Origin: Opitutus terrae PB90-1
GTDB taxonomy: Bacteria > Verrucomicrobiota > Verrucomicrobiia > Opitutales > Opitutaceae
Length of the DNA: 64,000 nt
Assembly (NCBI RefSeq): GCF_000019965.1
Contig: NC_010571.1
Location: forward strand, 2,737,001-2,801,000
Reading direction: 5' to 3'
The translations under genes were made by a program, and so were the position numbers. The notes beneath the pieces were generated by a model. It did not search any database. It had not been told where the DNA came from and saw only the letters and a list, made by a program, of their open reading frames with translations. Shown in pieces: positions 1 through 64,000 of the stretch; position 1 is the first letter of the stretch, and each line of letters begins with the position of its first letter.

Positions 1-1
1 T

Positions 2-937
2 CGGGAGTTTCTCCATCAATCCACGCGGCTCGGCGCGCTGGCGTTTGCCGCCACCTTTCCGTGGTCGCGGTTGGCCGGGGCTGCCGCTGCGAACGACCCG
101 GCCATCGCTGCGCCCGCCGATCTTGGGATCATCGAGGGCGACGATTATTACGAAAACACGCTCCGCGCGCTGGCGCTGCTCGGCGGGATGTCGCGTTTCG
201 TGAAACCGGGCCACCGCGTGGCGCTGCTGATCAATGCGCCGCGCTGGTGGACCAAGCCGGGGTCGTTTACGTCACCTGAAGTTTCGCTCGCGGTGGTGAA
301 GGCGTGCGCCGACGCCGGCGCGAAGGAGATGGTCACGATCGTGGATCCGCCGGGTGGTTACTGGCGACGGAGCCGGCACGCGGAGCAATGCGCGGCGGCG
401 CTCGCCCGCGTGCAATCCGCGTCGGGCGGCCGGACCACGGTCAATATCCCGAAGGGGCGCGCGCTGAAGCAGGCGGAGATCAGTCGCGCGCTGCTCGAAG
501 CGGACGTCGTGATCAACGTGCCGATCGCGAAGCACCACGCTGGCACCGGCTTCACCGGCTGCCTGAAAAACATGATGGGCGCCTGCAGCGGATCGACCAA
601 TCGGTTTTTTCACAACGGCTCCGGCGCTAGCAGCGAATATGGCGACGTCGTGTTCCTGTCGCAGTGCATCGCCGACGTGAATCTCGTGCGCAAGCCGGAC
701 CTGAACGTCTGCGATGCCACGGAATTTTTGCTCACGAACGGCCCGGCCGGCCCGGGCGAACTCGGTCACGCGCGGGCGGTCGTCGCCGGCACCGATCCGG
801 TGGCCGTGGATGCGTATTGCGCGAGCACGTTCCTGAATTTGCGGCCCACGCGTGTGGACATGATCCGGCAGGCGTTCCAGCACGAGATCGGCGAGATCGA
901 CTGGACCAAACTGACTGTGCGCAAGGAGAGCGTGTGA
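2..937 (+). CDS. DUF362 domain-containing protein, Tat-exported, 5' end outside window
   Basis: The reading frame is open to the left edge, so the gene starts upstream of the window. The first residues read REFLHQSTRLGALAFAA, the second half of a twin-arginine signal (RREFL-type) followed by a hydrophobic stretch and an Ala-rich cleavage region, so export in folded form is likely. The body matches DUF362: a conserved segment around DVVINVPIAKHHAGTGFTG, then CLKNMMGACSG and the C-terminal AVDAYCASTFL. DUF362 proteins are often linked to iron-sulfur clusters, but no 4Fe-4S cysteine cluster is visible in this part. An internal TTG at 71 is not a credible start because it would cut off the signal peptide. 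The stop overlaps the GTG start of the DUF6599 gene, so the two are translationally coupled. Its biochemical function is not known. Confidence 0.85.
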   Translation, partial: REFLHQSTRLGALAFAATFPWSRLAGAAAANDPAIAAPADLGIIEGDDYYENTLRALALLGGMSRFVKPGHRVALLINAPRWWTKPGSFTSPEVSLAVVKACADAGAKEMVTIVDPPGGYWRRSRHAEQCAAALARVQSASGGRTTVNIPKGRALKQAEISRALLEADVVINVPIAKHHAGTGFTGCLKNMMGACSGSTNRFFHNGSGASSEYGDVVFLSQCIADVNLVRKPDLNVCDATEFLLTNGPAGPGELGHARAVVAGTDPVAVDAYCASTFLNLRPTRVDMIRQAFQHEIGEIDWTKLTVRKESV

Positions 938-1881
938 CCGTGCGAGTCTGCCCGCGAATTACGCGAACGGACGCGAGGCAACGCGGCCGGAGCCACGTTG
1001 GACGTCTGGCGGCGTGGGTGCTCATCGCGGTTGCCACGCTCTCGCTGGCCGACGCGCCGGCAGCAGCTGACGCGAAGCTCGAGCCACGCGCCGTGGCCGA
1101 ACTGATGATGAGCGCGATCGAGCTGCCCGGCTGGACGCTGGCGGAGCCGCCGCGCGTCGCGGCCGGACAGGATCTCTTCGAGCTGATCGACGGTGGGGCC
1201 GAGATCTATCAGGAGTATGGATTCAAGCGGGTGGAGTCCCGCCGTTACGAACGCGGTGCGGCGTCGCTGCAGATCGAGCTCTACCAGATGGCTGACGTCT
1301 CGGCGGCGTATGGCATTTACTCGATGATGCAGTCGCCGCGCGGCACGCCCGTGGACGTCGGGCAGGAGGCCCGGCTGTTCCGTGACTACCTCATGTTTTG
1401 GCAGGGCGACTTTTATGCGTCGCTGACGCTTACGGGAGAGGACGCGAACGCAGCGCAAGCGTTGACGGAGGCGGCGCGAACGATCGCGGCGCGCATCACC
1501 ACCGTCGGCGAGCGGCCGGCGATCATGCGGTGGTTGCCGGAAGCGGGGCTGCAGGACGGCAAGTATCTGCGCGGTCCGATCGCGCTCTCGAATGTTTATG
1601 TATTCGGAGCGGGCGATGCGTTTGGCGCGATTGAGGCGGCCTGCGGTGTGTATGCGGATCGCCGCGAGTTCATCTTCAGCTATCCGCGTGATGAAGCGGC
1701 GAGTGCGCGGCTGGCAGGCGTTCGCGAGGCGATGATGAACGACGGAGCATATCGAGGGTTCGCTCAAACGCCCGAAGGCTTCGAGTGCCGTGATGCGGAT
1801 GGCAGAAGGATTGTCGCCGGTCGCGACGGCAGCCGGCTGCTTGTGCGCGTTCAGGAAACTGCCATCGAGGCGGGTCGATAG
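934..1881 (+). CDS. DUF6599 family secreted protein
   Basis: A 315-residue protein. I chose GTG 934 because AAGGAG lies 5 bases upstream and the start overlaps the stop of the DUF362 gene (GTGTGA); GTG 940 is an alternative. The N-terminus has basic residues followed by a hydrophobic run (AAWVLIAVATLSLADAPAAA), a Sec signal peptide. The mature part carries the family signature ELIDGGAEIYQEYGFKRV near residues 84-101, then two related halves, the second from about residue 195. I recall DUF6599 proteins accompanying DUF362 and ferredoxin-like genes in Acidobacteria and Verrucomicrobia. The coupling to an exported DUF362 protein suggests the two act in one periplasmic pathway. No catalytic residues can be named. 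Confidence 0.8.
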   Translation: MTVRVCPRITRTDARQRGRSHVGRLAAWVLIAVATLSLADAPAAADAKLEPRAVAELMMSAIELPGWTLAEPPRVAAGQDLFELIDGGAEIYQEYGFKRVESRRYERGAASLQIELYQMADVSAAYGIYSMMQSPRGTPVDVGQEARLFRDYLMFWQGDFYASLTLTGEDANAAQALTEAARTIAARITTVGERPAIMRWLPEAGLQDGKYLRGPIALSNVYVFGAGDAFGAIEAACGVYADRREFIFSYPRDEAASARLAGVREAMMNDGAYRGFAQTPEGFECRDADGRRIVAGRDGSRLLVRVQETAIEAGR

Positions 1882-1899
1882 TTGCGAGCTCTCGCCGTG

Positions 1900-1960
1900 G
1901 TAGCGGAAGCGTGAACTTTTCGCTGCTGCCGGCAGGCGAAATGCTGACGCGTTCCGCTAC
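1900..1960. repeat. Long inverted repeat (GTAGCGGAA ... TTCCGCTAC)
   Basis: GTAGCGGAAGCGT at 1900-1912 is mirrored by ACGCGTTCCGCTAC at 1947-1960, giving a long stem around a 34-base centre. It lies 3' of the DUF6599 stop, between that gene and the convergent lactonase gene. The GTAGCGGAAGC core recurs near 38250. It could act as a transcript end or simply be a dispersed palindromic repeat. No T-run follows on either strand. Confidence 0.55.
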
Positions 1961-2137
1961 GGGCGAAGGCTCTAGCCCATCCGGGCCGACGATGTCGGGG
2001 CCGCCGCGACAAGGTCGCTCCGCCGCAGGCGGACGGAAATTTCGGACTGAGCTTCACTCCTGTTCATGAAATTTCCGAGCTAGGGGAGTCGAATGCCGGA
2101 GCTGTTCGATTTTTCGGCAGACCCTTACCGACAGCGT

Positions 2138-3268
2138 TCAGTTCACGAACTGCACGCAGACGACGCGGGGCACGGCGACGGTCGGACCGGTGCGGGTGAG
2201 CCGGCCGGTCGCGGCATCGACACGAAAGACGGCGAGCGTGTTCGAATCCATGTGCGCGCAGAGCAGCCAGCGTCCGTCCGGCGTGAGCGAAAAGTTGCGC
2301 GGCGTCTTGCCGCCACACGGAACGATCTCGACGCGCGTGAGTGAACCGGTTTCGGCATTCCGCTCGAATACCGCCAGGCTGTCGTGACCGCGGTTCGCGG
2401 CGTAGACGAAACGACCGTTGGGATGCACGCGGATTTCGGAGGTCGTGTTCTGGCCCGAAAAATCCGCCGGCAGCGTAGACACGCGTTCGAAGGGCTCAAC
2501 GACACCGCGCGGCGCATCGTAGCGGCAGGAGGTGACGGTGCAGTCGAGCTCGTCGAGCACGTAGAAGAACGTGCCGTCCCCGGAAAACTTCGTGTGTCGC
2601 GGACCCGCGCCGGGCGCGAAGGTCGCAAACGCCGGCTCGTGCGGTGCGATGCTCCCGTCCTCCGGCGAGAGGCGGTAGGTGAACACGCGATCGACGCCGA
2701 GGTCCGCCACGAAGGCGAAGCGATTGTCGGGCGAGAGCGTCACCGAGTGCGGATGCGGCTTTTCCTGACGGGCGGTGTTGGGCCCCAGTGGGCCGGTCTG
2801 CGGCAGTAGCGTCATGACTGGTCCAACGCGTCCATCAGCCAGCACCGGAAACGAGGCGACATATCCGCCGCCGTAGCTGACGGCGACGAGCATGCGGTGG
2901 GTGGCATCGAGCGCGAGATGGCAGAGCGAGCGTTGTCCGGTGGACTCGATGTTGAGCAGCTGCAGCCGACCGGTTTCGGGTTCGAGCGCAAACGCGGCGA
3001 CCGCCCCGGTGGGCTTCCCATCCGCGCCGGGCACACGCGCCATCGAGTAGACGAAGCGCCCGTTCGGATGCAGCGCGAAGAACTCGGGGTACGACAGCTC
3101 TGCCGCGAGCTCGGGCGTGGAGAGTGCGCCGGTGTCGGCATCGAGCCGCACGACGTAGATCCCGCGGCTGTCCCTGTCGGTGAACGTTCCCAACAGCGCA
3201 ACGTGTTCGCGCGCGCGCAGCAGCCCGCCGGCGCCGAGCAAGGCAATGACAACGAGGAGACGGAGCAT
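2138..3268 (-). CDS. Lactonase family protein (7-bladed beta-propeller), secreted
   Basis: A 376-residue protein starting at ATG 3268 with a short signal peptide (MLRLLVVIALLGAGGLLRA). The rest is a beta-propeller of the Lactonase/6-phosphogluconolactonase (Pgl) type: repeats such as FFALHPNGRFVYSMAR, KPHPHSVTLSPDNRFAFVAD, GAGPRHTKFSGDGTFFYVLDE, EIRVHPNGRFVYAANRG and NFSLTPDGRWLLCAHMDS recur every 45-50 residues. The length fits the family (330-400). Cytoplasmic members hydrolyse 6-phosphogluconolactone. An exported member more likely acts on an extracellular lactone or is a binding protein, so I give no gene symbol. It stands alone on the minus strand, divergent from the propeller kinase at 3455. 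Confidence 0.85.
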   Translation of the reverse strand: MLRLLVVIALLGAGGLLRAREHVALLGTFTDRDSRGIYVVRLDADTGALSTPELAAELSYPEFFALHPNGRFVYSMARVPGADGKPTGAVAAFALEPETGRLQLLNIESTGQRSLCHLALDATHRMLVAVSYGGGYVASFPVLADGRVGPVMTLLPQTGPLGPNTARQEKPHPHSVTLSPDNRFAFVADLGVDRVFTYRLSPEDGSIAPHEPAFATFAPGAGPRHTKFSGDGTFFYVLDELDCTVTSCRYDAPRGVVEPFERVSTLPADFSGQNTTSEIRVHPNGRFVYAANRGHDSLAVFERNAETGSLTRVEIVPCGGKTPRNFSLTPDGRWLLCAHMDSNTLAVFRVDAATGRLTRTGPTVAVPRVVCVQFVN

Positions 3269-3454
3269 GCCGAAGCTTGGGCGGCCGGGCTCCGCATCGC
3301 GAGCACTTCCCTGAGCCAGATGCCAATGGCTGAACGCTGCGGACGGCGTCCGCGCGGTGGCGGCACGTTGCCGTCTCAAGACCCGGCCCGGTGCGCCGAT
3401 AGGCTGGAGGTGCTCACCACTCAGCTGCCGAATCGCCGCGGCCGTCCCGCCCGG

Positions 3455-6400
3455 GTGTGTCCGCATGCGGCCGCTCGTCCCATTGCAGCCCCGTTGCTCC
3501 CGGTGAAATTGCAGCCTCACCTTCGGTTTTCCTCTGGCGCGCGCCTGGTCGCGCCTCGCGGCCCTCGGTCTTGGCCTGTGCGCGCGGCGTGGCTGGGGCT
3601 GGTCGCTGCACTCCTCGCGGCCGTCACGCCGGCGTTCGCGCTGGATCCGGCCAAGTCGATCCGCCAATTCAACGTGCAGAGCTGGACGCGGCAAACCGGC
3701 TTGCCGGCCGACAAGATCGGCGACGTGGTGCAGACGCCCGACGGTTTCATCTGGCTCGGCACGCAAAACGGGCTGGTGCGGTTCGACGGCCTCGAGTTCA
3801 AGGTGGTGCCGATCACCCTGCCGTACGCCGGCGGTCAGGACGTCGCCAAGCTCTCCATTGCGCCAGATGGGGCGCTCTGGTTCGCGATCAACCGCGGCGG
3901 GTTCGGCCGCTTTGACGGCCAGAAATTCAGTCCCATCGACGACGCTCGCTTTCAGGATCCACGAATCGCGGCGGGCACGATCCTCGTCGGCCGCGACGGC
4001 GCGATCTGGACCGGTACCGTCAACGGACTCAACCGGTGGGTGAAGGACCGGCCGGCGGAAAGTTTCTATGCGGAGAGCGTCCAGCCGAGCGGGACCGTGC
4101 TTGCATTGCACGAAGACGCTGCGGGGCGCATGTGGGTGGGGACCGGAGGCAGCGGACTCTATTATCACGATGGCAAAAGCCTGCATGAGCTGCGCGACGA
4201 GTCGCTGCGCGGGTATTCGACGGTCGCCCTGACGAGCGATGCGCGCGGGGCAATCTGGTTGGCGACGGCGCGATCCTTGCGCCGACTCGCGCCGGGGGCC
4301 GAGCGAACCGAGGTCCTGCTCACGGAGATGCCGGTGAGCGCTGTGCTCGTGGATCGGCAGGGCGTGGTCTGGTTCGGCACGACGAGCCGGGGGCTCGGTC
4401 GATACGCCGATGGCGAATTCACTTTCCTCGGCAAGGCGGAAGGGCTGGCGAGCGACAACGTGTTCAGCCTATTCGAGGACCGCGAGGGCAGCCTTTGGGT
4501 CGGCACCCCTGAGGGGCTGAGCCAGTTGACGGACCTGAAGTTCCCGATCTTCTCGAAGCCCGAGGGGCTGCTCGAAGGCAGTGCCATCGCCGTGACTCCG
4601 GCGCGGGCGGGCGGCGTGTGGGCGGCGATGGCGTCCGGGGTGTCGTATTTTGACGGGCGGCGGGCGCACAACATCACGGATCGCGAGTTGCTGCCGAATC
4701 CCTACCAGCGCACGATTTTTGAAGCGCGGAACGGCGACCTCTACGTGGGCGACGGCGATCGGAACATCCATGTGTTCCGCGACGACAGGCTGCTCTACCG
4801 CGTGCACACGGAGTTGTGGCCGGATGCGATGACGGAGGACCACGAAAGCGTGTTGGTCGGCGTGGGCTGGATGCTCTACCGGCTGCGCGAGGGCGGATTG
4901 CAGCCGTTCGAATTCCAGCCGGGGCAGGATCCCAATCTCGGCTGGATCAACCGGCTGTATGTCAACGCCGACGGAACGATCTGGGCGGGGACCAACAGCG
5001 GAGTGGCGCGGATTCGCGACGGATTGGTGACACGCTGGAGCCCGGCGCAGGGGCTGTCGTCGGACCGCGTGCACTTTGTCTTCGTCGACGTCGACGGCGC
5101 GGTGTGGGCGGGACTGCCGACCGGACTCGCGCGGATCAAGGATGAGCGTGTAGCGAACGTACGGTTGGCGGACGGGCTGCCGGATCAACGGATCTTCGCG
5201 ATCGTGCCGGACGAGGTAGGAAACTTCTGGATCTCATCGGGTCGCGGCGTATTTCGGGCTGCGCGCGAAAAACTCAATGCGATCGCGGACGGACAGCCGG
5301 TCGAACTCGGGGCCGAGCTGTTCGGTGGGCTCGAGGCGGTGAAGTTCACCGACCGCACGGATCAGGGCTTCTCGGGCTGCCGCTCGAACGACGGCCGGAT
5401 CTGGTTTCCCAATCCCCTCGGCGTGATGACGATTGATCCGACGAAATATTTCCGGAACCCGATCGCGCCGCCGGTGCATCTGGAGCAGGTGCGGGTCAAT
5501 GGCGAGGAGCGTCCCGTCACGGAGAAACTGGTGCTGCAGCCCGGAGAGAATCGGGTCGAGTTCACCTTCACCGCGCTGAGCTACATCGCGCCCCGCAAGT
5601 TGCGCGCCCGCTACCGGCTGCACGGGCTGGAGGAGGAGTGGGTGGACGCGGGCCCGCGGCGCTCCGCGCTCTACAGCCGGCTCGCGCCGGGTAACTACAC
5701 GTTTCAGGTGCAGGCCTGCAACGCCGACGGCGTCTGGAACACGACGGGCGCGGAACTGAGCTTCCGGCTGCTGCCGCCGTTCCATGAGACCGGATGGTTT
5801 TATGCGCTCTGTGGACTCGTGAGCCTCGCCGCGGTGGTCGGCGGCCACCGCTGGCGCGTCCGGCACATGGAGGTTGCGCGGCTGAAGCTGCAGGCCGAGC
5901 GTGACCTCCTCGAAACGAAAGTCACCGAGCGCACCGCGGAGTTGGCGCACGAGCACGCGCTCCTGACCACGCTGCTCGATAGTTCGCCCGACCAGATCTA
6001 TTTCAAAGACACCGAATCGCGCTACCTCAAGGCGAGCCAGGCGCGCGCGGAAGCGCTTGGGTTGAGCTCCTCGGGTGCGCTCATCGGCCGGTCGGACGCC
6101 GAGTTGATGCCCGACAGCGACGTGCGGGCAGCGCTCGCCGGCGAACAGGAGATCATCCGCACGGGCCAGCCGCTGATTGGCCAGGTCGAGGTGGAGTCGG
6201 AGCAGGCCGGAAACAAGCGCTGGCTCCTCACGAGCAAGATGCCGCTGCGCAACAAGGCCGGCGAAATTATCGGCACGTTCGGCATCTCGAAAGATATCAC
6301 GATGCTAAAAGAGGCGGAGGCAAAGCTGATCGAGGCGCACCGGCAGCTGCTGGTGACCTCGCGCCAAGCCGGCATGGCCGAGGTGGCCACGAGCGTGCTC

Positions 6401-7213
6401 CACAACGTCGGCAACGTGCTTAACAGCGTGAACGTGTCGGCCTCGCTGGTGAGCGAAAAAATGCGCAACGCGCGGCTCGACCACCTCGAAAAGGCGGTGG
6501 CCATGCTCCAGGCACACGCGGGCGACCTGGCGGAATTCCTGGTGAGCGATCCGAAGGGCCGGAAACTGCCGGAGTTCTTCGCGTTGCTTTCTTCGCAGCT
6601 CACGGCCGAGCGCGACGAGATCGCCCGCGAACTCGAGCACCTGCGCAAGAATGTCGACCACATCAAGGAGGTGGTCGCGATGCAGCAGAGCTACGCCAAG
6701 GTGGCGGGAGTCGCGGAGAGCATGCCGCTCACGGACGTCGTCGACGACGCATTGCGCATGTATGAACTCGAGCTCGCCCGACATCAGATCACGCTCGATC
6801 GCGACTACCAGGCTCAGCCGGTGCTGCGGACCGACCGGCACAAGCTGATGCAGATTCTGGTGAACCTGATCCAAAACGCCAAATATGCCTGCAAGGAAAG
6901 CAACCGCCCGGACCGGAAGATTATTCTCCGTGTGACCCAAGCGGACGGGCGCGCGCGGGTGGCAGTGGTGGACAACGGCATCGGGATTCCGCGCGAATCG
7001 CTCAGCCGGATCTTCGCGCACGGCTATACCACGCGGAAGGACGGCCACGGCTTCGGGCTGCACAGCGGCGCCCTGGTCGCGAAGGAACTTGGGGGCTCGT
7101 TGACGGCCGAGAGCGGCGGAGCAGGGGAGGGCGCGACCTTCACCGTCGAGTTGCCACTGCAGGCGTCCGCAGGGCAGGAGTCGAGCCCCCCACCGGCGGC
7201 GTCCATTTCGTAG
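3455..7213 (+). CDS. Two-component regulator propeller sensor histidine kinase with PAS domain
   Basis: About 1252 residues. A hydrophobic signal segment (AAWLGLVAALLAAVTPAFA) precedes a periplasmic sensor of two seven-bladed propellers built from Reg_prop repeats (for example PDGFIWLGTQNGLVRFDG, REGSLWVGTPEGLSQL). A Y_Y_Y domain follows (around RARYRLHGLEEEWVDAGPR), then one transmembrane helix (WFYALCGLVSLAAVVGGH), a coiled coil, a PAS domain (SSPDQIYFKDTESRYLKAS) and a kinase core. The H-box is MAEVATSVLHNVGNVLNSV with the likely phospho-acceptor His983. The ATPase shows the N-box (LVNLIQNAKYA), VVDNGIGIP and GHGFGLHSGA. There is no receiver domain, so a partner regulator must lie elsewhere. 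Such sensors usually detect polysaccharide breakdown products. The start is uncertain: GTG 3455, 3503 and 3578 are in frame and none has a clear ribosome binding site. Confidence 0.9.
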   Translation: MCPHAAARPIAAPLLPVKLQPHLRFSSGARLVAPRGPRSWPVRAAWLGLVAALLAAVTPAFALDPAKSIRQFNVQSWTRQTGLPADKIGDVVQTPDGFIWLGTQNGLVRFDGLEFKVVPITLPYAGGQDVAKLSIAPDGALWFAINRGGFGRFDGQKFSPIDDARFQDPRIAAGTILVGRDGAIWTGTVNGLNRWVKDRPAESFYAESVQPSGTVLALHEDAAGRMWVGTGGSGLYYHDGKSLHELRDESLRGYSTVALTSDARGAIWLATARSLRRLAPGAERTEVLLTEMPVSAVLVDRQGVVWFGTTSRGLGRYADGEFTFLGKAEGLASDNVFSLFEDREGSLWVGTPEGLSQLTDLKFPIFSKPEGLLEGSAIAVTPARAGGVWAAMASGVSYFDGRRAHNITDRELLPNPYQRTIFEARNGDLYVGDGDRNIHVFRDDRLLYRVHTELWPDAMTEDHESVLVGVGWMLYRLREGGLQPFEFQPGQDPNLGWINRLYVNADGTIWAGTNSGVARIRDGLVTRWSPAQGLSSDRVHFVFVDVDGAVWAGLPTGLARIKDERVANVRLADGLPDQRIFAIVPDEVGNFWISSGRGVFRAAREKLNAIADGQPVELGAELFGGLEAVKFTDRTDQGFSGCRSNDGRIWFPNPLGVMTIDPTKYFRNPIAPPVHLEQVRVNGEERPVTEKLVLQPGENRVEFTFTALSYIAPRKLRARYRLHGLEEEWVDAGPRRSALYSRLAPGNYTFQVQACNADGVWNTTGAELSFRLLPPFHETGWFYALCGLVSLAAVVGGHRWRVRHMEVARLKLQAERDLLETKVTERTAELAHEHALLTTLLDSSPDQIYFKDTESRYLKASQARAEALGLSSSGALIGRSDAELMPDSDVRAALAGEQEIIRTGQPLIGQVEVESEQAGNKRWLLTSKMPLRNKAGEIIGTFGISKDITMLKEAEAKLIEAHRQLLVTSRQAGMAEVATSVLHNVGNVLNSVNVSASLVSEKMRNARLDHLEKAVAMLQAHAGDLAEFLVSDPKGRKLPEFFALLSSQLTAERDEIARELEHLRKNVDHIKEVVAMQQSYAKVAGVAESMPLTDVVDDALRMYELELARHQITLDRDYQAQPVLRTDRHKLMQILVNLIQNAKYACKESNRPDRKIILRVTQADGRARVAVVDNGIGIPRESLSRIFAHGYTTRKDGHGFGLHSGALVAKELGGSLTAESGGAGEGATFTVELPLQASAGQESSPPPAASIS

Positions 7214-7331
7214 CCCCCGCCTTCGTCGGTGCGCGGACTATGCTCCTGCGGCAAGGTCTGCTGGCGGGGCGCTCCGGTCGAGCGGGCGGGGAGCTAGCCG
7301 AAGCGGCGCGCGAAAGAACGCCGCTGGTGAT

Positions 7332-7967
7332 CTACCAGCCGAACCCGGCGGCGGAACCCGGCGAGAGCCGCATCAGGAGTTCGTTGCGACGGTTCACATC
7401 GTGCTGAAACGCACCGTGCAGCACGTTGACCTTCATCACCGAATGCGTGTCGCGCACCCCGCGCGCCATCGCGCACATGTGCTTGCCCGCGATGAACACG
7501 GCCGCGCCGAGCGGCTGCACCAGGTTTTCGAGAAACTCGGCGATGAGATGCGCCGTGCGCTCCTGGTTCTGCCACCGCCGCGCAAAGTGACCGGCGATCC
7601 GCGGCAGCTTTGACAGGCCGATGATCTTCTTGTCCGGAATGTAGGCGATCGTGATGGACATGATGATCGGCAGCAGGTGGTGCTCGCAGAGGCCGACTTC
7701 GTGAATGCCTTCCACGATCACCATGTCGTTGCACACGGCTTGGTGGCACTCGGCCTCGAACATGGTCAGCAACCGCTCGGTGCCGGTCCGCGCGCCCTCG
7801 GTCATCTCCACCAATGCCTTCGCGGCGCGCAGCGGCGTGTCGCGCATTCCCGCGGAGCTCAGATCGCCACCAATCTCCGTGATGATTGCGGCGTAGTGGC
7901 GGGCGATCTCGGCTAGATCAGGTGCGTGCGCGACGACCGAGAGGTCGCGGGGTGATTTTGTGTCCAT
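7332..7967 (-). CDS. folE: GTP cyclohydrolase I
   Basis: A 211-residue protein of normal FolE length. It converts GTP to 7,8-dihydroneopterin triphosphate, the first step of folate and pterin synthesis. The zinc site is visible: Cys94 and His97 in GLCEHHLLPI, and Cys165 in GKHMCAMARGV. Other family blocks include GLSKLPRI and QERTAHLIAEFL. Translation starts at ATG 7967. The upstream flavoprotein reductase ends 40 bases before it on the same strand, so the two are probably co-transcribed. The gene is convergent with the propeller kinase ending at 7213. Confidence 0.97.
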   Translation of the reverse strand: MDTKSPRDLSVVAHAPDLAEIARHYAAIITEIGGDLSSAGMRDTPLRAAKALVEMTEGARTGTERLLTMFEAECHQAVCNDMVIVEGIHEVGLCEHHLLPIIMSITIAYIPDKKIIGLSKLPRIAGHFARRWQNQERTAHLIAEFLENLVQPLGAAVFIAGKHMCAMARGVRDTHSVMKVNVLHGAFQHDVNRRNELLMRLSPGSAAGFGW

Positions 7968-8007
7968 GAGAAAAGGTGAGGTGGAGCTGCGGCGACGCCC
8001 GCCGGAG

Positions 8008-9213
8008 CTAGCCGCTGGGTGTTGAGGTTGGTGTAGCGACCGGGATTCGGTGCATGAGTTCTTCGGTCGAGAAGGGCCGTTGCGCCGCGATCAGTTCGCG
8101 GGCGGCGTCCACCTGGCCAAACTGGTTCCAGAGCAGCACGCCGCGAACGCGCCCCTGATCGAGATAATAGACCACGCCTTCTTCGTTGGAGCGGGTCCAA
8201 TTCGCGACCGTTTCCAGGTGCGGATCGAGGTCGCCGACGGCCTCGTAGCCAAATTCGAAAAGATCGGAATAGAAGAACGGCAAATGATGGTAGGGCTCGT
8301 TTGCGCCGGCCATGTTGCGACCGGCCAAGCGGCCCATCGTATTCGCGTTGTCCTCGTGCTCGACGCGCAGCCGGCGGTGCAGGAATGGACTCGGGAACGC
8401 TGCCACATCACCTGCGGCGTAGATGTCCGGATGGGTCGAGCGGAGAAACTCGTCGACCACGATGCCGTCGTCGAGGCCCAGCCCGATGGTGCGGGCGAGC
8501 TCGACGTTCGGTTCCGCGCCCACGCCAGCCACCACGCCGTCGACGAGGATTTCGCCGACGCTGTCAGTCCTGACGACGAGCTGCGAACCGCGTTCGTCGA
8601 TCCCCGACACCCTCGTGCGCGGCAGCACCTCCACGCCTTTCCGTCGATAGTGTTCGGTGACGTGGTCCGCGAGTCCCGCGGGAAAAATGCTGCCGCCGAT
8701 CCCGTGCCCTGGGAAAACCATGACCACCTGCTGGCCGTTCATCGTGAGCGCAGCAGCGATTTCGGATCCGATGAAGCCGGCCCCGATCACGGCGAATCGT
8801 CGCTTCGGGCCCGTTGCGGCCCGGAGCCGGTGGTAGTCCGCCAAAGTCCGGTAGTAGATCACCCGCTCGCTGGCGGAATTGAGTCGGCGTGGACGCACGC
8901 CCGTCGCCAGCAGGAGCTTGCTGTAGTGGTAGACCTCTCCCGCATCGTCGAGCACCTGCCGGCGGCCGACGTCGATCTGCAGGACCGTGCGTCCCAGGTG
9001 CAGCGCGGCGTTTTTCTTGTCCGTATGGCGGGCCACGGCCTCCAGCGGCTGCTCCTTCCACAACCCTTTGCTGAGCGGTGGGCGATCGTAAGGTCCATCT
9101 GGCTCGGCGCTGATCAGCCCAATCCTGCCGGTCGCGTCCAGCTCCCGGATTCCGGCAATCGCCGAATCCGCCGTCATGCCGCCGCCAATGATCAAATAAG
9201 TATAGTCTTTCAT
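8008..9213 (-). CDS. NAD(P)/FAD-dependent oxidoreductase (ferredoxin reductase/AIF type)
   Basis: A 401-residue protein starting at ATG 9213. The N-terminal FAD-binding Rossmann motif is YLIIGGGMTADSAIAGIREL, followed by PYDRPPLSKGLW, typical of BenD, rubredoxin reductase and AIF-like enzymes. A second dinucleotide-binding motif for NAD(P)H is FAVIGAGFIGSEIAAAL near residue 150, and IYAAGDVAAFPSP is the second FAD contact. The C-terminal part resembles the Reductase_C domain. Such enzymes pass electrons from NAD(P)H to a ferredoxin or rubredoxin. No partner ferredoxin or oxygenase gene is nearby; the downstream neighbour is folE, 40 bases away. Confidence 0.9.
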   Translation of the reverse strand: MKDYTYLIIGGGMTADSAIAGIRELDATGRIGLISAEPDGPYDRPPLSKGLWKEQPLEAVARHTDKKNAALHLGRTVLQIDVGRRQVLDDAGEVYHYSKLLLATGVRPRRLNSASERVIYYRTLADYHRLRAATGPKRRFAVIGAGFIGSEIAAALTMNGQQVVMVFPGHGIGGSIFPAGLADHVTEHYRRKGVEVLPRTRVSGIDERGSQLVVRTDSVGEILVDGVVAGVGAEPNVELARTIGLGLDDGIVVDEFLRSTHPDIYAAGDVAAFPSPFLHRRLRVEHEDNANTMGRLAGRNMAGANEPYHHLPFFYSDLFEFGYEAVGDLDPHLETVANWTRSNEEGVVYYLDQGRVRGVLLWNQFGQVDAARELIAAQRPFSTEELMHRIPVATPTSTPSG

Positions 9214-9431
9214 CGTGTGTGGTCGACTCGCCGCGAGGTGGCGATGAGTGCTGGCGTGATCGCGAGCTCTGCCTGGTGCGGCGGTCCTCCAGCGTATTGG
9301 ATGCGGCGGGCTTTCGCGAGTTACAGGCGCAATTGATCGGCTGACGCGATTTCGCTGACGGTGCGGCGCGATTGTTCGAAAAGAGGCGGGTCGGCTCTGG
9401 ATTCCGGCGCCGCGGGGCATAGTCTGACCTC

Positions 9432-12047
9432 ATGCGCTCTCCAGTCACCCTCGTCTTCCTGCTCCTGATGTCCGCCACCGCCGTCCTTGGCGCCGAGGCG
9501 GTGCCCGCAGGCTGGTTCCTCTGGCCGGCGGTCGAGCCGCAGGACGGCAGTGCGCTCGATGCGAGCGAGCTGAACGCCAGACCCGCCGGTTCGCTCGGCC
9601 GTGTCGAGGTGCGGGACGGACATTTCGTCACGGAGCAGGGCGGCGCGCTGCGATTCTGGGGCGCTAATCTCAGCAGCAACGAAAACTTCCCGGACGCCGC
9701 CACGGCGGAACGGCTCGCGCGCCGAATGGCGAAAGGCGGCATCAACATCGTGCGGCTGCATCACCTCGACAACAACTGGTCCGTGCAATCGCGCGGCAGC
9801 CTCTGGTCGCCCGACGATCCGCGGCGCATCCAGATCGATCCGCAGCAGCTCGACAAGCTGCACCGGCTCGTCGCCGAGTTGAAGCGGCAGGGGATTTACT
9901 CGAACGTAAACCTGAAGGTCTCGCGGACGTTTTCGACGGCTGACGGATTCCCGGAATCGATCGCGCAGACACCGACGTTCAACAAACGCGTCGACTACTT
10001 TCAGCGCCGGATGATCGAGCTGCAGAAAGACTACGCTCGCCAGCTGCTCGGCACGAAAAATCCCTACACCGGGCTGAGCCTGGCGGAGGACCCGGCGGTG
10101 GCGATCGTCGAGATCAACAACGAAAACTCGCTGCTCGGCCTGCGCACGCGCGACGTCGGTCGCGATCTGGAGAAGTTGCCCGAGCCGTTTCGCGGCGAGC
10201 TGACGCAGCTCTGGAATACTTGGCTGGCGAAGAGGTATCCCGGCGTCGAAGCATTGGCTGCTGCCTGGCAGCAGGGGGCCACGCCGTCCGGCAAGTCGGC
10301 GCTGACCGGCGATTCCCGCTGGCATGCCGACGCGCAGCCGGGAAATCAGGTCGATCTACTTTCGAACCCGAATGACCAATCCTCCGTGCATTTTCGGGCC
10401 GCGCTGAGCGATCGCGTGCGCTGGCGCGCGGCGGCGTACCTCGATCGATTGAACCTGACCGATCGTGCTACCTATACCGTCACCTTCGCCGCCCGCGCCG
10501 ACGCCGCACGACCGGTGCAGGTGACGCTCGGTCGCGACGAGCCCGGCTGGCGCACGGACAAGTGGCGGACCCGCGGACTCTACGCCACGATCGATTTGAA
10601 ACCGGAGTGGCAGGAGTTCCGGTTCGTGGTCAACGCGCACTCGGTGGTGGACGTCGGCTCGCGTTTCTCGGTCACTGCCGGTCATCAGCCCGGCGAGGTG
10701 TGGGTGAAAAACCTGCGGATCTATTCCGGCGCGGCGCAGATCGGGCTCCGTCCGGGACAGTCGCCGGCGGACGGCACCGTGCCGATCCCGGTCGGCGCAA
10801 CACCTGCGCAATGGGGCGACTGGCTGGCGTTCCTCGTCGACACGGAGGTCAGCTACGTGGCGGAGATGCGGCAGTATCTCCGTGACGAGCTGCACGTGCG
10901 CGTCCCGATCGTGTGCACGCAGGCCAACTACGGCGGGATCGCGGGACTGGCGCGCGAGCGCGCGTCCGAATTCATCGATGCGCACGCGTATTGGCAGCAC
11001 CCGGATTTCGGCGGCTGGAACAATGCCTACGACCTCGGCAATTTCACGATCATCAACACGCCCCAGGTTGCCGAGTTCTCGCCGCGCTGGGCCGGCGAGA
11101 TCGGCGGGATCGCGCTGCTGCGCGTGAGCGGGAAGCCTTTTAGCGTGACCGAAATCGACAACCCGGCGCCGAGCGATTTCGCCTGCGAGATGTATCCGCT
11201 GCTGGCCGGCTTCGGCAGCGTGCAGGACTGGGACGCAATTTACCCGTTCGACATCGTTGGATTGGGTGCGGAAGAAGAGGGCGGCCCCATCCGGACGTTC
11301 TTCGATCAAAATCATCATCCGGTGAAGTGGGGCTTCGCTCCGTTTGCGACGCGGTCGTTTCGTCAGCACCTGATCCCCGTGGCTCAAGCGGCGCGGGAAC
11401 TCTTCGTGCGCGCGCCGGTGTGGCAGGAAGCGGATCACGTCGACGTCGCGTGGCTGCGGGCGCAGCCGGGCGAGGATCTGGGATTTCTCACGACGCGGTT
11501 GAGCGTCAGCGAGCGACTGCTCGGCAGCGGAGAGAAGACGCATGTCGTGCGCTCGGCGGCCGGCGTCACCCCGGCTACGATGACGCAGACCCCGCGCGGA
11601 GCGGTGTTTCTTGCGCAGGCGCCACAGGCGGCCGCGATTGTCGGCTACGTGGGCGGCGGCAGCGCGGAAGCCGGGGCGCTGGCGATTGCGTCCGATGAGT
11701 TTGGGCTGAACTTCGCCGCACTGACCGCCGTGGCGCTCGACGGCCGCGCCCTGCCGGACGCGGACCGATTACTCGTCACGCTCGGCGCACGCGCGGAGAA
11801 TCAAGCCGTCAAGTGGAACGCCGTGCGCACCTCGATCGGTGAAAGCTGGGGCCACGGTCCCACCATCGCTGAGCGTGTACCGGCGACGGTGCGGCTGCGC
11901 GTCGGCGCGGGGGCGGCGCCGCGCGTGTTCGCGCTCGCGCCGGACGGGAGTCACGCGGCGGAAGTCCCGAGCGAAGTGCGCGACGGCTGGCTCAGTTTCT
12001 CCACGCGGGAGGGCCCGGCCACGCTGCACTACGAGATTGTGCGGTAA
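9432..12047 (+). CDS. Secreted cellulase-like (GH5/clan GH-A) glycoside hydrolase
   Basis: An 871-residue protein with a clear signal peptide (SPVTLVFLLLMSATAVLGAEA). Residues 60-290 read like a GH5-type barrel (LRFWGANLSSNENF, GGINIVRLHHLDNNW). AIVEINNENSLLG near 225-237 fits the general acid (NEN), and FSVTEIDNPAPS near 570 could carry the nucleophile Glu. Between them lies an insertion of about 150 residues (roughly 285-435), rich in beta-strand patterns, that looks like a carbohydrate-binding module. The C-terminal 200 residues are another beta domain. It probably acts on a plant or algal polysaccharide, but the substrate cannot be read from the sequence. It stands alone; no SusD-like or porin gene adjoins it. 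Confidence 0.8.
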   Translation: MRSPVTLVFLLLMSATAVLGAEAVPAGWFLWPAVEPQDGSALDASELNARPAGSLGRVEVRDGHFVTEQGGALRFWGANLSSNENFPDAATAERLARRMAKGGINIVRLHHLDNNWSVQSRGSLWSPDDPRRIQIDPQQLDKLHRLVAELKRQGIYSNVNLKVSRTFSTADGFPESIAQTPTFNKRVDYFQRRMIELQKDYARQLLGTKNPYTGLSLAEDPAVAIVEINNENSLLGLRTRDVGRDLEKLPEPFRGELTQLWNTWLAKRYPGVEALAAAWQQGATPSGKSALTGDSRWHADAQPGNQVDLLSNPNDQSSVHFRAALSDRVRWRAAAYLDRLNLTDRATYTVTFAARADAARPVQVTLGRDEPGWRTDKWRTRGLYATIDLKPEWQEFRFVVNAHSVVDVGSRFSVTAGHQPGEVWVKNLRIYSGAAQIGLRPGQSPADGTVPIPVGATPAQWGDWLAFLVDTEVSYVAEMRQYLRDELHVRVPIVCTQANYGGIAGLARERASEFIDAHAYWQHPDFGGWNNAYDLGNFTIINTPQVAEFSPRWAGEIGGIALLRVSGKPFSVTEIDNPAPSDFACEMYPLLAGFGSVQDWDAIYPFDIVGLGAEEEGGPIRTFFDQNHHPVKWGFAPFATRSFRQHLIPVAQAARELFVRAPVWQEADHVDVAWLRAQPGEDLGFLTTRLSVSERLLGSGEKTHVVRSAAGVTPATMTQTPRGAVFLAQAPQAAAIVGYVGGGSAEAGALAIASDEFGLNFAALTAVALDGRALPDADRLLVTLGARAENQAVKWNAVRTSIGESWGHGPTIAERVPATVRLRVGAGAAPRVFALAPDGSHAAEVPSEVRDGWLSFSTREGPATLHYEIVR

Positions 12048-12390
12048 CGCCGGTCTCCGACCGGCGCTACGGTTCCGGGCTGCGTATCAGGCCTGCGAGG
12101 CGAGGGGTGTAGCCGGGGTCGCCGACCCCGGTCCGGCCTCATACTCCTTTGCGGAAGCGATGAAGGACAGGCGACCGAAGCCACGTAAAGCGGCAGCCGG
12201 TTCGCGGTGGTTTTGATCCGGCCTCAGCGAGGCCGGCTACAGGGAGGCGCGGACGCCATGGCGCGGCGGTAGATCTCACCCTGTTGGCGATCTCGTGTAA
12301 AATCGTCGCGACGATCCGAACTGGTCTTGTATTTGCTTTTTTTCGGCCGCAAAGCCGCTAGGCTCGAAGTTGGTTTCAACCAGGAAATCC
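12047..12390. other. Gene-free stretch with three GC-rich hairpins
   Basis: This stretch holds three perfect or near-perfect hairpins: 12048-12066 (CGCCGGT/ACCGGCG, followed by CTAC), 12109-12131 (GTAGCCGGGGTC with GACCCCGG) and 12218-12240 (CCGGCCTC/GAGGCCGG followed by CTAC). All carry GTAG or CTAC beside the stem, so they belong to one repeat family. From 12300 the sequence becomes AT-richer, with a T7 run at 12338-12343, and probably holds the promoter of the gene at 12391. No consensus boxes can be assigned safely. Confidence 0.6.
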
Positions 12391-12753
12391 ATGAAAAAAA
12401 CGACCAAAGTAACCAAAGCGCTCACCCCGGCGAAAAAGACCACGAAGACCGTCCGCAAGACGAACCCCGTGCCTGCCGCTCCGGTGGCGCCCACGGCGGT
12501 TGTCACGACGATCATGGCCAACATTGACGTTGGATTCGGCAACTCGCTGTTCATCCGCGGGGAAGGCCCTGGCCTGAGCTGGGAAAAGGGCGTGCGGATG
12601 GACTGCGTGGCCGACGATCGCTGGTCCGTTGAACTCGGCGAATCGGCCCGACCGTTCGTGTTCAAGTTTCTCATCAACGACGAGGTCTGGTGCACCGGTG
12701 AGGATTTCACCATCGCCCCTGCCTCGCATGTCACCCTCGCGCCGGTTTTCTAG
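12391..12753 (+). CDS. Small protein: Lys-rich N-terminal tail plus CBM20/48-like domain
   Basis: A 120-residue protein starting at ATG 12391, with AGGA 6 bases upstream. The first 35 residues are a basic, Ala/Pro/Thr/Lys-rich tail (MKKTTKVTKALTPAKKTTK) resembling histone H1-like or HU-like tails. From about residue 45 a compact beta domain follows (IDVGFGNSLFIRGEGPGLSW, then DDRWSVEL, then FKFLINDEVWCTGEDF). Its layout resembles starch-binding/AMPK-glycogen-binding modules, where a strand with KFL and a conserved Trp closes the sheet. There is no signal peptide and no catalytic domain. I recall similar short proteins in Verrucomicrobia but no assigned role. It may bind glycogen, nucleic acid or both; that is inference. 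Confidence 0.7.
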   Translation: MKKTTKVTKALTPAKKTTKTVRKTNPVPAAPVAPTAVVTTIMANIDVGFGNSLFIRGEGPGLSWEKGVRMDCVADDRWSVELGESARPFVFKFLINDEVWCTGEDFTIAPASHVTLAPVF

Positions 12754-12792
12754 ACGAGCGACAGCAACCCGCGAGCCAGGCCGATCATGTAA

Positions 12793-12814
12793 CGGCAGGC
12801 GTCCCCGCCTGCCG
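12793..12814. repeat. GC-rich palindrome (CGGCAGGCG/CGCCTGCCG)
   Basis: The left arm CGGCAGGCG and right arm CGCCTGCCG enclose TCCC, with GTAGC just beyond. It lies between the convergent genes ending at 12753 and 12907 and is one of the hairpin repeats that recur through the window's intergenic DNA. Confidence 0.6.
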
Positions 12815-12906
12815 ACCGTAGCGCGTGGAAGCCGGCAGGCACGGAGGCCTTCCGCTATCTGCGTGAGCGCAGGAATTCGGATCAGGCGGAGGAGCTTGAA
12901 TACCGT

Positions 12907-13581
12907 CTAGCCGCGATCCGGGTTCAGCGCGAGCAGTCGGGAACGGATGAGCTCGATCGCGGCATCGCGATCCGCGAGCCGTTCGTTCTCGATCAGCTCG
13001 CAGTGCAGTCGCACGCGCGAAAACGGCAGCGGCAGGTAAAAACGATCCCAGCTTTTGAGCTGCCACGCCGAGGTAAACTCGCCGCCGATCAGCAGCACGG
13101 GCGCACCGGTGCGGCGCGGCACGATCACGGCGCCAGGCTTCAAATCGTAGCACGGACCGCGGGGCCCGTCGGGCGTGATGCCGATGTCGTGCCCCTCGCG
13201 CTGCGCCTGGACCAGCGCGGTGGCGGCCTCGCGGCCAAAATTGCTGGTCGAGCCGCGGACGGCGCGCATGCCGCCGACCATGGCGAAGAACGCGGTCAGC
13301 AACGCGCCGTCCTTGCTGGCGCTGATCAGCGCGTAGAGCGGCCGATGCGGTCGGTAGCGGCGGTGAATCTCGGACGCGAGAAACAGTCGGTTGTGCCAGA
13401 GCACGAAGGCCACTGGCACGTCGCACTTCGCGCAGTTGCGCACATCCTCCGAGGTGGTCTCGAAGCGCAGGCTCATGCCCCACAACCGCACCAGTCGGAC
13501 CAGCGGCCACAGTAGAACGCGTTTCCAGCGGCTGACCGTATGCACGGTCGGCGCCGCGGCCGGGGGAGGAGTGTCGGTCAT
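12907..13581 (-). CDS. DUF374 / LPLAT-family lysophospholipid acyltransferase-like protein
   Basis: A 224-residue protein starting at ATG 13581. It matches DUF374, a branch of the lysophospholipid acyltransferase superfamily. FVLWHNRLFLAS near residue 60 is the His-containing active-site block, SASKDGALLTAFF follows, GSTSNFGREAA precedes the donor pocket, and GITPDGPRGPCYDLKPGAV is the strongly conserved TPDGPRGP motif. Relatives act on lipid A or membrane lipid precursors at the inner membrane. The N-terminal WKRVLLWPLVRLVRLWG segment is amphipathic to hydrophobic and may anchor it. No lipid A genes adjoin it. Confidence 0.88.
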   Translation of the reverse strand: MTDTPPPAAAPTVHTVSRWKRVLLWPLVRLVRLWGMSLRFETTSEDVRNCAKCDVPVAFVLWHNRLFLASEIHRRYRPHRPLYALISASKDGALLTAFFAMVGGMRAVRGSTSNFGREAATALVQAQREGHDIGITPDGPRGPCYDLKPGAVIVPRRTGAPVLLIGGEFTSAWQLKSWDRFYLPLPFSRVRLHCELIENERLADRDAAIELIRSRLLALNPDRG

Positions 13582-13962
13582 CGCATTCAGACGCAGTGTT
13601 GTCAGCGAAACCGCGGCGCACGCCAAGCGAAGATTCGTGCGGCGATGCGCGAGAATGTGCCGTCTTCGCGTCCACGCCGCGCCCCACCGCCGGCCGGGGG
13701 TGATACCGATATTGTGTTACAGGTGTAGCATCACATCCGTCGGTGGAGCGAATCGGTTGGCGCCACGCGTTCGTGGGAGCGCGGCCGTCCTTGGCCGCAA
13801 GGGATTGAGCCAGCGGATCGAGCCCGGAGCCCGGCCGCGGCGCAGTTCACGAGCGGGAGGCCCAATGCCGCCCAACCGCGGAAGAACTTGGTGGGCGATT
13901 CGCCCGTGCCACTTGGAACCGAAGCCTTGACCGCGGCACGTATCCAGATCTCTTGCCGACGA
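13582..13962. other. Divergent intergenic region with one palindrome
   Basis: 381 bases lie between the minus-strand DUF374 gene and the plus-strand gene at 13963. The only clear structure is the hairpin GCGGCC-N5-GGCCGC at 13781-13797. Promoters for both flanking genes should lie here, but no convincing -35/-10 pair stands out. AT-rich positions around 13712-13735 are the most likely site for one. Confidence 0.4.
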
Positions 13963-14562
13963 ATGCCGCTCCGATTTCCGCCCTGTCCCACGCTTCCGGT
14001 CGCGCCGGGCGAGCTGGACTGGCGGACGCTGCATGCGTTTCGAGAGCAGCATCGCAGGGCGGAATTCTACGCGGCCTGCCTGGCCTATGCGCAATCATTG
14101 TGGACGCGGGGATTGGCCGCGCGGGCGATGCTCTGCCTCGATCGCGCGTTCAGTGCGGAGCTGCAGGGTGACGAGGCCGAGCTTCGATGGTGGCCGCTGC
14201 CGTATGCGGCGATGGCGTGGATCATCACACATACGCCCGACGGCGTGTTCATGGGCAATCCGCGGGTGCATTTCCAACACTATGCCGGCCGGGTGAACGA
14301 GCCGCGCAAAGAGCAACGCCGCTGGCGCGCGTGGGCCTGCTGGGCGCTGACGCGTAGGATCCGGCCGGATCTTCCCGCCGATCCGCGGCACGCGATCGTC
14401 GAGCCGACGGCCGCGGAGATCGAGGCCCGCCTGCGCCAGCATGGGCTTCCGGGCGAACCCGAGCTTTGGCGCGAAGTGATGGGAAGCGCGTCGACGATCG
14501 GGCCGACGCTCGGCGGGCGTGCTGCGGAGTCGGCCCCTGCCAGCGATCGGATTCGCGGCTGA
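13963..14562 (+). CDS. Conserved hypothetical protein
   Basis: A 199-residue soluble protein starting at ATG 13963, chosen because it begins the Pro-rich lead MPLRFPPCPTLPVAPGELDW; an in-frame start at 13888 has no ribosome binding site. It is rich in Trp, Arg and Ala. The core (FREQHRRAEFYAACLAYAQSL, then GLAARAMLCLDRAFSAEL) is helical and looks like a short TPR-like pair of helices, followed by WWPLPYAAMAWI and NPRVHFQHYAGRVN. No signal peptide or membrane segment is seen. I do not recognise a named family. It is followed after 47 bases by the truncated globin gene and is probably co-transcribed with it. Confidence 0.65.
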   Translation: MPLRFPPCPTLPVAPGELDWRTLHAFREQHRRAEFYAACLAYAQSLWTRGLAARAMLCLDRAFSAELQGDEAELRWWPLPYAAMAWIITHTPDGVFMGNPRVHFQHYAGRVNEPRKEQRRWRAWACWALTRRIRPDLPADPRHAIVEPTAAEIEARLRQHGLPGEPELWREVMGSASTIGPTLGGRAAESAPASDRIRG

Positions 14563-14609
14563 ATCGCGTCCCGCGGATGACTTTTGGCGAGCCTGCGCTA
14601 AGGTGCAGG

Positions 14610-15011
14610 GTGGATTTGCAGACAACAACGGACTCCCTTTTCGAGCGACTCGGCGGCCGGCCGCAGTTGATGCGGCTGCTGCGGCATTTTTACGCCGACG
14701 TGCGCCAGCACCAGGAGATCGGCCCGATCTTCGCCGCGCAAATCAGCGATTGGCCGGCGCATCTCGAGAAGATCGGGAACTTCTGGTCGAACGTCACCGG
14801 CGGTCCGATGCGCTACGATGGCCCGATGCCGCAGCGGCATTTCCCGCTCGGACTCGAACCGCGCCATTTCGAAGCGTGGCTGGATCTGTGGCGGCGTAAC
14901 TGCCGGATCTATCTGGCGCCGGGGGAGGCGGACGAGATGATCGCGGCGGCTGAAGCCATCGGCGAACGACTGCGCTGGTTGATCGGCCGCAATCAGGCGG
15001 CGGGAGCCTGA
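14610..15011 (+). CDS. Group III truncated hemoglobin
   Basis: 133 residues if translation starts at GTG 14610 (AAGG 6 bases upstream); ATG 14577 would add 11 residues. The group III features are present: LFERLGGRPQLMRLLRHFYAD, then GPIFAAQISDWPAHLEKIGNFW (helices B/E), YDGPMPQRHFPLGLEPRHFEAW and LDLWRRNC. His in RHFPLGL or PRHF is the proximal heme ligand. These globins bind oxygen and may handle nitric oxide or redox stress. The gene directly follows the unknown gene at 13963. Confidence 0.92.
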   Translation: MDLQTTTDSLFERLGGRPQLMRLLRHFYADVRQHQEIGPIFAAQISDWPAHLEKIGNFWSNVTGGPMRYDGPMPQRHFPLGLEPRHFEAWLDLWRRNCRIYLAPGEADEMIAAAEAIGERLRWLIGRNQAAGA

Positions 15012-15047
15012 GCAACGTCGGCTCGCGGCGCCGTCGCGCTCCGCCGC

Positions 15048-15079
15048 AAAAAAAGCCCGCGACGGTCCAATCGCGGGCT
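15048..15079 (-). terminator. Rho-independent terminator for the EF-hand gene
   Basis: Read on the minus strand, AGCCCGCGA (15079-15071) pairs with TCGCGGGCT (15062-15054), with an 8-base loop, and is followed at once by a T7 run (15054-15048). It lies about 140 bases past the stop of the minus-strand EF-hand gene. The convergent globin gene ends at 15011. Confidence 0.85.
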
Positions 15080-15215
15080 GAACTGATCACCTTCGGAACG
15101 TCGCGCCCGAATCCGCCTGCGGCGTGACCGCGTCGGTCGCGACGCGGCCCGTATGGCGAACCGTGCGGCTACGAAGCAGCTAGGTGAAGACGCATGCTAC
15201 TTCGGCTCAATCGCG

Positions 15216-15647
15216 TTAGTGCTTTTTCTTCATTTCGTGGCCGCTCTCGAGCTCGTCTTTGCTCAGCGACCCATCCTGGTTCGTGTCCATCTTGGCGAAC
15301 ACCGCTTCGACATGCGCGTTGTGTTCCGCCGTCGTTACCTGGCCGTCGGCGTTTTGGTCCATCAGCTTCAGTTGGCTACTGGCCGACATGTCGTCACGGT
15401 GCTTGTCACCGTGGGTGCTGGATTTCTTGGTCTCCAGTTCCGCGGCGGTGATGACGCCGTCGCGGTTGGCGTCCATGGTCGCGAATTTCTGGTTCGCGCC
15501 GGCGAGAAATTCCGAGCGCGAGATCTGGCCGTCGCCATTCGTGTCCATCTTGGCGAACTTCTGGCTCGCGTCACCGGCGAAGGCGAGCGGGAGCGCGAAC
15601 AGGGAAAACACGCCGGCCAGAACCTTTGAATGCAGGGAGGATTTCAT
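15216..15647 (-). CDS. Secreted EF-hand calcium-binding protein
   Basis: A 143-residue protein with a signal peptide (SKVLAGVFSLFALPLAFAGD). Four canonical EF-hand loops are visible: DTNGDGQISRSE, DANRDGVITAAE, DQNADGQVTTAE and DTNQDGSLSKDE. Each has Asp at positions 1, 3 (or Asn) and 5, and Glu at 12, so all four should bind Ca2+. A His/Lys-rich linker separates loops 2 and 3, and the protein ends in HEMKKKH. It is probably a periplasmic calcium buffer or adaptor. A strong terminator lies downstream at 15048-15079. Confidence 0.92.
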   Translation of the reverse strand: MKSSLHSKVLAGVFSLFALPLAFAGDASQKFAKMDTNGDGQISRSEFLAGANQKFATMDANRDGVITAAELETKKSSTHGDKHRDDMSASSQLKLMDQNADGQVTTAEHNAHVEAVFAKMDTNQDGSLSKDELESGHEMKKKH

Positions 15648-15848
15648 GGTTTAGTGGGTTCGGGGATTGCGGTTGCAGCGGCCCGCGAAGGTCGCTGCCG
15701 AAGCTTACGCGCGACGCGCGCCGGCGCTACGGGCCCGCCGCCGGGTGCGGCTATCGGAGCCCGGCCTGATCACGCGTGTCATCATCCAGTGCGTGGGCGC
15801 GTCCACCCGCGGTCGCGTGGGGCCGGGGCGGCGAAACTGCACGCGGGA

Positions 15849-15901
15849 CATGACTCAAAAATCGCACGAAACGGGCTTGTTGGATCCGCGCGTGAGTCAT
15901 G
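15849..15901. promoter_or_regulatory. 9-bp inverted repeat upstream of the sugar-acid operon
   Basis: CATGACTCA at 15849-15857 is mirrored exactly by TGAGTCATG at 15893-15901, with 35 bases between. It sits 11 bases before the aldo/keto reductase start at 15912, the first gene of the operon. The arms could be two operator half-sites bound by a dimeric or tetrameric regulator, or the stem of a leader hairpin. No regulator gene lies beside it. Confidence 0.45.
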
Positions 15902-15911
15902 AACTTGAGCC

Positions 15912-16940
15912 ATGAGCTACGTCCCTGCGGAGAACCGTTACGCTGCGATGACTTACCGGACCTGCGGACGAAGCGGGCTGAAGTTGCCGGCGATCTCGCT
16001 GGGGTTGTGGCACAATTTCGGCGGCGTGACGCCGCTGGAAAACGCGCGGGCGATGTGCCGGCGTGCGTTCGACTTGGGCATCACCCATTTCGACTTGGCC
16101 AACAACTACGGGCCGCCGCCGGGCTCGGCGGAGCAGAATTTCGGCGAGATCTTGCGCACCGACTTTGCCGGTTTGCGCGACGAGTTGGTGATCTCCACCA
16201 AGGCCGGCTATCTCATGTGGCCGGGACCGTATGGCGAGTGGGGCAGTCGGAAATATCTGCTCGCGAGCCTCGACCAGAGTCTCAAGCGCATGGGGCTCGA
16301 TTATGTCGACATCTTTTACTCCCACCGCGTCGATCCGAACACCCCGCTGGAGGAAACGATGGGCGCGCTCGATCAGGTGCTGCGTTCCGGGAAGGCGCTG
16401 TATGTTGGCATCTCTTCCTACAACAGCCAGCGCACGAAGGAGGCGGCGGCGTTGCTGCGCGAATTCGGCCAGCGCTGCCTGATTCACCAGCCGAGCTATT
16501 CGCTGCTGAACCGCTGGGTGGAGCGCGACGGGCTGCTCGACACGCTGGACGCGGAGGGGATCGGCTGCATCGCTTTTTCGCCGCTCGCGCAGGGCATGCT
16601 GACCGACAAGTATCTCGCCGGCCAGCCGGCGGACAGCCGGGTGAAAGCGAACACCACGCTCCGACCGGCGTTCCTGACCGAGGAGAATCTCGCGCGGATT
16701 CGCGCGTTGAACCAGCTCGCTCGCGAACGCGGCCAGACGCTCGCCCAGATGGCGATCGCCTGGGTGCTCAAGGACCGGCGGGTGACGAGCGCGTTGATCG
16801 GTGCCAGCAAACTGGCGCAGATCGACGACTGTGTGGCCGCGCTGAAGAATACGACGTTTTCGGCCGAGGAGCTCGCCCGGATCGACCAGCACGCGCAGGA
16901 AGGAAACATCAACCTCTGGGCGGCCTCGAGCGCGGCGTAG
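15912..16940 (+). CDS. mgrA: Aldo/keto reductase (L-glyceraldehyde 3-phosphate reductase type)
   Basis: A 342-residue cytoplasmic NADPH-dependent reductase of the YghZ/Gpr subfamily. The barrel starts with YRTCGRSGLKLPAISLGLWH. The catalytic tetrad is in place: Asp and Tyr in THFDLANNYGPPPGSAE, Lys in VISTKAGY and His in DIFYSHRVD. The C-terminal cofactor region VTSALIGASKLAQIDD is typical. YghZ reduces L-glyceraldehyde 3-phosphate and methylglyoxal. Here it is the first gene of a run that continues with pdxA2, a DUF1537 kinase and a KdgT permease, so its physiological substrate may be a small sugar or sugar acid of that pathway. Confidence 0.9.
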   Translation: MSYVPAENRYAAMTYRTCGRSGLKLPAISLGLWHNFGGVTPLENARAMCRRAFDLGITHFDLANNYGPPPGSAEQNFGEILRTDFAGLRDELVISTKAGYLMWPGPYGEWGSRKYLLASLDQSLKRMGLDYVDIFYSHRVDPNTPLEETMGALDQVLRSGKALYVGISSYNSQRTKEAAALLREFGQRCLIHQPSYSLLNRWVERDGLLDTLDAEGIGCIAFSPLAQGMLTDKYLAGQPADSRVKANTTLRPAFLTEENLARIRALNQLARERGQTLAQMAIAWVLKDRRVTSALIGASKLAQIDDCVAALKNTTFSAEELARIDQHAQEGNINLWAASSAA

Positions 16941-16970
16941 CGCATGCGTCACCACCGCCACCCCCAGCCC

Positions 16971-17996
16971 ATGACGAAATCCGCGCTGCCCCGCATCGCC
17001 GTCACGATGGGCGATCCGGCCGGAATCGGCCCCGAGACGTGTCTGCGGCTGCTGAACAATCCCGAGCTCGCGCAGGTGGGCGTCCCCGTGGTGTTCGGTG
17101 ATGTCGGCGTGCTCCGGCGCGTGTCGGCGCTGTTGGGAATCCCATTCTACGCACCGATCCTCAAGCCGGATACGTGGACGCAGGGGTTTGCGGAGGTGAT
17201 CCAGCCGAGCGTGCTGGATCTGGGCCTGCTCGCGGCCGACGACGTCGTGCCCGGCCGGGTTGACGCGCGCTGCGGCGAAGCGGCGTTTCGCAGCGTGATC
17301 GCCGCGATCGAAGCGGCACTGGCCGGGCAGGTCGACGCCGTGGCCACGGCACCGCTCAACAAGGAGGCGATGCATCTCGCCGGGCACAACTACCCCGGCC
17401 ACACGGAGATTTTCGCGGAGCGGATGCGCGCAGCACGCTCGTGCATGATGCTCACGTCGCCGGAGCTGACGTGCAGCTTCGTCACCGTGCACGTCGGCTA
17501 CGGTGAGGTGCCGGCGCTGCTCAACGTCCCGCGCATCGTCGACGTGATCGAGCTGACCGCCGAGGCCATGCAGCGGATCCGCGGGCGCGCGCCAAGGCTC
17601 GCGGTGTGCGGGCTCAATCCGCACGCCGGCGAACACGGCTTGTTCGGCCAGCGGGAGGAGGAGCGTTTCATCGCGCCCGCCATCGCGGCCGCGCGGAGCA
17701 AGGGCATCGAGGTGATCGGGCCGTTGCCGCCCGACACGGCCTTCCTCGCCAGCCGGCGGAAGCAGACGGACGCGTTCGTCTGCATGTATCACGACCAAGG
17801 GCACATTCCCCTGAAAGCGCTGGCGTTCGACTCGGCGATTAACACGACGCTCGGTCTGCCGGTGATCCGCACCAGCGTGGATCACGGCACGGCGTTCGAC
17901 ATCGCGTGGCAGGGGCGGGCGAATCCGAACAGCTTGTTCGAAGCGGTGCGATTGGCGGCCAAGCTCAGCGCAAAAGAACCGGCAACTCACCGATGA
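16971..17996 (+). CDS. pdxA2: PdxA family 4-phosphate dehydrogenase, probably PdxA2 of sugar-acid catabolism
   Basis: About 341 residues from ATG 16971 (ATG 16944 is in frame, 9 codons earlier). PdxA hallmarks: RIAVTMGDPAGIGPE, ATAPLNKEAMHLAGHNYPGH with a metal-ligand His, VCGLNPHAGEHGLFG, and CMYHDQGHIPLKAL with the second metal His, then TSVDHGTAFDIAW. True PdxA oxidises 4-phospho-hydroxythreonine in vitamin B6 synthesis. PdxA2 paralogues oxidise D-threonate or D-erythronate 4-phosphate to a keto acid that loses CO2 to give dihydroxyacetone phosphate. The adjacent DUF1537 kinase is the known partner of PdxA2, so the catabolic role is favoured; the assignment rests on context. Its stop overlaps a small ATG. 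Confidence 0.88.
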   Translation: MTKSALPRIAVTMGDPAGIGPETCLRLLNNPELAQVGVPVVFGDVGVLRRVSALLGIPFYAPILKPDTWTQGFAEVIQPSVLDLGLLAADDVVPGRVDARCGEAAFRSVIAAIEAALAGQVDAVATAPLNKEAMHLAGHNYPGHTEIFAERMRAARSCMMLTSPELTCSFVTVHVGYGEVPALLNVPRIVDVIELTAEAMQRIRGRAPRLAVCGLNPHAGEHGLFGQREEERFIAPAIAAARSKGIEVIGPLPPDTAFLASRRKQTDAFVCMYHDQGHIPLKALAFDSAINTTLGLPVIRTSVDHGTAFDIAWQGRANPNSLFEAVRLAAKLSAKEPATHR

Positions 17997-18033
17997 AGGC
18001 AAAGCGCTCCCGCGGCACGGCGCGGCTCTCGGT

Positions 18034-19104
18034 ATGATCGTGGTGCTGGCGGATGACATCAGCGGGGCGGCCGAACTCGCCGGCGCGGCGCTCCGCCGTG
18101 GATTCAGCGCGGAGGTGCAGACCAGTTTCCAGCCCGACACCGAGGCCGAAGTCGTGTGCGTCGACACGGACTCGCGCTCTCTGGCGCCGCAGGCTGCGGA
18201 AGCGGTCGTCGCCGCGATCGCGCGCCAGGTTGCGGCGGCGCGTCCGGACTGGGTCTACAAGAAATGCGACTCGGTGCTGCGCGGTCACGTGCGGCGCGAA
18301 ACGCAGGCGGTCATGGCGGCGCTGAACCGGCGGCGCGCCGTGCTGGTGCCGGCAAATCCGTCGCGCGGCCGCGTGGTTCGCAACGGCGAGTATTTTGTCG
18401 GCGAGCAACCACTGGATCAGACGGAGTTCGCCCGTGATCCCGAACACCCGCGCACGACCGCGCGTGTCGCCGAGTTGCTGGGTGGAGAGCTCACCGGGGT
18501 GGTGGTGCCGAACACCGAGACTCCGGGCGACGTCGATGCCCATGCGTTCGGATTGGATGAAACCACGCTCCCGGTGGGCGGCGTGGATTTCTTTGAGGCG
18601 CTGCTGCGTCGTCGCGGCGCAGCGCGCGCGGCGGTGAGCGCAGGCTCCGCGGCATCTGCGGGCAACGGCTCGGTCCTGGTGGTGTGCGGCAGCGCGGCGG
18701 CGTGGAGCGTGCGGCGGGCCGAGGCGCGGGCGCGCGGCGTCGCGGTGTTTCCGCAGCCGCACGACGTGGCGGCGATCTGTGCGGCGTGGCGCGCAGCGCG
18801 GACGGCGTTGATCGGCATCGGCGATGGTCCGGCGACGAGCGGCCGCAGTCCGGGCGAGTTGGTCAGCGCGCTGGCCGGCACCGTCGTCGAGGTCGTGCGC
18901 CGAATCGAGACCGACCGGTTGCTGCTTGAAGGCGGCGCCACGGCGGCCGCCGTGGTACGCGCGCTCGGCTGGACGCGGCTGCGCGCGTGCGAGGTGGCGG
19001 CCAGCGGCGTCGGCGTGTTTACGCCGGCGGGCACCGTGCGGCCGCGCGTGGCCATCAAGCCGGGCAGCTATAGCTGGCCGGTGGAGATCTGGCCCGGCCG
19101 CTGA
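18034..19104 (+). CDS. Four-carbon acid sugar kinase (DUF1537 family)
   Basis: A 356-residue kinase starting at ATG 18034, 37 bases after pdxA2. The N-terminal substrate domain begins VVLADDISGAAELAGAALRRG with the conserved ADD, followed by DTDSRSL and KKCDSVLRGH (conserved K-DS-LRG). The C-terminal nucleotide domain shows LLEGGATAAAVVRALG and VAIKPGSYSWP. Family members DtnK and DenK phosphorylate D-threonate and D-erythronate at O4, making the substrate for PdxA2. It is slightly shorter than the usual 400-450 residues, but both domains are present. The exact sugar acid (D-threonate, D-erythronate or a relative) cannot be decided from sequence. Confidence 0.9.
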   Translation: MIVVLADDISGAAELAGAALRRGFSAEVQTSFQPDTEAEVVCVDTDSRSLAPQAAEAVVAAIARQVAAARPDWVYKKCDSVLRGHVRRETQAVMAALNRRRAVLVPANPSRGRVVRNGEYFVGEQPLDQTEFARDPEHPRTTARVAELLGGELTGVVVPNTETPGDVDAHAFGLDETTLPVGGVDFFEALLRRRGAARAAVSAGSAASAGNGSVLVVCGSAAAWSVRRAEARARGVAVFPQPHDVAAICAAWRAARTALIGIGDGPATSGRSPGELVSALAGTVVEVVRRIETDRLLLEGGATAAAVVRALGWTRLRACEVAASGVGVFTPAGTVRPRVAIKPGSYSWPVEIWPGR

Positions 19105-19125
19105 GCTCCACGACGCCGTCCCACC

Positions 19126-20085
19126 ATGCAACTGCCCATCAAACGAACGCTGGAGAAACTGCCGGGCGGGCTGATGATCGTGCCGCTGGCGCTCGGTTGT
19201 TTGATCACGAATGTCGCGCCCGGCGCGCCGAAGTTTTTTGGCTCGTTCACGGGGGCGCTGTTCACGGGAGCACTGCCACTCCTCGCGGTGTTCTACGTCT
19301 GCATCGGTGCGACGCTCTCGCTCGACGCGACACCCTATCTGCTGAAGAAGGGCGGAACCCTGTTTGCGATCAAAGTCGGCTGCGGCGTGCTGGCCGGCGT
19401 GGTGTTGGGTCGGGTGTTGGGCGAGCAACCGGTGACCGCGGGGTTCTTCGCTGGACTTTCCACGCTCGCGGTGGTGGCGGCGATCAACGACACGAACGGC
19501 GGGCTTTATCTCGCGCTGATGGGGCAATACGGCAAACCGCGCGACGCCGGCGCGTATTCGGTCATGTCGCTCGAGAGTGGGCCGTTTTTGACGATGGTGA
19601 CGCTCGGCGTGGCCGGACTGTCGGCATTTCCGTGGCCGACGCTGGTGGGCGCGATTCTGCCGCTCGCGGTGGGCATGCTGCTGGGCAATCTCGATCGTGA
19701 GCTGCGCGAGTTTCTCGGTCGGGCCGTGCCGGTGCTGATTCCGTTTTTCGCGTTCGCGTTGGGCGCAGGCATCGATCTCGGCAGTGTGTGGCGCAGCGGG
19801 CTTCTCGGTGTGCTGCTCGGACTGGGCGTGGTCGTGGTTTCCGGCGTGCTGCTGTGGTGCGGCGACCGGCTCACCGGCGGAAATGGCACCGCCGGGCTCG
19901 CGGCCGCATCGACCGCTGGCAACGCTGCCGCCGTCCCGGCGCTGGTCGCCGCGGCGAATCCCGCCTATGCGCCGGCAGCGCAACACGCGACGGTGCTCGT
20001 GTCGGCGAGTGTGGTGGTGACCGCGATTGTGGTGCCGTTCGTCACAGCGTGGTGGGCCGCGCGAATGGCTCGCCGGTCCGGCTAA
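19126..20085 (+). CDS. kdgT: 2-keto-3-deoxygluconate permease family transporter (KdgT)
   Basis: A 319-residue inner-membrane protein with about ten hydrophobic helices, starting 21 bases after the kinase stop. It matches KdgT along its length: [87 protein letters not shown], and [20 protein letters not shown]. KdgT imports 2-keto-3-deoxygluconate with protons. In this operon no KDG kinase or aldolase is present; the catabolic enzymes are for four-carbon sugar acids, so this permease may import those instead. It is convergent with the hybrid kinase ending at 20189. Confidence 0.92.
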
Positions 20086-20188
20086 TTGCAGCGGGCCGTC
20101 GCCGGTGAGCGGCAGGCTCCCGAAACGGTCCGCCAAAAATGAGCCGGGGAGCGAGCCGTTGCTGCAAGTTTCGGGTTGGCCGACGCGC

Positions 20189-22096
20189 TCAAGCCGGAGA
20201 CGGCGGCGAGCTGTTGGTCGCCGCGGCGCGGGAATAACGCAGCAGCGCCTGTTGCAGTTCCGCGAGCTTGACGGGTTTGGCGAGGAAATCGTTCATGCCC
20301 GCTTCCTGGCAGCGCGCGCGCTCCTCGGGAAAGGCCGCGGCGGTAAGGGCGATTACCGGAAGGGAGGCGGCCTTTTGCCGCAACCCGGGCGAGGACGCCG
20401 CTTCGCCGCGAAGCCGGCGGGTGGTTTCCCAGCCATCCAGATTCGGCATGTGACAATCCATCAGGATCAGATCGGGCAGCGGCTCCTGCTGCAGCGCTGC
20501 CAGCGCCGCGACGCCATCCGCCGCCAGCGTGAAGGTGCAGCCGAGCCGCGTGAGCTGACGGCCGAGGATCTGTCGGTTGGTCGCGTTGTCCTCCGCAACG
20601 AGCACATGCAGGTTCAGGCGGCTCGGCAGCGCTTCCGCTGGGCCAGGCACATGCGCGGGGGCGTCGACCGGCCGAAGGGGAAGCGTGAAGTAGAAGATCG
20701 AGCCCTGTCCGGGCGCACTCTCGACCGCGAGTCGACCGCCCATCATCTCGACGAGCCGGAAGCTGATCGCCAGACCAAGCCCGGTGCCGCCGTAGCGACG
20801 CGTCGTCGACGAATCCGCCTGGGTGAACCGCTCGAAAATCCTTCGCAAGGTGGTCTCGTCCATGCCGATGCCGGTGTCCCGGATTTCGAACCGCACGGGC
20901 CGGGGATCGCCCTCGCCGGCCGCGGTGACGGAAATCTGCACGCGGCCGCCGGCCGGCGTGAACTTGACGGCATTGCCGAGCAGGTTGAGCAGGACCTGTC
21001 GGAGCCGGTAACTGTCGGCCTCGAAGTTGCGGGCGACCGCGGGAGCCACAGCGACTTGGAGCTGAACTGCCGCCGTGGCGGCGCGGCTGGCGAGCAGCGC
21101 CACAGTGTCGGTGACGGTGGACTCCAGCTCGAACACGTGATCTTCCAGCGTGATCTGCCCGGCTTCGATCTTGGAGAAATCCAGGATGTCGCCGAGCAGG
21201 TTGAGCAGCAGGTCGCCGGATTGGGTGATCAGCCGCGCATGCTCCCGGGCTTCCGCCGGTAGGTCGGCCCGCTGGATCATGAGATCGGCGGAGGCGATGA
21301 TGCCGTTGAGCGGAGTGCGAATCTCGTGGCTCATGTTGGCGAGAAACTCGCTTTTGGCCCGGGAGGCGGCCTCGGCCTGTTGACTCGCTAGCTGCAACTC
21401 GCGCGTGCGGTCCGCGACCAGTCGCTCCAGGTTTTCGTTCAGGTTCTGCACCTGCCGCAGCGCCTCCTCGGTCCGGCGGTGGGCCGTCTCGATCAACCGT
21501 CCCAGAATGATTCCGAGGCAGAAGAGCAGGCCGAGGACGAGCAGCCCGTCGCGCAGCAGCGTGCCGGCGGCGAACTGCAGGCCCGGCGCGACGGGCACCT
21601 TTTGCAGCACGAGCGTGTGGAAGCCCACGTGGCCGGCGACGATGATGGCAAACACGACTCCAGCGACCCACCGCGCCGCGAAGAGGATCGCGAACAGCAG
21701 GAAGACGATGTTGAACGCGAAGAGCTGGATGGCGACGCTGAGCGGCTGCTGCGCGGTCATCGTCGCTGCGACGAGGGTGACGGACCCGTGCACGGCGAGC
21801 ACGAGCGTGAGCGCCAGCTGGTTGGCGGCGCGTGACAGCCGCCCTCGCATCACCAGGCGCAGGCAAAGGAGGCAGGCGACGGCGACGATCAGGTTGAGCA
21901 CGATACGCGGGCCCAGTGCGGGCGGATCGATCCAAACCAGCTTCGCAATGTTGACCGGCACGAGCACCAGCAACAGCAGCGTGATCCCGGTCAGCATTCG
22001 CGCCTTCAGGCCGATGAAGTGGGGCCGGTCCCGATAGGCTCGATCCAACCGACGCAGGCACGAATGGATGAGGCGGAGCGGGAGTGAACGGAGCAT
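20189..22096 (-). CDS. Membrane hybrid histidine kinase with receiver domain
   Basis: A 635-residue protein. Residues 30-215 form about six transmembrane helices with little periplasmic loop, so the signal is probably sensed within the membrane. A coiled coil leads to the HisKA domain with [15 protein letters not shown]; the phospho-acceptor is His257. The ATPase shows [11 protein letters not shown] (N-box), [28 protein letters not shown] and [12 protein letters not shown]. The C-terminal receiver begins [16 protein letters not shown], with phospho-acceptor Asp547 in LILMDCHMP and Lys in [12 protein letters not shown]. There is no output domain or Hpt in the protein and no response regulator gene beside it, so its partners are elsewhere. 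Confidence 0.95.
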
Positions 22097-22213
22097 CGAC
22101 GCGGGAGGAAAAGCGCTTTTGGTACCGTTGGCGATGCCTCAGATGCCCCCACCGCGACCGCCGCTCGCGCGTGCTCGCTTTTGCGTCCGACTGACGCGCG
22201 TGTGGATCGCGGG

Positions 22214-22657
22214 TCAGCTGCCGTCGGTCGGCGGATGCGGCGCCCGCGCCGGCGGCGTGGGCTCCTGCTTGCGGTAGACGAGTCCCTGGAAAATCGCGAC
22301 GAGCTGACCGGCCGCGTCGCGCACGTTCACGGTGTAGCTGGCGAGCTTCGGGTGCCGCGCGACTTCCTGCGCCTCGGCGGTGAGCACGCCGGACCGCGCA
22401 GCTTGCTGGTAGGTGATGCTGACGTTGATCCCGACGGCGACGGTGCCGTGCGAATTCGACGCGGCGGCAAACGCGAAATCAGCGAGCGTGAAAATCGCGC
22501 CGCCCTGCACGAGCCCGATGGCGTTGAGGTGGTGGGGTTGCACGGCGAGCCGCGCGATCGCGCGGCCCGGCGCAACGGACACGAGCTCGAGTCCGCAATG
22601 CCGTGCGAACTGGTCGCCTTTTTGAAGGAAGTCTTTCAAGGCCTGCGTGTCGTGCAT
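22214..22657 (-). CDS. PaaI-family hotdog thioesterase
   Basis: A 147-residue cytoplasmic protein starting at ATG 22657. The hotdog fold signature is HHLNAIGLVQGGAIFTLAD, with the helix-facing GG and Asp, and FAFAAASNSH. The second half (VGINVSITYQQAARSGVLTAEA) gives the typical strands. PaaI-like enzymes hydrolyse acyl-CoA, often phenylacetyl- or other aryl-CoA. No phenylacetate genes are nearby, so the substrate is open. The C-terminus is Pro-rich and probably disordered. Confidence 0.88.
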   Translation of the reverse strand: MHDTQALKDFLQKGDQFARHCGLELVSVAPGRAIARLAVQPHHLNAIGLVQGGAIFTLADFAFAAASNSHGTVAVGINVSITYQQAARSGVLTAEAQEVARHPKLASYTVNVRDAAGQLVAIFQGLVYRKQEPTPPARAPHPPTDGS

Positions 22658-22715
22658 GGCCGCAGACTTAAAGAAGGTGCGGGCGGTGTCAGCTCTGGAT
22701 CGCGCGAGGGTGGGC

Positions 22716-22820
22716 GTGGCACGGGCGTCCCGCCCGTGAACCGCGAGACGTCGCCAACGGGTGCTTGTGCGCACGTGCGACATCGAGCAAGCGGACCCAC
22801 GGGCAAGATGCCCGTGCCAC
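22716..22820. repeat. Pair of inverted GTGGCACGGGC palindromes
   Basis: GTGGCACGGGCG-TCC-CGCCCGTG occupies 22716-22738, and CACGGGC-AAGAT-GCCCGTGCCAC occupies 22798-22820 in opposite orientation. The two hairpins frame about 60 bases between the thioesterase and the macroglobulin genes. The same unit recurs at 37144-37166 and 52732-52798, so this is a dispersed intergenic repeat, perhaps forming one large cruciform here. Confidence 0.8.
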
Positions 22821-22827
22821 AAGCCGG

Positions 22828-25800
22828 CTACTGCACCTCGAGCGCGAAGCTCTCGGAGTGGCTGTTGAATTCCGGCGCATACATGCACTGGATTTCCGCG
22901 ATGCCACTTTGGTAGCTGCCGCGCAGCTGGACGCGCGTCGAGTATTCGAAGACGTAGGTGCCCTTCGGCAGGTAATCGATGAAGAAATGCGAGGCGGTGT
23001 CGCGCGTGCTTTCGTAATAGGCGAGTCCGTCCTGATAGCGGTAGCGGCTCAGCACGTTCACCGGTTCAGTGCCGCTGCCACGCTGATCCTTCAGGTGCAC
23101 GAACTCCATGTCGCGGTCGGTGCGGAGCTCAATCCGGACGACCAGTTCGTCGCCGACTGCGAGCGGACCGCGCACCGGCTGGAGCACCTGGCCGCGCCCC
23201 GTCGTTTCCTTCACGAAGAGCGTTTTCTTAAGCCGCAGCGGCGTGCCCTCGTGTGGTGTGACCTTCGCCATGTCCTCCAGATACTGCCAGTGCACGCCAC
23301 CCCAGCTCACGCCGTCGTCCACTTTCTTGACGGTGATCTCGCCGAGAGCGGGCGTGATTTCGTTCGCGGCGAACTTCTGCTCGTAGAAACCGGTGCCGGC
23401 TTCGACTTTTTCCGGCTTGATCAGCTGGCCGCCGAGCGAGACTTCGACGAGCGCGTCGCTAGCGAGCAACTTGGTGCCGCCGCGCAGCAGCAGTCCGTAG
23501 ATCGCGTCGGCGGTCGACTTGGTCGTCGGCCAGGCTTGCGTCTGCTTTTGTTTCAGCAGCCAGACACGGCAGGCGTCGACCGCGGCCTCATCGTGACCGA
23601 TCTCCTCGAATACCTCGATCATCAGCGCCTGCGTTTCGATCGGCGCACGATACCACCACCAGCTTAGCTCGAGCTCGCGCCAGAACATGCCGAGTTCCTC
23701 GTTGCTCACGCTGCGTTCCTTCAGCGAACGCAGGATCTTCGCGGGCGTCTGCTCGTCGCCGAACCGTTGGAGCGCGAGTGCGAGATGCGCCTGGCTCTGC
23801 CGCGAATTGGTGTCCAGCCAGCGCTTCCGCGCCTGGTTGAGGAAGAAGTCCACGGCCTTCCGGTGCTCGGTCGCGACCGGCTGATCGTCGAGGAAGAAAC
23901 TGCGACCATAGAGATACAACGCTTCCGTCGGAGTGGGGGTGTGCTCTTCTGGATGGTCGCCCCTCAGGATTTCGCGGTAGCGCTCGTCCATCCAGGCGTC
24001 GAGTGCGGTGAGCGAGCGAATCGCGGGTGCGACGTCGAGTTCGACGCCGAGGTGACGCAGCCGACCGAAGCCCGTGGTGATGTAGAGCGTGATGTAGTCG
24101 CTGGGGCGGCCGCCGGGGAACCACGGCCAGCGGCCGTCGCCGAGCTGTTGCTGCACGAGCTTGTCGAGCGTGCGCGGGGTTTCCTCGTCGAGCCGGTTCG
24201 CATCGAACAGAAGGCCGACGTTGCGGCGGGCGGCGCTCTCGTTGTGCGCCTCGCGGACCCACGGCGTTTCCTCGAGCAACACGGATTTGAGCTCCTGGTT
24301 TTTCTCCAGCGGGCTGTCGAGCGCGGGCGTGTTTTTCCAGAGATCGAACACCCGGCGGATTTTCGGATCGGAGTTGGCGATGTGCCGCGCGAGGACGTTC
24401 GCGTAGAGCCGGTTGAACACCTGCTCGCTGCACTCATACGGAAACTCCATCAGGTAGGGGAGCGCCATCACCGCGTACCACGCCGGCTGCGAGGTCATCT
24501 GCACCGTCAGCGACTGATGGCGCAGCGTGTTGGAGGAGCCTGACTCGAGCAGCTTAGTGAACTGGAAATGCTTGGTCGTCGCGCCGCGGATCGGCAGCGG
24601 CAGCGACTCCGTCACGAGAATCCGCCGGCTCAGCACCGGCAGGAAACCTTCCTCGCCATCGCTGAACGAGGCGGAGGCCGCGACCGCCTTGTAGGTGAGG
24701 AAGCCCATGCCGTCGGGAATCGCGATCCGCCACGAATAGGTGCGCGACTGTTTCGCCGGCACGTCGAACGGCTGCTCAGTGCTGCGGTTCGCGAGCGCTT
24801 CATCGGCCGGCTGCAGCGAGGCGGCGTCAGCGAAGGTCAACCGGACCGTGCCCTGTTGCGGCTGATCGCTCTGGTTGCTCACCTTCACGGTGAACTCGAT
24901 CGCGTCGCCCTCGCGCACGAACCGCGGCGGGTTTGGTTCGACCATCAGGTCCTTCGCGGTGACGACCGTGCCGGTGAGCGAGCCGGCGCGCAGCTGCCGG
25001 TCGTGCGCGAACCCGAGGAATTTCCACTCGGTCAGCGCCTCTGGCATCGTGAACGTCATCCGCACCGTGCCGTCGTCGCCCGCGGTGAGGTGTGGGAAGA
25101 AGAACGCGGTCTCGTTTAGATTCCGCCGCGCCGTTATCTTGCTAAGATCGGGTTTGGGTTGTGGTGCAGCGTTGTCGACCGCGTCCATTTGCTGTGGGGC
25201 GCCCATAGACGGCATCGCCATTTCTAGGGTCACCGCTGGTGCGGCCATCATCGATTTCTCGCGGCGCTGATCGTCCGCGATGGAGAATGCCGACAGCGTC
25301 ACCATTTCGCCCGCGTTGGCGGCTTCCGGCACACCGCCGAGCCCGCGTGCGCGGGCATAGCCGTAGCCCCAGAGGTTGCCAATGATTCCCTGCGGGAACG
25401 CGCGGTAGCTCCAGTCGACGTCGCGATATTCCGTTCTCCATCCGCCTTTCATGGCGTCGAGTGAGCGCGCGCCGTTTTGGAACGCGGTCCACACGGCATT
25501 GAGTTCCTGCCGGAAGCCGGGGAACGCCGACGGCCAGTGGTGCGGCTGGAACTGATCGAGCGACGCGTCGTAGAGCGTCGCCACCATTTCGGCGGCGGCG
25601 CGCTGCGCATCCGGACCAGTGACCACCGCCGTCCACGTTTCCTTTTCGCCGGGCAGGAGCTTCGAGCGGAACCGCTCCCATTTCACCGCGAGTTGTCGGT
25701 CCGACCACGGCACCTCGACCACGCGTTGGTTGATGTAGCCGCGGTTCTCCCGGACGTAGGTCGCACGCACCGTGAACCCGCCGCGCATCTGCTCGGTCAC

Positions 25801-28800
25801 CGGCAGCTCGATCAGCTCCTGCGTCCGATCGCCGCGAGTCCAATAGCTCTTGAGCCGCTTCCCGGCGCATTCGAGTTCGACGAACACGCGGCCGCATTCG
25901 TAGCCCGTGCCCCAAAGCGCGACGAATTTTTCCCCCGGTTCGACGGACCACTTGGGTGCGGCGAAGTGGTTGGCGAGTCGGATCGGATAGTCGCGGGACT
26001 GCGGGTCGATGACTTGAAATGTGAGTCGCGCGGTGACGGTTTTCCCGAACCGGTCCTTCGTGTCGAGCATCGCGCGATAGATGCCCGCCGGAAGTTTCAT
26101 TGCGACTTTGGTGGTGCCGCTCGCGTCGGTGGTGAAATCACGCCGTTGCACCTCGGCGCCGAGATCCCATGCGTCCGGATTTGCCGGGTCGGCCGGGCGC
26201 TCCACCGGCTGCGGCCACCACGCGCGTCGCTCCGAATCGAGCATCGCTCGTTGTACGCGCTCCGGTTGTTTCACCGCGTGCACCACGAGCGCTCCGCTCG
26301 CCGGCTGCGGATCGAAGTCGAGCGACTGGGTCGTCAACGTGAATTGCACCGGCTGCGCCACCGTTTGCCACTCGTCGCCGATGACCTCGGCCTGCAGTGC
26401 GGTGTAGCCGGCGCGGAGCGCGCGCTCGTCGGAGCGCGTTTCGCCGGTGGTGTCCGTGACGTCGGCGTACACCGTGAACACGAACACCGGCTCGTTCTTC
26501 GCCGGCACGGCCGGATCGGCCGTGGCCGGGAACTCAACCGCGAAGGTGCCATCGGGTTCGGTCGTGGCGGTGCCGTGAGCGATCGCCTTGTTCGCCGGCG
26601 GCGTCCACCACCAGCACCACCGTGGGAGCTGCACGCCGCGTTCGACGCGCCATTTCACCCGCGCACCGCCGATCGCCGCGCGCGTGTAGGCGGTCGCCTT
26701 GCCCGTGAGCTTGACCGGGGCGTTCAACCGCGCGGCCTCTGCCGGCGCGGCGAGCTCCACCTGGAATTTCGGTCGCTTGTATTCTTCGACAGCAAAACTG
26801 GTCGCGCCATTGGGACCGCCTTCGACTACGAGCGTCATTCGGCCCGTCAGGCGATTCGCCGGCGCGGTGAACACGCCGCTGAACGAGCCATACTCGTTGG
26901 TCACGTGCGAAGCGCGGGCGATTTCTTCGCCGTTGGGGTCGCGGAACAATACCGTGATACTGCGGCGCGAGAGCGTCTCGTAATTTGCTTCGTCACGATC
27001 CGTGCGCACACAGATGCCCTTGTAGTGGATCGTCTGGCCCGGCCGGTAGAGCGCGCGGTCGGTGAAAAAGATCGTGTGCGCATCACGTCCGTCCGTGCGT
27101 CCGAATCGCTCCTGGTGCACTTCGTTGAGACTGGAAAGGGCGTGACCGGCATGCTCGGCGAGCACGATGAGTGATTGCTGTGGGGGCACCGTTGGGAACT
27201 CGAACCAACCGTTCTCGTCACTGCGCGTGGGCGCGATTGGCAGGAACCGGCCTTCGCGATTGCGATGCCAGAACCGGACGTTCGCACCCGCGACCGGATC
27301 GCCGCTGTTGGCCTGCAGCACGAAGCCGCCCTGGCCGAGATTCTGATGTCCGGTGCGCAGCACCAGCGCCAGGTTGGTGACCCACCCCGTCGCCACGCTG
27401 AGTTGGTTGTCGCTCTCGTCAAACGAGCGGCGGTGACTCGCGAGGATCGCGTAAAAACCCGGCTGCAGCGTGGTGGGCACAGGAAGCCGCTCGGTGCGCT
27501 GCCGGAAATTTTTCGTCGCTGGCAACGGCGCGTCCCAGGCGATCGCGGGCGATTGGTCGAGCAGCTTCTCGCGCTGCTCGGATGAGAGCGAACCAAACCC
27601 CCAGCGTTGCTCAGCCACGTAACGGTTGAAATCGAGCGGCACCGCGCGGAAGTAGACGTGCTGCACGTTGCGGTAGGTCACGTCGAGCGTCGGCCACGGT
27701 GCATTCCATGTGAACTCGGTCGTCACCTGCGCCGAGGGCGCCTCGATCTGCGCGATCAGATTGAAGCACATGGCCCCGCCGACGCTCTTGGGAAAGGCGG
27801 CGAGTCCGCGTTGCGCCAGTTCGCGGGCGAGCGCCGGTTCGTCCTCGGCATTCAGCTGCGTCGCGAGCGTGGCGAGGGCACGCGCTTGGGTCTCGTGCTT
27901 CTGTGTCTGGGCGATGAATCGCTCGAGCGCGGCTTTGTAGGGCACAGCTTTGTCGTCGCCGACCGCGACGTTGAACCCATACGTAAGTCGCGCGAGATCG
28001 GCGTCGAAAAACGCCGAGCGATCGGTGTCGTGCTCGTGGAAACGCAGCAGCGCCTGATAAAGCCGGATGGCTTTCAGTTTCGGCGAATCGATATCGGCGG
28101 CGGGGGTCTGTGGTTCCCAGCGCAGAAACGCCTCGGCGGTGGCGAAGATGGGACTGGTGTCTTCGATCTCAAACGTCTCCTCCGCTTCGACCGCGGCCTG
28201 TTCGCCGGCCTGGTAGAACTGCAGTGCTTCGTTGACGAGGAAGTCGAAGAGCGTCGGTCGATAGGCATCCGGCGCCGTGCCCTTGGTGAGCAGTTCCTTG
28301 AAATCGCCGATCGGCGCGGACTGGAGCGCCTTCGGGTCCGCGAGCGCAGCGGTAAAATGCCGGTCGATTTCCGCGAGAATCCTCGCGAGGTCCCACGTTT
28401 GAATATCCTCGCCCGGCGGCTCCGCCGTCTGCGTGCGCTGCAGGAACCGCCAGCGGTTGCGCTGGAAGTACTGCCAATACCACTCGGCGAGAATCGTCTC
28501 GAGCACGGGCCGCGCCGCCGGCGCCGCTTTCGGCAATTCGGCCTGCAGTCGGACGATTTTCTCCTCGGGCTTGTTGCCCTCGATGTTGCCTTGCAGCGCG
28601 ATCTTCCAGGCGAGCGCGTGAATCGCCTCGGCGTGTGCCTGCTCCGCGTTGGCGGCGGCAAGGATCGGTTCCAGTCGTTCGATGGCGGTCTTCGGCTGAC
28701 CTTCGTTGATGGCGTCGAAGACCTCCTTCCACTGCTTGTCGCGCGGACCGGCCAGGAGCGAACTGAGCAAGCAGGTGCAGGCGAACAGGACCGAGAGCAG

Positions 28801-28812
28801 GCGATGTTTCAT
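22828..28812 (-). CDS. Bacterial alpha-2-macroglobulin family protein
   Basis: A 1994-residue secreted protein, longer than the usual 1500-1700. The N-terminus has a signal peptide (RLLSVLFACTCLLSSLLAG); a Cys is present but the lipobox is poor (LFAC), so lipidation is uncertain. Residues 30-330 are helical and TPR-like. Then come MG domains (MG2 near ALYRPGQTIHYKGI), the bait/MG region, the A2M block (LTEWKFLGFAHDRQL) and the thioester domain, where FPYECSEQVFNRLYA carries the CxEQ motif with Cys1461. A helical thioester-domain repeat and a C-terminal MG10-like beta domain end the protein. Such proteins trap invading proteases after bait cleavage. The usual partner PBP1C (pbpC) is not adjacent. 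Confidence 0.93.
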   Translation of the reverse strand: MKHRLLSVLFACTCLLSSLLAGPRDKQWKEVFDAINEGQPKTAIERLEPILAAANAEQAHAEAIHALAWKIALQGNIEGNKPEEKIVRLQAELPKAAPAARPVLETILAEWYWQYFQRNRWRFLQRTQTAEPPGEDIQTWDLARILAEIDRHFTAALADPKALQSAPIGDFKELLTKGTAPDAYRPTLFDFLVNEALQFYQAGEQAAVEAEETFEIEDTSPIFATAEAFLRWEPQTPAADIDSPKLKAIRLYQALLRFHEHDTDRSAFFDADLARLTYGFNVAVGDDKAVPYKAALERFIAQTQKHETQARALATLATQLNAEDEPALARELAQRGLAAFPKSVGGAMCFNLIAQIEAPSAQVTTEFTWNAPWPTLDVTYRNVQHVYFRAVPLDFNRYVAEQRWGFGSLSSEQREKLLDQSPAIAWDAPLPATKNFRQRTERLPVPTTLQPGFYAILASHRRSFDESDNQLSVATGWVTNLALVLRTGHQNLGQGGFVLQANSGDPVAGANVRFWHRNREGRFLPIAPTRSDENGWFEFPTVPPQQSLIVLAEHAGHALSSLNEVHQERFGRTDGRDAHTIFFTDRALYRPGQTIHYKGICVRTDRDEANYETLSRRSITVLFRDPNGEEIARASHVTNEYGSFSGVFTAPANRLTGRMTLVVEGGPNGATSFAVEEYKRPKFQVELAAPAEAARLNAPVKLTGKATAYTRAAIGGARVKWRVERGVQLPRWCWWWTPPANKAIAHGTATTEPDGTFAVEFPATADPAVPAKNEPVFVFTVYADVTDTTGETRSDERALRAGYTALQAEVIGDEWQTVAQPVQFTLTTQSLDFDPQPASGALVVHAVKQPERVQRAMLDSERRAWWPQPVERPADPANPDAWDLGAEVQRRDFTTDASGTTKVAMKLPAGIYRAMLDTKDRFGKTVTARLTFQVIDPQSRDYPIRLANHFAAPKWSVEPGEKFVALWGTGYECGRVFVELECAGKRLKSYWTRGDRTQELIELPVTEQMRGGFTVRATYVRENRGYINQRVVEVPWSDRQLAVKWERFRSKLLPGEKETWTAVVTGPDAQRAAAEMVATLYDASLDQFQPHHWPSAFPGFRQELNAVWTAFQNGARSLDAMKGGWRTEYRDVDWSYRAFPQGIIGNLWGYGYARARGLGGVPEAANAGEMVTLSAFSIADDQRREKSMMAAPAVTLEMAMPSMGAPQQMDAVDNAAPQPKPDLSKITARRNLNETAFFFPHLTAGDDGTVRMTFTMPEALTEWKFLGFAHDRQLRAGSLTGTVVTAKDLMVEPNPPRFVREGDAIEFTVKVSNQSDQPQQGTVRLTFADAASLQPADEALANRSTEQPFDVPAKQSRTYSWRIAIPDGMGFLTYKAVAASASFSDGEEGFLPVLSRRILVTESLPLPIRGATTKHFQFTKLLESGSSNTLRHQSLTVQMTSQPAWYAVMALPYLMEFPYECSEQVFNRLYANVLARHIANSDPKIRRVFDLWKNTPALDSPLEKNQELKSVLLEETPWVREAHNESAARRNVGLLFDANRLDEETPRTLDKLVQQQLGDGRWPWFPGGRPSDYITLYITTGFGRLRHLGVELDVAPAIRSLTALDAWMDERYREILRGDHPEEHTPTPTEALYLYGRSFFLDDQPVATEHRKAVDFFLNQARKRWLDTNSRQSQAHLALALQRFGDEQTPAKILRSLKERSVSNEELGMFWRELELSWWWYRAPIETQALMIEVFEEIGHDEAAVDACRVWLLKQKQTQAWPTTKSTADAIYGLLLRGGTKLLASDALVEVSLGGQLIKPEKVEAGTGFYEQKFAANEITPALGEITVKKVDDGVSWGGVHWQYLEDMAKVTPHEGTPLRLKKTLFVKETTGRGQVLQPVRGPLAVGDELVVRIELRTDRDMEFVHLKDQRGSGTEPVNVLSRYRYQDGLAYYESTRDTASHFFIDYLPKGTYVFEYSTRVQLRGSYQSGIAEIQCMYAPEFNSHSESFALEVQ

Positions 28813-29100
28813 GTGGATGCCGGATTCACTTCATAATACGTGTCAGCGGACGGAATCGTAGCAGGCCGAACGGGAAAAAGGGCAGCGTCGGCGTTCGGCC
28901 AGGAGCTCATCTGGCGCAGTAAAGTTGCCGCTGGCGTTGATGGCAACGGTTCGCTCCGCACCAGAGATTCTCGGTTCGCTGTGGCGCACCGTGGCGCGAA
29001 CTGGGGAAGATGCATCGCAATCGACGCCAAGATCGGGTCGACTTGATCGTTTCGGCGATGGGATTGAATCTGCTGCAGCGCAGCTCAGGCTGGCGGCACT

Positions 29101-30522
29101 ATGAATGCACCCACTTTTCGTCCTTCGGGCGGGATGCGTTGGACGCTCGTTGCTGCAGTCGTGTTCGCCGCAACGATCGGCTTCGCTCAACCGAAGCCGC
29201 GCGTCGTGGTGCTTACGGATATTTCCAACGAACCCGACGACGAGGAGTCACTCGTGCGGTTTCTGGTTTATGCGAACGAGTATGACGTCGAAGGTCTGAT
29301 CGCAACGACTTCGACCTGGCTGCGGAGCGGGCCGCGCGAGGATCTGATTCGGCGGCAACTCGACGCCTATGCGGCGGTGCGGCCCAACCTCCAGAAACAC
29401 GCGGAAGGCTTTCCGGAACCGGAGGCACTGCGCGCCGCCACTCATACCGGCCAGCCGAGCTACGGCATGGAAGCGGTGGGCGAGGGGCGCGACTCCGCCG
29501 GTTCGCGGCACCTGACGACGGTGGTGGATCGCGACGATTCGCGGCCGATCTGGGTGGCGGTGTGGGGCGGGGCCAACACCCTGGCCCAGGCACTGCGCGA
29601 CGTGCGCGCCGAGCGTTCGCCGGCCGAGCTGGAACGGTTCGTTGCGCGACTGCGGGTCTACAGTATCTCCGACCAGGATGATGCAGGTCCGTGGCTACGG
29701 CGCGAGTTTCCCGGATTGTTCTATATCGTGAGTCCGACGCGGCCGGACTCGCACGAGTATCATCGCGCCACGTGGAGCGGCATCTCGGGCGACCGGCTGT
29801 TTCGCAATGGTCCACGCCACCAATTCGAACTCGTGGACAACCCGTGGCTCGAGGCGAACGTGATGCGCGGGCATGGTCCACTCGGCGTGCTCTATCCGAA
29901 GCTCGCCTACATCATGGAAGGCGACACGCCGTCGTTTCTTGGGCTGATCGATCACGGACTCGGGTGGACGGAGAGCCCGGGATTCGGTGGGTGGGGTGGG
30001 CGCTATGTGCTTTATCAACCGCTTAGCGAGACGCGCGCCATCTGGACCAACAACGACCTGAGCCGTGACACGGTGACGGCGGACAACGGCGTAACGGTCA
30101 CCTCGGACGCCGCGACGATCTGGCGCTGGCGCGAACATTTTCAGCATGATTTCGCGGCGCGGATGGACTGGTGCGTGGCGGATGAGTTTGCGAAGGCGAA
30201 TCACAATCCGCAGCCGGTATTGAACGGCGACCGCTCGAAACGCGTACTCACGCTCCGCGCGAAACCCGGCGCGGAAGTCGCGCTCTCGGCCGACGGCACG
30301 GCGGATCCCGACGGCGACGCAGTGCGAGTCACGTGGTGGATCTACCGCGAGGCGGGCACGCTCGACGGAGCGACGTTGAGTGCGAGCGACGGACTCACCA
30401 CGAACGTGCGATTGCCCGCGACGAACAAGCCCGGTGCGGTGCACGTGATCCTGCAGGCGGAGGATTCGGGCGAGCCGCGGTTGTGGGCTTACCGGCGCGC
30501 GGTGATTGAGATCGTACCGTAG
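29101..30522 (+). CDS. DUF1593 nucleoside-hydrolase-like secreted protein (Sde182 type)
   Basis: A 473-residue protein with a signal peptide (WTLVAAVVFAATIGFAQP). The N-terminal domain starts VVVLTDISNEPDDEESLVRF, the DUF1593 version of the nucleoside hydrolase DxDxxxDD metal site, and continues with WVAVWGGANTLAQALRDV and YSISDQDDAGPWLRREFP. The C-terminal 90 residues (VALSADGTADPDGDAVRVTW) form an Ig-like beta domain. It resembles the cellulose-binding protein Sde182. Members occur in polysaccharide-degrading bacteria and may hydrolyse a glycoside rather than a nucleoside. The gene is divergent from the macroglobulin gene, with a 288-base shared upstream region. Confidence 0.88.
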   Translation: MNAPTFRPSGGMRWTLVAAVVFAATIGFAQPKPRVVVLTDISNEPDDEESLVRFLVYANEYDVEGLIATTSTWLRSGPREDLIRRQLDAYAAVRPNLQKHAEGFPEPEALRAATHTGQPSYGMEAVGEGRDSAGSRHLTTVVDRDDSRPIWVAVWGGANTLAQALRDVRAERSPAELERFVARLRVYSISDQDDAGPWLRREFPGLFYIVSPTRPDSHEYHRATWSGISGDRLFRNGPRHQFELVDNPWLEANVMRGHGPLGVLYPKLAYIMEGDTPSFLGLIDHGLGWTESPGFGGWGGRYVLYQPLSETRAIWTNNDLSRDTVTADNGVTVTSDAATIWRWREHFQHDFAARMDWCVADEFAKANHNPQPVLNGDRSKRVLTLRAKPGAEVALSADGTADPDGDAVRVTWWIYREAGTLDGATLSASDGLTTNVRLPATNKPGAVHVILQAEDSGEPRLWAYRRAVIEIVP

Positions 30523-30606
30523 CGGCGGGGGTGCGCAGAACCGCCGGGGCGGGCACACGTAAGCAAAGGATTGCGGCGCAGCGCGCTGCGGGCAGACTTG
30601 CCCTTC

Positions 30607-31614
30607 ATGGGCACCGAAACTTCTCCCCTCGCGGCGCCGTACAAAGATCGGAAGGCTGGCCTGATTGTCTTCGGTATTCTCGAGATTCTGATCGGCGCGT
30701 TCTTTCTCTTCTCGCTCGCGGCGACTGCTGTCAGCCGGGTCGTGCTCGCGCACCGACCGGAGCTGGCGCAGCAGTATCAAGGTTCCACACTGTGGCCTAC
30801 GCTGCTGATCAACGGCGGACTGGTCGTGGTGTTCGTCTGGCTCGGCATCGGTTCCCTCCTCGCGCGGCGCTGGGCGCGCGCGATCAGCCTCTGCCTGGGC
30901 TGGATCGGATTGATCAGCGGCGTGATCGCATGCGTGTCGATGGCGTGGGTGCTCCCCGCGATCGATGCGGCGATGCAACAAGCTGCCGAACAGAACGGTC
31001 AACACCTGTCGGCAGGCATCGTGGTCTTCGTGAAGATCCTCACGGTCTCGATGATGCTGCTGATGTATGTGATCATTCCGGGCGCGCTGGTGTTGTTCTA
31101 CCGCAGCCGGCACGTGCGGCTTACCTGCGAGACGCGTGATCCCGTCGAGCGTTGGACGGACCGGTGTCCCCTCCCGGTGCTGGCGCTGGTGCTGCTCCTG
31201 GCGTTCAGCGCCGTGGCGATGGTGATGACGATTCCACTCTATGGCCGTGCGTTTCCGTTTTTCGGCATGATCATCACCGGGGCTCCGGCCTTGGTACTGT
31301 TCGGCGCGTTTGCGGTGTTTTGCGGAGCTGCGGCGCGGGGCTTGTATCGGCTGCAGCCGTGGGCGCTCTGGAGCTACGCCGTCGTGGTCGTGGTATTCGC
31401 GATCAACAGTGCCGTCACGTTCACGGGGGGCGGGCTGATGCGCTACTACGAGGCGATTGGTTTGCCGGAGGCGCAGCTGAAACAGATCGAGGCGATGAAG
31501 CTGCTGCAGACCGACAGCTTGATTTGGTTTGGAACCGCCGCCGCCTTGGTGTTCCTCGGTTATCTGATCTGGCTGCGAAAGTATTTTACGACCGCGCCGA
31601 CCGCCGTGGGCTGA
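30607..31614 (+). CDS. Polytopic membrane protein of unknown function
   Basis: A 335-residue protein starting at ATG 30607, with eight predicted transmembrane helices: about residues 16-40, 60-83, 90-113, 135-160, 185-210, 220-245, 255-275 and 305-325. The two four-helix halves suggest an internal duplication. Short loops hold few charged residues and no catalytic motif is visible. The N-terminus (MGTETSPLAAPYKDRKAG) is cytoplasmic. I do not recognise the family. It follows the DUF1593 gene by 84 bases on the same strand and is convergent with the DUF3160 gene. Confidence 0.7.
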   Translation: MGTETSPLAAPYKDRKAGLIVFGILEILIGAFFLFSLAATAVSRVVLAHRPELAQQYQGSTLWPTLLINGGLVVVFVWLGIGSLLARRWARAISLCLGWIGLISGVIACVSMAWVLPAIDAAMQQAAEQNGQHLSAGIVVFVKILTVSMMLLMYVIIPGALVLFYRSRHVRLTCETRDPVERWTDRCPLPVLALVLLLAFSAVAMVMTIPLYGRAFPFFGMIITGAPALVLFGAFAVFCGAAARGLYRLQPWALWSYAVVVVVFAINSAVTFTGGGLMRYYEAIGLPEAQLKQIEAMKLLQTDSLIWFGTAAALVFLGYLIWLRKYFTTAPTAVG

Positions 31615-31652
31615 TGCTGACACCGTGGTGAGCGGGTGGAGTATCGGCGCTC

Positions 31653-33773
31653 CTATTCTGGGCGCGACGCTTCCGGCAGCGTCTCGGCGATCCATGCGGG
31701 TTGTTGCGGGCGCTCGGGGCTGTCGAGCAGAGTGATCCACTCCGCGTCGGTGAGCCGCTCTTTCGTCCAGTATTCGTAGTAAGGCATCACGGAGCCGGAG
31801 CAGAGGATTTCGAGACCGTTCCACGGGTAGAGCACGTGGATCAACCGTGGCCGGCCGATCGCGACGGCGAGACCTTTGTCCCCGGGCAGATCGCGGTGCA
31901 CTTCGGAGGAACGCGGAGCGTCATCGCGCGGCGCCAGGTATGAATTGCCCTCGTAGCCCATGAGGGCGGCGAGGCTCGCGCCGTAGTCGCGGAGGAAGGT
32001 ATCTTCAGACTTGCTCCAGGGTTGGCCGCGCAGCTGTTTATGCACGAGCGCTTCGAGTCGCCGGGTGAGGGTGATCAGCAGGTCCCAGCGCTCGCGATTC
32101 TGGTTGAACGAGGCTCGTCCGCGTTCGGCAAGGTCGCCCATCCGCGCGAAGAATTCCGGGTTCGGCTCGACAAAACCCGCCGGAGCAAGGAACAGGCCGA
32201 GAAAGGTCTGAGATTCGTGGGCCTGGAGCGTGAACGTGTGCCGGATCTGCGCCCAGCCGGCGAGGGCGGTTTGCGCGGACTTCGCCTGCCATGCAGTGGA
32301 CTGGACGAATGCCGGCGCCTCGGGTGGCGGCGCTTGAAACAAAGAGCGGAGGACCTCGAGGTAGTCGTCGTAGAGTGAACGCTGCGCGTGGCGCGTGGGC
32401 GTGTCGTTCGCGGCGTGTTGCGCCGCCTGCGTTTCCGTGATGATCGCGAGGAGTTCAGGATCACATCGGCGGCGGGCGAAGTCAGAGCCCATCCAGGCGG
32501 CGACGGCCAATCCCTGCGGATCGGCTCCGGCATTGGCGATGCGCTGGAAGAGGTCGGTATCCGGCAGCCAGGCGGCGGGAAGGACGACATACTGAATGCG
32601 CCCCAAGCGTTGGTTGAGTTCCGCGGGATAGTCGTCCCACGACCACTGCGTCCATTCGTCGTTGGACATCGCGTGCCTCAATACCCAATAGCGTTTCTGC
32701 GCCAGCAAGGTCGACCGGGCCGTTGCGTTCGCTGGTGGCTTCAGCGCCTGAAAGTCTTGTTGCGCCTCGCGCAGTCCCAATCCCGCCGCGGAGCCGAGGA
32801 GAAACCGGGCGGAGCCCAAGCCCGATTGGGCTTCCTCATATTCGGTGTGAGATCCCAACAGCAGGATCGCCTCCAACTCGACGTCCCGATCTGCGCGGAA
32901 CGGGATCATCTGCAGCCAGCGAACCGCGCGGAAATAGTCTGCGAGCTTGGGATCGCTCGAGTAGAAGCCGACGGGCCTGCAACGACGGTAATCGATTTCC
33001 CGCAGCGCAAGCGTCGCGGGCGCGAGCCACGGGGGCAATTGCTGCTGCTTGGCGGCGTTGATCAGCTTCAGCTGCCGGTTGATCTCGGGCCGGCTGTTGC
33101 GGTCGAAGTTCTCGATCGGCTCGCCGAGCAGGCAGAGCGCCGGCCCGAGGACCCGCTGCACCTGCTCCCACGCTTGCCGGGTTTCGCGCGCCGGCTGCGG
33201 AAGCGCGCCGAGGCTGGCGCGGATGCGTTGCAGGATCGTCGCCAGCGTCGTCCGGAGCACGTCCGCCTGCCTCAGCTCGTGCGCGCGGAATGAGTCCTCG
33301 AGCAGCACGTGGAATCCGTTCAGCAGCGAGTCGCTCGTGATGAAGACGGGGCCGCCGAGGTAAGGATCGAACGACTGCTTCACCGTTTTGCCGTAGGTGA
33401 ACTTCTGCTGTTCGAGCTGGGCGAGCGCGGCGGGCGACAACTGGTATGACTTGGCCGCCTCGCGCCAGGAGTAGCCGTCTTCCGCGCGGGGAAGCCGTTG
33501 GGCGCGCTCCATGGGCTCGTTGGTGCGCTGTTGCTTTTCTTCGGCGCGCTGCTGGAGCACCGTCTTTTGTTCCAGCGTCAGGCTTCGCCGCCAGGCACGC
33601 TCATCGGCACGCCATTTCTGCCAGGCGGCAGCAGCCGCCTCGGGCGTGGCGAAGTCGCGAGGTCGCGGCGGCTCGGGGGGAGGCGGAGGTTCGGCGCTCG
33701 GAGCGCTCTCCTGGGCGTGAACCGTGAGCGAGACGAGCAACAGCACGAGCAGCAGGCGGAGTCGCGGGCGCAC
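31653..33773 (-). CDS. DUF3160 domain-containing secreted protein
   Basis: About 706 residues from GTG 33773; the frame stays open further upstream, but that would run into the divergent phosphatase gene at 33912. A signal peptide is seen (LRLLLVLLLVSLTVHAQE), then a Pro/Glu-rich linker (PPPPPEPPRPRD) and an Arg/Glu/Gln-rich coiled coil to about residue 110. The DUF3160 body begins LSPAALAQLEQQKF and contains the hallmark PVFITSDSLLNGFHVLLEDS. The fold is all helical; the C-terminus has KGLAVAIGRPRLIHVLYPWNG and VMPYYEYW. It is probably periplasmic. The family's activity is unknown. Confidence 0.83.
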   Translation of the reverse strand: MRPRLRLLLVLLLVSLTVHAQESAPSAEPPPPPEPPRPRDFATPEAAAAAWQKWRADERAWRRSLTLEQKTVLQQRAEEKQQRTNEPMERAQRLPRAEDGYSWREAAKSYQLSPAALAQLEQQKFTYGKTVKQSFDPYLGGPVFITSDSLLNGFHVLLEDSFRAHELRQADVLRTTLATILQRIRASLGALPQPARETRQAWEQVQRVLGPALCLLGEPIENFDRNSRPEINRQLKLINAAKQQQLPPWLAPATLALREIDYRRCRPVGFYSSDPKLADYFRAVRWLQMIPFRADRDVELEAILLLGSHTEYEEAQSGLGSARFLLGSAAGLGLREAQQDFQALKPPANATARSTLLAQKRYWVLRHAMSNDEWTQWSWDDYPAELNQRLGRIQYVVLPAAWLPDTDLFQRIANAGADPQGLAVAAWMGSDFARRRCDPELLAIITETQAAQHAANDTPTRHAQRSLYDDYLEVLRSLFQAPPPEAPAFVQSTAWQAKSAQTALAGWAQIRHTFTLQAHESQTFLGLFLAPAGFVEPNPEFFARMGDLAERGRASFNQNRERWDLLITLTRRLEALVHKQLRGQPWSKSEDTFLRDYGASLAALMGYEGNSYLAPRDDAPRSSEVHRDLPGDKGLAVAIGRPRLIHVLYPWNGLEILCSGSVMPYYEYWTKERLTDAEWITLLDSPERPQQPAWIAETLPEASRPE

Positions 33774-33911
33774 GACGGGAGCAGGCGCTCCTGCAGTTGT
33801 TTTGACAATTTCAATTCCGCTCCGCGGGAAAACGTCTCCGCGAACACGCCTCGATGGTCGAACAAGTTCGTGACAGCGGTGGCGCGGCGCGATTGCGTGA
33901 TCGTTCGCACC

Positions 33912-34610
33912 ATGCATGGGCTCGCCTTGCTTGAAACCATTCACTCACTTCCGCAGGAGACTTCCGCGGCCGTTTTTCTCCGCCACGCTCAGCGGCACCC
34001 GATCGTCGATGCGTCGGATCCGACCCTGGCGGAGCTCACGCCCGCAGGTGCAGCGGAGGCGGAAGCATTCGGCGCGAAGATCGCCGGCTTCGGCTGTGTG
34101 CGGGTTTTCCACAGTCCGATCAAGCGCTGCCATCAGACGGCGGAGTGCATCGCGCGCGGCGTGCAGGCGACGGGCTGTCCCGTGGAAATCGTGGGACCGG
34201 AGGACGCGCTCGGGATCGACTACATTCTCGATTTGAAAGAGGCCGGCCGGCTGACCGTGCTGCACGGCGACCATTTTGTGCGACTGTGGTTTTCCGGGCA
34301 AATCGCGCCCACGGTGATCCATCGCGCCGAGCGGATCGCGGCGCGGAAACTCACGCACCTCGTGAAACGGCTGCAGGAGCCGTGCGCGCAGGGACGCCGG
34401 CTCGATCTGCACGTGTCGCACGACTGGAATATCATCGTGCTCCGCGAGCTGATGGTCGGCGTGCGACACGAGGAAGCGGGCTGGCTCGACTTTCTCGATG
34501 GGGTGGCGTTCACGCCGGTGGCCGGCGGGCTGCGGGCAATCTATCGCGATCGCGGTGTGACGAAGCCACTGCCCTGGCGGCTGGGCAGCGCGCCAGCAAT
34601 CGAGTCGTGA
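33912..34610 (+). CDS. Histidine phosphatase superfamily protein
   Basis: A 232-residue cytoplasmic protein starting at ATG 33912. The phosphate pocket is VFLRHAQRHPI, with RH at the catalytic position (RHA instead of RHG); FHSPIKRCHQTAECI supplies the second Arg, and DLHVSHDWNIIVL the second catalytic His. Length and layout fit branch 1/2-like small phosphatases. The substrate is unknown. It is divergent from the DUF3160 gene, and the next gene is a convergent sensor kinase. Confidence 0.85.
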   Translation: MHGLALLETIHSLPQETSAAVFLRHAQRHPIVDASDPTLAELTPAGAAEAEAFGAKIAGFGCVRVFHSPIKRCHQTAECIARGVQATGCPVEIVGPEDALGIDYILDLKEAGRLTVLHGDHFVRLWFSGQIAPTVIHRAERIAARKLTHLVKRLQEPCAQGRRLDLHVSHDWNIIVLRELMVGVRHEEAGWLDFLDGVAFTPVAGGLRAIYRDRGVTKPLPWRLGSAPAIES

Positions 34611-34629
34611 GCCAGGGCGACGCGCCGGG

Positions 34630-35763
34630 CTACGGAGCAGCGGGCGCAGGGCGTTGCGCGGGCAGGTCCACGGTGACGACCGTGCCGTGGCCGACGAGTG
34701 ATTCGACCGCGATCGCGCCGCCGTGTTTGCGGACGATCGTGCGGCAGATGGTCAGGCCCAGCCCCATCCCTTTCTGGGTGCCCCGCTGTTTGGTGGAAAA
34801 ATACGGATCGAAGATTTTGGGAAGGCTCTCGGCGGGAATGCCCACGCCGTCGTCCTCGATGCGAATACGCAGGTAGTCGCCTGCCGGCTGCCCCGTCTCC
34901 GTGGCCGCGGCCAGGGTGTGATTGTCGGCCCGCAGCCGCACGGTGGCTCCCGGATGGCTCGCTTCGCGGGCATTGAGCACGAGGCCGCGAATCACCTGCC
35001 GGAGCTGATCCTCATCCGCGTCGACCTCCCACAGATCCGGCGCGATGACGGATTCCGCCACGAGATCCGATCCTCGCAGGGACGTTTCAAGCGAATCCCG
35101 CAACAGCGGACACACGTCGTGAATCCGTCGCGACGGCGCGCCGCCCTCGGCGAACGCGATGAGCTGACGGGTGAGCGCGCCGGCCGCCTGGATCGCCTGG
35201 CGGGCTTCGCCGAGCTGCGATGCTTGTGCCGGCGAAATGGGACCGGAATACCGCAACGCTTCGAGATTCAGCAGGAGCCGGGAAAGGAGATTATTGAAAT
35301 CGTGCGCAATCCCCGCAGCGAGAATGCCGGTGGACTCGAGCTTGCTCACCACGAGTCGCTCGTGCTCCAGCTGGCGGCGCTCGGTAATGTCGCGGGCGAC
35401 GGCGTACACGAGCGAGGATCCGGGCGCCAGCGAGCTTTGCCAGGACAGCCAGCGGTAGGATCCGTCTCTGCAGAGGTAGCGGTTTTCGAGTCCGCGCACG
35501 GGCGTGCCACGGGCCAGGGTGGCGCGGGCGGCGAGCGTCCGTTCCCGATCCTCCGGGTGCATGAAGGACTCCACTGGCCGGCTTAGCAATTCGGCCTCCG
35601 ACCAACCGAGCACCCGGGTCCACGAGGGGTTGACACGCTTGAAATGGCCATCGAGGTCGGCGATGCAGAAGAGATCGAGCGAAAGATCGAAGAGCTGACG
35701 GTAGTCGGCAACGTCGGTGAGGCAAAGGGAGGGCGATGTGGTCGGCACGGCGAAGGGAGACAC
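34630..35763 (-). CDS. Cytosolic PAS-domain sensor histidine kinase
   Basis: A 377-residue soluble kinase with no transmembrane segment. A PAS domain spans residues 18-135 (FDLSLDLFCIADLDGHFKRV, with C-terminal AVARDITERRQLE). The H-box is GIAHDFNNLLSRLLLNLEAL with His154, the HDFNN type seen in NtrB-like kinases. The ATPase domain has LRQVIRGLVLNAREA (N-box), RIEDDGVGIPAESLP, FDPYFSTKQRGTQKGMGLGL and GHGTVVTVDLP. No receiver or adjacent response regulator is present. It is divergent from the metallopeptidase gene at 36031. Confidence 0.93.
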   Translation of the reverse strand: MSPFAVPTTSPSLCLTDVADYRQLFDLSLDLFCIADLDGHFKRVNPSWTRVLGWSEAELLSRPVESFMHPEDRERTLAARATLARGTPVRGLENRYLCRDGSYRWLSWQSSLAPGSSLVYAVARDITERRQLEHERLVVSKLESTGILAAGIAHDFNNLLSRLLLNLEALRYSGPISPAQASQLGEARQAIQAAGALTRQLIAFAEGGAPSRRIHDVCPLLRDSLETSLRGSDLVAESVIAPDLWEVDADEDQLRQVIRGLVLNAREASHPGATVRLRADNHTLAAATETGQPAGDYLRIRIEDDGVGIPAESLPKIFDPYFSTKQRGTQKGMGLGLTICRTIVRKHGGAIAVESLVGHGTVVTVDLPAQRPAPAAP

Positions 35764-36030
35764 CTGTCAGCGGAGGATTAGGGGATGTCTGAGCAGGTGC
35801 AATGCCTGTTGCACCGCACGGCGGGGCCTCGCAGGTGCTCCGGTGTTGCTCGGGTTCTGCAAAACCACAGGGGGATCCAGCCTTGGCCGAGGGCTTCGGC
35901 GGACCAGCAGCCCGCGCCCCGTGGCATGGCGTTGCGCCCGGGTCGGGAAAGGCCGATGCGTCCCGTGGTACGATCGAAGCTTGTGGGGGGCGAGGAGGAT
36001 GGTAGTCACGAGGCTGCATTCGCGCATGCC

Positions 36031-37050
36031 ATGGACCACCCCGCCTGGACCGAGTTGAGCGACGAGCTGTTGCTGGAAAAAAAGATTTCGCAACTCGGAC
36101 TCCGGATCGAGGGCACGCCGCTGGACGCCAACGTGCAGCAGCTCTATGCGGAGCTGTCGCAGAAGGGGCTCGCGTTTTATCCGAGCTGTCACATCGGCGA
36201 CGAGTGGTTCGTGCCGGTCGGGATCCCGGCGATCTTCGTGCCCTTCTTCCTCGCACATGAACGGCTGCGACGGCTCGAGGCGACGATGATGCTGGAAGTC
36301 GAGGGCGACACGCCGGAAGCGTGCATGCGGCTGCTGCGGCACGAGGCGGCGCACGCCTACGCGTATGCTTACCAGCTCTTCCGCAAGCGATCGTGGCAAC
36401 GCGTGTTTGGCCGGACGTCGCGTGAGACGACGCCGGAGTTCTATCGGCCGCGGCCTTACAGTCACTCGTATGTCGTCCATCTCGAGGATTGGTATGCGCA
36501 GAGCCATCCCGACGAGGATTTTGCGGAGACCTTCGCGGTGTGGCTGACGCCCGGGTTCGACTGGCGGGAGCGGTTTCGCGGCTGGAAGGCGCTGCACAAG
36601 CTCGAGTACGTGGACGAGCTGATGCGCTCGCTGGTGGGCCGCGCGCCGCCGCCGCTGCCCGCTTATCGCGTGCGCGAGCACGACTGCCTCAACCTGAAGC
36701 TCAAGACCTACTACGCCCGGAAGCGCAAACTTTACCAGGACACGTATCCTGATTTCTACGATCGCGACCTGCGGCAGCTGTTCGCCGGCCCGCCCAGCGC
36801 GGACGTGGCGTTCGCCGCCTCGGCCTATTTGCGCCGGCGCCGGCGCGCGCTGATGGATGCGGTCTGCGAATGGACCAACGAGAAAAAGTATCGCGTTCAC
36901 AAGCTGCTCGCGCGCTTGATCGAGCGGTGCGACCAACTGGATCTTCATCTCAACCCGAACGAGCCGCCGCCGGACCTGGCGGTGGCGAGCTATGTCGCGA
37001 CGCTGGTGATGAACTATCTCTTCACCGGGAAATTCAAACGGACGAAGTAG
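36031..37050 (+). CDS. Putative zinc-binding metallopeptidase (PF15887-like)
   Basis: A 339-residue protein starting at ATG 36031. The zinc motif HEAAH (His104, Glu105, His108) sits in CMRLLRHEAAHAYAYAYQLF, and a downstream Glu166 in PDEDFAETFAVWL fits the third ligand, a gluzincin-like arrangement. The protein has no signal peptide and probably acts in the cytoplasm. The family is annotated as putative zinc-binding metallopeptidase with no known substrate. It is followed after 133 bases by an ATP-grasp ligase on the same strand; such peptidase/ligase pairs suggest making and breaking of the same peptide or amide bond. Confidence 0.83.
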   Translation: MDHPAWTELSDELLLEKKISQLGLRIEGTPLDANVQQLYAELSQKGLAFYPSCHIGDEWFVPVGIPAIFVPFFLAHERLRRLEATMMLEVEGDTPEACMRLLRHEAAHAYAYAYQLFRKRSWQRVFGRTSRETTPEFYRPRPYSHSYVVHLEDWYAQSHPDEDFAETFAVWLTPGFDWRERFRGWKALHKLEYVDELMRSLVGRAPPPLPAYRVREHDCLNLKLKTYYARKRKLYQDTYPDFYDRDLRQLFAGPPSADVAFAASAYLRRRRRALMDAVCEWTNEKKYRVHKLLARLIERCDQLDLHLNPNEPPPDLAVASYVATLVMNYLFTGKFKRTK

Positions 37051-37143
37051 CGATGACCGGCATGGCGGAGCGCGGGTTGAGTCTCGCGGGCTTGGAGGTC
37101 GGGAGCCGGCGAGGAGGGTTGGCGGAACCCGGCGGAACGGGAC

Positions 37144-37166
37144 CACGGGCGGGACGCCCGTGCCAC
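37144..37166. repeat. CACGGGCGGGACGCCCGTGCC palindrome copy
   Basis: A hairpin with arms CACGGGCG and CGCCCGTG followed by CCAC, the same unit found at 22716-22820 and 52732-52798. It lies between the metallopeptidase and ATP-grasp genes and ends 18 bases before the ATP-grasp start at 37184, where it could affect translation or expression of the second gene. Confidence 0.75.
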
Positions 37167-37183
37167 CTCGCCGCACGCTGATC

Positions 37184-38203
37184 ATGCGCCGAAAACTAAA
37201 AGTGCTGGCGCTGTTCGACGTCGGCGAGCCGACGCGAGCCGACGAGGATCTTGGGGCGACGCTGCAGACGCCGGAGTGGAAGACCGAGGCGGGCGTGCTC
37301 GCCGCGCTCAACGAGCTCGGTTATCCCAATGAGCATCTCGCGATCTTCGACGACCTGGAGCCGCTGCGGCAAAAGGTGCAGGCGTTTCAGCCGGACGTCG
37401 TCTTCAACCTGGCGGATCAGTTTCGGAACAACCGGGCGTTCGACCAGCACATCGTCTCGTTTCTGGCGATGAGCGATATTCCGTTCACGGGCTGCGGCTC
37501 GACGGGACTCACGCTCTGCAAGCACAAGGGCGTTTCGAAAAAAATCCTGAGCTACCATCGGATCCACACGCCCGCGTTCGCGATCATTCCGCGCGGCCGG
37601 CGCGCGGTGCGGCCGAAGCGGCTGAAGTTTCCGATCCTGGTGAAGCCGCTGAAGGAGGAGGCGTCGTATGGCATCGCGCAGGCGTCGTTCGTCGAGACGG
37701 ACGAGCAGTTCCGCGAGCGCGTCGAATTTGTCCACCAGAAGTTCAACAACGACGCGATCGCCGAGGAATACATCGAGGGGCGGGAACTCTACGTGAGCCT
37801 TCTGGGCAATCACCGGCTGCAGGTATTTCCGATCCGCGAGCTGGTGTTTCGCGAGGTGCCGCCGGATGAGCCGAAGATCGCCACGTACAAGGCGAAGTGG
37901 GACGAGGCGTATCGGGCGCGCTGGGGATTGGAGAACCGCTTCGTGGAGGATCTCGAGCCGGCGTTGGTGCGGAAGATCGAGGCGACGTGCCGGCGGATCT
38001 ACCGGCTGCTGACGATCGACGGTTATGCGCGGTTGGATTTGCGGCTGAACGCACGGAACGAACTTTGGTTCATCGAGGCGAACGCGAACCCGATCCTGGC
38101 GCCGGACGAAGACTTCGCGCTCTCGGCGGGGAAGGCGGGGTTGAGCTATCCGCAGCTGATCGACCGGATCGCGCGGCTCGGCTTGAGCGCGGTGCGGGAG
38201 TGA
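37184..38203 (+). CDS. D-alanine--D-alanine ligase-like ATP-grasp protein
   Basis: A 339-residue ATP-grasp enzyme starting at ATG 37184. The Ddl-like layout is visible: an N-terminal Rossmann-like part (VLALFDVGEPTRADEDLG), PDVVFNLADQF, IPFTGCGSTGLTLCKHKGVS, FPILVKPLKEEASYGIAQAS (ATP-binding Lys and flexible loop), AEEYIEGRELYVSLLGN, and the metal site DLRLNARNELWFIEANANP with its Glu and Asn. It is not the housekeeping Ddl in context: no mur or fts genes are nearby. Pairing with the metallopeptidase at 36031 suggests a peptide or amide ligase of a small dedicated system. Substrates are unknown. Confidence 0.85.
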   Translation: MRRKLKVLALFDVGEPTRADEDLGATLQTPEWKTEAGVLAALNELGYPNEHLAIFDDLEPLRQKVQAFQPDVVFNLADQFRNNRAFDQHIVSFLAMSDIPFTGCGSTGLTLCKHKGVSKKILSYHRIHTPAFAIIPRGRRAVRPKRLKFPILVKPLKEEASYGIAQASFVETDEQFRERVEFVHQKFNNDAIAEEYIEGRELYVSLLGNHRLQVFPIRELVFREVPPDEPKIATYKAKWDEAYRARWGLENRFVEDLEPALVRKIEATCRRIYRLLTIDGYARLDLRLNARNELWFIEANANPILAPDEDFALSAGKAGLSYPQLIDRIARLGLSAVRE

Positions 38204-38581
38204 GCCGGGTAGGATTGGCTAGTCAGGTGGAGCACGTTGCCCTCAACGCGCTTCGTAGCGGAAGCCACAAGGCTGTCGCCGAAAAGGCCGCACAGCCCCG
38301 GCCCTGCACGCTTCCCCGTGTGGACCGCGGCGTAACCGTCCACGCCAACGTTATGGCGAGGAGGCCCGCGTGGCTGTGACCCGCAACAGAGCTTCCGGGG
38401 TAAGGCGCTCCAACCCGCCGGCCGGGCAAGACGAGGGGGCTTTCGCACGTCAGCTGGAACGGCTCGCCCTCGCAACCACCAGTTTTCGGATAGCCGCTAG
38501 ACAAAGACGTGACTGCTCCGGACTCGGCCGGTGGCCGGGCGCCCGTTTACCGACGGGCCTACGGCCATGCGCTCGGGAGGT
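38204..38581. other. 378-base gene-free region with packed short hairpins, possible structured RNA or repeat
   Basis: There is no credible gene here. Short stems follow each other closely: GTGGAC/GTCCAC at 38320-38343 and CGCCA/TGGCG at 38343-38358, with several other GC-rich inverted segments from 38250 to 38470. The GTAGCGGAAGCC near 38250 shares its core with the inverted repeat at 1900-1960. I compared by eye with RNase P RNA, tmRNA and the cobalamin riboswitch and saw none of their conserved blocks. It may be an undescribed structured RNA or a dispersed genomic repeat. Confidence 0.4.
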
Positions 38582-38968
38582 TCAGACTTGAGTCGCGGGC
38601 GCGATCTGCACGGTGGCGAGATAGGAGCCGGCGCCGCCGACGGCGCGCTCGAGCCGCACCCGCACCTCGCGCTTGGCTCCGGTCAACGGCAACGCCGTCA
38701 AAACCGTCGTGCGGTCCAGCGTCTCGGCGCTGAGGATGCGCCAGCGCGCCACCGCTGCGTCCGCCGCTTCCGGCGCCGCATCGAGCACGAACAGCTGCGC
38801 GAACGGCCGCCCGATCAGTGAGCGATCCGAGGCGGACCAGAGCTGCCGTGCCGATTGGTTGACGGCGACGATCTTCCCGGTCGCATCGAGCACGACGGCG
38901 GCACAGAGGTCCGCCTCGGCGATGGCGCCGAGTCGCGGGGGGGAGGAAAGAGGAGCGGATTCGTTCAC
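38582..38968 (-). CDS. Small PAS-domain protein
   Basis: About 128 residues from GTG 38968; longer in-frame starts lie upstream and no clear ribosome binding site decides. A single PAS fold is seen: DLCAAVVLDATGKIVAVNQS, ARQLWSASDRSLIGRPFAQL, and the final beta-sheet (REVRVRLERAVGGAGSYLAT). There is no kinase, cyclase or DNA-binding output. It may be an orphan sensor that binds a partner, or the remnant of a larger kinase. The next gene on this strand, DUF5069, ends at 39094 upstream. Confidence 0.65.
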   Translation of the reverse strand: MNESAPLSSPPRLGAIAEADLCAAVVLDATGKIVAVNQSARQLWSASDRSLIGRPFAQLFVLDAAPEAADAAVARWRILSAETLDRTTVLTALPLTGAKREVRVRLERAVGGAGSYLATVQIAPATQV

Positions 38969-39093
38969 AGGGCAGCGAGCGCGACAATTTCGCCGCGCAC
39001 GGGCACACACGTGAAGGAAATTTCGCTGCAGTCAAACCCCGCTGATGCGCTGGCGTGAGACTGGCCCCGGCCTCGCGCGGGTCGAGCACGGCG

Positions 39094-39537
39094 CTATTTC
39101 AGCACCGCCTCGTGAAATTCCTGCCAGCTGTCGAGATCGTTCAGGCGGATCGCGTCTTTCACGGCGGTGTCGTCATCGGGGAGCCCGTTGTTTTTCAACA
39201 CCCCGCGGCGCGTCTCGTCGTCGTGAATGTAGCCGCGCACCGCGGCGTTGTGCTTCTCGATGGAGGCGGCATCGAGCTTGACGCCGGGCTGTCGCTTCAC
39301 CCAGGCCTCGAATTGCGGATACGTGGGCCGCGAGTCGCGGATGAACGCCAGGGTGGCCGCACGATCGAGGCCGAGGTCGTTGAGGGTCATTTGGTCGAAG
39401 CCTTTGCCGCAACCGGGATAGCGGGAATCGAGCCGGCCGCGCGCTTCGAGCGAGGCCTTGAGCCAGAAACGAGGCAGGTGGAGCACGCCGAGCGGGCCGG
39501 CGGTGCCGGAACTGATCAGGGGAATGTAGGTGTCCAT
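39094..39537 (-). CDS. DUF5069 domain-containing protein
   Basis: A 147-residue soluble protein starting at ATG 39537. The DUF5069 pattern is clear: VLHLPRFWLKASLEARGRL, YPGCGKGFDQMTLNDLGLD, PTYPQFEAWVKRQPG and SIEKHNAAVRGYIH. The family is common in Verrucomicrobia and Planctomycetes and has no known function. It is helical and has no signal peptide. It is divergent from the ketopantoate-reductase-like gene at 39716. Confidence 0.88.
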   Translation of the reverse strand: MDTYIPLISSGTAGPLGVLHLPRFWLKASLEARGRLDSRYPGCGKGFDQMTLNDLGLDRAATLAFIRDSRPTYPQFEAWVKRQPGVKLDAASIEKHNAAVRGYIHDDETRRGVLKNNGLPDDDTAVKDAIRLNDLDSWQEFHEAVLK

Positions 39538-39715
39538 GGGGAGTGGCGCGACGATGGATGCGGTGTCGCGCCGAGCACGACGTCCGACCCGCCGCACGGT
39601 TCCGGCTTATGCCGCAGATAACAAACCGAGGGCGGCCGCGGGAGGACGCGGGCGGGGATTGACGGACAGGAAGCGTGCGCTCTGATTTCGGTGCGGCGAT
39701 CCTTGCCGCGGTCAC

Positions 39716-40600
39716 ATGGCTCACCTCGCAATCATCGGTCCTGGCGCGATCGGCTGCACGATGCTCGGCTGGCTGGGCCGATCGCCGGCCCATCGCGTAT
39801 TCGCGTGTGCGCGGACGCCGTTCGAGACGGTGACACTCGAAACGCCCGACGGCGTGCTCGAATCACGCCCAACCGTGTTGACGGTGCCGGCGGACGCCCC
39901 CGTCGTCGACTGGGTGCTCGTCGCGACGAAGACCTATGACACCGCGGGCGCAGCGGAGTGGTTGCGCCGCCTAACGGGCCCGCGGACGCACGTGGCGATT
40001 CTTCAGAACGGCGTGGAACACCTCGCGCGTTTCGCGGGGATCGTGGCTCCCGGGATGCTTCTGCCGGTGGTGGTCGATTGTCCGGCGGAGCGCATCGCCC
40101 CTGGTCGCGTGCGGCAGCGCGGGCCGGGGCGGATGACCGTGCCAGACTCGGAGGTGGGCCGCGCGTTCGTGGCGCTCTTTGCAGGCACGCCGCTCGAGGG
40201 GCTGACGACGAGCGACTGGCGCAGCGTCGCGTGGCGCAAACTCTGTCTCAATGCGGCGGGCGCGGTGAACGCGTTGACACTGCAGCCGGCGCGAATCGCG
40301 CACGACGAGGCGGTCGCGAACCTGATGCGCGCGATCGTGCGTGAGGCAATACTCGTGGGGCGCCGCGAGGGGGCCACGCTCGACGATGCGCTGACCGAGA
40401 CCGTCATCGCCAGTTACCGAAGTGCGCCGCCCGACGCGATCAATTCACTGCACGCGGACCGGCTGGCAGGCCGGCCGATGGAGATTGATGCGCGCAACGG
40501 CGTGATTGTGCGGTTCGGGCGACAGCAGAGAATCAGCACGCCGGTGAACGAAACGGTGGTCACGCTGCTGAACGCGATCGCGTCCCCGGCGAAGGTATAG
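39716..40600 (+). CDS. Ketopantoate reductase family protein (2-dehydropantoate 2-reductase-like)
   Basis: A 294-residue NADPH-dependent reductase. The N-terminal Rossmann motif is HLAIIGPGAIGCTMLGWLG. Mid-protein blocks include VLVATKTYDT and AILQNGVEHL, and the ApbA C-terminal domain has WRKLCLNAAGAVNALT (conserved Lys and Asn) and the S-x3-D-type motif in DAINSLHADRLAGRPMEID. PanE makes pantoate for coenzyme A. Paralogues with other substrates are common and no pantothenate genes adjoin it, so I leave out the symbol. Confidence 0.88.
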   Translation: MAHLAIIGPGAIGCTMLGWLGRSPAHRVFACARTPFETVTLETPDGVLESRPTVLTVPADAPVVDWVLVATKTYDTAGAAEWLRRLTGPRTHVAILQNGVEHLARFAGIVAPGMLLPVVVDCPAERIAPGRVRQRGPGRMTVPDSEVGRAFVALFAGTPLEGLTTSDWRSVAWRKLCLNAAGAVNALTLQPARIAHDEAVANLMRAIVREAILVGRREGATLDDALTETVIASYRSAPPDAINSLHADRLAGRPMEIDARNGVIVRFGRQQRISTPVNETVVTLLNAIASPAKV

Positions 40601-40914
40601 CTGGATCACGCGGCGGAGGCGCGGCGGCCAGGGGGGACGGGCCAGTCGATTCGGCGATGGGGCGTCGCGGCTCCAGGCGTGACAGCCGTATTCACCTTGT
40701 CGGTGGCGCAAGCAACGGCGGCGCACGGGGGTGAACGGGCGCTTCCGCGCGACAGCGCCGCTGATGCGGTTCGCGCGTGCGGCTAATCCCTGCGGGCGTG
40801 CGGCGGATCTTGGTTGAGTGCGGTCGGAGGGGCCCGGCACAACCGAGGGCAACTGCGGCCGCGGCGGCTCCCCGAGTCGAAGGCAGCGGCAGTGTCTCCA
40901 CGCTTCCTCTGCCT
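40601..40914. other. Upstream region of the porin gene
   Basis: 314 bases between the reductase and the porin start. The porin frame is open back to ATG 40777, so part of this could be coding if that start is used. The stretch is very GC-rich and I see no promoter boxes, clear terminator or repeat. Confidence 0.35.
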
Positions 40915-42399
40915 GTGACCTTTCGATTCTCCTTGGCGCCGACCCTGCTCGCCGCGCTTCTTCTGCCGCCGATCCTCACGGCGCGCGCGCAACCCGTCGC
41001 GCCGCCGGCCAGCTCCCGCGAGCGCGCAGCCGCCGCGACCCCGTCCGCGGCTGCGTCCGATCGGCTGCAGCAGCTGAAGAATCCGGCGCCGTGGTTCTCG
41101 TGGGGCGCGGACTTCCGCGCGCGGAACGAATACTACCACAACATCGTCACGCTCGCGCCGACGAGCCTGCACGAGCAGGACCTGTTTCGCTTTCGGTGGC
41201 GGGTGGCGGCCACGATCAAACCGGTGACCGACTTCAGCCTGAACATGCGGCTGGCGGGCGAGGCGCGGCAGTGGCAGGAACCGGCCTTCGTCGGCGCGTT
41301 CAAGGCGTGCACCGGCTTCGAGGAAAGGTACGCGATCTTCGATAATTTGGCGGCGAAGTGGACTCATCTGTTCGGCGGCGCCGGCACATTCACGCTCGGC
41401 CGGCAGGACATCATGCTGGGCGATCCGCTGGATTGGTGGCTCGTGATGGACGGCACGCCGAACGAAGGTTCGTGGACGACGTTTTTCGACGCGGCGAGGC
41501 TGAGCGTGGAGGCGAAATCGATCACGACGAAGTTCGACCTGATCGCGTTGATCCAAGCCACGCAGCCGGACGAGTGGCTGCCGACGATCGGCTCCTCGGA
41601 ATGTTACCCGCTCACGGACCAACGCGAGACCGGCGTGATTCTTTACGTCTCGAACAAATCGCTGCCGGCGACGCAGATCGACGGCTATTTCCTGATGAAG
41701 CACGACCGGCAGCAGACGGTGACGGTCGGCGGCGCGACGAAGCTGTCCGGCGACAACGCCGATCTCTACACCTTTGGCGGCAAGGTGACCGGTACGATCG
41801 CGCCGAAACTGCAGTATTCGCTCGAGGGCGCACTGCAGTTCGGCACGAAGGAGGATCGCATCGCGGGCCGGTTCGCCGAGCGCGACGTGCGCGCCTGGGG
41901 CGGCAAGGCGCGGCTGACTTATTCGCTCCGGGATGCGCTGAACCAGCAGCTGAATCTCACCGGTGAAATCCTGTCCGGTGACGATCCCTCCACGGCCGAG
42001 CGGGACGAAATGTTCGATGTGTTGTGGGGCCGCTGGCCGTTGTGGAGCGAGTTGTATATCTACTCGGTCATCCAGGAAACCGGCGGTCGGGTAGCCCAGA
42101 TGAACAACCTCGGCCGGCTCGGCGGAGGCTGGAGCTGCAAGCCGGGCAAGGGCACGTCGGTGAGCCTCGCGTGGAACGCGCTGTTCGCGCTCGAGCAAGT
42201 GCCGACTCGCGCCGTGACACCGGCGCTGTTCAGCCGCGCCGGGAATTTCCGCGGCCACTACGTGCAAGCGGTGTTGAAGCACCCATTCAACGCGCACCTC
42301 AGCGGCCACCTCTGGGCCGAGCGGGTCTGGCAGGGCAATTTCTACACGCATCGCGGGGCGCTTACGTTCCTGCGCGCGGAGTTGATGGTCGCTTTCTAG
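40915..42399 (+). CDS. AlgE-type outer-membrane porin (alginate export family)
   Basis: About 494 residues from GTG 40915, chosen because a signal peptide follows at once (FSLAPTLLAALLLPPILTARAQ); ATG 40777 would put 46 extra residues before it. The body fits the Alginate_exp family: WFSWGADFRARNEYYHN, FRFRWRVAATIKPV, FTLGRQDIMLGDPLDWWLV and FDAARLSVEAKS near the start, alternating beta-strand patterns throughout, and a C-terminal strand ending in Phe (RAELMVAF), as outer-membrane barrels do. It probably forms an anion-selective channel for sugars or uronates. The usual alginate synthesis genes are absent. Confidence 0.85.
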   Translation: MTFRFSLAPTLLAALLLPPILTARAQPVAPPASSRERAAAATPSAAASDRLQQLKNPAPWFSWGADFRARNEYYHNIVTLAPTSLHEQDLFRFRWRVAATIKPVTDFSLNMRLAGEARQWQEPAFVGAFKACTGFEERYAIFDNLAAKWTHLFGGAGTFTLGRQDIMLGDPLDWWLVMDGTPNEGSWTTFFDAARLSVEAKSITTKFDLIALIQATQPDEWLPTIGSSECYPLTDQRETGVILYVSNKSLPATQIDGYFLMKHDRQQTVTVGGATKLSGDNADLYTFGGKVTGTIAPKLQYSLEGALQFGTKEDRIAGRFAERDVRAWGGKARLTYSLRDALNQQLNLTGEILSGDDPSTAERDEMFDVLWGRWPLWSELYIYSVIQETGGRVAQMNNLGRLGGGWSCKPGKGTSVSLAWNALFALEQVPTRAVTPALFSRAGNFRGHYVQAVLKHPFNAHLSGHLWAERVWQGNFYTHRGALTFLRAELMVAF

Positions 42400-42844
42400 G
42401 CCAGCGCCATCCCGGCGCTTCGTGCCATTCGAGGCGATCGACAATTGCGCTAGATAAGCGCCAGCATAGGCGCAGGCCCGGGCCTGCGTCGGTGTCCCCG
42501 CCGGGGCAGGCGCGTTGGGTGGTGTGCGTATGCGCTCAGCTCGGACCGCGTAATATTACGTGGAATATGCGATTGGATACGGGTGGCATGAAGCGTCTTG
42601 TGAACGGGTGTGGCTTGTGCCAGCCCGCCGTAATCACGGCCAAGACCCAGAAACAAACTGGTAACCTGTCCTCCGCGCCAGACGCTGTCTGCCTTCGAGG
42701 AGCGTAAGGTGTGGCGGATCTCGAAGGTCGCTTCGGACCACAGTCATGCTGCCTATGATCCGGTTCCTCGACCTTCCGTCCGCTCCTGGTAGCTGTGGCA
42801 ACCGTGATGCACCCGCGCTGCGGCCGAGACACTTTTTGGAGACC
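42400..42844. other. 445-base AT-richer region upstream of the RHS protein
   Basis: No gene is seen. It holds a perfect 18-base palindrome at 42471-42488 (CGCAGGCCC and its mirror) and a 12-base palindrome CGTAATATTACG at 42549-42560. The latter, in AT-rich DNA about 285 bases before the next start, could be an operator. The last bases before 42845 contain GGAG four bases from the ATG, a good ribosome binding site. Confidence 0.45.
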
Positions 42845-45800
42845 ATGAGTACGAATACAAAACGAGACAGTTGGATCCATCATGGGGCCTTTGTCAGGAT
42901 CGTCCTCGCGATGGGGGTGCTGAATCTGGCAAACGTGTGTAGGGCGGCGGTGGACCTTCCCGAGGGTTTTCCGGCCATTATCTGGCACCCGCAATCCCAG
43001 ACCGTCACCGCTGGGATCAACATTTCGCTTACGGTGGTGGCATCCGGCGCGGCCCCGCTGAGTTACCAGTGGAAGAGGAATGGCGTCGACATCACGAACG
43101 CGACGGGCTCCGCCCTTGCCTTGAACAATGTGCAGGCGGCAGACCTCGGCAGCTATACGGTGGTCGTCAGCAATGCAATCGGCAGCGCCCTTTCGAATCC
43201 GGCGATCATCTCCGGAATAGAACGTTTCTTCAACGGACATGCCTATGACGTGACGCCGCAAGGAATGGAATGGAACGAGGCGGAGAACTGGGCGAAGTCA
43301 CGCGGCGGGCACCTGGTGGCGATCAACAGTCAGGCCGAGCAGGATTTCCTGCTGCGGAATTTCGGCGCCGAGCCGTCGTACTGGATTGGGCTCTCCGACC
43401 AGGCGGCCGAAGGTGACTGGAGTCGATGGTCCAACGGGGAACCGGCGACCTACGGCAACTGGGCGTCCGGCGAACCGAACAACGCCAATGCGGGCGAGGC
43501 GTTCGCGATGATGAACTGGAACACGAACCAGGGGATTTCCGGGTTGGGGCAGTGGAATGACCTTCCGGGCGGACGGACGCCGGGAATCATCGAATACGTC
43601 ATCGGCGGCGCCCGCGCACCGGCACAAAAAAAGCCGCTGGAGGCAAAGCTGATTGTTCCAAACGCGCTGGGCCGGCATGTGACGGCGACCCTGTACGTGG
43701 AGTGCACCAACAACAGTACGGTCGCGATACCGGCTCCGCTCTTGCTGGTGCGCAGCGCCGACCGGGCGTTGCTGACGCTCGATCCGGCTCGCGTCGTGGC
43801 GGGTTTCTGGAGTTCGGTCGCGGTGGAAGGATTTGCGGACACGGTGCAGATTCTCGCCAGCGGCGCCGCCCCGGGCGTCCTGGCGCCGGGTGAGTCGGTC
43901 CGCGTTCCCGTGTATTATGCCGGGCTGCAACAGCCCTGGAATTTCGGCGACAGTCAGCTCGAGTTCGAGGTGGGAGCACTGACCGCCGACAGCGAAGATC
44001 CGATTGATTGGTCCACGCTCAAAGGCCGCCTGCGCCCGGCGTCGATGAGCGATGCGGGGTGGGAGGCGGTCTGGACGAATTTCGTCGCAGGCGCCGGACA
44101 TACCTGGGGCGAGTACGTGACCATGCTGAACGATAATGCGGCGTTTCTGGGCCGTATCGGCCGCCGCGTGGTTGACGTGAATCAGTTGCTCGGGTTCGAG
44201 CTGCTGCAGGCTGATGGGTTGGGACCGGTTCGGGTCCTTGCCGCCGCCAGCGATGCCCAGGCGGCAGGGCCGGGATTGGATCTGGTCTTTGCGCGCAGCT
44301 TTGGCGCGGCAATCTCTCCCCGCTTCGAGGTGGGAGCGTTCGGGCGGGGCTGGACGCACAACTGGCAATACTCCGCGCAGCGGGCGGGTGACGGCACTGT
44401 CACCATCCTCGGTCCGGCCGGTTCGCGCCGCATGTTCCATCCCGACAGTCGCGCCGGCACCAGATACTTCACCCAGCCGGGTGATCACGGCGTGCTCGCT
44501 GCGCTCCCAGGAGGCGGATTTACGTTGAGCGAAACCGATGGATTGGTGCGGGCGTTTCGGTCCGACGGCCGACTGGATTACGTGGCAGTTCCGAACGGCA
44601 ATCGGATCACGGCCCGCTGGACTGGTGATCTGCTCACGCGGCTGGAGCACTCCAACGGCCGCGGGCTCGACATCATCCACGATGGCGGGCTGATCCGCTC
44701 GATCACCGACCCCATTGGACGGACGACGGCCTACAGCTATGACACCGCGCAGCACCTCACGGGCGTTCGCTACGCCAGTGGCCAGGAGATCGGTTACGAG
44801 TACAATACGATTGCTGGCGCACCCGGCGAACACGCTCTGACGCAGATCAACGAATCCGGTGGCACCCATAAGAGCGTCAGCTACGATGCGGCCGGCCGGC
44901 TTGCCGGCACCAGCCTCTCCAGCGGCGCCGAAGCGCTTGGCTTTGCCTACGACAGTGCCGGCAGGGTCACGGTGACCGATGCGCTCGGTCACGCGACCCG
45001 GCACTTTTTCGACTACCGGGGATTGCTCGCGAGAACCGAGGATGCCCTCGGACACCCCGTGCAGATGACGTTTGATGACGAACATAATCTCGTGGAGCTG
45101 ACCGATCCGGCGGGCGGCAGCTACCGCTACACCTACGATTCGAAAGGCAATGTGATCGAAGCGGCGGATCCGCTCGGAGCGACGACGCGCTTTGCTCATG
45201 CTGGCGCCTTCAACCGGCTGGCATCCGTCACCGATGCCAAGGCCAATCTCACGCGGTACACGTACACGACCGAAGGCGATCTCCAGTCGATCACCTATGC
45301 GGACGGCAGCGTTGAACGCTGGACATACGATGCGAACGGCAACGCCAGCGGCTGGACCAACCGTCGCGGACGGACGATCGCCTACGCCCGCGACAACGAC
45401 GGGCGGCTTACGACAAAAACGTTGGCCGGCGAGAGTCGGACGACTTTCGACTACGACGTCCGGGGCAATCTCACGTCGACCACAGATGCCACCGGCACCA
45501 CGCGATTCGACTACGATGCCCGGGATTGGTTGACCCGGATCACCTATCCGACGGGGCCATGGCTGCAGTTCACCTACGACGCTGCGGGCCGCCGCGCGAC
45601 GAGTCTCGATCAACTCGGACATCGGTTGAACTATGGTTACGACGCGGCCGGCCGGTTGGAGCAACTGACGGACGAGCAAGGCCGGAGGATTGTGCACTAC
45701 ACCTTTGACGCGGCGGGACGCCTGGCTGGCAAGACGCTCGCCAACGGGCTGACCGCGACGTACGCCTACGACACCGCCGGGCAGTTGCTGGTCCTAACCA

Positions 45801-48766
45801 ACGCACTCGCCAGCGGCGGCACGCTTTCACGCTTCGCCTACGCCTACAACGATCGGGGCCGTCGCACGGCGATGGAGACGCTCGAGGGCCGTTGGACCTA
45901 CGACTACGATGCGTTGGGCCAGCTCACTCGCGCGGCGTTCGCTTCTACCAATCCGGCCGTGGTTCCGAACCAAGATCTAGCGTATGTCTACGATGCGCTT
46001 GGCAATCGCATCCGGACGGTCGAAAACGGCGTCACCACCGAATACTCCAGCAACAATCTGAACCAATATGTGCGCACGGGCGACACGACCTATCGCTTCG
46101 ACGCGGATGGCAACCTGGTGCAGGAAGCCACGGCTGAAACCACCACGACCTACACCTACGACGACGAAAACCGGCTTGTGGCTGTGCGCAGGGGGACCGA
46201 CACGTGGAGTTACGGGTACGACGCGTTTGGCGGGCGCGTGACGAGTTCGGAGAATGGCGTTACGACCCGGTTCGTGCTCGACCCGATCGGGCTCGGCAAC
46301 GTCGTCGGCGAGTACGACGCGGCGGGCGAACTGATCGCCCGCTACGACCATGGGTTTGGGCTGCTGGCGCGCGCTGATCCGGCGGGCATCGAAGCCTACT
46401 ACGCATTCGACGCGCTCGGCAGCGTGCAGCAGGTCGTCACGGCCGCAGGCGAAGTGGCGAACCGGTACACCTATGCACCATTCGGTGGGTTGATTGGGAG
46501 AACGGAGACGCTCCCGAATCCGTTTCAGTTTGTCGGGCAGGTTGGGGTGATGAGCGAGTCCAGCGGATTGGGCTTCATGCGCGCGAGATTTTACAGCGGA
46601 CAGTGTGGGCGATTCATCCAAGCGGATCCGATCGGTCTAGCCGGTGGATTGAATCTGTACGCCTACACGATGAACGATCCAATCGGAGTTGATGATCCAT
46701 CAGGGAAATTTGTCCCGATTGCCGTGCAACTGGGCGTTGGAGTCATTGCCTATTACGTCGCATCCCGAGCGTTCGTCTATTGGCCGCGGATTGCTCCCGT
46801 TGTGTCCATTGTTGAACAATTGCCCGAGGGTGTGCCCGGCCCTGTTACCGACATAGGCGGACTGGCGGGATTTGGGCTGAAAAATGGTCGCGATCTGGCG
46901 CAGCTTTCTAACGAAACGCTGTACGGCATTGCGGCCATCAACCAAACGGTCGGAAACGCGATGCTGGACTGGATCGCTCGAGCCATCAATCCGCCGTCGT
47001 ACATGACGTCGATTCAAACGTCGAATCCTCCGGTTCCGCCGTACCAAATACTGGTTTCTGAAGGAACGTATGTCGCATTCTCGCAGGATCCCAACGCCAA
47101 GACGGGACCGACGGGATTTGGCGAACCCAACTACGTTTCTCCGAGCGGGGCGTTTGGCTATCGGATCGACTTCGAGAACGACGCCCACGCGACCAGTCCG
47201 GCGCAGCAGGTTGTCATCACCGATCAACTCAGCCGCGATCTGGACTGGGCGACTTTCCAGTTGTCCGAAATCGGCTTTGGCGATTCGTGGATCGTCGTTC
47301 CGGCCGGGAGCCGGAGTTTCGAGCACACCGAGCACGTCACCTACGATGGCGTCGATTTCGACGTGCAGATCGAGGTCACGCTCAACCCCGCATCAGGTGC
47401 GCTGTCCGCGACCTTCCGATCGGTCGATCCGCGGACAGGTTTGCCACCACCCGTGAACATCGGATTCCTGCCGCCGGAAAACGGCACGGGCCGCGGACAG
47501 GGTCACCTCTCCTACACGATCGCGCCAAGGCACGGACTTTCCACCGGCACCGCCATTCGCAATGTCGCGCTGATCTCCTTTGACGGTCAGCCCACCATCG
47601 CCACAAACCAGCGTGATCCCCACGATGCCAGCCGGGGAACCGATCCCACCAAGGAGGCGTTGCTGACGATCGACGCCGATGCGCCGACTTGCGACGTGGT
47701 CGTCCGGCCCATCGCCGGCTCGCCAAACCGCCATACGGTGGGCTGGTCGGGCAACGACTCAGGTGCTGGCGTGGCCGGTTTCGACATCTACATGTCGATC
47801 GACGACGGCCCTTGGATGCTGTGGCAGGTCAGTGCTACCGCGTCTTCGGCCGCTTTCGACGCGATGGCTGGCCGGACCTACCGGTTTTTTGGCCAGGCGC
47901 GGGATGCGGCGGGCAATCTCGGCAATCCCTCGAGCGAAGTTCGTCCCGCGGCGTTGAGCCAGCTCGTCAATTTCTCGATTCGATCTGCGGCCGGCCTCGG
48001 CAGCGATACCCTGATCGTCGGATTTGTCGTGAGTGGCGGCGCCAACAAGTCGCTGCTCGTGCGTGGCGTCGGACCGTCGCTCGGCGGGCAGGACGTGCAG
48101 GGGCCTCTCGCCGATCCGATTCTCACGCTCTATTCCGGCACTGGTGCGGTGATCGATTCCAACGACGACTGGGGCAGCACCGCCAATGGCTCTGTCATCG
48201 CAGCCACGACGCTAAAGCTGGGGGCCTTTGCCCTGCCGGACGATAGCCGCGATGCCGTGGTGATGCCTACATTGGCGAGTGGCGTCTACACGGTTCACGT
48301 TACAGGCAAATCGACGACAACCGGGGTGGCACTCACAGAAGTCTACGACGCCGCCGTAACCACCAGCGCCGCCCGGCTCGTCAACGCTTCAGCGCGAACC
48401 CGGGTGGGAACCGGTGATCAGATCCTCATCGCGGGCTTCGTGATCGTTGGCGATGGGAGCAGACCGCTGCTCATCCGTGGCATTGGTCCGACCCTAGCGG
48501 AGCTTGGAGTGGAGGGAGTGCTCAACGACCCGCAACTCGTGCTCTACCGGCAGGGTGTCGCTACCCCGCTTGAACAGAACGACAACTGGGGCGGAACCAC
48601 GGTGCTGCGCACCGCGTTTGGCTCAACAGGCGCGTCCTCGCTGGATGGCTCCAGCAAGGACGCCGCGGTGTTGGTAACCTTGCCTGCCGGCGCCTACACG
48701 GTGCACGTCAGCGGCGTGGGCAACACGACGGGCGTCGCCCTCGTTGAAGTCTACGAACTCCCATGA
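42845..48766 (+). CDS. Giant secreted Ig / C-type lectin / RHS-repeat protein with adhesive C-terminus
   Basis: A 1973-residue protein starting at ATG 42845 (GGAG 4 bases upstream) with an N-terminal hydrophobic signal (AFVRIVLAMGVLNLANV). An Ig-like domain spans about 45-120 (SYQWKRNGVDITNATG), a C-type lectin domain about 125-255 (AENWAKSRGGHLVAINSQAE, WSNGEPATYGNW, GEPNNAN), a linker 260-600, RHS/YD repeats 600-1250, and the RHS core about 1254-1290 (GRFIQADPIGLAGGLNLYAY). After the core comes a hydrophobic 130-residue segment, a beta domain 1428-1590 (YRIDFENDAHATSPAQ), an Ig-like domain near 1607-1700, and two copies of a repeat (1707-1835 and 1843-1973) with LLVRGVGPSL and LLIRGIGPTL. 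No toxin domain or immunity gene is present. Confidence 0.9.
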   Translation: MSTNTKRDSWIHHGAFVRIVLAMGVLNLANVCRAAVDLPEGFPAIIWHPQSQTVTAGINISLTVVASGAAPLSYQWKRNGVDITNATGSALALNNVQAADLGSYTVVVSNAIGSALSNPAIISGIERFFNGHAYDVTPQGMEWNEAENWAKSRGGHLVAINSQAEQDFLLRNFGAEPSYWIGLSDQAAEGDWSRWSNGEPATYGNWASGEPNNANAGEAFAMMNWNTNQGISGLGQWNDLPGGRTPGIIEYVIGGARAPAQKKPLEAKLIVPNALGRHVTATLYVECTNNSTVAIPAPLLLVRSADRALLTLDPARVVAGFWSSVAVEGFADTVQILASGAAPGVLAPGESVRVPVYYAGLQQPWNFGDSQLEFEVGALTADSEDPIDWSTLKGRLRPASMSDAGWEAVWTNFVAGAGHTWGEYVTMLNDNAAFLGRIGRRVVDVNQLLGFELLQADGLGPVRVLAAASDAQAAGPGLDLVFARSFGAAISPRFEVGAFGRGWTHNWQYSAQRAGDGTVTILGPAGSRRMFHPDSRAGTRYFTQPGDHGVLAALPGGGFTLSETDGLVRAFRSDGRLDYVAVPNGNRITARWTGDLLTRLEHSNGRGLDIIHDGGLIRSITDPIGRTTAYSYDTAQHLTGVRYASGQEIGYEYNTIAGAPGEHALTQINESGGTHKSVSYDAAGRLAGTSLSSGAEALGFAYDSAGRVTVTDALGHATRHFFDYRGLLARTEDALGHPVQMTFDDEHNLVELTDPAGGSYRYTYDSKGNVIEAADPLGATTRFAHAGAFNRLASVTDAKANLTRYTYTTEGDLQSITYADGSVERWTYDANGNASGWTNRRGRTIAYARDNDGRLTTKTLAGESRTTFDYDVRGNLTSTTDATGTTRFDYDARDWLTRITYPTGPWLQFTYDAAGRRATSLDQLGHRLNYGYDAAGRLEQLTDEQGRRIVHYTFDAAGRLAGKTLANGLTATYAYDTAGQLLVLTNALASGGTLSRFAYAYNDRGRRTAMETLEGRWTYDYDALGQLTRAAFASTNPAVVPNQDLAYVYDALGNRIRTVENGVTTEYSSNNLNQYVRTGDTTYRFDADGNLVQEATAETTTTYTYDDENRLVAVRRGTDTWSYGYDAFGGRVTSSENGVTTRFVLDPIGLGNVVGEYDAAGELIARYDHGFGLLARADPAGIEAYYAFDALGSVQQVVTAAGEVANRYTYAPFGGLIGRTETLPNPFQFVGQVGVMSESSGLGFMRARFYSGQCGRFIQADPIGLAGGLNLYAYTMNDPIGVDDPSGKFVPIAVQLGVGVIAYYVASRAFVYWPRIAPVVSIVEQLPEGVPGPVTDIGGLAGFGLKNGRDLAQLSNETLYGIAAINQTVGNAMLDWIARAINPPSYMTSIQTSNPPVPPYQILVSEGTYVAFSQDPNAKTGPTGFGEPNYVSPSGAFGYRIDFENDAHATSPAQQVVITDQLSRDLDWATFQLSEIGFGDSWIVVPAGSRSFEHTEHVTYDGVDFDVQIEVTLNPASGALSATFRSVDPRTGLPPPVNIGFLPPENGTGRGQGHLSYTIAPRHGLSTGTAIRNVALISFDGQPTIATNQRDPHDASRGTDPTKEALLTIDADAPTCDVVVRPIAGSPNRHTVGWSGNDSGAGVAGFDIYMSIDDGPWMLWQVSATASSAAFDAMAGRTYRFFGQARDAAGNLGNPSSEVRPAALSQLVNFSIRSAAGLGSDTLIVGFVVSGGANKSLLVRGVGPSLGGQDVQGPLADPILTLYSGTGAVIDSNDDWGSTANGSVIAATTLKLGAFALPDDSRDAVVMPTLASGVYTVHVTGKSTTTGVALTEVYDAAVTTSAARLVNASARTRVGTGDQILIAGFVIVGDGSRPLLIRGIGPTLAELGVEGVLNDPQLVLYRQGVATPLEQNDNWGGTTVLRTAFGSTGASSLDGSSKDAAVLVTLPAGAYTVHVSGVGNTTGVALVEVYELP

Positions 48767-48888
48767 CGGGAACCGGCCAGCTCGGTCTACGAGACGCAAT
48801 CGGATCATGACGCCCACACTCCCGGATAGTCGCACGTCCGGACTACGGGCGGGCCGTTCGCGGCACGATCACGTCCCTGTCGTTCGCG

Positions 48889-51800
48889 TCACGCCGCTGC
48901 CGACGCGCCGCCGTTGGCGGCGCGCACGAGCGCCTGCGTCAGATCTGGCAGCCGGACCGGCTTCGCGAGGTAGTCGTCCATGCCCGCGTCGAGGCATTTC
49001 TCGCGCTCGCCCTGCATCGCGTGCGCCGTCATGGCGATGATTGGAACGCGCCGAGAGTGCGTCGCTCGAATCCGGCGCGCGGTGTCGTAGCCGTCGAGTT
49101 CCGGCATCTGGCAATCCATCAACACGACGTCGTACCGCTTTTGCTGCAACGCCTGGAGTACGAGGAGTCCGTTGGCGACGCAGTCCGCCGAGCAGCCGAG
49201 CCGCTTGAGCTGCGCGCCGACCAGCCGCTGGTTGACGGGATTGTCCTCGGCCACGAGCACGGCGAGCCGACTCAGCACGGCGGCATCGGCGGCTGCGGCA
49301 CCAGGTGCTGGCGCCGGTGCGGCGGGCGTCGTTCGCGGGATGGCGGCACGCTCGAAGGCAATGACGCACCAGAAGACCGAACCGCCGGTTTCGGGACTGC
49401 GCACACCGATCTGGCCGCCCATCAGCTCGACGAGCTGGCGCGAGATCGCGAGCCCAAGTCCGGTGCCGCCGTAGCGGCGCGTCATGGACTCGTCGGCCTG
49501 CGTGAACGGCTGGAAGAGCCGCTCGGCCGCTTCGGGCGGCACGCCGATGCCAGTATCCGCCACCTCGATCCGCACGGACACCGGGCCGGAATCGTGCGCG
49601 GTTGCGCCGGGTTCGGGCGCCACCCGCACGAACACCCCGCCGTGCTCGGTGAACTTGACGGCGTTGCCGATGAGGTTGAGCAACACCTGGCGCACCCGGT
49701 TCGCATCGCCCAGCAGCGTGGGCGGCAACTCGGGCGACAACTCGGCTTTCAGGCGGAGGCCCTTGGCGGTGGCGCTTGGGCGGAGGAGGCTCACCGCGTC
49801 TTCCACCAGCTGATCGAGCCGGAACTCGGTGGGCACAAGCTGCAGCTTGCCCGCCTCGAGCTTCGACACGTCGAGGATGTCGTTGATGATCGCGAGCAGC
49901 GCCTCGGCGCTGTGGCGGATGGCCTGCGCGTATTCCTGTTGCTCGGGACCGAGCGGGGTGTCGACGAGGAGATTGCTCATGCCGATCACGCCGTTCATCG
50001 GCGTGCGGATCTCGTGCGACATGTTGGCGAGGAATTGATTTTTCGCCTTGGCGGCCTGCTGCGCCTTCGCGATGGCTGCCTCGAGCTCGCGCGTACGGGC
50101 GTGCACCAATCCCTTGAGCTCGAGGTTGCGCTGGCGCGTGCGCCGCAGGAGCCAGCGATTGCCGCCGACCACCAGTCCGAGTCCCGCCAGACCGTAAGCC
50201 AGATAGGCGAAAAACGTGCGGTAGAACGGCGGCGCGACGGCGAAGCGGAGCTCGGTCTCGTTGCCGACCGGGCCGGCGGTGTCGATCAGCCGGATGAGCA
50301 GCCGGTACTTCCCCTCATGCAGATTCGTCAGTCGAATGGTCGAGTCCGGCGAGGGCGTCGACCAACTGCTCGCGTCATCGTCAAACCTGTATTGAAAATC
50401 CGGTGAACGCAGATGGGCGAAGGTGCCGACGAAGCACTGGACGTTGAGGCTGTTGTTGGCGTACCGGAGCTGCTGCAATACGGTGGGGTCGGGATGCAGC
50501 ACGTTGTAGAGCGACAGGCCGGTACGAGCATCCGTTACCGCGACCACGAGGGGCGCGCGCGGAGCGGCCGGAGCCGTGGCGCGCGGTGGCACGATCCGGG
50601 CGAGCCGTCGCTGGCCGACGATCCAGACCTCGTTGGGACCGGCGAGCTGCAGCGCCGGGAAGCGTTCCCGAATGGCGGCCAGCGACTCGATGCGGGTGAC
50701 CTTGCCGCCGTGATCCGTGGCGACGCGGAGCAGGCCATGCGGGTGCGGCAGCCAGATCGTCCCGTCGGCGGTTTGGCGCGGGCGCCAGGTGCCGCCCGGG
50801 GCGAGTGAGAGCAACTGGTCGAGCTCCGGTGCGTCGATGAACCTGTCGCGTTGTTCGTCAAAATACAGCCGGTCGGTCGAGCTGCGGCTGATGACGGCGA
50901 CGGAACCGATTGCGCCGACGCCGAGCCACGAAGGCGTGGTGGATTGCCAGGGCAGCGAGTTGAAAACCTGGCGGATCAGTTTGCCGCCGCGCCAGGCGAT
51001 GCGCGCCACGCGGTCGATGCCGAGCTCGACCCATACGGCGCCGGGTGCGACCTCGACGATATGCGAGGGGAACCCGATGCCGGGAACCGTTTCGCCCAGC
51101 GGTTGCCAGGAGGTGCCGTTCCAGCCGATCGCGGCGATTTCGTTTTCGCCGATGGCGACGCAGACGTCCGCGGTGAGGCGCGCGAGCCGTTTGACGTTGA
51201 AGCGGTCGAGCACGCGCGTGATCTGGTCGCGGTCATCGCGATGGAATACTCCGCCACCATTGGCGATCAGCAGCCCGTGCTCCGTCGAAAGCAGGCCCCA
51301 GACGCCCTCCGCGAGGCCCAGGGGCACCTCGCGAAACGCGGTGGGTTCGGCCGGGCCCTGCGGCACGGATCCAAACAGACGACCCGTGGAGTAGACGAAC
51401 AGCTGGCCGCGATGCTGCACCACGCTCGGCCAGGAGAGGAAGAGTCCGAGCCGGTGATCGAAAATCTGCAGCGGCGCCCGCGTCAGGATCTTCGTGATGC
51501 CGCTCGCTCCCGCGGCCCACAGCACACCCGGCCCGGTCGCGCACACGTCCGTGAGACCGGTGAAATCGCCGCCGGGGAGCGAGAGCACCGCGTGCCCGTC
51601 GCGATCGAGCAGAAACAAGCCGCGGCCCTTCACGAGCACCGCCAGCTGGCCGTCGGCCAGCGGCAGCATCTTGGTCACGCCCGCGGCGAGCAGTGCGTCG
51701 ATGTCCGTGGGCCATGGCGTGAAGCGCGTGCCGTCGAAGCGCCAGAACTGTCCCTCCAAGGCGTGACCAAGCATGTGGCCGTCTTCCCACGGCACGGTGA

Positions 51801-52503
51801 AGTCGAAGCGAATCGCCGGTGCGCCTTCGGTCGCGAGGAGCACCGCGCCGTGCTCGGGATCGAGGCGGATGATGCCGTGGCTGAACGAACCGGCGAAGGC
51901 GGTCTCGCCGACGACGAACAGCGTCGCGAGCTCGGGGATCGGAAAGTACCGTTCGCGTCCCGTCGCGAGGTCGTGGTGAATGACACCTGAGTCGTTCGCG
52001 AAATACGCGCCGTGGATCGTGGCGGCGATGAAGGAAATCTGGTTGTTCGACGCCCATGCCGGCGCGGTGGTGGGTTTCAGCGAATGCAGCAGCAGCGTGC
52101 CGGCCTCGGTTTGCTCGAGCAGACCCCACGAGCCCGGACCACCGTAGTAAGTCCGCCCGTCGGGAGCGCGGCTCAGGCAGGTGACGATGATGCCGGCGTC
52201 CGATTCGACCCGCAGCGCGCTCCAGTTCTTGTCGTCGAACACGAGGCAGGTGCGTTCCTGAAACAAGAGCAGCCGTCCGAAGACATCCGTGCCGAGCTGC
52301 ACGCCGGGCGACACTTCGCCGATTTCCGCGAACGGGTAGTGCCGCATGACCGGCAGGCCGGTCACCGAGCCGGCGGCGCCGGTCGTGTCCGCGGCGCGGA
52401 GCAGCGGGGCTGCGGCGAACAGCACGGCGAGCGCGGGCAGGATCGAGAGGGGAAGGCGAAACGAGCGGAAGATTTGTTGCCGTGGACCGGGACGCCTATT
52501 CAT
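48889..52503 (-). CDS. Propeller-type hybrid two-component sensor kinase
   Basis: A 1204-residue protein starting at ATG 52503. A signal segment ([20 protein letters not shown]) precedes a periplasmic sensor of degenerate Reg_prop blades, ending in a Y_Y_Y domain ([20 protein letters not shown]). One transmembrane helix ([18 protein letters not shown]) and a coiled coil lead to HisKA with [15 protein letters not shown]; the phospho-acceptor is His830. The ATPase has [24 protein letters not shown] and [13 protein letters not shown]. The receiver ([17 protein letters not shown]) has Asp1130 in VVLMDCQMP and Lys in [11 protein letters not shown]. It lacks the AraC output domain typical of Bacteroides hybrid sensors, so signalling must go through another protein. 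It lies next to the RHS gene, convergent with it. Confidence 0.94.
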
Positions 52504-52813
52504 CGAGCGGGCCGAGCATGGGGGGCGGGCATGGCTCGCGTCGATCACGTTCTGTCATAGATTGACCAAACCCAAGGTGCCGTTGCGGCAAGTGGTTGCG
52601 GCCATTCCTGGCGGGCCACCTCGCGGTTGCGGTACTGCCGGTGGAGGGCGCGTCGCCGCGCGGCAATCAGCGCTTGAGGGACGCGAGGTGGTGTGGGTGG
52701 CGGGGTGGCGCGCGGGCGTCCTGTCCGATGCGTGGCATGGGCGTCTCGCCCATGATTGCGGGTCGGAGCGCCGTCCACGGGCAAGAGGCCCGTGCCACGT
52801 TTGGATGCGCTGC
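52504..52813. repeat. Gene-free region with GTGGCA[CT]GGGC palindromes
   Basis: 310 bases between two minus-strand genes. It holds GTGGCATGGGCG-TCT-CGCCCATG at 52732-52754 and CACGGGC-AAGAG-GCCCGTGCCAC at 52776-52798, in opposite orientation as in the pair at 22716-22820. A decayed third copy may lie around 52704-52730. The promoter of the kinase gene should lie near 52520-52570, but no boxes are clear. Confidence 0.75.
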
Positions 52814-53599
52814 TCAGAGATCGTCCACCGGCGCGGGCTGGCGGAGCCAGTTCACCTCGCTGTCTTCCATGAACTGCGCGGGCCAGGTGGCGTGGCTGAT
52901 CTCCCACGGGCGGAATTCGCGGATGCTGCGGGCGAATTCCTCGATGGCCGCCGCGGTCGGATCGGCGGCAAGCCGTTCGATCTGGGCGAGGAGGCCGGCG
53001 GGTTTTTCCGGCGCGCTCTCGAGCACGCGGAGAAACCATTTGTGAAACGGGTAGAGGAGTTCGTTGTGCGCGAGCACGATCCGGCCGCCGAAGAGCGTGA
53101 GCTTCGAAACGGCGGTGCGCAGCAGCGGCAGGTTCTGTCGCTTGAGCGCTTCACCGGTGAACCAGAACCACGCCTCGAATTGCGCCTGAAATCGCCAGAG
53201 CCGCGATGCTTTGTCGGCGGTGGGATAGCGCGCGGCCTCCGCGAGGAGCGGGGCGAGGGTGGGGCTGCGCGAGAAGAGCACCTGCGCGTCCTTGAACGCG
53301 AAGCGCGCAGGCTCGCTGCCCTTGTCGCGCACCTGCTCGAGGAAGGCGAGGGAGGTGTATTTGCCGTCGACATAGCCGGCGGCATACGTGCACAGCTCGC
53401 GACTGAAGAAGCACGTGCGGCCGGTGCGCGTCCGCTCGCGGTGATCCTCGTCGGAAACGACGATCATGACATCGACGTCGGAGTCGGCGTTGGCGAAGCC
53501 GTGAGCGAGGGAGCCGCCGAGAAGGAGTCCGACGACCGCGGGATCGGCGGCGAAGTGTTCGGTCGTGCGACGAATGGTTTCTGCGTGGTGGGGCAGCAT
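52814..53599 (-). CDS. Nucleotidyltransferase-domain protein
   Basis: A 261-residue protein starting at ATG 53599. The polymerase-beta-like nucleotidyltransferase motif is VVGLLLGGSLAHGFANADSD followed by VDVMIVV, giving GS and the DxD metal site. The rest is helical (FRFQ-type segments, FEAWFWFTGEALKRQNLPLL, and LLYPFHKWFLRVL) and resembles antibiotic or small-molecule adenylyltransferases. No HEPN/MNT-type antitoxin partner is adjacent, so a toxin-antitoxin role is not supported. It is divergent from nudC. Confidence 0.85.
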   Translation of the reverse strand: MLPHHAETIRRTTEHFAADPAVVGLLLGGSLAHGFANADSDVDVMIVVSDEDHRERTRTGRTCFFSRELCTYAAGYVDGKYTSLAFLEQVRDKGSEPARFAFKDAQVLFSRSPTLAPLLAEAARYPTADKASRLWRFQAQFEAWFWFTGEALKRQNLPLLRTAVSKLTLFGGRIVLAHNELLYPFHKWFLRVLESAPEKPAGLLAQIERLAADPTAAAIEEFARSIREFRPWEISHATWPAQFMEDSEVNWLRQPAPVDDL

Positions 53600-53743
53600 G
53601 GCGGGGGTGAGGCGGGGAACGGCCGCGCTCGATGCGAGGCGTGTGCGTGGTCGAATCTGTGGCCCGGGCGCGCGGCGACGATCTGCGCGTGAGTCTTACA
53701 CTAGCTCGTTGCGCGCGGATATTCCTCTTTGTTGAGTACGACC

Positions 53744-54580
53744 ATGGCGTTCATCTACCACCACGCGCGACAAGCCACGCCGGGGCCGGACGAACCCTGC
53801 CTCGTGATCGAGGGCAAGCGGCTGCTCGTGCGAGCGGCCGCGGTCGCGAGCGGGCCGCGATCGGAAGATGCGCGGCTGCTGCCGGGCTACGCCGCGCTCG
53901 CGGGCTGGCCGGGCGCGGCCGTCGCGCCCTTGCAGATCGGAGAGCTCGACGGACGGAACTGCTGGATGCTCGGGGTGGAAAACGCCGAGCTGCGGGCGCC
54001 GGCCGGCTGCGAATGGATCGAAACCCGCGCGCTGCTGGGCGTATTCACGCCGGCCCAGTGGCATGCGGTGAGTTGCGCGCGACATCTATACTGGTGGCAG
54101 AGCCGGCATCGTTTCTGTGGCGTGTGCGGAACGCCCACGGAGCTCGCGACCGACGAACCGGCGCGGCGGTGCCCGCGTTGCGGCGCGCTGTTTTTCCCGG
54201 TCGTGTCCCCGGCGGTGATCGTCGCGATCACCCGGGGCGAGGAATTGCTGCTGGCGCACAACCGGAATTTTCCGGCGGGGATGTTCAGTCTGCTGGCGGG
54301 GTTTGTCGACCCGGGCGAAACGCTGGAACAGGCGGTCGTCCGCGAGGTACGCGAAGAGGTTGGAATTGAAATCGGCGGGCTGAGCTATGTGGAGAGCCAG
54401 CCGTGGGCGTTTCCGAATTCGCTGATGATCGGATTTCGGGCCCGCCGTGTGGGCGGCGAAATCGTCGCGGACGGCAAGGAGATCGAGGAAGCGGGGTGGT
54501 TTCGGCGCAGCGCGCTGCCACAGATCCCGCAGCCCGGGACGGTGGCGCGGCGGTTGATTGAGGCTTGGCTGAAGGAGTAG
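53744..54580 (+). CDS. nudC: NAD(+) diphosphatase
   Basis: About 278 residues from ATG 53744 (TTG 53729 is in frame). It hydrolyses NAD(H) to NMN(H) and AMP and may remove NAD caps from RNA. The zinc ribbon is seen as FCGVCGTPTEL and RRCPRCGALFFPV (four Cys). The Nudix box is GFVDPGETLEQAVVREVREE, continuing VGIEIGG, and the NudC family tail SQPWAFPNSLMIGFRAR follows. With nadR and pnuC 3-5 kb away, it adds to the window's NAD-related set, although on the opposite strand. Confidence 0.95.
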   Translation: MAFIYHHARQATPGPDEPCLVIEGKRLLVRAAAVASGPRSEDARLLPGYAALAGWPGAAVAPLQIGELDGRNCWMLGVENAELRAPAGCEWIETRALLGVFTPAQWHAVSCARHLYWWQSRHRFCGVCGTPTELATDEPARRCPRCGALFFPVVSPAVIVAITRGEELLLAHNRNFPAGMFSLLAGFVDPGETLEQAVVREVREEVGIEIGGLSYVESQPWAFPNSLMIGFRARRVGGEIVADGKEIEEAGWFRRSALPQIPQPGTVARRLIEAWLKE

Positions 54581-54756
54581 CCCCGTTGTCGAACCTGCTC
54601 GTCGCGCTCGTCGCCTCGCAGGCGGGAATCGCGACAACAGCGTCGCAGTTCCAGCGGACGAGTCTTTACCCAGGGCTGTGCGCCGGTTTTGGGCTCTCGT
54701 GTCATCTCGCTCGTCTGCTGACATAAGGTTGTCGGGAGACGGAGTAGAGTGGGCGC

Positions 54757-55086
54757 ATGACGCTCACACTTTCCCCAGAGATTGCGGCGATGCTGGCGGC
54801 ATGGAACGCGCACGATGTCGACGGACTGGTCGACTGCTTCACTCCCGATGCGACCGTCCGCGACGAAGGTCGGCGGCATCACGGCCCCGCGGCCATTCGC
54901 GCCTGGTTTGAGGAACTCTGCGATCGTTCAGCGCCGAGGATCGAGGTGACTGCGATTGCCGAAGCCGACGGCGAAACGATTCTGACGGTGAGCGTTGATG
55001 GTGAGCGCGCGGGCGGCCTGAGCGAGCGGCGTTACGTCGTCGCGACCGAAGACGAACGGATCGTGGCGCTGCGAATCGTGCCGTGA
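54757..55086 (+). CDS. SnoaL-like / NTF2-family protein
   Basis: A 109-residue protein starting at ATG 54757. The SnoaL-like cone fold signature is visible: EIAAMLAAWNAHDVDGLVDC, FTPDATVRDEG, GPAAIRAWFEEL, then three strands (RIEVTAIAEADGETILTVSV and ERRYVVATEDERIVALRIV-type). Length is typical. Such proteins bind or isomerise small molecules; no specific role can be named. Confidence 0.85.
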   Translation: MTLTLSPEIAAMLAAWNAHDVDGLVDCFTPDATVRDEGRRHHGPAAIRAWFEELCDRSAPRIEVTAIAEADGETILTVSVDGERAGGLSERRYVVATEDERIVALRIVP

Positions 55087-55123
55087 CGAAGCGGACGCGG
55101 CCGGCCGGCGCTGAGGCGGGAAT

Positions 55124-56320
55124 TCAGAGCAGCCACTGGCCGGCCATGGCGGCGAGCACGACGACCAGCCACGGCGGCGCGCGCCAGATCTCGAGCAATG
55201 CGAAGGCGGCGAACGCGGCCGCCACATCGCGCGCGTGGTGCACGCCTTGCAGCCACACGGGATTGTAGAGCGCCGCGAGCAGGACGCCGACGACTGCGGC
55301 GTTTGCTCCGCGCAGGCCGGCCTGCGTCCATGCCTTGCTCCGCAGCAAATGCCAGAAGGGCAGGGCGCCTCCGATCAGCATCCACGCGGGGAGAAAGATT
55401 CCCAGGAGGCACCAGAATCCACCCAGCCACGGATGGGCGTCGGAAAAGATGACGGCGCCCAGATACGCCGAGAACGTGAACAACGGTCCGGGCACCGCCT
55501 GCGCGGCGCCGTAGCCGGCGAGAAACGCGTCGTCCGTGATCCAGCCGGGCGGCACGACCTCCGCGCGCAAAAGCGGGAGCACCACGTGTCCGCCACCGAA
55601 GACGAGCGAGCCCGCGCGGTAAAAGCTATCGAAGACCGCGAGCGGTTGCGAATGCGTCTGGACGGCAACCGCGGGCAGCAGGAACAGCAGGACGAGGAAC
55701 GTCGCGAGCGTCGCCGCGGCCCACGCGTGATGCCGGGCGATTCCGGTGGTCGCCTCGGCGGTGGTCCTCACGTCACGGCGATAGATCCACCAACCCGCCA
55801 GCGCGCCGCCGGCAATCACGGCGACCTGAATGGCGGCGTTCGGCAGGATCAGGACGGCGGCGGCCGCGACGAGCGCGAGCGTGATCCGCGCACGGTCCGG
55901 GCAGAGTTTGCGGCCGAGATTCCACACCGCCTGTGCGACGACCGCGACGGCGGCGAGCTTGAGTCCGTGCAGCCAGCCGGCGGCGCGCAGGTCGCCGACT
56001 TTCGCCACGCCGAACGCGAACAGGATGAGCAGAATCGCCGAAGGCAGAGTGAAACACAGCGAAGCCGCGAAGGCGCCGAGGAGCCCGCCCCGGCGCATGC
56101 CGATCGCGAAGACGAGCTGACTGCTCGCGGGACCAGGCAGGAAATTGCAGAGCGCGACGAGGTCCACATAGTCCGCCTCGTCCAGCCAGCGGCGACGACG
56201 GACGAGCTCCGCGTGAAAATAACCGAGATGCGCCACCGGGCCACCAAACGACGTGAGCCCGAGCTTGAGGAACACGGCGGCGATCTCGGCGAGCGACGAT
56301 GGGGGCGCGCGGTCGGTCAT
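55124..56320 (-). CDS. chrA: Chromate efflux transporter
   Basis: A 398-residue inner-membrane protein starting at ATG 56320. It has two homologous CHR domains: FLKLGLTSFGGPVAHLGYFH with DLVALCNFLPGPASSQLVFA in the first, and FYRAGSLVFGGGHVVLPLLR with FLAGYGAAQAVPGPLFTFSA in the second. About ten to twelve helices are predicted, the usual number for the long ChrA type. The predicted role is chromate export driven by the proton gradient. Its start overlaps the stop of the doxX gene by 4 bases (ATGA). Confidence 0.95.
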   Translation of the reverse strand: MTDRAPPSSLAEIAAVFLKLGLTSFGGPVAHLGYFHAELVRRRRWLDEADYVDLVALCNFLPGPASSQLVFAIGMRRGGLLGAFAASLCFTLPSAILLILFAFGVAKVGDLRAAGWLHGLKLAAVAVVAQAVWNLGRKLCPDRARITLALVAAAAVLILPNAAIQVAVIAGGALAGWWIYRRDVRTTAEATTGIARHHAWAAATLATFLVLLFLLPAVAVQTHSQPLAVFDSFYRAGSLVFGGGHVVLPLLRAEVVPPGWITDDAFLAGYGAAQAVPGPLFTFSAYLGAVIFSDAHPWLGGFWCLLGIFLPAWMLIGGALPFWHLLRSKAWTQAGLRGANAAVVGVLLAALYNPVWLQGVHHARDVAAAFAAFALLEIWRAPPWLVVVLAAMAGQWLL

Positions 56321-56802
56321 CCGTCCGGGTTTGCCCCGCGACGCTGGGCATCCATCGACCAGCCCCCGGCGCCCACGAGCAGGAGAAACAGCAGTCCCAG
56401 CCACATCGTGAAATCGGTGCGCGCCTCGTGCATCATGCTGAGAAAGCCGTAACGCGGGAGCTTGGCCAGCGTGAATCCGGCGAAGCCGTGGCCGAGCAGG
56501 ATCGGAAGCTTCGTCGAGACGATGGCGACCGAGATGTTGATCAGCAGCGGAACGGCTGCCAGTCGGGTGACGAGGCCGAGGACGATGAGCGCACCGCAGA
56601 CGATTTCAACGCCGCCGACGAATGGTCCCGTAAACTGCGGCCAAGGGATGCCGATTTTCGCGAAGCGGCCGGCGGCGAGCTCCGCGGGATACATGAATTT
56701 CTGCACGCCTTCGAAAAAGAAGACCGCGCCGACCGCGAGACGGATGAGAAACACCGCGCGGAGCGGGATCGTGGCCTGAATCTTTCGAGCGAGGGAAGAC
56801 AT
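56317..56802 (-). CDS. DoxX family membrane protein
   Basis: A 161-residue protein with four transmembrane helices: FLIRLAVGAVFFFEGVQKFM, VEIVCGALIVLGLVTRLAAV, LLINISVAIVSTKLPILL and FTMWLGLLFLLLVGAGGWS. The motif FFEGVQKF and FVGGVEIVCG are typical of DoxX/DoxD. It is upstream of and overlaps chrA, so both are probably expressed together. DoxX proteins have varied redox-linked roles. Confidence 0.92.
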   Translation of the reverse strand: MSSLARKIQATIPLRAVFLIRLAVGAVFFFEGVQKFMYPAELAAGRFAKIGIPWPQFTGPFVGGVEIVCGALIVLGLVTRLAAVPLLINISVAIVSTKLPILLGHGFAGFTLAKLPRYGFLSMMHEARTDFTMWLGLLFLLLVGAGGWSMDAQRRGANPDG

Positions 56803-56994
56803 GGCGGGAACGCTACGCGGCTGTCGGCTGGCGTGATTTTGGCCGGACCTCTTTGGGCGAGCCGAACAGGATCCGGAACCTCATTCTGTTGGCAAACGCG
56901 GGAGCCGTTTTGTATGCGTCCGACCGAGCCTCGTTGACGAGAGCAGAAGTGTGATAGCTCTGAGCTGAAGCGGGCCGCAACCTAGTTAACGTGT

Positions 56995-58008
56995 TTACAA
57001 CCTCCAAGCGGTACCCGGGAAGGCTGCACCTGGCATCCAGCTCGAATCGGTGAACAGCGACGAAATCTGAATGCGTCCCTGGCGCAGCCTCTCCGCTTGT
57101 GAGCCCTGAACCAAGCGCCAAGGCACCGACTGGCGATCTAGCGCCTCCACGAACCAGCCGTGCATCTGGTGGCGAATGTGCTCTCCGTCACGCAGTCCGT
57201 CCTGGACGAACGGAATCTCGTCGCCGGTGAGCAGGTAGAGATCACAGCGGACCTGCTGGGCGATCGAGTCGAGTTCGGAGTTCGTTCCGCCGACGTAGCG
57301 GCGGTGCCAGAGTGCCGTTGCAAACGCGTTCGTGTCGCAGATCAGCACGCGATTCGCCCGGCGTGCCGCGGCATCCTCCCGGCGTGTCTGCTCGCGAGCG
57401 ATAACCGGAAACTCGTCCGTTCGCCATGCTTCGCCCGATGCCATCTTGGTGACGGAGTATTCACGTCCGTATTCCTCGACCCACTCGGTTTGAAAGGCCC
57501 TTGCCAGATCGCAGGCGAGCGTCGTCGTTCCCGTCGACTCTGCTCCCAGCACGCACACACGCTTGGCGAACCAACCGCGCACCGGTGGCTCTAGATATTC
57601 CCAGTTCGCGTACGGGTCGCTGCGCACAGCCGTGCCCGAGATGGGGACGCGCTCACGCCTTTGATCAACGTTGACATGCACGGAACCCATGAATCCGGCG
57701 TACCGGTCGCCATAGCTTTCGGAAGTGAACACGGCATCCGGAGCACGGCCGAGCCACTGCATGGTGTTTTCCGCCCAAACCTGTGAGTCGTTCTCGTCGT
57801 AGCGATCGTCGATGACCATGACGCGTGCAGTAGGATGGATCTCCTGCAGCCATACACCTCGAAGCTCGGCCGGGATCGGATCGCTGGGCTTGCCACACAC
57901 GATTACCGTCACCTGTTCTGAGGCGCCGATCGCAGTCTCGATGAGCAGCCTGTGCCCGCGATGGGGAGGTAGGAATTTGCCGATGACGACTCCGGTTCCG
58001 AATCTCAT
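56995..58008 (-). CDS. nadR: Bifunctional NMN adenylyltransferase / ribosylnicotinamide kinase
   Basis: A 337-residue protein starting at ATG 58008. The adenylyltransferase domain has GVVIGKFLPPHRGHRLLIET (HRGH, residues 16-19) and VPISGTAVRSDPYANWEYL. The C-terminal kinase domain has a P-loop GAESTGTTTLACDLA at 155-169, in which the usual Lys of GxxxxGK[ST] is Thr161; similar GAESTGTTT sequences are, as I recall, found in other NadR proteins. It turns nicotinamide riboside into NMN and then NAD. There is no N-terminal helix-turn-helix, so it is not the repressor form of E. coli. Its start overlaps the pnuC stop by 4 bases. Confidence 0.93.
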   Translation of the reverse strand: MRFGTGVVIGKFLPPHRGHRLLIETAIGASEQVTVIVCGKPSDPIPAELRGVWLQEIHPTARVMVIDDRYDENDSQVWAENTMQWLGRAPDAVFTSESYGDRYAGFMGSVHVNVDQRRERVPISGTAVRSDPYANWEYLEPPVRGWFAKRVCVLGAESTGTTTLACDLARAFQTEWVEEYGREYSVTKMASGEAWRTDEFPVIAREQTRREDAAARRANRVLICDTNAFATALWHRRYVGGTNSELDSIAQQVRCDLYLLTGDEIPFVQDGLRDGEHIRHQMHGWFVEALDRQSVPWRLVQGSQAERLRQGRIQISSLFTDSSWMPGAAFPGTAWRL

Positions 58009-58691
58009 GTCTGATCGCAATATTGCTGGAAAGAGCGCCACCAAGCCCGAACCCCAACCAGGCACATGCCGAGGAAGACCGCATAGAGCAGGGCTGTGAG
58101 CGCCAGCCCACGACTTAAGTAGAGCGGGACGTAGATCACGTCTGCTGCGATCCAAAACGCCCAATTCTCGAGTCGCTTTCGGGACAGCAGGTATTGAGCG
58201 GCAAGGCTGAGCATGGTTGTGAGTGCATCCCAGAAAGGCGCCGCGCCATTTACTTCAATCAGGACGAATCGAAGCGCCCACGTCCCCGCAGGGACAAACA
58301 ATGCAAGCATCAGCCACTCGCCGCGTGACGTGCGCGTGATCCGCAGTTCAGTCCGGTTGACGCCACCATAGAGCCAGTTGGCCCAACCGTAGACGCCCAG
58401 CGCAAAGTATACGGCCTGCAGCCCCATGTCCGCGTAGAGCTGCGTTCGCCAAAAAAGCACTCCGAAAAACACGTTGTTTACCAGCCCCACAGGCCAGTTC
58501 CAGACGTGCTGGCGGACCACCAACCAGACGCATACGCCGCCCGTCGCGAAACCCCATCCTTCCGTTGGAGTGATTCCCCCGAAGCCGAGATGCGCCGCGC
58601 ATACGACCAGCAACGCGCCGAGCAACACGGCCACCCACTCGTTTCGTGACATGCGCACGTGGACCGGATCGGCGGAAATGCTCGCTGCCAT
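58005..58691 (-). CDS. pnuC: Nicotinamide riboside transporter PnuC
   Basis: About 228 residues from ATG 58691 (ATG 58652 is in frame). A seven-helix membrane protein of the PnuC family: WPVGLVNNVFFGVLFW, QLYADMGLQAVYFALGVYGW, the conserved FWDALTTMLSLAAQYLLSRK, and ENWAFWIAADVIYVPLYL. It takes up nicotinamide riboside, which NadR then phosphorylates. The 4-base overlap with nadR shows one operon, the standard salvage pair. Confidence 0.95.
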   Translation of the reverse strand: MAASISADPVHVRMSRNEWVAVLLGALLVVCAAHLGFGGITPTEGWGFATGGVCVWLVVRQHVWNWPVGLVNNVFFGVLFWRTQLYADMGLQAVYFALGVYGWANWLYGGVNRTELRITRTSRGEWLMLALFVPAGTWALRFVLIEVNGAAPFWDALTTMLSLAAQYLLSRKRLENWAFWIAADVIYVPLYLSRGLALTALLYAVFLGMCLVGVRAWWRSFQQYCDQT

Positions 58692-58735
58692 TCCCGCTTC
58701 AGATTGCGCACGATAGAAACGGAGGCGATACAACA

Positions 58736-59656
58736 ATGCGCGCAGCGAAGCGAACAGGCCCCTTCGGAGCGATCTTGATGCGGCGGCTGGTTCCGGTACA
58801 CCGCGGCATGCGAATCGTTTTCGCCGCATTGCTGATCGTTGCCGTCAGCGTCCTGGGATTTGGGCTGTATTGGCAGCACCGGCTGTCGCCAGTCATGAAA
58901 GCACAGGGAGTTGACCTAATCCCAGCGCCACTGGAGCTCGTCGCAGTGGAATCGGTGCGGTCCGTTGATCTCGGGTTCGCGACATTCGACCTGCCTGCCG
59001 GGTTCGTGGGCGAGTTGGTGCGGCACGACGACTCGCTCTTCGTCTCGGTTCTCAGTAATCCCGAAAGCCGACCCGGACTAACGATCTGCCCGCCGCTCTC
59101 GAATACCGATCCTGAAGTGAACCGGTTCGTACAGGACTACGCCCGATTCATGGAGGGGTCGACACCGTCCCTTTTCGAAATTCGAAAGCGCGCGCTTTAC
59201 GCTCAGCCGTTCTCCATTTGGTCAGTCCCTTTTCGCGGGCTGAAGCGCTCCCAAGCGGATACCGTTCTACTCGCGTTGAAGCTGCCCGAAACCGGAGGCG
59301 TCACGCGGCTACGAGTCTTCGAAAGTGCTGACATCGGAATCATCATCTCAGATCGACCGGAGTTCAGCGAAGTCCGGCTCGCTGATAAGCGGTCTGGCGT
59401 GGAACAGGCGTTCTTGTTGAGCGCGGGTGCTGGAAACGCAGTCGAACTCGCGTCGACGTTGGTCCGGTCGTATCGCTTCACGACGACTGAGCGCGGAGAG
59501 GGGGATTTGCTGCCGCTGCTCGCCAAGACAGGGATTCGTCAGCACCTCAGCATCGGAGGAAGCGGCGCACCGATGGATGAGGCATCTCGACTGGAGGCCG
59601 TGGCCGCGCAGGTCCGCAAACGGCGCGAAAAACGCGCCGACAGCAAGGAGCGGTGA
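58736..59656 (+). CDS. Membrane-anchored protein of unknown function
   Basis: A 306-residue protein starting at ATG 58736, with GGAGG 10 bases upstream. One transmembrane helix lies at about residues 25-45 (IVFAALLIVAVSVLGFGLYW) after an Arg-rich cytoplasmic tail. The outer part (about 250 residues) begins VDLGFATFDLPAGFVGELVR and has alternating strands; residues 130-230 hold VPFRGLKRSQADTVLLALK. It ends in a Lys/Arg/Glu-rich tail (AQVRKRREKRADSKER). I recognise no family. Base composition is lower in GC than most of the window. It is divergent from pnuC, with 44 bases between starts. Confidence 0.7.
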   Translation: MRAAKRTGPFGAILMRRLVPVHRGMRIVFAALLIVAVSVLGFGLYWQHRLSPVMKAQGVDLIPAPLELVAVESVRSVDLGFATFDLPAGFVGELVRHDDSLFVSVLSNPESRPGLTICPPLSNTDPEVNRFVQDYARFMEGSTPSLFEIRKRALYAQPFSIWSVPFRGLKRSQADTVLLALKLPETGGVTRLRVFESADIGIIISDRPEFSEVRLADKRSGVEQAFLLSAGAGNAVELASTLVRSYRFTTTERGEGDLLPLLAKTGIRQHLSIGGSGAPMDEASRLEAVAAQVRKRREKRADSKER

Positions 59657-59834
59657 CGGCTCTTCGAGCAGGTCGAGATCGTCTCTATCACCCCAAAATG
59701 AAAAATAACACTCTTCCACTTTCTACCCTGGGGTAATGCTCATCGAAGAGTTTCTTAAGCCGTCTCACCGTGCCGGCTGGCACGTCCGCTGGTCCTCCTG
59801 CGCGAAAGCTCCGGAAGGCGCCATAACCGGCGGA

Positions 59835-59911
59835 TGGCGCGGTGGGCGGGACTCGAACCCGCGACCGACGGTTTAGAAAACCGTTGCTCTATCCGGCTGA
59901 GCTACCACCGC
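59835..59911 (-). tRNA. tRNA-Arg (anticodon TCT)
   Basis: A 77-base cloverleaf with the CCA encoded. Acceptor GCGGTGG pairs with CCACCGC; the D-stem is GCTC/GAGC; the anticodon stem ACGGT/ACCGT encloses loop TTTCTAA, giving anticodon TCT (decodes AGA/AGG); the T arm is GCGGG-TTCGAGT-CCCGC; discriminator G. AGA is a rare codon in GC-rich genomes. Confidence 0.97.
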
Positions 59912-60026
59912 GTTCTGACAGAATTGCTGCTGCGAAGCGGTAGCTTTGGGGTCGCGAACCGACAAGGTCAAAACCATGCTTGACTCGTCTGCGGCGGGTT
60001 AGCACGTTCGCCGACTCTCCCACTTC

Positions 60027-60103
60027 GGGGTGGTAGCTCAGCTGGTTAGAGCGTCTGCCTGTCACGCAGAAGGTCGCGGGTTCGAGTCCCGTCCATCCCG
60101 CCA
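60027..60103 (+). tRNA. tRNA-Asp (anticodon GTC)
   Basis: A 77-base cloverleaf with the CCA encoded. Acceptor GGGGTGG pairs with CCATCCC (one G-U); D-stem GCTC/GAGC; anticodon stem TCTGC/GCAGA encloses loop CTGTCAC, giving anticodon GTC; T arm GCGGG-TTCGAGT-CCCGT; discriminator G. A terminator follows at once. Confidence 0.97.
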
Positions 60104-60109
60104 GTTTAG

Positions 60110-60140
60110 AACCCGCGGCCCAATCGGTTGCGGGTTTTTT
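60110..60140 (+). terminator. Rho-independent terminator after tRNA-Asp
   Basis: AACCCGC at 60110-60116 pairs with GCGGGTT at 60130-60136, followed by TTTT, 7 bases after the CCA end of tRNA-Asp. It ends the tRNA transcript. Confidence 0.88.
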
Positions 60141-60382
60141 GCTGCGCCGGTTCGACCGTTGAATCGTCGGCTTCGGCGGGATGGATGAGTCCCCGCTCAC
60201 GGGGCCGACGTCGCTAGCACGAGAGCCGTCGGAAATCCGATACCTCGAGGTTCGCGATTTGAGAGCCGAGGGGGCGGTCCGATCCCAACGATGCTGCTGC
60301 CCGAAGCCCGACCGCGAGCGAGCGCGCCCGCCCAGCGCGCGGGCCTACAACTTAAGCGCCGGACTACCGCCTTTTAAAAACC

Positions 60383-61147
60383 CTAGTTACTCGCCGCTTC
60401 GTTGTCCTCAGTCGCGGCGCGGCCCGTGTCGTCCTTCAACACCGTCTGGTACGCTTGGTCGAGCGCGGCGGCCATCTGGAGCTCGGCTTGGAACGAAGCC
60501 TGTCGGGTTTTGACGCGCAACCGCCAGTCAGCGAGCTCCTCGGGGCCGGCTTTTTCCAGATTCGGTGCCGCGCCCACCAGCATCGAATCGCGGAATACCT
60601 GTTGCTGGATCAGCGTGAAGTGCTGCTGCGCGTCGTAGATCGCGGCAAAGACCTGGACCTCGTCGAAGTCCATGTACGCGAGCGCGCCGGTGGCTTGGGC
60701 ACTGTTCCAACTCGCGGCATTCACGGTGTACAACGAGAAGTTGAGCTCGGACGGGCGCGACTTCGCTGCATCTCGATTTTCCAGGTAGGTGAGGATGGCG
60801 CGGGTTTCCTGCTCACCGCGCTCGCGCGACTCGAGCACCTTCTTCAGGGTTCTTTGGTTCGCCGTGATTTCACGCAGGATGTTCTCGCGTGCCTCCCGCG
60901 CCAACGTGCGGTGATGCCGCCATTCGACCAGCCCCTCGAGTGAGAGCGCGATCAGAATGCCGACCGTCACGATCAGGATGTGGCGGAGAAACTCGCGCCA
61001 CGTGTGGATCGGGTGTTCGGGAGCGTGAACTTCCATGGAAGGAGACGATGCGGGTATTGCCTCGGCGCGCGATGTTGACGGCGCAGGGTTCGCTGGCGCA
61101 TCCGAGCCGCCGGAAGCTTCCGGCGATCGATTTTCCGCATCGGCCAT
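60383..61147 (-). CDS. Membrane-anchored hypothetical protein, DUF6090-like layout
   Basis: A 254-residue protein starting at ATG 61147. The first 55 residues are Ser/Pro/Ala-rich and disordered. WREFLRHILIVTVGILIALSL at about 65-85 is a transmembrane helix, followed by EWRHHRTLAREARENILREI and a long helical region (ANQRTLKKVLESRERG, then DFDEVQVFAAIYDAQQHFTL). This layout, a helix with ILIALSLE followed by helical periplasmic or cytoplasmic coils, is like DUF6090-type proteins, whose function is unknown. It lies between tRNA-Asp and the dehydrogenase operon on the opposite strand. Confidence 0.75.
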   Translation of the reverse strand: MADAENRSPEASGGSDAPANPAPSTSRAEAIPASSPSMEVHAPEHPIHTWREFLRHILIVTVGILIALSLEGLVEWRHHRTLAREARENILREITANQRTLKKVLESRERGEQETRAILTYLENRDAAKSRPSELNFSLYTVNAASWNSAQATGALAYMDFDEVQVFAAIYDAQQHFTLIQQQVFRDSMLVGAAPNLEKAGPEELADWRLRVKTRQASFQAELQMAAALDQAYQTVLKDDTGRAATEDNEAASN

Positions 61148-61537
61148 CCGGTGTTTGTCCCTGCCGGTGAGTGGGTTGTCAAGCTGGCCGCCATGACGAC
61201 CCCGCTGCGCTAAAAACTGGATACGCGGTGCGTCGAGTTTGGCTCGGGCCGCGCGAAGGAAGAGGCGCGACCTCGGAAGGCCAGAGCGGGCGCCGCTGCG
61301 TTGGATGGCGCGCGCGTCTGACCGCGGAACTTGCTGCCGCACATCCACACGCGTGCGAGCTGCAGGATGCGCGGCCAGGACCGGGGGCACGAAACGCAAC
61401 CGGTGCGGACAAGTGGTCAAGATTTGGAGAGAACGCGGCGGTGTACTCGGTTAGGCTGCGCGGGCACGGGCGACGCCGGCGGCCTTCGTCGACGGCGACC
61501 GGTGCGCGAACATCCAACCCCGGAAAGTTCGAATCCG
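61148..61537. other. Upstream region of the dehydrogenase operon
   Basis: 390 bases between divergent genes. No repeat or RNA gene is seen. The AT-richer stretch 61410-61455 (around GTGGTCAAGATTTGGAGAG) is the likeliest promoter position for the operon, but boxes are not clear. GGAAAG lies about 10 bases before the start at 61538. Confidence 0.35.
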
Positions 61538-62158
61538 ATGAGCAACCCCGATCGCACCCCAGAAGCGAAGCCGGCGCCGGCCGGTTCCGCAGCCATGACG
61601 CGACGTACCGCGGTCAAGCTGGCGCTGGTTGGGCTCACCGGTGCGGCGGTCGGCGTCGGTTCCATTCCGCTGATTCGCTCGATCCCGGCGACGGCACCGC
61701 GTCGTTTCCGGCATTTCAGTGACGACGACGCGGCGTTGCTCATCGAAATCTGCGAACAGATCATCCCGGGCGACGATCTGCCCGGTGCGACGGAAACGGG
61801 AGCGATCCATTTCATCGACCGGCAACTCGGCGGCCGGCATCGCAAGCACCAGCCGACGTATCACCGCGGACTGGAGTCGTTCCGCCAAACGTGCACCCAG
61901 GTTTATGGCCGCGCGTTTCACGAGCTCGCGCCCGTGCAGAAGATCGAGTTGCTGCAGGCCGTGGAGACCGGGCGCGTCCCAAAGGAACTCTGGCCCGACG
62001 TGTCGGCGCCGGCGTTTTTCAACGTCGTGCTCGCGCACACGATGCAGAGTTTTTACGGCAGCCCGCGGCACGGCGGCAATCGCGGCTACGCGAGCTACCG
62101 GATGCTCGGGTTGGACCAACCCGTGATCGCCGGGCAAAACCGTTATCCCAAGGCCTGA
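61538..62158 (+). CDS. Gluconate 2-dehydrogenase subunit 3 family protein
   Basis: A 206-residue protein starting at ATG 61538. Residues 20-45 hold a twin-arginine signal (MTRRTAVKLALVGLTGAAVG), so it is exported folded, probably carrying its partner along. The body matches the small subunit of membrane-bound flavin dehydrogenases: HFSDDDAALLIEICEQIIPG, then GAIHFIDRQLGG and FHELAPVQKIELLQAVETG, with ASYRMLGLDQPVI near the end. The large subunit begins 2 bases after its stop. Confidence 0.9.
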   Translation: MSNPDRTPEAKPAPAGSAAMTRRTAVKLALVGLTGAAVGVGSIPLIRSIPATAPRRFRHFSDDDAALLIEICEQIIPGDDLPGATETGAIHFIDRQLGGRHRKHQPTYHRGLESFRQTCTQVYGRAFHELAPVQKIELLQAVETGRVPKELWPDVSAPAFFNVVLAHTMQSFYGSPRHGGNRGYASYRMLGLDQPVIAGQNRYPKA

Positions 62159-62160
62159 CC

Positions 62161-63810
62161 ATGGCGCTGAAACACGTGAATGCAGTCGTGGTCGGCGCGG
62201 GGGCGGGCGGCGGCGTGGTGGCGAAGGAGCTTGCCGAGGCTGGGCTGTCCGTCGTGCTGCTCGAACGCGGCGACTGGGTGAGTTTCGAGGAGCACGGGCA
62301 GGACGAACTGATCAGCCAGCGCACGACCGTGCTCGGCAACGCGTATGGACCGGACGATCGGTTTCCGCGGATGAGCGAGGGCGCGCCGGGGCAGTGGAAC
62401 CGCATACTGCCGCACGAGGGCGGCTACGGCAATAACGCGGCGTGCGTCGGCTCGGGCACGGTGAGCTACGGCGCGATGGCGTGGCGGTTCTCCGAGCAGG
62501 ATTTCCGGATGCGCTCGACCTACGGCCGGCCGGAAGGTTCGACGCTCGACGACTGGCCGATCAGCTACGCGGACCTCGAGCCGTTCTACGAGAAGGCGGA
62601 GTGGGAAATCGGCGTCGCGGGCGACATGAGCGCAAACCCGTTCGCGCCTCCGCGGCAGAAACCTTATCCCATGCCCGCGTTCGGGCAGAACCGCGAAGGC
62701 GAGATGCTCTACGCCGCGGCGAAGCGACTCGGCTGGCATCCGTTCCCGATTCCGATGCTGCGCAACTCGGTGCGCTACGGCGGCCGGAACGCGTGTGCGC
62801 ACAACCGCGCCTGCTGCGGCTTCGCGTGTCCCATCAACGCCAAGAACGGCACGCAGAACACCGTGATCCCGCGGGCGCTCGCCACCGGCCATTGCGAGCT
62901 GCGCGTGCGGTGCGTGGCCAGCGAGATCGTGGTGGATGACCACAGCCGGGCTCGCGGGGTGCGCTACTTCGACGCGGAGGATCGGCCACAATATCAGACG
63001 GCGGACGTGGTCGTGGTGTCGTGCGCGGCGATCGAGACCGCGCGGCTGCTGCTGAACTCGAAATCGAAGCTGTTCCCGAATGGCGCGGGCAACCGCCACG
63101 ACTGGGTCGGCCGCAATCTGCAGGACCACGCCTACTCGGGCGCGTGGGGGTTGTTCGAGCAGGAGACCTTCGACGACGTCGGGCCGGGCGCGACCATCGC
63201 GATCAACGATTTCAACCATGGCAACGCCGGACTGCGCGGGGGCGGCGCGCTCTGCAACGAGTTCATCCGGCTGCCGTATCTGTTTACCGGAGTCCGCCCG
63301 CCCGGTGCGCCGCGGTGGGGCAAGGCGCACAAGGATTGGCAGCGAAACTTCTACCGGCGCTGCGTGGGCATCCACGGACCGGTGCAGGAAATGCCCGTAG
63401 CCGAGATGCGCGTGCAGATCGATCCGGCGTTGAAGGATCATTGGGGCATTCCCGTCGCGCGGCTCTCCGGCCAGCGTCATCCGGACGATCTCGAGGTTGG
63501 TGCATTTCTGGCCGCGCGTGCGGAAGCCTGGCTGAAGGAAGCCGGCGCGGTGCAGACGTGGAAAGCGGTGGCCGGCCGCGGCTCGCGTCCGGGCCAGCAT
63601 CAAGCCGGCTCGTGCCGGATGGGCAATGATCCGACCACGTCGGTGACGGATCGCCACGGTCGCGTGCACGACATCGACAACCTCTACCTCGCCGACGGCA
63701 GCCTCCACGTGACGAATGGCGGCTACAATCCGGCGCTCACGATCATGGCGCTGGGGTTCTGGGTGGGGCATCACATCGCGCGCGAATGGAAAGGCGGGCG
63801 GTTCGCATGA
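62161..63810 (+). CDS. GMC-family oxidoreductase (gluconate dehydrogenase-like large subunit)
   Basis: A 549-residue flavoprotein starting at ATG 62161. The FAD motif is NAVVVGAGAGGGVVAKELAE; GYGNNAACVGSGTVSYGAMA and NRACCGFACPINAKNGTQNT are family blocks; the C-terminus has DNLYLADGSLHVTNGGYNP, the GMC_oxred_C active-site region with His. It has no signal peptide, as expected if it is carried out by the Tat-exported small subunit. It probably oxidises a sugar or sugar acid in the periplasm and passes electrons to the downstream cytochrome; gluconate is the family's model substrate, not proven here. Confidence 0.93.
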   Translation: MALKHVNAVVVGAGAGGGVVAKELAEAGLSVVLLERGDWVSFEEHGQDELISQRTTVLGNAYGPDDRFPRMSEGAPGQWNRILPHEGGYGNNAACVGSGTVSYGAMAWRFSEQDFRMRSTYGRPEGSTLDDWPISYADLEPFYEKAEWEIGVAGDMSANPFAPPRQKPYPMPAFGQNREGEMLYAAAKRLGWHPFPIPMLRNSVRYGGRNACAHNRACCGFACPINAKNGTQNTVIPRALATGHCELRVRCVASEIVVDDHSRARGVRYFDAEDRPQYQTADVVVVSCAAIETARLLLNSKSKLFPNGAGNRHDWVGRNLQDHAYSGAWGLFEQETFDDVGPGATIAINDFNHGNAGLRGGGALCNEFIRLPYLFTGVRPPGAPRWGKAHKDWQRNFYRRCVGIHGPVQEMPVAEMRVQIDPALKDHWGIPVARLSGQRHPDDLEVGAFLAARAEAWLKEAGAVQTWKAVAGRGSRPGQHQAGSCRMGNDPTTSVTDRHGRVHDIDNLYLADGSLHVTNGGYNPALTIMALGFWVGHHIAREWKGGRFA

Positions 63811-64000
63811 CGCCGAAGCGCTGGTTGCGATTGCTGCTCGGGATCGCGCTCTACGGCGGCGTGTTCATCGCCTCGACCGCGTTGGGCGGACTCACGTATT
63901 TTCATTTCGGCAATCCGCGCACGACCTGCGCGTCCTGCCATGAGATGACGAACGTCCATTCGGATTGGTCGGCGTCGAGCCACGCCTCGGTGCATTGCCG
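63807..64000 (+). CDS. NapC/NirT-type multiheme cytochrome c, 3' end outside window
   Basis: Starts at ATG 63807, overlapping the dehydrogenase stop (ATGA). The 64 visible codons give an N-terminal anchor helix (WLRLLLGIALYGGVFIASTA), then NPRTTCASCHEMTNVHSDW with the first heme site CASCH, then SSHASVHC. The NapC/NirT family of membrane quinol dehydrogenases begins in this way. In this operon it probably carries electrons from the GMC flavoprotein. Most of the gene lies beyond the window. Confidence 0.85.
   Translation, partial: MTPKRWLRLLLGIALYGGVFIASTALGGLTYFHFGNPRTTCASCHEMTNVHSDWSASSHASVHC

What the first reader, a model, noticed from the sequence alone, without database searches (positions are those of the whole stretch)
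42845..48766. RHS protein whose tip is an adhesive domain set, not a toxin
The sequence shows an Ig and a C-type lectin domain before the RHS repeats, a complete RHS core at residues 1254-1290, and then almost 700 residues of beta domains and two copies of a repeat ending in EVYDA and EVYELP. In known RHS polymorphic toxins the core is followed directly by a 100-150 residue toxin and an immunity gene; neither is visible. This suggests a lectin-bearing surface or matrix protein that uses the RHS shell for another purpose.
Basis: partly seen in the sequence, partly recalled or inferred. Interest (0 to 1): 0.7.

Follow-up and report, generated by a model that had tools for sequence, protein, structure and literature searches.

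The report
RHS shell mounted on adhesin stalk
A toxin-type protein shell (RHS) is built here into a secreted protein with a sugar-binding-type head, a pilin-like stalk and a tail shared with other secreted proteins, and the same shell-and-stalk order recurs in several bacterial phyla and in archaea, so it may be a toxin scaffold turned into an adhesin.

Summary
After the RHS core come not 700 residues of beta domains but (a) a 126-residue segment (1288-1413) in the position where RHS toxins sit; (b) DUF7619, a pilin/CnaA-like stalk domain with a predicted isopeptide triad (K1419, D1460, N1573); (c) an FN3-like domain; (d) two copies of a 127-residue module that ends 10 of its 11 carrier proteins in this genome. 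Of 80 loci encoding relatives of this region, 31 have an RHS core shortly upstream, in Verrucomicrobia, Planctomycetes, Cyanobacteria, Chloroflexi, Thermoplasmatota and others. In 25 aligned proteins shell (40%) and DUF7619 (44%) are conserved, the segment between is not (9%), and the RHS self-cleavage residues are invariant. No named toxin family matched, no immunity gene was seen, and two Nostoc relatives carry a von Willebrand D domain there. Best reading: a self-cleaving RHS shell repurposed in a lectin-headed surface protein (0.5). A capped toxin is not excluded (0.25). Cleavage, isopeptide bond, sugar binding and surface location are predictions.

The parts
42845..42949 (+). signal-peptide-like N-terminus (residues about 1-35)
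   Evidence: sequence; GGAG before the ATG
42971..43174 (+). Ig-like domain (residues 43-110), a type met in dozens of places in the genome
   Evidence: Pfam Ig_3 E 1e-9; own-genome matches
43262..43525 (+). C-type lectin domain (Pfam match 140-227); EPN at 210-212 lies in it, WND at 237-239 just beyond
   Evidence: Pfam Lectin_C 8.5e-12; motif positions (offset 120); meaning of the motifs recalled
43634..44239 (+). pre-shell domain (residues 264-465), unnamed in Pfam but for the edge of DUF6531; one match spans it and the shell in 13 of 31 RHS-DUF7619 loci
   Evidence: phmmer
44240..46471 (+). RHS/YD shell (residues 466-1209; DUF6531 466-529, RHS repeats)
   Evidence: Pfam; model 2 matches Rhs cores at Z up to 35.8
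46472..46705 (+). RHS-associated core (residues 1210-1287) with R1248, D1261, D1284 at the autoprotease positions
   Evidence: TIGR03696 3.5e-20
46706..47083 (+). hypervariable slot (residues 1288-1413), in the position of RHS toxins
   Evidence: low pLDDT
47084..47671 (+). DUF7619, pilin/CnaA-like stalk domain (residues 1414-1609) with K1419, D1460, N1573
   Evidence: Pfam; fold; triad
47678..47950 (+). FN3-like domain (residues 1612-1702)
   Evidence: model 1 and fold matches
47969..48349 (+). tail module 1 (residues 1709-1835, ends at EVYD)
   Evidence: profile
48383..48757 (+). tail module 2 (residues 1847-1971, two residues before the stop)
   Evidence: profile

Best explanation
A secreted, surface-displayed RHS protein that works as a lectin-headed fibrillar adhesin rather than as a delivered toxin. 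Shown from sequence and models: signal-peptide-like start, Ig and C-type lectin head, RHS shell with the self-cleavage residues, a variable segment, a pilin-like DUF7619 domain with a K-D-N triad, an FN3-like domain, and a tandem tail shared with other secreted proteins. Inferred: the tail attaches or exports the protein at the producer's surface; the stalk (locked by a Lys1419-Asn1573 bond) carries the shell outward; the lectin binds polysaccharide or neighbouring cells. About 560 residues follow the slot, by my arithmetic some 75,000 cubic angstroms against a reported cavity of about 44,000 in a bacterial teneurin, so stalk and tail must lie outside and the slot must thread out of the shell. 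The core probably still cuts the chain near DPSGK (1284-1288), leaving the head held to the stalk by the slot peptide inside the shell, a joint that could let go under force or on contact.
For: DUF7619 matches pilin and antigen I/II stalk domains (SpaD Z 13.3, 131 residues, 2.6 A). PMC12617251 lists PF24595 as a predicted isopeptide domain of surface proteins; the residues that I match to its triad covary: 40 of 41 rows with K have D and N, 4 of 22 without K do. 31 of 80 loci share RHS core + slot + DUF7619 in several phyla. Ten of the 31 C-termini were scanned: dockerin in 3, RTX in 2, and L073 ends in a membrane-helix-like stretch by eye. The own tail ends 10 of 11 carrier proteins, a GH115 and a matrixin among them. 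No named toxin family in 31 slots; VWD in the slot of two Nostoc relatives. Downstream same-strand ORFs are not commoner than in the other DUF7619 genes (5 of 26 against 13 of 40). R, D, D invariant in 25 of 25 rows.
Against: The slot is hypervariable and directly follows intact autoprotease residues, as in polymorphic toxins. Two genes of one cyanobacterium differ in the slot but are 97.4% identical in DUF7619+FN3, which looks like cassette exchange. L091 and L119 share a slot domain, and one slot matches a phage internal virion protein with endolysin domain (PHROG 342, 1.5e-7). Only 13 of 27 RHS rows have the full triad, so the bond is not essential to the family; triad spacing here (41 and 154) differs from the paper's example (38 and 107), so my mapping rests on alignment and covariation alone. 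In model 2 confidence falls below 50 from residue 1264, within the core.
Confidence: 0.5

Rival explanations
1. Capped polymorphic toxin: the slot is the toxin (here perhaps a membrane-active helical peptide, as in the Bacillus inaquosorum teneurin-like protein), held by the shell, freed at its N-terminus by autocleavage, and tethered by the DUF7619 stalk to the producer's surface; the lectin finds the target.
For: Slot directly after invariant R/D/D; mean pairwise identity 9% against 40% and 44% on either side; 4 of 465 slot pairs exceed shuffles at z>5, against 465 of 465 for DUF7619; L108/L109; the toxic segment of the known teneurin-like protein is also short and hydrophobic (PMC13018210).
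Against: No named toxin family in 31 slots; some slots are Gly/Pro-rich; VWD in two slots; no immunity-gene signal and none seen beside this gene; a further 560 residues follow the slot.
Confidence: 0.25
2. Plain modular adhesin or matrix protein: the shell is inert, the slot is only a fast-evolving spacer between shell and stalk, and no cleavage happens.
For: Slot of low confidence in both models and of very mixed composition across relatives; stalk and tail as above.
Against: R1248, D1261 and D1284 are invariant in 25 of 25 rows, whereas in mammalian teneurins, whose C-terminus stays uncleaved, the motif is absent (PMC13018210).
Confidence: 0.18
3. Chance fusion or decaying toxin gene: an RHS toxin lost its tip and was joined to a generic surface-protein C-terminus, with no selected function.
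For: The one same-genus genome searched gave only tail matches (E up to 1e-30; 7 of its 41 candidates scored); GC somewhat lower than the flanks.
Against: The same order recurs in 31 loci of several phyla with about 40%-conserved shell and stalk; the frame is open over 1973 codons.
Confidence: 0.07

Closest known systems
Bacterial teneurin-like proteins (PMC13018210; Results parts 1-2 of 3 and Discussion read)
   Same: RHS/YD shell, autoprotease R/D/D (spacing 13 and 24 there, 13 and 23 here), variable segment after the core, adhesion domains at the N-terminus
   Different: No NHL domain found here; their variable segment is the C-terminus and averages 15 kDa; a gene lies just downstream of almost all of them; here 560 residues of stalk and tail follow and no such gene is seen
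RHS polymorphic toxins (T6SS Rhs effectors such as RhsP, RhsA, Tse15; PMC3482391, passages read)
   Same: Shell fold (Z up to 35.8), core and cleavage residues, hypervariable segment after the core
   Different: No recognised toxin or immunity gene; the chain continues into a stalk; signal-peptide-like start instead of a VgrG/PAAR adaptor (the latter recalled)
Animal teneurins
   Same: YD shell (Z about 24-31); C-terminal part lies outside the shell; adhesion role
   Different: No NHL here; mammalian teneurins lack the cleavage motif and their outside part is ABD/Tox-GHH (PMC13018210), not DUF7619
Fibrillar adhesins and pilins with CnaA-like isopeptide domains (PMC12617251, passages read)
   Same: DUF7619 domain with K-D-N triad; adhesive-type head; C-terminal tail
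   Different: An RHS shell between head and stalk; a find for 'RHS' in that paper's main text gave 0

Membership tests
RHS/YD-repeat shell proteins | tandem RHS repeats, associated core, shell fold | tested here: met
RHS/YD-repeat shell proteins | autoprotease Arg + two Asp at the core | tested here: met
   R1248, D1261, D1284; invariant in 25 of 25 rows; activity not tested
RHS polymorphic toxins | toxin domain after the core | tested here: inconclusive
   a 126-residue slot is there but its sequence matches no Pfam, NCBIfam or PHROG family at E up to 0.05 and is low-confidence in both models
RHS polymorphic toxins | variable toxin is the C-terminal end of the protein | tested here: not met
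   about 560 residues of stalk and tail follow
RHS polymorphic toxins | immunity gene just downstream | tested here: not met
   convergent histidine kinase; relatives 5 of 26 against 13 of 40 in controls (a crude ORF test)
Bacterial teneurin-like proteins | FN-plug + NHL + YD-shell superfold | tested here: not met
   Pfam scan of the whole protein at E up to 1 lists no NHL or teneurin domain
Fibrillar adhesin with isopeptide stalk | CnaA-like domain with Lys, Asp, Asn triad | tested here: met
   PF24595, pilin/AgI-II fold matches, K1419/D1460/N1573 by alignment
Fibrillar adhesin with isopeptide stalk | isopeptide bond formed | not testable with these tools
   needs mass spectrometry or a crystal structure
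Fibrillar adhesin with isopeptide stalk | adhesive head domain | tested here: met
   Lectin_C above cut-off; binding not tested
Fibrillar adhesin with isopeptide stalk | surface anchor | tested here: inconclusive
   tail is a shared C-terminal module without Pfam match; its function is unknown

The most novel reading that the evidence does not exclude
A cross-phylum family of self-cleaving RHS adhesins (bacteria and Thermoplasmatota): the shell's own aspartyl protease cuts between head and stalk, and the exchangeable slot peptide trapped in the shell keeps them together as a releasable, possibly force-sensitive joint. It would be a second, prokaryotic route from RHS toxin to adhesion protein, parallel to animal teneurins.
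Probability: 0.22. Interest if true: 0.82.

Novelty: new variant of a known kind. Interest (0 to 1): 0.58.

Why it matters
RHS shells are known as toxin capsules and, in animals, as teneurin adhesion receptors. A recurrent prokaryotic arrangement that keeps the capsule and its cleavage residues but puts the variable segment between shell and an isopeptide-type stalk would show how toxin capsules turn into adhesion proteins, and makes it testable whether the variable segment is cargo or joint. The 127-residue tail, found at the end of many secreted proteins in this family of Verrucomicrobiota and without a Pfam match here, is a candidate sorting or anchoring module.

Tried and rejected
Tail as a T9SS C-terminal domain: NCBIfam gave Por_Secre_tail at E 0.064 over 21 residues (1805-1825), below its cut-off; SprA_N gave 0 of 38 genomes, but the control rang nowhere, so this says nothing. 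Tail in solved structures: E 0.22 or worse. This protein's slot (118 of 126 residues): one plasmid hit at E 0.9 and no match at E 0.001 in 287 other Verrucomicrobiota genomes. The slots of L119 and L109 had no plasmid match. The HNH-like look of the L109 slot and the enzyme-like look of L091/L119 are by eye and recall; no library supports them. Weak slot hits were not followed: DUF4781 in 2 and DUF1269 in 1 of 31, two NCBIfam hits at 0.0076 and 0.039, six PHROGs, the best at 1.5e-7. PADLOC was not run. Foldseek hits to the whole model 1 have low TM-scores (up to about 0.2 by query length among the 50 shown), as expected for many domains; the VIA-align rows are a second look at those hits, and no toxin fold can be excluded from them. 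Literature: searches listed no title or abstract opening on RHS-DUF7619 proteins; the one paper with the word DUF7619 is PMC12617251. Subscription journals and preprints are mostly not held.

Rows left out: A3 used 63 of 80 loci (mostly shorter matches left out), and the triad counts use 63 rows (62 loci and this protein); A4 used 24 of 31 RHS loci (6 truncated, L130 holds unread bases); A5 used 30 of 31; could test 26 of 31 RHS and 40 of 49 other loci, of which 9 and 23 had any same-strand ORF of 60 codons within 150 bases. L084 (stops in the frame) was not scanned but is in the denominator. C-termini of 10 and N-termini of 10 of the 31 were scanned; none of those N-termini showed Lectin_C at E 1e-4. 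The tail counts come from loci picked by similarity to this protein, so its two-copy rate (28 of 32) is biased; the own-genome count (18 modules in 11 proteins, 7 of them with two) is not. Signal-like starts were picked for hydrophobicity. The Fisher P ignores relatedness.

Full report
Gene. One frame, 42845-48766, gives 1973 residues. GGAG stands three bases before the ATG. Upstream are a ketopantoate reductase and a protein with Pfam's Alginate_exp domain; downstream and convergent is a hybrid histidine kinase. GC over the gene is 0.60-0.66 against 0.66-0.70 on either side. The window's family is probably Opitutaceae: one 'same family' contig (G029:C134, 4252 bases) has the length and matches of a named Opitutaceae contig (L068); that is inference.

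Head and shell. Pfam finds Ig_3, Lectin_C, DUF6531 and RHS repeats; NCBIfam finds the RHS-associated core. The lectin part has EPN (210-212) and WND (237-239), recalled as the calcium/sugar motifs of mannose-type C-type lectins. A model of 491-1690 gives a confident shell (pLDDT mostly 77-96) that matches T6SS Rhs cores at Z up to 35.8 and teneurins at about 24-31; some of the highest rows have rmsd over 15 A, the teneurin-like protein 2.4 A over 552 residues. R1248, D1261 and D1284 sit at the autoprotease positions reported for the B. inaquosorum protein (R2103, D2116, D2140); all three are invariant in 25 of 25 aligned rows. In that model confidence falls below 50 from residue 1264 on, so the cleavage site itself is not well modelled.

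What follows the core. Residues 1288-1413 are of low confidence in both models. DUF7619 and the FN3-like domain are modelled at pLDDT about 95 in model 1 and match pilin and antigen I/II stalk domains and FN3 domains; the tail modules reach about 70-88. PMC12617251 lists PF24595 among predicted isopeptide domains. Here K1419, D1460 and N1573 are present, and the three residues come and go together (40 of 41 rows with K have D and N; 4 of 22 rows without K do). The mapping to the paper's triad is mine; spacings differ (41 and 154 here, 38 and 107 there).

Relatives. One scan of genome contigs with the 1409-1973 alignment gave 107 relatives, of which the best 80 were kept; 31 of 80 have an RHS core upstream in the same frame, with 86-225 residues between core and DUF7619 match. 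They include Verrucomicrobia, Planctomycetes, Cyanobacteria, Chloroflexi, Thermoplasmatota, a Geobacteraceae, a Spirochaetales, a Hydrogenedentes and a betaproteobacterial bin; most are metagenome bins. Residues from 245-267 to 1287 or beyond align as one match in 13 of the 31; others start later, are split or are truncated. Mean pairwise identity in 25 rows: shell 40%, core 44%, slot 9%, DUF7619 44%, FN3 45%. Slot pairs beat shuffles (z>5) in 4 of 465 cases, DUF7619 in 465 of 465. In one cyanobacterium, L108 and L109 are 97.4% identical in DUF7619+FN3, 70% in the last 400 shell residues, and 27% in the slot, z 1.7 against shuffles.

What is in the slot. Pfam, NCBIfam and PHROGs on 31 slots gave no family named as a toxin; weak hits include DUF4781, DUF1269 and one PHROG (internal virion protein with endolysin domain, 1.5e-7). 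Two Nostoc plasmid relatives have about 360-390 residues there, including a VWD domain. Same-strand downstream ORFs are not enriched: 5 of 26 RHS loci against 13 of 40 other DUF7619 loci (a crude test). So the slot can hold non-toxic domains, but a toxin in this copy is not excluded.

Tail. The last 260 or so residues are two copies of a 127-residue module with no Pfam match at E up to 1. The own genome has 18 modules in 11 proteins; 10 of 11 carry it at the C-terminus (9 within 5 residues of the stop, one 19), one just after the signal peptide. Seven of the ten other carriers had Pfam domains: NHL, matrixin, GH115, DUF5122, DUF362, esterase, CHRD; three had none. Of 383 Verrucomicrobiota genomes 20 have the module, 17 of them in the same family (at most 11 candidates per genome were scored). 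Of the 31 RHS relatives, 10 C-termini were scanned: dockerin in 3, RTX in 2, PKD in 2 (one of them with PASTA), DUF4114 in 1, Spherulin4/cadherin in 1, nothing in 1. I read this as exchange of lineage-specific attachment or export modules; that is inference.

Mechanism. I favour a lectin-headed, self-cleaving RHS protein on a locked stalk at the cell surface (0.5). The capped toxin (0.25) explains the slot's variability equally well but not VWD, low-complexity slots or the missing immunity gene. The inert-shell adhesin (0.18) leaves the invariant cleavage residues unexplained. What is shown is the architecture, its recurrence and its conservation pattern; cleavage, bond, binding and location are predictions.

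Noticed in passing
L060:2408-10936 (own genome, G000:C1 about 3980407-3988935): A second RHS protein of the same genome ends in a short tip with an HESDH (HExxH-like) motif by eye, the ordinary toxin-type layout; its downstream gene was not examined.
   Followed up: no
47969-48757 and 10 other proteins of the genome (L160-L169): A 127-residue module without Pfam match ends many unrelated secreted proteins; in L166 two copies stand right after the signal peptide instead.
   Followed up: partly
L108:3759-4166 and L109:3699-4274: Two RHS genes of one cyanobacterium share a 97% identical DUF7619+FN3 region but have unrelated slots.
   Followed up: yes
L170 and L171 (Nostoc plasmids): A von Willebrand D domain sits between RHS core and the DUF7619 domain.
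   Followed up: yes
L091:6020-6394 and L119:7611-8000: Two cyanobacterial slots share a domain with an NCQxWAxxV motif for which the library scans of the slots showed no named family.
   Followed up: partly
L062/L050 (Verrucomicrobia bin B12_G4): On one contig an RHS frame runs off the contig end just as the DUF7619 motif begins, beside a CarboxypepD_reg protein with the same DUF7619+tail end.
   Followed up: partly
22828-28812 (-): A 1994-codon ORF, seen only in the ORF list.
   Followed up: no
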